Shown in pieces: positions 1-64,000 of a stretch of 64,000 nucleotides of DNA (its first letter is position 1; the number at the start of each line of letters is the position of its first letter). Origin of the DNA: Pempheris klunzingeri (taxonomy: Eukaryota > Chordata > Actinopteri > Acropomatiformes > Pempheridae); contig NC_092028.1 of assembly GCF_042242105.1 (NCBI RefSeq), positions 13,749,338 to 13,813,337 of the forward strand, read 5' to 3'. A model generated the notes under the pieces. That model searched no databases and had not been told where the DNA came from. It saw nothing but the letters and a program-made list of their open reading frames with translations. Position numbers and translations under genes: made by a program.

Positions 1-12007
<12,007 letters not shown>

Positions 12008-12279
12008 GGACAAAGTGCTACAGAGAGCGGCAGAAGCAGAGAGAGAGCTGAGACGCGGAGGGTGAAGAGGAAAGGCTGAGCGCTCCCGCTGACAGAGAGC
12101 TGCCAACGGCCACTTGACCTGATCAAACCATCAAGTGGAATGAATACTAAAGAAAACCATGCATACGCCATCAGGCAATACACCAAAAAAGCTGCAAAAT
12201 ATTTTTTCTGTGTATGTACTGAAGTTAATATATAGGTGAGAGTTATTAAAACTATTCTGTGTTGATTCTATTCTTAAAG

Positions 12280-12285
12280 AATAAA
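12280..12285 (+). terminator. polyadenylation signal of atp2a1
   Basis: AATAAA lies about 275 nt after the atp2a1 stop and is the first canonical signal downstream, so the mRNA probably ends near 12300. Confidence 0.7.
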
Positions 12286-12305
12286 GATATGTACTAAAGA
12301 AACTT

Positions 12306-13642
12306 GGGTCTCAGTGTTGTTTCCAATTCAACTTTGTGCATATAATTTGCTGCAAGTAACATGTTAAGTATCATTTCCTTACTTTACTAAAGGTTCTGCT
12401 GTGTAACAGAGCACCACAGGAATAATCACATGGTCAATGACAATCAGTAACCAGACAACTAATAATTGACAAATAATGTACTTTTCTAAATGTATGAATG
12501 TGGTCTGGTTTTTGAGAGCAGCTGCTGAGTAAGAAGGCTATAGCTTTTATTAAAATCCTATAAAAACTGATTTACATTACCATATTTCTATAGCCTGTGA
12601 CATGGTAAAGTTGAATTTGCTGTAGTATTTTGTATTCAAATTTCAAGATCATGCATGTATAAAGAAAATTATGAAATTATGTAGTACATGAAATCTTATT
12701 TTTATTATTTAATGTAATGTAACAAATATAGAGAATAGTCTTTTAAAACCTTGCGATATTTCTGCATATTAAGTGTCTGCGTGGAGGTCCGAGCGCAGGG
12801 TTGAGAAACATTGCAATAGTATTTGATTATGAACTAAAATATTTAAGGAGAGAGGGTAGCGTCTTTACTTCTCAGTATGTATTAACACAAAACAAACTGA
12901 CGAGATGTTACACAGTCACATTTCTTCACTTTTAGAGAAGTTTTACATAACTTCTTTTCTAAACCACGTCATAAATTAGCTTGAAGTCTAAAAACTGTTA
13001 CGGTCGTAATAAGAACAGGAGTAGGAAATGGTGTAAAGCTAAAATGAAAAGATGACAAATGTACATAACACAAATCCCATTTGACAGGCAGTTCATTTAG
13101 GAGAGTTTCTGCTTTGTGTCACTTCATTATTCATTATTGCACTGTGAGCCATCGCGCTTAGAAGTCCCCCTTCACAAAGGAGATGCAAAAAAAAAAAAAA
13201 GTTTGAACGTGTGAGTGATTGTTTCCAAGTTTGCATTTCGGTTACTGACACAGGTGTTGGACTGTTGAGTGTTTTGGTGGAGTCATGTCAGTTTTATCAA
13301 CAGAATACATTTACATACATGTTAGTAGGAATGAACTTGGAAAAAAGTAAGTGTGAACATTTTTACAGTGTCCCGGGACCATTTATGGTTCATCAGATGT
13401 CGCTTTGGTCACTAAACAACAGATACGGTCACTGACATCAAACCATCATCTCTGAAACAAGCAAAAGATTAAGTCTCTATAGGAGAATCCATCCAGTGTC
13501 ACGAGCGCTAGCAGTGTCAGCTGTGACAATCCCAGTGGTCACGACTGTATTTCACGTGGCGACGGTTTCTTGGCCCTTATTGGTCACTTTTGGGATGTTT
13601 CCTCTTGGTCTGTTTTCTTTGGTTCCAGCGTGACTCTATAAC
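12306..13642. other. interval between convergent atp2a1 and rabep2
   Basis: AT-rich. Holds the rabep2 3'UTR on the minus strand for an unknown distance (a minus-strand AATAAA is at about 12702-12707) and a poly-A tract at 13187-13200. No coding signal. Confidence 0.5.
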
Positions 13643-20242
<6,600 letters not shown>

Positions 20243-20371
20243 CTTCCCGTCAAAAGTGTCCGAAACCCGGGGAAGTCATTCCGTTCAGCAGCACCGGGGC
20301 TTTGGTGTGGAGATTATCAGCCCAGTGTCAACTCCAGGAAACAACTTTCCCCGGTCTAAAGCCTGCGGAAA

Positions 20372-20379
20372 TCACGTCA
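20372..20379 (-). promoter_or_regulatory. CRE-like site (TGACGTGA) upstream of rabep2
   Basis: One mismatch to the CRE palindrome, about 130 bp upstream of the rabep2 ATG, in a GC-rich promoter-like stretch without a TATA box. Confidence 0.4.
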
Positions 20380-22551
20380 GCCTCCTTCCTGTTCACAAAT
20401 ACCTTTCCCTCCCTCCCGGCCTCAGCTGCTGCTCTGAGTTTCACTTCACAGGGTTTTTTACTGGAGGTAAAAACAGCAGGAAAAGTGGCCACACCCGACT
20501 GTCAGTCAGGTCCGCTGTTTGGTGACCCCTGGAGGTCACTGACCCACAGCTTGAGCCACATTCATGGCTGCCTGTCTCATATATATATATATGACACTAT
20601 ATAGGCTACTGTAACTTATATCTTTTTTATTATGTCATTTTATTGCTGATGGGGCATTGGGACACAGGAAGGACCAGACAAAATGTATCACATGTTGAAA
20701 CAGGTCCCTCAGCTCTCACCTGTCAGGTGCAGCAGTCAACACTACACATATAATAACATCATATGAGATCATTTCCAATCAGATGACAGAATTGCATGAC
20801 ATCTTGTTTAAATTGTACATATTTTTATATGTATTTCTTATATCTCCTCCTGTTTTTTCACTGTCCACTAGTTTATTATTTCTTGTTCTGTTGAATGTTC
20901 TACTTCTGCTACTCACTCGCTGCTGTAAAGCTGTGAATTTCCCCACCATGGGACTTATAAATATCTTATCTTATAATGAGAATAATATGGAGGTGTTGAG
21001 AAATATTTGTCCCTCTAAATATGGATACCCTCTGGTGGAGGAAGACTGGTATTATTGAGGAAGATATGGTGTCAGTTTAACTTTCCTCAGTGATCTAAAA
21101 ATATCTTGGCAGTATCCAGTTGTTTTATATTTTGTTCGCAGATGTAGCTTTCTTTCTTTTTTTTTTTTAAATGCACTGCTCTGCACTTACCTTCCCAACA
21201 CTGCATGTGATGTCTGAAAAACCCTTTTCAAAACACAAGTATTGATCAAAAGTGTAGAACAAATCACATCTCATTGTACCTTCATATTAACTATTGACCT
21301 TGCTGTAAAAAAAAGTAATTGTGAAGGCAGTGTACTGGGGTGCTCCATGTGCTGTCCACCACCGAATTCCTCCGTTAAACAAGACAAAAATCAACACAGA
21401 AACCAGTTTCCATGGAAATTCGTCCCTTTTGTGCAGCCTGCAAAATGAGCTTTGGCTGTGTGTTATCAGCGGTCATGTTCTGCAGCATAATGTGTCCTCT
21501 GCAGCGAGCCGTCCTTCACACACAAAAGGTTATATAATCATGTGTGTTCATGATTGTCTGTCATGTCAAATTATTAATATCATGCATTCAACAACTTCAA
21601 CTAAAATCTGAGTTAATGTTGCCATTTATCACCCTTCCTTCTGAGCAAAAGTCTATATAAGTGATTAACAAACTTAATCTGTTTGAAACTGACAAGTGAA
21701 ATAACTCACAAGGACATTAAAACTGACGTTAACCCTGGAAACTATTTTATTAGCAGCAGCTTTGCAGTTCTGTCTTTTTGCACCTGCTTCCTTTGCTTGA
21801 CAAAAGGCATGGCTTTGCAAGGTTTCCTGTTTCCAGTAAAAACTACACAGGATCTGAAACTGCTGGTCTCACCAACCTGGCCAAAATGGTGATACCACAC
21901 ATTCCTTATTATTTATTTATTTACATGCTGTGGCCAAGGCTGGATCTATTCGACTCAGCTTTCCATCTCTCTACTCTTACACGCCTCTCTTCGATTTTCA
22001 TCTCTTCATCTAGAAATCTGATATCTTGGAAGCCATGCACCCTGCTTCTATCTTATCTACAGTATTTGCAGCCTGACAGGGTGTGGCAGGAATAAAATTC
22101 TGAAGTAGGGAATACAAATGGAGACTGTACGGTCATACGTGGATTTGTGTCAGTCTAATTTACATGTTACATGTGGAAACCACACATCTCCAAACGCAGA
22201 TATTATAAATTTATAAGATTTTCAAAAAATGAATCATTTGAGCCTTCAAAAGAGGCAGACCAGTATGTTTTAGGTTCTACGTAAAGGAAGAAAATATGTA
22301 TTTTGTAAAATGTGGCACCTTCAGTCAAGGCACGAGTCGACCTGTAGCCAACACTTGGGGTATTTAAGATGTTCAGGCCTGAGAAAGTGTCAGTTCAACA
22401 AAAGAGGAAAAGAAGTTAGAGCTACTACAGACACTTAGATCAGTGAAATGCATTGTTCTGGGGATTTGTTTAATTTCATGTTTCATGAAGTTCAAGCTCA
22501 GAGATCTATCAGAAGAAAAAGCCACATCAGCTCTAATATTCAATGTTGTCT

Positions 22552-22557
22552 TTTATT
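22552..22557 (-). terminator. candidate polyadenylation signal of the unnamed GTPase gene
   Basis: AATAAA on the minus strand, about 715 nt after the stop; the first canonical hexamer I found downstream. Only sequence supports it. Confidence 0.35.
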
Positions 22558-23270
22558 TGTCTTATCTGCATTAATTAAAACATGGTCACAATGTAGATCA
22601 GAAAAATACAAAAAGCTGATTTGGTCAGTGATAACATGATTCCTGGATATTTACTTGTGCAGACGTTTGAACTATGAAATGTTAGTCAGTACAGACATTC
22701 ATGATGTGACCCAAAAATGCAACTTTAAGATACCGAGCAGCCAAAATACTGTATAAAATGTGGTTGAAAGTCTTCAAAAACATTAATTCATACAAAGTGA
22801 CTCATGTAAAACAGTGCTTTATGCCATTTAACCAAAATACAATTTCTCTGATAAAGGAATATTATAAATAGTTTGCAAGTTTTTAAATATCTTAAAGTGG
22901 TATGAGCCTGAATTCCTTTGAGTGGAGCAGAGGCACAGAATACGTGTATAGAAATGCTCACAACAAATAAGTGATCCGTAAGAAAAGCTCATTTTCAATG
23001 AGGCAAAACCCAACTTGTCTGCAGGTAGTTTGCTAGTTTTTTTACAGAGGTAACACCATCTAATATACTGTATCTAGAGCACCTGAACTTGGATGGGTTT
23101 CTATGAGAGTACCATGTGCTTATAACTGAGATTTACATCAGGCTGCTTCCACAGGACACAGCATCGAGGGACATGACGGCTGGTGTGAAACCTTGGCAAC
23201 ACTTTAATTTCCATTTGGTCCTACGTCAGTGCTGGGATGATGAATCGTCATGTGTTACCTTAGTCGTTCT

Positions 23271-26200
23271 CTACAAGTCCATATCGTGATCGCTCACACT
23301 CTGGCGGAGGTATTCTTCATACAGCTTTTTCTAGAAGGAAAGAAAAGACAGTCAACACATCCAAATACTGCTGTTTTATTGTACACACATACACACACAC
23401 ACACACACACACAATACCTTTTTGGTCTTGACCACCTCCTGAACGTACTCCAGCTTCTCCTGCAGTTGCCTTTTCTGTTTGCCTGACAGGGTTGGCTGAG
23501 TCCTGCAAGAGAATTGAAGGGAGGTGTCCAAGAATTTCATGAGATTTGTGATTAACGTACCAGCAAAAGTTGCAAAACTGTGAATGTTCAAGAACCCAAA
23601 GTCACACGTGGCTGCTTAACATGGATTATCTACTTGGTTCCACCATGGGGGGAAAAAAGTTCACTGCTGCAGTAAAAAAAGGAGAGTGGTATAAAAAAAA
23701 AGCGATGTCATCAAATTGCTTGTTTTGTGCCTCAAAACCCAAAAGATATTTGATTTATTATAGCATAAGACAAAGAAAAACAGCAAATGCTCTGAACTGG
23801 CAAACTGGGAAAAGGGGATATTTGGCATTTCTGCTTAAAAGCCATCCTACTCACTGAATTAATTAATAGCTAATGATTATTTCCAGCGTGCCCATTGGAG
23901 AAAGCAAGATAACATAACCTGAAATCACATTTAAAAATATGTAAAACACTTGGGAAAGAGGTTAAATGAATAAGTGATATACAAGTGTAAAATCAACAAA
24001 GAAAATGAAAATAAATAATGTTACAATGAATGAAATTGGTGACCTTACAGTAAAGTAAAAGCAGCTGATTCGATACCATCAGAATAAAAGCTGTGACTGT
24101 GCTGAGATCTCGTCCTCCTACCTGAAGGAGAAGCGTGCGATGATGAGCAGGAGGAAGGAGAGGAAGACCAGTGCGCCACAGCTGTAAAGCTGCTGCTCCG
24201 CAGACAGGGAGTCAAATACTTTCACTACGGGAGTCTGTGGATCACAAGGGCAGCTACAATTAGTTGTGACTGCTTTGCACGCAGATGATGAAACGACTAC
24301 AACACACCAGAGAGCAGTGCACTCACCAGGTAGAGGGAGAGCATCTCGGTGCCGTTGCGGCCCAGAGCCATCTCCAGCAGCTCCTGGGACAGGGAGCCCA
24401 GAACCAGCAAGGCCATCAGAGCCAGAGGGACGGTGAAGCCCAGCAGAGTCAGGAAGCAGCTCTTGCAGCGTGCCTGTCGGTTCCCAGTGCTGGCCTGCCT
24501 GTGAGAGCAGAGGGGCGAAGTTATTCTCTAAAGGCAACACTGGCTGATGCTACTGTGTGTCTCCAGCTGATCTGAAATATCTGCTGAGGACTGTGGCTCC
24601 AGTCAGAAAGAATGAGAGTCAATAAAACACCTTTTAAAATGCTAAGAAAATAACCTCTCCTGGATCCTGCACTATGATCAAATGAAAGTACTTTAGTTTT
24701 TTACTATTGCAACTATAAAGCAAGTTAATTTGAAAAACATTTAAACAATATTTCAGTCTGTTTCTATGAGTTACCGGTCGTTAATGAGCTTATCAGTGAT
24801 GCCCTCGCTGATGATCTCACAGTCCTTCTCCAGGGAGTTGAGTGTATTCTGGACCGTTTGGTTGATAGTTTTCTCGATGGTGCGGCACACCTCCTCGATC
24901 TGGTTGACGCAGCGACTCGGCTGAGAACAGGAACATAGTTTATATAACAATCTTTGAACTAATTGGAATAATGTGCAAAAGAACAAATTAAAGGAGCAGG
25001 AGTTTAAGTGGACAATCGCCTAGAAATCCATGAAAGTGCAGCCATTACCTTGTTTGGATTAGGAACGTAGATGGTGGGCATGTCAAAACCACATTTGTTG
25101 AGTCCCGGCCTCTTGCAGAGCTCCTGGACAATCTGCATCATTACTCTCTGAGACAGACGGTCACAAAATGACAGAAATAAGTGAGGGAGAGAATCAAGAT
25201 GTGACCTCCTGCTTTTAAGTATCATTTAGACAGGTCTACATTTTATGTCAGTGAATGTCCATTTACTTGTTTGTTCTGTACTCGTACATTATTTAAACGC
25301 TGCACTGGTAAAGACACTTGACAGCAGTTTAACTACCCACACTTTAGAAAAGAAGAAAAGGTGACAAAACACAAACTTTTAAAGCGAGCTGCTGCCGCGC
25401 ATACCTGTCTGTCCGACTCTCCCCCGGCCTCGTCCGCCTTGCTGAGGTAAAAACGTAGTCGATCTCCGTGTTTATCATTCAGACTCTCCACAATATTAAG
25501 GGTGCGCTTGCACAGAGCCTGACCCATGGGGTCAAAGAAGACCAGAATCAGGTCGCAGAGATTACCTGAGAGTGACAGAGGGAAGGACCATCATTTTCCT
25601 CAACAGGATTAAGTATCATTGTACTGTGACAATATGACTCCACTGAAAGATGATCATAAAATTTGAGCTGTCAGTTTGTTTTGAGGCAATTGAAGCTAGC
25701 TTGCGAAACAAGTGGTGAGACCAGCAGTTCACCTGGAAGAAGCTCACTACTGAAACACAAATACTAAGGCAGAAGTGGGGGGCCCTTTGGCAAACCACTG
25801 AAATGAAAAAGAAAAACTGAATATTTTTACATGATTAAAAGCAAAGTCTGGTCAAGTTAATAGAAATTGAAACAAAATGTGTTTGACGCAAACCTATAAG
25901 AGGTCGGGATGTACAGGGATAGACGCCAATCTCCTGCAGTTCTGCTTTTTGAGGCCAGTACTTCATGTTAACTGGAGACATCACAGATTCAACAAATGCC
26001 CGCAGGGCTGCTCCTCTTCATCCATCTATTTTTACGGTACCAGTTAAAATAACTCGGTGTCACAACACCAGCTGCCACAATAGCCTCGGGGGACGCTTAA
26101 TAACTACAGCACGTCAACAGACAAGGTCAGTTAGTGGCAACCCACCCAGCCACATGATAACCTCATCCACATCAAAGGGATACTTCATATCGCCGTCCAC

Positions 26201-28819
26201 CAACCCTGGGGAGTCCACAAATGTCACCAAGCTGAAACGTTTCTGTCTCGATGTGCAGATTTCTGTGCTCAAGTACTCGGAGACACCTAGAAATCAATTT
26301 GAGGAGATCAGAGAGTTGAGGTGAAAAGCATGTAGGACGTTGATATTTATAATTATGCTTGATTCTGATCTCTTTGTTACTGAGAGTGCTGCCACACTAA
26401 TCGATCGGTTCTACTGCTGCGTCATACAACAGACAAAGTATACAGACACATGTCTAAGTAGTTGCCAAATGGACAAACAACAATACAGCAAATCTCTCCA
26501 GCAGAATGCTGGGAATTTGGGAGTGGATCAGTGTGGCAGCAGCCTAAAGGGAAACAAAGTGCATCATTGTAGTCTTTAGAATAGAACTGGGAGAGATTGT
26601 GATTCAAACTGAAATCTTACCTTTGAACTCTTGCAGAGGCTTGAAGTGTGGATACAGATGAAGGGTGGCATTTCCCTAAAGACAAACAGAACCAGATCAG
26701 ACAGTTTGTGAGCCAGGTATCAGGATCACCAGAAGTTCATAAATCACTGAAAAGGAACTAATTTGAGTTGTTGTAATAAGTCAGTATCACAAAGAATGCC
26801 TTAAGGCATCACGGTTGGCAGTTGAGGACCAAATATACACCTATATTACAAATGGATCCTTATTTGTTGTGTACTGTTGCACTCACTGTCAGGGATTCTC
26901 TCTTGCGTCCATTTGTAACAAAGCTGAAACCTTGGGTCTCAATAGCTACTCCAGTGCGCTGGATGTGCTCTTCCACATACCTGAAGAAAAAAATATATAT
27001 ACATATATATATAACAAAAAGGAACTGTAACAACTCAGCGATGCACCGATGGATGAGAAATGTTTTTTTCCAAGTCAGTTTTCTGCACTGTCCAAACTAA
27101 AAATCAATCAGAACTATGTATTCAGCTCAATCAATAGACTGGTGCATACTCTGTAAAACTCTTTGCAGCAGCTCATGCATTATGGATTACATTTAGCCAT
27201 TTTGTTCCTATAAATTTGAGGGCTATCGCTTTATAGCCAAATGTTAGTCAATGAGGAGAGTCTTAGTTGATCAAGTTTTCATTGGTCATAAAAAAAAAAA
27301 AACAACAAGAAAATAAAACCCAACGCAAACTCCATTTGGGAGCTGTGCCAAAATTAGGTCAAACCCTATGGACTGTGTATGAAGCCCAAGAGAGCATTTA
27401 ATTTGAAAGGCCGGACACAGGAAGTGACAGTCAGATAGATAGCTAGACAGACACTTAATCAGACCAGATCACTTCCTAAAGTTAAAGCAATGTTATTCTG
27501 TGTTGAAATAAATTCAGAAAATGTTTAACCTCCTTGATGGTTGTTCCAACACATTCTGAATCACCACTACTTTTAGGCGTGGGCTTGTAAAATCTATATT
27601 TAAGTATTCACTGCCCACTAGTGAGCAGTGATTAAATAACTGAATTTAGATCATAAAAGAGCAACGACTGCACTAGTGGCTCGAGCTAAGGACTACAAGT
27701 TAACTAGGAGAATCTTTAGTCAGGGGCAGCCTGAATAATTTGATTTGCAACAGACACAAATTAAGCTGAACAGATTTAGACTAGATATGGTGCACAAGGT
27801 AAACCTGTTCTTATACACACTGTTGTCTGTTGCGTGCCATTTACATTTTTTGTGTTTCACTGTGTTGCGTTTAAGGGATCACTTTCGCTGCTAATCGTTG
27901 ATAAGTCTGATGTTGACCTGCTAAAAGTAGAGACCAGCTTTTGTACAAACATCCTCACCAGTTGATGAAGGAGCTCTTCCCAGCAGAGTGGTTGCCCATC
28001 AGCAACACGGTGATCTTTTTCCTGGGCGCCAGCAACTTCACACCAACAGATTCAGCTATTGAGATCAACCCTGAACAAAACAGAGAGAGAACATGATCTA
28101 AATAACCACTAACAACATTTTTACAGGTGTCGCAGTGGTCTCATTAAAATCAAGGAATACTGGAGCCATCATGGAGCTCCTGCAGAAAGAGCAAGACAAC
28201 TGCATGAATGAGTGGGAGCTGGAGAAGGACCACAGACATTACATCACCGGCACTTATATTCAAATATTTAGGAAGAGCACAGATGGCATTTAAAAACTGA
28301 TGTAGCTACTTCATTGATTGTATGGGGACCCAGACTGTCCAGCGACGCACCTTCTAAATAACAAGTGAAACCTCAATGTTGATACAACACTAGTTGTATT
28401 AAGAGCTACAATACCAATACGTCGAGACTGTGTAGCTCAATTAATGGTTTAATAAAATACTTCCACAGCTGTGTGTGGCTAATGTGACTAAAGCTAGCAT
28501 TGATGCTAGCTAGCGCAACGTCAGCCAAATCACCAAATCCTTGCCTATGAGTTAGCTAACATTAGCTAACGGTTAGCCTCCTGAACTTAACTTAGTACAG
28601 TTAGCTAGTTAAACCCCAGTCAGCCAAATGCCTGCTTATCTTAACTTCACTATTCACAATGAGTGAATGTTTGAATCCAGCAGTAAATATGTCAGCCAAC
28701 TCACCGCTGTCGGGGTCCATGTACAGTTGGTGACAATCCCGCAAGATGCGCTCATCGCAGGACACACCACCAGATACCGACTCTGCGTTAGCGGCACTTC
28801 GGCTCTTGATTTTCGACAT
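23271..28819 (-). CDS. unnamed dynamin/EHD/sarcalumenin-like GTPase with C-terminal membrane hairpin
   Basis: I do not recognise a named orthologue. Exons in transcript order: 28819-28705, 28070-27959, 26980-26887, 26675-26621, 26286-26146, 25565-25405, 25147-25049, 24920-24775, 24498-24327, 24234-24122, 23502-23418, 23330-23271; all phases agree, giving 450 residues. G1/P-loop is GNHSAGKS (64-71), G3 is DSPG (150-153), followed by YPFDV, and G4 is SKAD (214-217). DSPG-YPFDV and LILVFFDP resemble sarcalumenin and EHD GTPases, but EHD's EH domain and sarcalumenin's signal peptide are absent. Residues 230-305 are helical with evenly spaced hydrophobics. Two hydrophobic stretches (about 323-343 and 384-398) enclose a short loop with a possible N-glycosylation site at Asn356, and a Lys-rich tail ends DHDMDL. 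This suggests an ER- or vesicle-anchored GTPase with both ends in the cytosol (inference). The start is the first ATG of a CpG-type exon behind a ZNF143-like site. Gene reality is sure; function is not. Confidence 0.87.
23391..23413. repeat. (CA)n next to the donor of GTPase-gene exon 11
   Basis: The repeat starts 4 nt into the intron after exon 23502-23418 on the minus strand. Confidence 0.9.
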
Positions 28820-28994
28820 TGTTAGCCAGTGATGATATCAAACTTTTGGAGAAACTTGTTCAAGCATCTATAGGTCCACAGCTCTGCGAACTGGCAGTGA
28901 ACAAAGCCGGGTTGCCTTGTTTGAATCGCCCCGGTCCGCCTAAACACGGGGTTAAGACGTACTCCAGCCACGTCGTCAACATGAGCGGCTTTTT

Positions 28995-29021
28995 GTCGCA
29001 CAGCATTTTGGGTAATGTAGT
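28995..29021 (-). promoter_or_regulatory. ZNF143/STAF-like site upstream of the unnamed GTPase gene
   Basis: The minus strand reads ACTACATTACCCAAAATGC followed by TGTGCGAC, a near-complete match to the long ZNF143 (SBS) consensus ACTACAnTTCCCAGmATGC. It is about 175-200 bp upstream of the ATG in a CpG-containing stretch, a typical place for this promoter element. Confidence 0.7.
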
Positions 29022-29489
29022 TCTTCTGATTGCTCGATATGACGCCACAGGTGTACGCTGAGGGAAAAACTATAAGTTTTACTTTAAAAGGCAGTTCAAG
29101 TCAGAAGTTAAACAGCACAATTTGAACAAAATGTGTCACTGAAGGTACAAATGTCTGAGGCAGTCCACATTCACACCATAAACTGGGAAGTGGGATGAGA
29201 GGATGAAAAATGTTCCTCACATAAAAAAAACGACACTTCATATGGTGTTACAGTAAATATTCAAGCCCTGTTCAAAAGTATAGAATACTTCTTTTGCATC
29301 TCTTTTGCCTGTCTTACTGAGTTGTCATTACTTATGGACTATATAACTGCTGTAATAAGGTAGTATACCTTGCTGCTGTCTGAGTGAGGAGAGTATCTGT
29401 CAGGTCCAAGGCCACTCTGAAAAACATTACTCTGAAAAAAGTAAATGATTACAGACTAGTCCACTCAATAAAAAAGTAGCTTGTGGTGT

Positions 29490-29650
29490 TTGGGCGTGTT
29501 CCCAGCTGGTGAAAAGATCAGTCCCTATGCACAGAGCTCAGAGGTAGAGTAATGGTTCGATCCTCCGGGTGCTCCAGTCTGCCTGTCACACTGTCCCTGA
29601 TCCCTTATTGCTCCTGAACTGGTGTGTGCCCATGCAAAAACTATTAAAAT
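29490..29650 (+). repeat. possible degenerate tRNA-derived SINE
   Basis: A GGTTCGATCC B-box with an AGAGGTAGAGTAA stretch about 10 nt before it, then CTCCTGAACTGG and GTGTGTGCCC as in teleost tRNA-SINE bodies. No clear A-box or tail repeats. Confidence 0.4.
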
Positions 29651-30786
29651 ACATTTGTTAAAAACCAATTGCATTTTTATTGGCTTTGTAACACTTCATA
29701 TGGCCTCAAGTTTGCATAAACGTGAAGATTACTGCTTCTAATGCAGAGGCTGAGCCATAAACATAAAGGCAGCTGAATTCACAGTGAATAACAAAAAAAA
29801 CACAAGATCAGTCACTTTCAGTGCAAGTTTAGAAAGCGGACACCTCTGGGTTCATTTCCACATTATGGCATTTAAAGACAAGACAATCAGCAAAGCCTTA
29901 CAAGAATGATCATAATATTGAAACAAATTAAGATTGAAAATATTTGATAACTCATCCTACCTTTTATTCATTTTGTGTGATAATAATCACAAGTCACATT
30001 GAGCAAAAAATAAAATAAAATCAATTCTGAGGGCAAAGTTTGGAGGATTTTGTGACTGGAAGGCTGCCAATTTGAATAGTACAACTGGGGAAATCTGGAT
30101 GGGAAATACCCCTCCTTCTTGCAACACCAAATGCTTTTAGTGCTCCTACTGTAAATGGAGCTGGTAAGTGGCCTGGGAGAACTGGGAGTCCACCAGCTGT
30201 AAACACACAGCTGCTGGTACCTTAATACAGTTTCATATTGCATCATGTGGGAAATGTTGCAGCCTGAGTGATGAGAGTAAATAAAAAAGGATGAAACTGT
30301 TGTGAATCTAATTCAATGAAGATTTTCTTTTAAGAGGCTCACACTTGATAAACCACATTGCATACAGAATATTTATACCACATCCAATGAAATCTGTTAA
30401 ATTAGGCAAAAGACAAATGTAAGAAACACAAGATTATGCAGCTTTCTCTCATTATTAAACCTAATTCAAGCTGTTGCTGTCTGTCTTCTGATGACAGAAG
30501 TGCCCATGTGTTCGTGTGTCATGAATCCTAACACATACAAGCCACTTAATGAGTAATCCTCCATCACTGCTTCATCGCAAACTAACCCCAGCAGTGGGAT
30601 GATGCGTGTGGATGTGAATGTTTCATAAAACCAGGCTGTTCAGTGTAAGATGGCCTTCACTTTCACCGTCTGTTACCACTTGAAAGCATGTTCATCCTCT
30701 AGCTTCAGCCTGTCAGTGCACTGCTGAGCACCAGCACATCTTCATATTCTATTCACATATAAAGATCAAAGTGATTCTACACTTTT

Positions 30787-30792
30787 TTTATT
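30787..30792 (-). terminator. candidate polyadenylation signal of nudt9
   Basis: AATAAA on the minus strand about 600 nt past the stop; no earlier canonical hexamer was noticed. Confidence 0.35.
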
Positions 30793-31387
30793 TTGATTGA
30801 ATCGCTCTTGTTATCACACTTAACTTAATGTAGTACGTGTTACGTTCAGCAGCTCATTGTGTTTGTTCTTCATGATCGCGCTGTGTTAATGTGATCCTTG
30901 TTCACGTTGAATAAATTAGCATAACTTGTGCCAATAGAAATCATGTGGTTGGCTTCGTCTTTTGGTTAAGTGTGCTGCTCTGCAGCATCTTGCATTTTCA
31001 CAATCTCGTGTCCGGTTTCTTCCCCGTAGTGAATGAAAGGCTTTTTTTCAGAAAATTAAATGTACATTGCCACGAAGTAAAACAGCAAGTTGAACATTGT
31101 TGGAAAGCTTTTGACTGCAGCCAAGCTTTCAACCTTCATATTTCATATTTCAAACCATGTGGTCACAGTGTTGCTGTGCATTATATAGAGGACACATATA
31201 CCAGTGTCAGACTAATGAGATGCATATTAGGCTGTTGCAATTATTATGTTTCAATTAGCGAGGGAAGATTTACATGAGGTTAGGTGTCATGCTTCCTTAA
31301 TGCACAAGCGCTCTCAGCATGCAGAGAGCAACAGGGCTCCTAATGTTTCCTTCATCATTATGTCAGAATAGAGTCTTCCGTCCTTGG

Positions 31388-34163
31388 TTACCAGTGGGCT
31401 TTCCTCTCTTTGGCAACCAGCTCCAGGAAGTGGGAATGACTCGCATAGAGGGGGTAGGACGAGTCAACATCGACCCATTGGACTTGTCCTGCATCATCGC
31501 CAGCTTGCAGCGGCAGCTCGCTCACACTGTTGCCTGCAGTAACAACACATATATCTATATAACAACACCCCAGAGCAAAAATATCTTAGAACTATGACAA
31601 CTTGGAGCCACTGTAGCATGAATGCCACACTGGATTTCTGTTATAGTGACAATTTAAGAGGAAAAAAGAACAGTCTTCCTAATAATTGATACCTGAGTCG
31701 TCGTGGAAATTGACAGCGACGGTTTCCATCCAAACATTGTCAGTGTTTCTAGGATCGTCCACGTAGCCTTTATAGACCTGAAGGACAATAAAGTTATTTT
31801 AATTTTCCTCTTGGAGGCACTTGTTGACTGTAATGCTCCAGCAAACAAGCGAGCGGTGGGTCAGTTGCTGACCTGAAACCCTGCCGACTTGAAAAGTTTG
31901 ACGATGCGTTCATGGATTTTCGCTCTCTCTGACGGCAGGACTGCCAACGAGTTCAGAGCTTCTTCCGAGAACTCCCGCTGCAGCGTGAGAGAGACCTGCT
32001 CCCCTGGATCCACCATCCCCTACGAAGCAAGCAAGTCACAGGACCACGACATCTTACATATGACACATGACTTAGCTGCGAGCATATAATGGTAGGCCCA
32101 GTGAAAAGAAATATAAAAAGGTGCCGACCCCAGGAATGGCCCACTCTCCGCAGTCTTTCCTCTTGATAGCCACGAACTGCAGGACAGGCCGTTTGGAGAC
32201 TGAGTGAAGGACTTTTGCTCCTTTGGTATCAACTTTCCACCTGGCAGACAGTCACAAACATCAGGCCACCAGGCAGCTATAAAAAGAAAACTGTGCAAAA
32301 GAGTGCAAAGCGCAAAAGAGGTCCCAGTTCTTTGGCAATTGAGCAACTTTGTCTTTTTGACAGAACAGGAAATTGCTGGTTTTAGAGGAACCTTGAACTG
32401 CCTGGTTTGGATATATTATTGACTCTTTTGAATCATTCCTTGTGTAACTAAATAAGTTATGAACTACACTTAGTAAGCAACTGAATTCCACTGGTGTATA
32501 AAGTAAGAACAAAGTTACCTGGTGACAATGGGATCTGCTGCATGGTTCGGTCCCCATCGTCCCAGCAAACCTCTACCAGTCAACCCCGTGCGTCCATGAG
32601 GATTCCTAAATGAGCACAAAATAATGTGGCACATTCATTTATAAGCAGTTTTATGGAGATATGTCAGCACTTTACTTTAAATGTTAAGATGAACATAAGA
32701 GCATTGAAGAGTCTCTAATTAACGACTGCTTTTCAGAAGTGTTCACAGCCCTCTTCTGCCCAGTCATCCTGACGTATTTGTGCATTAGTATCAAAACCGG
32801 CCATCCATAATACATAAGCTGATCAATTCTACAAAGTCTTATCTGTGTTTTAGTCTACGTTCTACCCCTCGGGGCTTTAAATCCCACTTTTTGAGAAAAA
32901 ACAATCGAGTGTTGCCATCTAATGTTATGTCCGTGTCAGGGAATCCTTTGTAAGAAGCAGTTCTCTTGGTACTTGATAACTTACAGTGGCTTTCCCTTTT
33001 CGTTTTTGTAGCTGCCATCAAAGCTTGTCCTATCCACAGCTCCATCCACAGCGTTGAACTTTGGAGAGAAAGAACTGCAACACCAGCAGAAGTCATCAAT
33101 ATTGGCACGAATAAACTGCTGCTGATCTTTGGAAACAAACAGCGTGTATAACAAATATTTTTGGTATAAATTAGCTAGTAAATTCTGTGTTGCTCACCCA
33201 ATATCAGGATCCGCCCATGCTGGCTTCTTTAGCACTGAAGGGTCGGTGTAGCTGACTGGATTATACTGCGGCCAGTCCTGACTCCAGTCCACCTTGGCAT
33301 CAGGCACGGGGAAGCGCTTGATTTTGGACCCTGGATACTGGGGGCACCTGGACTTAACATGAGGCGCTGCAGAGGATGGCATTGTCTGGACACTGGTCGT
33401 GTAATGGTTAGAGCAACTGGTGGCTCGGATGGCTTGACTGGTTCTGAAAGGCTGGGACGATGAGCAGGAGATGGCGGGCCTTCAGGGGAAGAAATATGAG
33501 ACAGAGAAATCCAATAAGTACTGCTCACTCTACCATCCCTGCACCGGAAGCGTGGCACCAGCTTAACCCCACATGTACTCCTCGCCCTCCCTGCTCATTA
33601 GCAGAGAAGAACCATCCCAATCAAGCGGTTACAGCACCAATCTGTGCCACACACAGGTAACACTGAAAAGGAAGGAAACCAAACACTGAGCTGGTTGTCA
33701 TTTGAGTCGTGGAATCATGTAATGACACCAGGATGAGAGCTACACTAACACTACAACACAGATCTGTTGTCTCAAGTTATTGTTATAATATAAAATAACA
33801 TATTAATAGGATTTTAAATGGAGGTAAAGTTTGTCAACAATTTTGCACAAGTCAAGTGTTGTGCATTAATATAAAACGCAGTTAGCTAATGGTTGAATCT
33901 ATTCTAGCATTGACTTAAATCGTGTTTAATGCCAGTGATTGAGGACTTTGACTCTCTCCAATATCAACTCCCCTGCAGCACAAAACCTTTGATTAAAAGT
34001 GTTAGCTTAAAGCCGAAACTGTCGAAACGTAAAATAGCTTCCAGTAAAATGTCTGCGGTCCATACCTGACTCCGGCGGCGCAGACGGCACAGGGAAGTCC
34101 GAAGAGAGTGAGCGCTAGGCGAATCCGGCCGATGCAGTCTCGCCGCAGAAGGAAATGTACCAT
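31388..34163 (-). CDS. nudt9: ADP-ribose pyrophosphatase NUDT9 (Nudix hydrolase, mitochondrial type)
   Basis: Hydrolyses free ADP-ribose to AMP and ribose-5-phosphate. Exons in transcript order: 34163-34066, 33443-33198, 33074-32985, 32605-32519, 32240-32129, 32019-31873, 31777-31693, 31533-31388. They join in frame to 336 residues (human 350). The N-terminus is Arg-rich and hydrophobic without acids after residue 9, compatible with mitochondrial import. [38 protein letters not shown] and [11 protein letters not shown] match the NUDT9/TRPM2-NUDT9H family. The Nudix box starts at G212 with E218 and REFSEEAL (226-233), keeping the REx2EE core expected of an active enzyme. The protein ends KERKAHW. 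It is divergent from mapk3, with about 1.1 kb between the ATGs. The exon 5 donor (GGG|gtcggc) is weak but required by the frame and by the conserved PGGMVDPGE. In human NUDT9 is on chromosome 4, so this neighbourhood differs. Confidence 0.96.
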
Positions 34164-34241
34164 TACTTGAAACTAATAGCTCATCAACAAGCAGCTCTAC
34201 TTGCAGCGCAGAGTAACCAGGAAGTCCACCACCCGTCGCGG

Positions 34242-34249
34242 TGACGTCA
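34242..34249. promoter_or_regulatory. perfect CRE (TGACGTCA) upstream of nudt9
   Basis: Palindromic cAMP-response element about 80 bp upstream of the nudt9 ATG in CpG-rich sequence. It lies on the nudt9 side of the divergent nudt9/mapk3 interval and could serve CREB/ATF control (inference). Confidence 0.6.
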
Positions 34250-34984
34250 GCGGAGGGGTGTGGCTACAGTAGTCGCACTCGTTTCCATGGTGATAAGACA
34301 CGTATTTATTGATGGAAAAGTCTCTCATACAAATAAATAAATACTACTATACAGTATGGTTTAAATATATGTATAAGAATATTTAAAAAAAAAAAAAGTA
34401 GACGGATTCGTCCATTTTTATATTAAAACCATATATTTTCTCTATCTATAGATTATTACTTCAAAAACATTTTTGTTGCACTTTTTATCCCTTGTTATTT
34501 TGTTTAAATAAATGCTAATTTGTACATTTGAAAATAATTCAAATAATAAATAATAATTCCCTTGTAAATGGGGTAAAGTATTAACAGTTCTGTTGTTTAT
34601 TGGGTTGAAAGCGGAAAACGCAGAGCTGTGACTCATTGTCACCACGATAAACAAATATGGACGTGTCGACCCAACGTAAACAGTGAATTGCTTTGCAACA
34701 TGTAAACAAGAGAGCCATAACATAAGCCATAACATAACGTCAGTGGGAGCCACAAAATACACACAGCCATGTGTAAGACAGCGCTGGTGATGCACAGGGG
34801 CGGATAACCACAAATAAATGCACTCTGGTGATAAAGTCTATTATTCTTGTCCTAACAGGCAGCATGCAGAGTATTTCGGCACGCCCACTCGCGGTTGCTG
34901 CATGTTTATCCTGCAGACTGCGCTTGTTTCGCTGTAAAAATGGAGCTCAATGGGCGGCGCCTGTTGTGAACAGACACGACCCCG

Positions 34985-35256
34985 CCCGCACCGGTCTTCC
35001 TGGTGAGCACATCTAACGCACCTGTATTACCGTAGTTTGGCACGCGCGTTTACGCTCGCTGCTGAGACCAAATCCGCGCTCGCGCACGAAATCCATTTAC
35101 ACCCCGGTAGTGAGAGGGCCCGGCCGAGTCTCCGTGCCCCGTCTATCTATCAATCCTGTCGGTTGAAGCCTCGGACAGACGCTGAACCGAGCTGAGAGCG
35201 GCGGCGGTCCCCCGGTGACTCTAACGGACAGAGCAGGAGCGGTTTGGAGAGGAAGA
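34985..35256 (+). promoter_or_regulatory. CpG-rich mapk3 promoter/5'UTR
   Basis: Dense CpG dinucleotides (cacgcgcg, gctcgcgcacg, gagcggcggcgg) directly before the ATG, no TATA box. The stretch is CpG-island-like; the transcription start cannot be placed. Confidence 0.55.
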
Positions 35257-43630
<8,374 letters not shown>

Positions 43631-46600
43631 GACACACAGGTACACGAAAACATGCGCAGTCAGGCCAACACAAGCTTCCACTGGTATAGTTCGCAAATTG
43701 AGTACATACGCCTGAAGATGGAGGTATAAATATAGTTTGTGGGTTTAAAGTCTCAACATGTTATTGGAATGATTTGAGGCTAAATTACATCTTTCTTTGC
43801 CATTACTTGGCCTGTTCTTGCGTCATCAAAGTATTTGGGGCTGATGGTTATGCAAGCATGCCTTGCAGTGACAGGAAAACGTACAGATGAGATTGAGAAG
43901 AGATTGGTGCAAATCAGAAAAGTGTTAAAGAGAGAATACTCTAGACTATACTATAGAGAAAACAAACTGCAACATGAGTCAAAAAAATAATAGCTGCTTG
44001 CTTTATTTTGTTCTCTTTGAGACCACTAGATGTCAGTGCAGCAAATTCCCTCCATTCATGTATTCAACCAAACCAATGTGTGATTTTTGCTGTATTACTG
44101 CCCCGTTTTTTCAAGTGTTTCTACTTTCCCTCATTTGTGTCATTGGGTTGAGGACTCAGCTGAACTTTTCGTGCTCTGATCTGCTGTGTGAATCAGGCGT
44201 TTCCAAAACACAAACTACAACAACCCTCCAAAGTCGGCCATTTTTTCTCCTAAACTCAAGTTTACCAGACACACATTTGGACAAAATCACTCCACTACAA
44301 AGTGATAATGTCCAGTAAGCAGTTAATAATGTCATATAATGTAATATTCAGCACAGATTTTTAATATCCAGTGAGGAAATTAGTAAAATGTAAACACTCA
44401 CCACTTTACAGCTATTTATTATGAGGTTAAAACAAAGAGGAAAGGTTATGTTACTGCCTTTATTACATATTGGTCATGTGAGTTCGATTTAGTGAAGATA
44501 CTAAATTCTGCAGCTCTTCAATGCAGCATGTGACTGCTATGGAGTCTCATCTTAGCTCTCACCTCTGCTGCATCAATATAACTTTGTCAGATCCTGGCGT
44601 ATGTGAAGTAATAGAAGTTTGAACGCAACTTGATATAAATTATTTCAAAATGGGCCTAAGTGCATCTCTTCTTTTTTTTTTATTATTCTTGTCTTGTTTT
44701 TTTTTTTTTTAGCCCTAAAGATTGACAAAGCCACAGAGGCTTGGAACAAGAAGACCCCAAACGACCTGCTAAAACAAAAGAAAAATGCATCTTCAAGAAA
44801 CCAACAAAAAGAGAAAACAAGAAATATGAACATTTAACTGCTTATCTTTCCATTTCTACTGCAAGAGAGCTAAGTTTAACTCTGATTTCTGTGGCTGGGC
44901 GGGGTGGTAGGGTCTGTCATCCTCACGCTGTTTTTCAGTTTTGTCCCCGTTGGACTCTTCCCTCCTCTCACCTCACTTTTTTGTTTTTTCCCGTTCAGCG
45001 TCCCGCGTCATCCTGCCCCATCTGCAGTAGCTCGCTGTTCCCTTCTCTCTCTCTCTCTCTCCTCATCTGACCAAACTCTTCTTCCTCCTCCTTCCCGCAC
45101 CTGTTACATATCTGTCTGTCTGAGCTCGCCTGTCTCTCCTCTCTCATATAAACTCATACTACTGTATTAACCAACACCATAACTCTCTTGTCTTGCTCCA
45201 TGTAAATTACAACCTGGAAAAATCGAGGGCTAAAAGAACGGGGATGCTAGTCGGGTGTGTGTATGTATATACAAAAATATAAAAGCTTTTTTTTTTTTCT
45301 TTTAAAGTGTGCTTGTCGCTGTTTTTCGTTTGTACAACGTTGTTCAAGTGTTTTCGGATCAGTTCAGAGTCTTATCTGTATGTTTTGGGATTTATATTTG
45401 CAAGTCATTTTTTTGAACATTTTGAGACAAACATTCAGTGTTTTTACTGGCATGTTGGCAGGTTTATAGATTTCTTTCTTGTCGCTCTGTTTTTTTTTTC
45501 TAACCAAGAAAAACCTAAGTATGATGTTCATATGAATGCATGCATTCCTGCAATTAACCAAAGTGGCAGAGAGCTGCAGGGAATTTGGCTGGGGAGCAGC
45601 TAAGGAATATCTATCGTAGTTTTGAATTGTACCTTAAACACATTTATTGACCTATAACTCGTACCAAGGGCAGACGAACCCAACTTTCCCTTCATTTATG
45701 GAAAGTTGATTATATTCAGGAGGTGCTACATGATTGGAACAAATCAGATTTACAACTATGAAAGCGTGTTCAGTCAGATATTACAACAGTGACCCCTCCC
45801 CCAAGCCCCATTTTCCAGAACATTCACGATCCTTCCCAACAAATTAGCAGCACGCATGAGAGTCGGAGACTTGAAACAGCAGAAAATGACTTGATGAGGA
45901 ATTACCTGGCTCCACTTTCAAAATGTAGAAACAGAAGGTAAATACTGCCAGAATAGAGAAGTGAGACGCCCGTATAACATTACTGTATCCTCAACATTTG
46001 GTCCCACAACATCCCTTCTCTATGGAATACAACCAACATCAAATAGCTGATCCAGTGTCAGTATGACATTCCTTTTATCAAATTACATTTTTGTGACAAA
46101 ACACACAGCAGCTGACTGGTGGGTTGACTCCCTTCAGCTCCTCTTAATCCCAGATTTCCAGAGCCGTGTGTACGGGACACGCTCATTATTCTGGGAAATG
46201 GGGCCTGGTTGACATCAGCCTTTCCATCCCGACATGCTGTTCTTGTTCCTGATTGACAGTCTAGAGAAGCATTTTCAGATTATGATCTTTGCGGCTCCTT
46301 GATGTGAGCGTTGAATGTACGTGGCCTGAATTTCTGCAGCCTGTCACTGCAGCTTGGTGTTCACCAGTAGGGGGCTTTTACAAGAACAGCTCCTCTTTTT
46401 ACGACTGCTGGAAAAAAAAACGTGCATGCAGCTGATAAAGGCTGCGTTCGCTTCAAAGTTTCCCATGTTAAAGATGATTGCAGTTGGTTGTGTGTGGTTA
46501 AAATACTGCACCATGTCCACAAAAGTTCCTAAATGATGTTTACGTGGCTAAATCAGCAACCTAATAGTAAAACCCAGGATTGCTGTACAGTTATTCCTGC

Positions 46601-47931
46601 TCAGTGCACAGCCAACCATCCCATCATGGTTGCTCAGTTTATATCCCAGTTTGCCCTTTTACTTTTTGCGCTCCCCTGTGCCTGTGTGCTTTCCTGGCTA
46701 CCTGTTAACATAGTGGATGTTTATTCTTCAATGTGGGTGAATTAGTGGCACTCGGAGACTTCTGGTGTTGCTTTGAGTGTGTGCACGCACGTCTGGGTGT
46801 TATATCTGTGTTCTTTGTCAGCTGTTAGCTGCTTCCCCTCCCCCCTTTGCTCTGGATGTGACTGTGCTAATAGCTACTCGTTGGAGCGCCACCCGTGGGT
46901 CCAGCTCAGTCTGCACTCATTTTCTTTTTTGGCCTGTTGCACTGGGAGCAGTAGAGGAGCCCCCGAAGTGGACCAACACATGCACTGGATCCTCTCTCCC
47001 TCTCCGGGCAGCGCCTGTGATGCTAATAGGCCCAGATCTGGAGTGCTCACCGGCCTCGCCCGCTCTTGCCGCAAAATCATTCATTTGTTTTTCACGTTTT
47101 TTCTCTCGGAAGCCATAGCCAGCACACTGGGATGGGTGTGAGGCTTTTTGGTGCATGTGGTGACGTTCGTCCTTTTTGTTCAACCTCCCAAATCTCACCA
47201 TGCTTTACTCAAAGGGCTGCCCCCCCTTTCCTCCTCCTCCTCCTCCTGCTCCTCCTCCTCTGTCTGCTTCTCCACAGTGGGATTGGTGAAGACCTTTTAA
47301 CCCATATCACTGACTTTGCTGCCACATTTCCTCCTCCCTCACCAGAAAATCATTGCCCCCGTCTCTCCAGGATCATAGATCACGGATGGTCACACAAGCA
47401 GGAAACTCAATCAGCACGCCTGCACTTTGTCTTTCCACCCGCGCTCTCTCTCTCTCTCCCTCTCTCTCTCTCCTCCTCTCTCCTCTTCGAGGTTGTTATT
47501 TTGGTTTCCTGCCTGTCTTGCATCCTCCTTGTTCAGCTTTAAGTTTCGCCTGCTGTGTGTGTTAAAGCTCATGGATCGTCTGCAGTAATTTATGTATGTG
47601 TACAAGTGTTTGTGTATCTGCTCCTCAGTAACATGAAGCCAAGACTCTTTTTGTCCTGTGTGTGTGTGTGTGCGTGTGCGTGTGTGTTTTGGAAGTGTGT
47701 ACTCACAGCTTGGGCCCCCTCCATGCGGTTACCTGTGCTTTTTGCATCTGTGAGACTTTTTTCTTTTCGACCAGTCACACAGATATTTTGTATGTATTTC
47801 ATATGTATATTTGGTCAGCAGTCAGCCAGGCCCAGCTTGCTTTGTTTTCTCCGACCTGCCACCAGACCAAACATCTCACTGGGTAACCATGGGAACGAAC
47901 CGAGGACCACATTTTTGCAATCCTCCTGACA

Positions 47932-47991
47932 CACACACACACACACACACTCTTACACACACAGACACAGACACACACACACACACACACA
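47932..47991. repeat. CA-rich tract in the mapk3 3'UTR region
   Basis: Three CA blocks interrupted by TCTTA and CAGA units. Confidence 0.85.
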
Positions 47992-48523
47992 CTTCCTCTT
48001 TCTTTCTGAGGAGTGTATCTGTGCGTTCGTGAAAAGTTGCACTTAAACACACCATATACATTCACACAGTATCGACGAGTCTAAAGGCCTGTCTGTCATG
48101 AGGCCTGTTTCCAGATATTGTTGTTTTTAAATGGCTGTTCTTATTATTGCTATCGTTGTTATATTGGTGAGTTGTTGTATTTTCTTTTCTTTTCTTTTTT
48201 GTTTTTTTACATAAAAGGGAGTTAAAGTTGTTAAAGTTTTTTTTTTTTAATTATTAGGATGTTTTTATTTGTGTACTTTTTTTTTTTTCTTCCTCATTTC
48301 TCTTTATGGGCGTGATTATTATTGGCAGTGTTTTCAATCTTTCTGAAACCTTTCTTTTTTTTTCTTTGATTTCCCCTCCAAGATCTTATAAGGAATTATT
48401 TTAAAAGAAGATATAAGTAGATTGTCAAAGAGATATGAGTTATTGAGGGTTATAGTCTGTATATTCTATGGGTATTATGAATTAAACGATTAACAAAGAA
48501 ACAGAATTATATACATATAATTA

Positions 48524-48529
48524 AATAAA
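48524..48529 (+). terminator. candidate mapk3 polyadenylation signal
   Basis: AATAAA in an AT-rich stretch before a T-rich region; probable end of the long 3'UTR. Confidence 0.45.
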
Positions 48530-48689
48530 ATTTCCTGATACTGTTACAACTGTTTGTGAATGTGTTTTTTTTTCTTTTTTCTTTTAGGACAGATAGTTGG
48601 CTTGGTAGTATGAAAAGACTTAACATTTCATTTGTGGAGAGTCAAATAAATGACGATAAAGACAAAAGCGTGACTTCAAGGTGATGCAA

Positions 48690-48870
48690 AGCGATCGCAA
48701 AGAGGTGCAAAATGAGCACAAAGATGCTGAAAGACCAAAAAATGACAAATCAACTTAAAACACACAAAATGATTACAAAAGAAGGCAAAACCAACATTAA
48801 GAGATGCAAAAGACCACGAAGAAACACAAATCATACACAAACAATGATGCAAAACCACTACAAAGTGATA
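48690..48870 (+). repeat. degenerate minisatellite, about 15-20 bp unit
   Basis: Recurring GATGCAAA/GGTGCAAAA and ACCACnACAAAG words (gatgcaaagcgatcgcaaag, aggtgcaaaatgagcacaaag, agatgcaaaagaccacgaag, atgatgcaaaaccactacaaag). Unit borders have drifted. Confidence 0.6.
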
Positions 48871-49036
48871 AAAAAAAACATGGATGTAGCAGCCTTTTCC
48901 ATGTGTCTGATCAGGAACCTGGAACCACGGCTGCTATTTATTGTTCTTTCATATAAGACTATTTAAAGTTGTTGGGATTCATTTACACTGAATAAATAAA
49001 GCAAATGGCTGACAGCGTCCTCACTGTTCAACAGGT

Positions 49037-49089
49037 GCTACCATGGAAACGCTGGGTCAGCAGGCCTCACTGGTTGTTACCATGGAAAC
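49037..49089. promoter_or_regulatory. pair of X-box-like motifs between mapk3 and gdpd3
   Basis: GCTACCATGGAAAC (49037-49050) and GTTACCATGGAAAC (49076-49089), 39 bp apart, resemble RFX sites. The tandem pair may be regulatory or a small duplication. Confidence 0.35.
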
Positions 49090-50382
49090 ATGCCTCTTAG
49101 CTCAGAGCGAGCACGGGGACAGGCTGGCTAACTTATTAGGCTTAATGATAATAATCTGTCTTTATTTTTGTGAAACTGACTCACTTGCATTCAACTTATC
49201 CCAGAGCAAAATCAACACCACAGAGCAGTCTGAAATAATCTAAACCAGACCCGGAAGTAAACTTAAAGCTGGAGAGTCATGGGAATGCACATAATAACTA
49301 TGTTGCTTCTCGCCATGAACTCCAACTTGCTTTTCCTGCTGTACAGCTTCCTTCACAACATGTCTGAGCACGGCCTTCCCCTCCGTCCCCGACATTCTCA
49401 GTGTTTGTCCATGACTGGAATGAAAAGGGCGTGAAAACAGAAAAATAGGCAAACATTGAACATGATTTTGCCAAAATAACCACCATTTGCTCGTACTTTC
49501 AAAAGGAGACACCTGCAAAAGTGAGAAAGTGCTGGAAAGTCACACTGCACACTGCCGTGAATGGATTTCTCTTTTCCAGTTGAAAACCAGGCATGTAGCG
49601 TTTCAGAGGGGGCTCAGTCTGTCGCACCATTGTTTGTCACATTCCAGTTTTGCTATTGAAACTGAACAATACAGTACTACACTCTGCTGACTTTGTACTG
49701 TACATATAGCGACCTGTAGACATGTAGCTGTTTTCATATTTCTGGCCTTGTGGGTTAAAGTTGAGTTGACATATCTCCACACGCCACATCCCCTTTGTCA
49801 AATACACACAGATCAAGAAACCTGCTGCACTCCCAGTGATATCTGTGTCTTTCCCAGCTCAGCCATAATGTCAGATACAATTCTCTACCACCTGTGGGTT
49901 ATAATATGCAGATTAAGTGTCACATATCTTCTGTATCATAACACTGACCCTCCAAACAATGCAGCAGGATGAAAGAAATCCTAGAAAAGTGTTGGCAAGC
50001 ATGCAGTGCCCAGGTATGACATGCACAAAGCCACGAGTATCCCAGCTGAACAAAAGCAGTGTAAAGAGAGAGATATAGTTTTGCCACAGGCAGGGGAGAG
50101 GCAGTGAGGGGGAGAGAGAGAGCGGAGAGGTGAGCTCTGCGTTAAGAGCTGGTGCTTCATTAACTTATTTTTACTGCTCTGAAAGCTTCAGGTGTGTTTA
50201 TTAAGATTGAGCAAGAAGACGACTTTCTTCTGTGTCACCAGTCTGTCCAGTTTTTTTTTTTTTTTTTTTCTTTTTTTTTCTCTTCCAAGAAGACAGAGAG
50301 CAGTTTGCCTTCAGTCACACTCGTCCGTCAGTTGTGATTATTTCTATTTTTGCTGGTGGGATCCTGCCGAGACCCAGTCAGG

Positions 50383-55551
<5,169 letters not shown>

Positions 55552-57812
55552 CCCCAAACGCACATGACAACAATTAGTGCCTCATGATCGGCAGCTTTCT
55601 GATGAATGAGGATTGTGTAAAAGAAAAACAAAGACTGTGAAAGAGAAGTGAATGCGAGAAGCGTGAGAAAAATATATCTTCGACCGGGACAAGATTAGTC
55701 GGAGAGTCGTTGAGAGGAGTTGGTCTAAATATTAAACACCATGCAGTGGGAACGAAACTGATTCAAATCTTTAATCTCAGTCCTTCATCACTGTTGGTAG
55801 AATTATCTGCTGTCGGTTCATTTTTATGGCCTTCTCTTCACAGTGCTGGAGGGATTTCTTTACATTTCTTATCCTTTAATTGTGCAATCAAACAAAAAGG
55901 TGACAAATTAGATAGACATGGGTGTGATGGAATATACAGAGTATGACACAAAACATATGCAACATGCAACAAACATATTATGATTTGAGTTAAGCACAGA
56001 TTTTTTGTTGTTTTGTTTGAGGGAGAACTACGTGTAGACATTTCATGTTTGTTTCTGTGCATGTATGAGATGTGTGTGATGTGTAAGTACATTGAGGTCG
56101 GCTTCATACAATACTGGGGAATGTGCAGGTGATTGCAAGTGGAAGAAAGAGGGAGGGGAAAATAAATACAAATTTCAAAGGACATAAAGACGAAAAAGTG
56201 GTGAAAAAGGCAATACATACATATGTGCACCTACACACATATATGTATGCAATATGATAATCAAGCCCAGCAGGAGGCATCTGGGGAGAGCAAACGGGGT
56301 CCTCCCTCTTTTTCCCCCTTGTATTTAGTTTTCTTATCTGTATCTCGGGTGTCATTTCCTTGTACCACACCCAGACCTTTGGGAGCTGGTCCACTGCAGG
56401 TCGTTCCCTGTTTCTCACTCTCACTTGTTGTTGTTTCTTTTTCTTCTAGTTGTTCTGCCATTTGAGGGGACCCCGTCCTCATCCATGCTGGTTTCACAGA
56501 GTCCTCCTAAAATATGTAATATAGAGTATAATATATGTAAATAAAAAGACATAAAGAAAGGAAAGGAAATGTTGTGACAGATTTAAAGCGAATTAACATA
56601 TAAGAAAAAAAGTTGATCTAATTATCAAAAATTAGTAACTGAATAGCTGATGACACCATAAACAAAGACATGGAGGACTGAGTGAGAGAAAGAAAAAAAC
56701 TGTGTTGTTAATATCAAAATGTTATTGAGGGTGAGGTCAAGGTTCAGTGGTGTAGTACATGTTGGTGTTTATTATGATTGACCCAGGTATTTATTATAAT
56801 ATTAGATAGTATCAGGACATAATTAATGAAGATAAATGGTATCACTTAATGACAAGTATGAAAAAGTATGTGCATGTATGCATGTGTGAGCAGATACATA
56901 ACAGAGCAAAAGAAAAATGTGTATATGAATATACAAAGATGATGAAATTAGGAGTGCGGGAAGTAAATGAATAATTATCAGCTTTTATTATCAGAGTTTT
57001 TCTTTTAAATAAATGTAACCCAAAAGAACAAGTGAATGACTGTTGATTATAATGGCTTTTGGTGGGGTGTCAATTTGATCCTAGGTGCCTTGTTTTTCCA
57101 TTTATATTAGAGAGTATTGTCATTTTAACAGTAGTTAAACCAATACTGGCAAATTAATCCAGCGTTGGAGATTATCATTTATTATTTTGAGCAGTTTAGA
57201 TTGAACTCTTCTGACAGCCTGTGGAAGTGTGATTCCCTCGATATGATGAATAATGTATTTAACTAAACAGTCTGCATGTATTACTGGATGAGTGCCTACT
57301 TTTAATAAAACCTGTTCTGTCTGGGTGAACCACTGAGGGAACCTTCAGTCTGTGAGCTTGAGCTTTAATTATGATTTTACTGTCTGTGCTGACGAGTGAA
57401 ATGTTTTATGTCAGGTGTCAGTTTGTGAAAAGGTCGTGCTCGGATTCTCCAACTGTGTTTGAAGGTGGAGTGAATATTTAACCAGCTGCACCACGTCACC
57501 TGACCTCCAGTTTCTCATGATATGAGAGTAACGTGACTTTGTTTTGACTGTGTCTGATGTTATTTTCTGACATTATTTGACTGGTTTTAATAAGTGCTGG
57601 ACTTAGGAAAGATATTATTTGTGACAATGCACTTTATGGTTTATGCTTTTGTATTATTTTATGAGGTATTAGCATGAAAGAAACACAATAGTGGGGATGG
57701 GAATGAAAGTAAAGGTATCCCTATTGGTTATATGAATATATCCGTATAAGTGAGTATAGTGTCACTGCAGTGCAGTTGTGCATCTGTGTTTAATACATCT
57801 CATTAATCTACA

Positions 57813-57843
57813 TGCACATGTAAACGGAGGGTTTACATGTGCA
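57813..57843. repeat. perfect 13-bp inverted repeat (hairpin)
   Basis: TGCACATGTAAAC and GTTTACATGTGCA with a 5-nt loop GGAGG. Intergenic, between gdpd3 and ypel3; purpose unknown. Confidence 0.85.
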
Positions 57844-58254
57844 GTAAGGCTCACCTGTATCCTTGTTTTCTCAGGGTACGGTCAAAGTCCGGCTGTGATA
57901 ATAATCAACCAGTCTGTTGGTGAAACAAAGGCTGTATTTTTCTGACCTGCTTGGCCGTGCTTTGCCGTGTGACAAATGGGTTAATGGAACTTAAGTGGAT
58001 CAGTGCAGACTGAGGTCTTTAATACAGTAGATACAAAGAGCAAAGGTTTGAATAAGTGACCCAGCAGAGACGTTAGACTCTTGTTATCATACAACCAGGG
58101 AGGAAGACACAGAGGGCAAGTCAACAGTAATATATATCTGGGAATCTGGAAGATTTAACAGCATTAAGTACGGTTTAGATTAATAAATTACACTTTTTGG
58201 GACTAAATACTATAAAGCACCTGAGTAGAGGGAAGGCTTTTCAATAGAGCGGAA

Positions 58255-58578
58255 TACAATTGGTCAATTAATCAGTTAGTCAACTGACACAAAATTAATC
58301 TGCAACAATTTTGATAATAATCGTTTCAAGACAGCAAAAATCTTGAAACTTCACAGGCTTCAGCTTATCAGATGTGAATATTTGCTGTTTGTCTTAATTT
58401 TCTATGATTATAAACTGAATATCTTTGGGTTTTGGACTGTTGGTCCAAAAAAAGGACATGAGGATATCACCTCATTTTATTTTCCACAATTTTCTGACAT
58501 TTTAAAGAGCAGATAATTAATTGAGGCAATCATCAACATATTAGTGAATAATTAAAAATAATCATCAGTTGCAGCCCT
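58255..58578 (+). repeat. dispersed percomorph repeat family C
   Basis: Contains ATTAATCAGTTAGTCAACTG, TTTTGATAATAATCG, AAACTGAATATCTTTGGGTT, TTTTCTGACATTTTA and ends ATCATCAGTTGCAGCCCTGC, the order of a very common spiny-rayed fish repeat. Confidence 0.7.
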
Positions 58579-58936
58579 GCTTTTCAAACATTTCTGTCAC
58601 AATATAGGGAAATAAAACTTGCAGAAAATATGACTGTGCAGTTAAATTAATCGATAAAATGTGGAGTTTATTTTTTAGATAATGCAAATCTTTTACAGTG
58701 CAACGTCTCAGTATGCAGTGAAATCTGATGCTAGTGAAATATTGTGCTGTGCTGGGAGAATATAGACCTACATACAACATGGACACAGAAAAGGAAAGCA
58801 AACACAAGCCTCAAGTCAGTAATGAAAACAAACCAAAAAAAAAAAAAAACACCAAACCACCTGCCCAATCCTCCTTGTACAAGAACACAGAAGATTTACT
58901 GAATCTTGTCAGATAAGCGCACATACTTGCTCCTTA

Positions 58937-58938
<2 letters not shown>

Positions 58939-58970
<32 letters not shown>
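58939..58970. repeat. (GT)n microsatellite
   Basis: Sixteen GT units upstream of the ypel3 promoter. Confidence 0.9.
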
Positions 58971-58973
<3 letters not shown>

Positions 58974-59074
58974 GTGATCCCAAATCCAAAAGCAGGATAA
59001 TGACAGACCACTAACAGCATTTATGAGACTGCACCAACAATCAAGCTGATAGCCATAAAGGGCTCATGTGAAGT

Positions 59075-59128
59075 CCAATCTGATTGGTTGACCCACATTC
59101 TAGACGTCACCTCCTTCGCTCCCATTGG
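59075..59128. promoter_or_regulatory. ypel3 promoter cluster: CCAAT boxes and CRE-like half site
   Basis: CCAAT at 59075-59079, inverted CCAAT (ATTGG) at 59083-59087 and 59124-59128, with GACGTCAC at 59103-59110 between. The cluster precedes the CpG-rich first exon and suggests an NF-Y/CREB-type TATA-less promoter. Confidence 0.6.
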
Positions 59129-59199
59129 TCGAACGCGGTTTGTTTTGCACTCTCCACACTTCCTCCTCTGCGTGTTTTCATAAACAAACCACATTTTTC

Positions 59200-59508
59200 T
59201 CCCGCCGGGGGCCGCCGCACACTCATCCTGTCAGCCCGCCAGCATTGTCGGACTCCAGCTCCTGCCTCAGCGAAGGCCGTGGAGGAACTTTTAGACCTTG
59301 TGTCGGATTTTTTTTTTTAAAAAGAGACGCGGGTAAAAAAAAAAAAACGGGCTCCGCTGCAACAACCAGAGGCTGTCAGTGTTTGTCGTTATTGACTGAC
59401 CGTTGGCAGGAGTTGATACCGACCACATAGCTGCTTTAGTCGGATGCCTTTCGGCTGTCCCTCTCATCGGCCCGCTGTGTAGACTGTGAGGAGCATCGGT
59501 GTAATCAG
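59200..59508 (+). other. non-coding first exon of ypel3 (start approximate)
   Basis: CpG-rich sequence ending in AATCAG|gtgaga at 59508 and followed by an intron to 60694, just before the ypel3 ATG. The 5' end is a guess based on the promoter motifs at 59075-59128. Confidence 0.55.
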
Positions 59509-60696
59509 GTGAGACCACAGACACCGGGGAATATCCTGCAATGTGCATCCAGAGCTGCTGTTAGCTGCCGTTTGTTGTGGCAGTGAAGCTAGCCGGCTAA
59601 CGTTAAGCTAGCTGACGCGTTAAGCTAGCTGAGAGCTGAGGCTGGTTCCTGCTGCAGCCGACAGAGCTACGAGAGGCCGTTTGTGGGCTTTTGTGTCTTT
59701 ATTTAGCGACTGACAGACGGCCACCAGTGTTGGACGGTGGATAAATGGCGCAGCACACGTTGCACGGGCTTGAGTATTTGGGTTAACTAATTGCATCTAT
59801 TGTTCGTGCAAACTATTATCAACCAGGAAGCAGGCTGCCGGGTGAAATGTGTCCTAATCTCCCTGCAATCACAAGTCCCAGCTAATGTTCGTCTATAACA
59901 ATACATGCTGTGTCAAATATTACTTTGACTGCATGTTTGTTTTTGCACTGTGACATTAAGAACATACATGATTACAGCCTATCGTCTCCCAGGGCTTTAT
60001 TCATCTTCAATACAGATAAATCTGCAAGAATCTATGGAAGAACATTTCAGCTAGCGATATAAAACAATCACAGTAATTAAAAGCTATGAAACATGGTCAC
60101 ATGTTTTGGATGCAAAGTCTAAATTCTGACACATTAAGCCCAAGTGAGGAGGTAGTATTTTTGACTCAACACTTTAACTTAGTTTAATGTCATAATAATA
60201 CTTCTGACTCGCAGAAATAACTAAGTTTTCCTTAATTTTTGGGTGGGATTCATGGGTTTTGTAGTTTTTGATCAATCAGCTTGAGCAATAAAGTGTCAAG
60301 AGTTTGGTTTCTGTGGGCTCAGAGTCTGGTCTCATGATGCCTCACCTCCTTCCTTCTTTTAACTTCACTTAATCATATGTTCAAGACAAAAGCCAGCAAA
60401 TGATTTCTAAAGCTGTAACTGGCAAATACTAAATTCACTGTCAAAATTGATATTGTCTGATTGTTCCAGCTTCACAGATTATTAACATTTAAGACGGGTC
60501 AGGTTGTATTGGGAGGGGAAGCTTTGCAGTATTTAATTGGTATTATCAGATATGTAAAAACCTAATGAACTTCTGTCTGCATCAGTGTCCTTAACTTTGT
60601 CACTGATGGAGGTAAATGTAATTTATTGGACTGTATGCCTGCATCACTAACCTATGCATGACACCATGCTTCCTCCTACCTTCTTCCTCCTCAGAC

Positions 60697-63204
60697 ATGG
60701 TGAAGCTGACGAAGGCTAAGACGTTCCAGGCCTACCTGGACTCCTGCCACCGTCGCTACAGCTGTGTGCACTGCCGCGCCCATCTGGCCAACCATGACGA
60801 TCTTATCTCCAAGGTGATTACGCTGCCACTCTTTGGCTCATAGCACTGCTTTGTGGCTCTCACGCAGTGTAGAAAGTAGCTAAACTGGAAAATCTGGATC
60901 ATAGTTGGAAGACATTTTGGAAATATTTTCTAAAAGTTGTGTGGTGTTTGATCCGCATGTTTTTTTTGTTTTTTTTTGTCTGATTTCATTTTTCCTCCAT
61001 GTCTCCCAGTCTTTCCAAGGTAGCCAGGGCCGAGCCTACCTCTTCAACTCTGTGTGAGTATTTTATTTTGAAATAAATCTACATGTTGGCACATGCACAA
61101 TGAATGCACAATGTGCTTATGTACTTGTTTTAGGTTTCAGTCCTTTTTTTATCTCTAAAATCACTGTGTAGATGGGAAAAAAGTGACTCCACCAAATGCT
61201 ACAGTTGATTTATATTCATTGCAGTAAAAAAAACTTGAATATTCAGGGTTCATACAAAGTCTTGAATGTTTTGAAAATGTTTGATTTTAGCTGCCACATT
61301 TTCAAGCTTTGGAAAAGGCTTGAATTCATATATACTCTTTAAAAAGTGACTGATTTTCGTCATAGTCTGATGTTTCATCCACACAATCACTCACGTGAAT
61401 CCTAGAAAGCATTATATAATCATGATCAAAACATACAAATGAATTTAATACAAACTTTAGGTAAATTAAACAAAGTAACAAATGCATTAATAGCTGTGGA
61501 TATAAAGAAATCTGGAAATTTTGTTGGTTTAGATACCTTAAGAATCTGTATGAACCATGAATGTTCCTTTGTATTTACTCTTATTTGTTATCTCATCGTT
61601 TCAGATCAGTGTTTTAAGTATTTTTTTGAGTTTTAGAAGCAAAAAGAAACTGGTTTGTTTTCCCAACATATAATTCCTGCAATAGTCTAGTTCCCTCTGA
61701 AAGCAGATTCCCAGTATCAGATGTGTTTGTGCAACCCACATTGTCAACAGATAATTTAATTTGCTGTAGAGAGGACCTTGAAGCTGGGGGAGTTCACTTT
61801 AGTTGCGCTCCTCCTGGGTTAGTGGGTCACAAATACACAGGCGCTTAATCTAACTATATCAGCATCTGTAAACCCTGATGTGTTCACGTCAAGCTCTGGT
61901 CTAAATGGTTTCATGGAAAGGCCTCCTTTACATGACTCTGTGATGAACTTTTAAAAGAAGTTGGATGTTGGTCAGGGAGGAGCTGTTGTTTGATAGCAAT
62001 GCGTCTGGTTTCAGGGTGAACGTCGGCTGCGGTCCTGCGGAGGAGAGGCTGCTGCTCACAGGGCTTCACGCAGTAGCCGACATCTACTGTGAAAACTGTC
62101 ACACTACGCTGGGGTGGAAATATGTAAGTAAACCCCCCCCCCTCTACGAATAAGATAGTGGATTGTTGATCACTAAACTGGTTTTATGCTTGATGAAAGG
62201 GGTCAACATCATTCCCACAACGCTTACATATGGTGTAGGTTTTAATTTAGTACACCGCATGTGATCTGATCCTTTAATTTCACTCCACAACTGGGTTTAA
62301 ATTCCTTCATCCACTTTGTGATATAAAGTGATGATAAACTGCGCTTACTCTTATAAAACTCGACTTGCATCAGGTAATTTCTATTTTGCCAATTGTGATT
62401 ACTGGGTAGCATTTGCCATGTTTACCCATTTCTGAGCCTCTTTTACCTGGTTGCAACCAAATCGCCCTTAAAGGTGATTGGACAATATCACTACAAACGA
62501 CACTAGAACTCTCTTTCATACAATAACTGATATATCTGTTTATAGACATTACTGCATTTGCTTTCTTTCATTCACTGTGACTGAGAACAGCAATTAGATG
62601 CTGCACCGTAACCTTTTTTTCTTTAACTTATCATTATGAAGTAAGTTGATTACATGATGTAATGGATATAGAATAATGACACCGAAGGCACATAGATGGT
62701 TTCCCTTAAGCCTCGCTTTCACTATGCAATTCTGTCGGTGCAATTGAGTCTTGATTTGTGGCACAAAGGAAGCACATCAACCATTTTGCAACCAAACTGC
62801 CCTTCAAAATGGTATTCTTTGTGCTTCAGTAAATAAAACCATCGGTAACTAACACAACCTGCTCAGTTGTAAATAGAGTAATACAGGCAATAACACAGGC
62901 AACTGTTAGAGATGTGAAGTGATAATCTAGCTAAAAAACATACAACATAATATCAAGTTTAAAAGCTAAAATTTCAGTATTGCTGAAAGTTGAGTAAATG
63001 ACACATTTTGGAGTGTCTGCATATCCTTTTTTGAAACTCGTGCTGAGTAGTACATAATCACGGTCTGATCTGATGTATACTTGAATCTACTCTGTATATA
63101 CCGCCCTCCTACAGGAGCAAGCCTTTGAGCTGAGTCAGAAGTACAAGGAGGGGAAGTTTATCATCGAGCTGTCCCACATGATAAAAGACAACGGCTGGGA
63201 CTGA
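60697..63204 (+). CDS. ypel3: yippee-like 3 zinc-binding protein
   Basis: Small, highly conserved Yippee-domain protein; mammalian YPEL3 is nuclear and linked to growth arrest and senescence. Coding exons 60697-60813 (exon begins 60695), 61010-61053, 62015-62123 and 63115-63204 give 119 residues, the exact family length. The zinc-binding pattern C-x2-C-x52-C-x2-C is intact at Cys23, Cys26, Cys79 and Cys82. [15 protein letters not shown] and [20 protein letters not shown] are family hallmarks. The pair DDLISK and the terminal NGWD fit YPEL3 better than YPEL1/2 (ELISK, NGWE). It follows gdpd3 on the same strand, as in human. The ATG is two bases into the exon, so the 5'UTR is almost entirely in the upstream exon. 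No canonical AATAAA was found before the window end. Confidence 0.97.
61246..61557. mobile_element. small element with GGTTCATACA inverted ends in ypel3 intron 3
   Basis: GGTTCATACA at 61247-61256 and its inverse TGTATGAACC at 61547-61556; interior has AGTCTTGAATGTTTTGAAAA and CTTTGGAAAAGGCTTGAATT, words I associate with a common teleost repeat. No clear target duplication. Confidence 0.5.
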
Positions 63205-64000
63205 GAGGAAAACCTTCATCTTTCTCCATGACTTTTTCAAAAGTTGCATCCCTTCGACTTAAAAGGGTTCCAGTGTAGCTTCCTCATCCTGCGTACGAGC
63301 CATCGCTGTGCCACACTTTCACTTCGTACGGCTTTGCCAAGAATAGCATGTGATGCCTTATCTTCTGTTCTTCATGTTTTTCCAGCGACCACAACAACAC
63401 ATTTGCTGATATTGCTATCCCAATTGCTAGTTGTGCTGGGACATGGACTGAATGAGTGTAGGGTTTGTGTGTGAAAGACTGGGAGATGTAATCACACAGG
63501 CACGTGTGCATGTTGGATTTTAAAGCGTGAGTGATGAACCCCTTAACGGCAAACAGTCTCGCTCTGTGGGGGCGAGGCCGGTGCAAGTCAAATAATCTGA
63601 CCCTCCTCCACATCGGATGCAGGTAATTTGGGTTTTTTGGAGTGTAAGGTGCACATTTAAACATATCTGGCCCAAAATGAGTAAAATATTTCGGCCTGGT
63701 TAACCCAATAGATCATTTTTGAGTGATATAAGGGTTTTGGGAATGCGTAGAGCAGAGGGAGGGTTTGTTTTTTTATCAGTGAAATTGGTGTTTTTTATGG
63801 GAAGATCAGTAACACTTGTTAATATTTTGCCAGAGGCAATCAGGATGTTGAATTGGTAATGTTCAAACCCACGAATGTCTCCTGCAGGAATTCTTAAATT
63901 TGGAGTATGAGTGTCTTCTGCTTGTAGGTATTCATTTTAGTGTGTGTGTGTGTGCGGTGTGTATGCTGAGATGTCTTAAGCTGGATGGTGTTGAGAAGCA
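63205..64000 (+). other. ypel3 3'UTR, probably running past the window
   Basis: No AATAAA or ATTAAA was seen between the stop and the right edge, so the transcript end is probably outside. Confidence 0.5.

Follow-up and report, generated by a model that had tools for sequence, protein, structure and literature searches.

A predicted fish protein of the dynamin superfamily combining an EHD/sarcalumenin-type G domain with a probable C-terminal membrane hairpin

Introduction

A predicted gene in a 64-kb window of fish genomic DNA (the whole stretch analysed here) raises a question of both kinship and function: to which line of the dynamin superfamily does its 450-residue product belong, and what might be done by a protein that appears to join an EHD/sarcalumenin-type G domain to a membrane hairpin? 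Atlastins and mitofusins have an N-terminal G domain followed by helices, a two-segment membrane anchor and a C-terminal tail; sarcalumenin is lumenal. A passage of PMC7016017 traces the EHDs and sarcalumenin to a presumed bacterial ancestor, one with relatives that have a pair of transmembrane (TM) segments. No description of a vertebrate hairpin protein of EHD/sarcalumenin type was found among the matches listed from the titles and abstract openings of open-licence PMC articles. The available part of PMC11789081 sets sarcalumenins aside as highly divergent and says nothing of a hairpin form, and that of PMC13282721, an EHD review, mentions neither sarcalumenin nor such a form.

Results

The exon chain

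The original prediction of twelve phase-consistent exons encoding 450 residues was reproduced exactly, down to its span of 28819-23271 on the minus strand (Table 1). The coding sequence of 1353 nt comprises 450 codons and a stop, with no internal stop codon; all 11 introns are bounded by GT-AG and the phases agree across every junction. Across the start the CpG o/e of the bin is 1.04; the ratio is 0.61-0.70 for the two bins that follow within the gene and 0.16-0.38 for the five lying upstream. An ATTAAA lies 63 nt beyond the stop. A scan of the window against Rfam at gathering scores gave 0 matches. Judged from this chain, the gene is real as sequence. It was read from the sequence of a single genome, and a mis-joined or decayed gene model could be proposed on that ground, but this is very improbable given the splice sites, phases and unbroken frame, and given that residues 55 to 337 are homologous within one profile alignment (see below).

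Table 1. Positions in the window of the predicted gene, its exons and flanking features
Feature	Position	Strand
Complete coding span, 12 exons, 450 aa	23271..28819	-
Exon 1, start codon with A at -3	28705..28819	-
Exon 2, P-loop GNHSAGKSSFIN	27959..28070	-
Exon 3, switch I region, T91	26887..26980	-
Exon 4, G domain	26621..26675	-
Exon 5, DSPG (G3)	26146..26286	-
Exon 6, FFDP and SKAD (G4)	25405..25565	-
Exon 7, end of G domain; Gln234 at EHD interface Trp position	25049..25147	-
Exon 8, middle region, presumed helical from homology	24775..24920	-
Exon 9, putative TM1 and initial part of loop with NGT sequon	24327..24498	-
Exon 10, remainder of loop and putative TM2	24122..24234	-
Exon 11, Lys-rich tail	23418..23502	-
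Exon 12, end of tail and stop	23271..23330	-
CpG-rich bin across start, o/e 1.04, promoter-like	28800..28999	
AATAAA, possible poly(A) signal, 714 nt beyond stop	22552..22557	-

The G domain and its nearest relatives of known structure

The P-loop, DSPG and SKAD motifs that had been predicted were all found, as GNHSAGKS at residues 64-71, at 150-153 and at 214-217 respectively. Of the two profiles proposed with that prediction, the Pfam model Dynamin_N matched (E=2.2e-8; 34.8 bits, above the curated cut-off of 27), whereas EHD_N (PF16880) was not found at a nominal E≤10, a search in which few matches above about 0.1 survive the HMMER filters; as controls, EHD_N scored 60.8 bits in EHD2 and was also present in SRL (a presumed human sarcalumenin sequence). 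NCBIfam gave five weak matches, none close to a cut-off. When PDB sequences were searched, EHD2 and EHD4 (E from 1.3e-10 to 1.7e-10) were the sole matches below E=0.05, and neither atlastin nor mitofusin was among the 10 sequences listed at nominal E≤10. These matches, together with the blastp scores given below, bear out the prediction that the G domain would be nearer to EHD/sarcalumenin. It is clear from its sequence that the G domain is of EHD/sarcalumenin type within the dynamin superfamily, and the 450-residue protein can be placed in this family with high confidence; the middle region is presumably helical, by homology. Since no PDB sequence match was found at nominal E≤10, membership of the atlastins or mitofusins was rejected, and the overall likeness to them is one of layout. 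T91, in the switch I stretch, aligns with a Thr of EHD2 (T94 if a chain offset of 7 is correct) that presumably forms part of switch I. To call the protein a “GTPase” is to presume its nucleotide, since adenine nucleotides are what EHDs bind, as stated in part of PMC9741607.

The putative membrane hairpin

The two hydrophobic segments claimed for the C-terminal part are indeed there, at residues 319-344 and 379-403, with hydropathy peaks at 323-341 (KD 2.45) and 384-402 (KD 2.26). They enclose a 34-residue acidic loop of net charge -3, with flanks of +2 and +3, and the predicted N-glycosylation sequon is an NGT at N356, 12 residues past TM1 and 23 ahead of TM2. The Lys-rich tail was likewise confirmed, in exon 11; an amphipathic tail was considered and found unconvincing, the moment being matched by 248 of 2000 shuffles. 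When the C-terminal part was shuffled, 372 of 2000 sequences reached at least 38 hydrophobic residues, enough for a membrane pair, so hydrophobicity alone is weak evidence for a hairpin. Stronger evidence is the position of the segments, which is matched in bacterial relatives (see below). A two-segment C-terminal hairpin with a lumenal loop is likely.

Relation to EHDs and sarcalumenin

The fish protein is 27.8% identical to the dynamin-type G domain of EHD2 over 169 residues and 25.1% identical to EHD4 over 183 residues, and shares T91 and A216 with them. Unlike the EHDs, it gave no match at nominal E≤10 to EHD_N, to the EH domain or to the helical domain DUF5600; DUF5600 was found in the EHD2 fragment used as a control, which ends before the EH domain and leaves that model without a positive control. 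The Trp of EHD interface 1, taken as W238 through the chain offset of 7, is present in EHD2, EHD4, SRL and all 48 aligned bacterial proteins (see below), whereas the fish protein has Gln234. As described in part of PMC9741607, EHD becomes insoluble when this Trp is mutated, and the G-interface is common to the whole family. The stable EHD-specific dimer made through helix alpha-6 is probably not used. EHD membership was rejected on the absence of an EHD_N match and the loss of the interface Trp.

With SRL the G domain shares 25.9% identity over 247 residues and an FDP motif. SRL has EHD_N and no hydrophobic stretch beyond the G domain, and the fish protein is the opposite on both counts; besides its hydrophobic pair, it has no N-terminal hydrophobic window above 1.2, and so departs from the soluble plan of sarcalumenin. 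Going by these signatures, the 450-residue protein is neither an EHD nor a sarcalumenin. A tree of G domains gives it a very long branch (9.66). Groupings with SRL (p-AU 0.123), with EHD2 and EHD4 (0.109) and with EHD2, EHD4 and SRL (0.312) were all tolerated, as were the others tried; only a grouping with EHD2 alone was rejected (p 0.0068), which mostly reflects EHD2 and EHD4 belonging together.

Bacterial relatives with the same plan

A P-loop motif pattern retrieved 62 bacterial loci from a genome contig collection and 0 viral loci. By title, 50 are of the PVC group (33 verrucomicrobial, 12 planctomycetal, 3 kiritimatiellal and 2 lentisphaeral), 5 are Rhodobacteraceae or roseobacter-type and 2 Myxococcota/Deltaproteobacteria; 5 carry no taxon in the title. 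Proteins from 48 of the 62 loci were aligned, the other 14 running off the contig, being short past the P-loop or lacking a fitting start. All 48 match the fish protein in blastp, with a median of 79.7 bits and a best score of 93.6; rounded to 80, this median compares with 60 for EHD2 and 56 for SRL. The bacterial family profile matches residues 55-337 with 104.9 bits and an hhalign probability of 99.6, whereas none of 1000 shuffles exceeded 4.3 bits (648 of these scored at all). By sequence comparison, the match is beyond chance.

In this family the G domain, the middle region and the hydrophobic stretch follow one another in the same order, and at the same spacing, as in the fish protein. 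At least 38 hydrophobic residues are found beyond +220 from the P-loop in 45 of the 48 (at least two segments in 29, a single long one in 16), and the stretch begins between +254 and +268 in 46 (the rest at +229 and +292), compared with +254 in the fish protein. The profile alignment ends at residue 337, within TM1, and the homology of TM2 and the tail therefore rests on position. EHD_N was found in neither. Q83, A88, D156, L209, D224, D248 and I252 are shared by the fish protein and the bacteria, unlike EHD2 and SRL; both also have GNHS in the P-loop, a likeness due in part to selection, the loci having been retrieved with that motif. The fish protein differs in its longer, sequon-bearing loop and in lacking the bacterial motifs APTDD, PGTTGE and RYG-LCWNL, and of the 77 columns conserved in at least 90% of the bacteria it is identical at 40, compared with 41 for EHD2 and 45 for SRL.

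The claim that a G domain of this type joined to a hairpin has no precedent does not stand, given the order and spacing in these homologues and the statement, made in 2020 in a passage of PMC7016017, that the closest bacterial homologues of EHDs and sarcalumenin carry a TM helix pair. What is new here is the set of 62 loci whose proteins share the plan of the fish protein.

Among Pfam models, Dynamin_N and MMR_HSR1 alone are found in every one of the 48 bacterial proteins; among NCBIfam models Era matches 48 and the dynamin model DynmDynABac 18, all scores being under the cut-offs in the one member shown in full. PADLOC at E≤0.01 gave LeoA in 27, LeoBC in 16 and mad8 in 11 of the 48. No close relative of the whole protein was confirmed among 37 pattern matches in genome contigs and 1 in viral contigs, and none was found in plasmids by tblastn with the whole fish protein or in a search with a Roseivivax family member. 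With the G domain, tblastn gave 3 weak matches in phages (E≥0.2) and 5 in plasmids (E≥0.6), two of the latter annotated as dynamin family protein.

Discussion

We put at about an even chance the reading that the fish protein is an integral-membrane NTPase of the dynamin superfamily, anchored by its hairpin, whose paired G domains tether or remodel membranes. The G domain and tail would be cytosolic and the acidic, sequon-bearing loop lumenal, most likely in an ER-type membrane. Nucleotide-bound G domains could pair through the general dynamin G-interface, either in trans to form a tether or in cis to form an oligomer, and hydrolysis would then pull or curve the anchored membranes, as in atlastin and mitofusin. 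Tethering or remodelling by nucleotide-driven pairing is a balanced proposition in its own right; trans-tethering or fusion specifically is more tentative, and falls short of that.

Alternatively, hairpin subunits could oligomerise in cis round tubules as EHDs do, hydrolysis (perhaps of ATP) timing disassembly, so that tubules would be shaped without fusion. EHD is the nearest group of known structure, and K57, T91, A216 and V228 are as in EHD2, EHD4 and SRL and in 0 of the 48 bacteria; EHD filaments likewise use the G-interface, according to part of PMC9741607. Against this, EHD_N, present in EHD2 and SRL, gave no match at nominal E≤10, and the alpha-6 interface Trp is Gln; we regard such an assembly as rather unlikely. 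The fish protein also lacks 14 residues common to EHD2, SRL and at least 90% of the bacteria and, with its long branch, its activity may therefore have changed or been lost. It could be a regulator with little or no activity of its own, such as one that partners a membrane protein of the ER, its G domain serving as a scaffold or a conformational switch. Besides 12 others, the replaced residues include a conserved Pro (position 89) and the NKxD Asn (now Ser), and a P-type cation ATPase gene, which we take to be SERCA-like, lies two genes away, although linkage is no evidence of interaction. The P-loop Lys and Ser, DSPG and KAD are intact, however, and the Thr of the switch I stretch is retained; a regulator of this kind is improbable.

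If membrane tethering or remodelling is the function, the protein may be an overlooked membrane-shaping machine in fish. Further, and as a speculation that we hold unlikely as a whole, it could stand beside EHD and sarcalumenin as a third line of such dynamins in eukaryotes, one that has kept the bacterial hairpin, serving fish as an ER or organelle tether or fusogen without close sequence kinship to atlastin, and missing from mammals. From a vertebrate gene keeping the bacterial layout one could learn how the hairpin disappeared or gave way to peripheral binding and, if the reading is true, cell biology would gain an additional membrane-remodelling NTPase that work based on mammals would overlook.

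Structure and surroundings of the gene

Rejoining the twelve exons from the sequence gave a 1353-nt open frame (450 amino acids and a stop codon). The exon count, length, motifs and coordinates of the original prediction were right. All 11 introns are GT-AG, with phases that agree at the junctions; the start codon has an A at -3. CpG observed/expected is 1.04 in the bin with the start codon, 0.61-0.70 in the next two bins on the gene side and 0.16-0.38 in five upstream bins, and past the stop codon ATTAAA lies at 63 nt and AATAAA at 714 nt. As sequence, the gene is real and intact.

Neighbouring genes were placed by coding-biased stretches together with Pfam and PDB matches of translated pieces. 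A further piece, which we take to be YPEL3-like, had no Pfam match at E<=0.01. The set resembles genes of human 16p11.2, and we take the window to be teleost DNA. The first exon of the MAPK3 gene apparently encodes an Ala-rich N-terminus. Sarcalumenin acts with SERCA, and the P-type cation ATPase gene sits two genes from the gene studied here, a curious linkage that is not evidence.

Features placed in the window, with names that we presume
Feature	Position	Strand	Basis	Presumed name
P-type cation ATPase gene	1598-10036	+	Pfam Cation_ATPase_C	SERCA/ATP2A1
Rabaptin gene	13.9-18.5 kb	-	Pfam Rabaptin	RABEP2
Window gene, 12 exons	28819-23271	-	open frame	
(CA)n microsatellite, intron 11 of window gene	23383-23413			
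NUDIX gene	31375-33355	-	NUDIX 21.0 bits, slightly below cut-off 21.1	NUDT9-like
MAPK3 gene	35167-43627	+	all four PDB sequences at E<=1e-90 named MAPK3	
GDPD gene	50-53 kb	+	Pfam/PDB matches	GDPD3

Domain identity and bacterial relatives

Two Pfam families matched the window protein above their cut-offs: Dynamin_N at 34.8 bits (cut-off 27) and MMR_HSR1 at 24.4 bits (cut-off 21.9). No EHD-specific Pfam domain was found in it at a nominal E<=10; as a control, EHD_N scored 60.8 bits in an EHD2 fragment and 46.1 in a provisional human sarcalumenin sequence. Below E=0.05 the protein matched nothing in the PDB but EHD2 and EHD4; the six distinct sequences aligned over residues 57-221 with E values from 1.3e-10 to 1.7e-10. 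This bears out the EHD/sarcalumenin-like G domain originally proposed. Neither atlastin nor mitofusin was among the 10 PDB sequences listed at E<=10.

A degenerate P-loop pattern run on genome contigs described as covering 84,980 species yielded 62 bacterial loci, whose P-loop likeness to the window protein is therefore partly by selection. By record title this GNHS family is strongly enriched in PVC bacteria (50/62: 33 verrucomicrobial, 12 planctomycetal, 3 kiritimatiellal, 2 lentisphaeral); five others are Rhodobacteraceae/roseobacter-type, two Myxococcota/Deltaproteobacteria and five unnamed. In some loci, such as L021 and L044, the open frame reaches well ahead of the G domain, and these proteins may carry long extensions at the N-terminus. 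In blastp with composition correction off, every one of the 62 proteins matched the window protein, with E values between 9e-10 and 6e-22. With the correction on, the 48 that were aligned gave a median of 79.7 bits with it and a maximum of 93.6, compared with 60.5 for EHD2, 58.2 for EHD4 and 55.5 for the provisional sarcalumenin. The bacterial profile scored EHD2 at 204.8 bits, the provisional sarcalumenin at 194.0 and the window protein at 104.9, which makes EHD and sarcalumenin the better-conserved kin of these bacteria and the window protein the divergent one. PADLOC matched LeoA weakly in 27/48 aligned proteins (best E 3.1e-6) and LeoBC in 16/48 (best E 5.3e-9); other dynamin-like proteins might give likewise.

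Of the alignment columns, 77 are conserved in 90% or more of the 48 bacteria; the window protein retains 40 of them, EHD2 41 and the provisional sarcalumenin 45. Leaving aside the P-loop used for selection, and within the part that the EHD fragments cover, seven residues (Q83, A88, D156, L209, D224, D248 and I252) are common to the window protein and the bacteria and absent from EHD2 and sarcalumenin; 14 columns are common to bacteria, EHD2 and sarcalumenin and not to the window protein, among them the alpha-6 tryptophan (here Gln234). K57, T91, A216 and V228 are common to the window protein, EHD2, EHD4 and sarcalumenin and occur in 0/48 bacteria. Such conflicting signals would be expected if the window protein branched from the stem that links the bacterial forms to the EHD/sarcalumenin ones, and also if it were simply fast-evolving. 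In the G-domain tree its end branch is 9.66 changes per column and its placement is without support. Holding it with EHD2, EHD4 and sarcalumenin was not rejected (p-AU 0.312), nor was sarcalumenin alone (0.123), both EHDs (0.109) or three roseobacters (0.291). EHD2 alone was rejected (p-AU 0.0068), for the most part an effect of EHD2 and EHD4 pairing with each other.

The predicted membrane hairpin

Hydrophobic stretches were counted beyond 220 residues past the P-loop, a membrane pair needing at least 38 hydrophobic residues in all. Of the 48 bacteria, 29 have at least two segments and 16 one long segment (at least 38 residues in all); three have fewer than 38. The stretch begins at +254 to +268 in 46/48, with +229 and +292 in the other two; in the window protein it begins at +254, and none was found at the matching position in the provisional sarcalumenin. 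Since 372/2000 shuffles of the window protein's C-terminal part also reach 38 residues, the argument for a hairpin is one of position, not of hydrophobicity alone. The segment gap is 0-19 residues in the 29 bacteria with at least two segments; by the same measure it is 22 in the window protein. The loop as delimited (34 residues) has a net charge of -3 between flanks of +2 and +3, and sequon N356 is separated from TM1 by 12 residues and from TM2 by 23; both fit a lumenal loop with cytosolic G domain and tail, a topology in which the other sequons (N65, N109, N279) would be cytosolic.

The layout is already known in bacteria: PMC7016017 describes a TM pair in bacterial EHD/sarcalumenin homologues and traces the forms found in eukaryotes back to a proteobacterial lineage. 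Those bacteria may differ from the 62 loci, most of which are PVC. No vertebrate report of the layout in an EHD/sarcalumenin-type protein was found in the open literature searched.

Possible mode of action

Sequence motifs for nucleotide binding and a membrane-anchor layout are present in the window protein. According to PMC9741607, dynamin-superfamily G domains pair at the G-interface, triggering hydrolysis; EHDs also form a family-specific dimer through alpha-6, with a conserved Trp that, when mutated, leaves the protein insoluble. Since this Trp is gone and the anchor is built in, the G-interface would be the likelier contact, so an atlastin- or mitofusin-like tether or remodeller is our first choice; a cis coat like that of the EHDs is our second. 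The same paper has EHDs binding adenine nucleotides, so GTP should not be assumed for the putative tether. Judged from its coding sequence, the window gene encodes a hairpin-anchored EHD/sarcalumenin-type dynamin protein.
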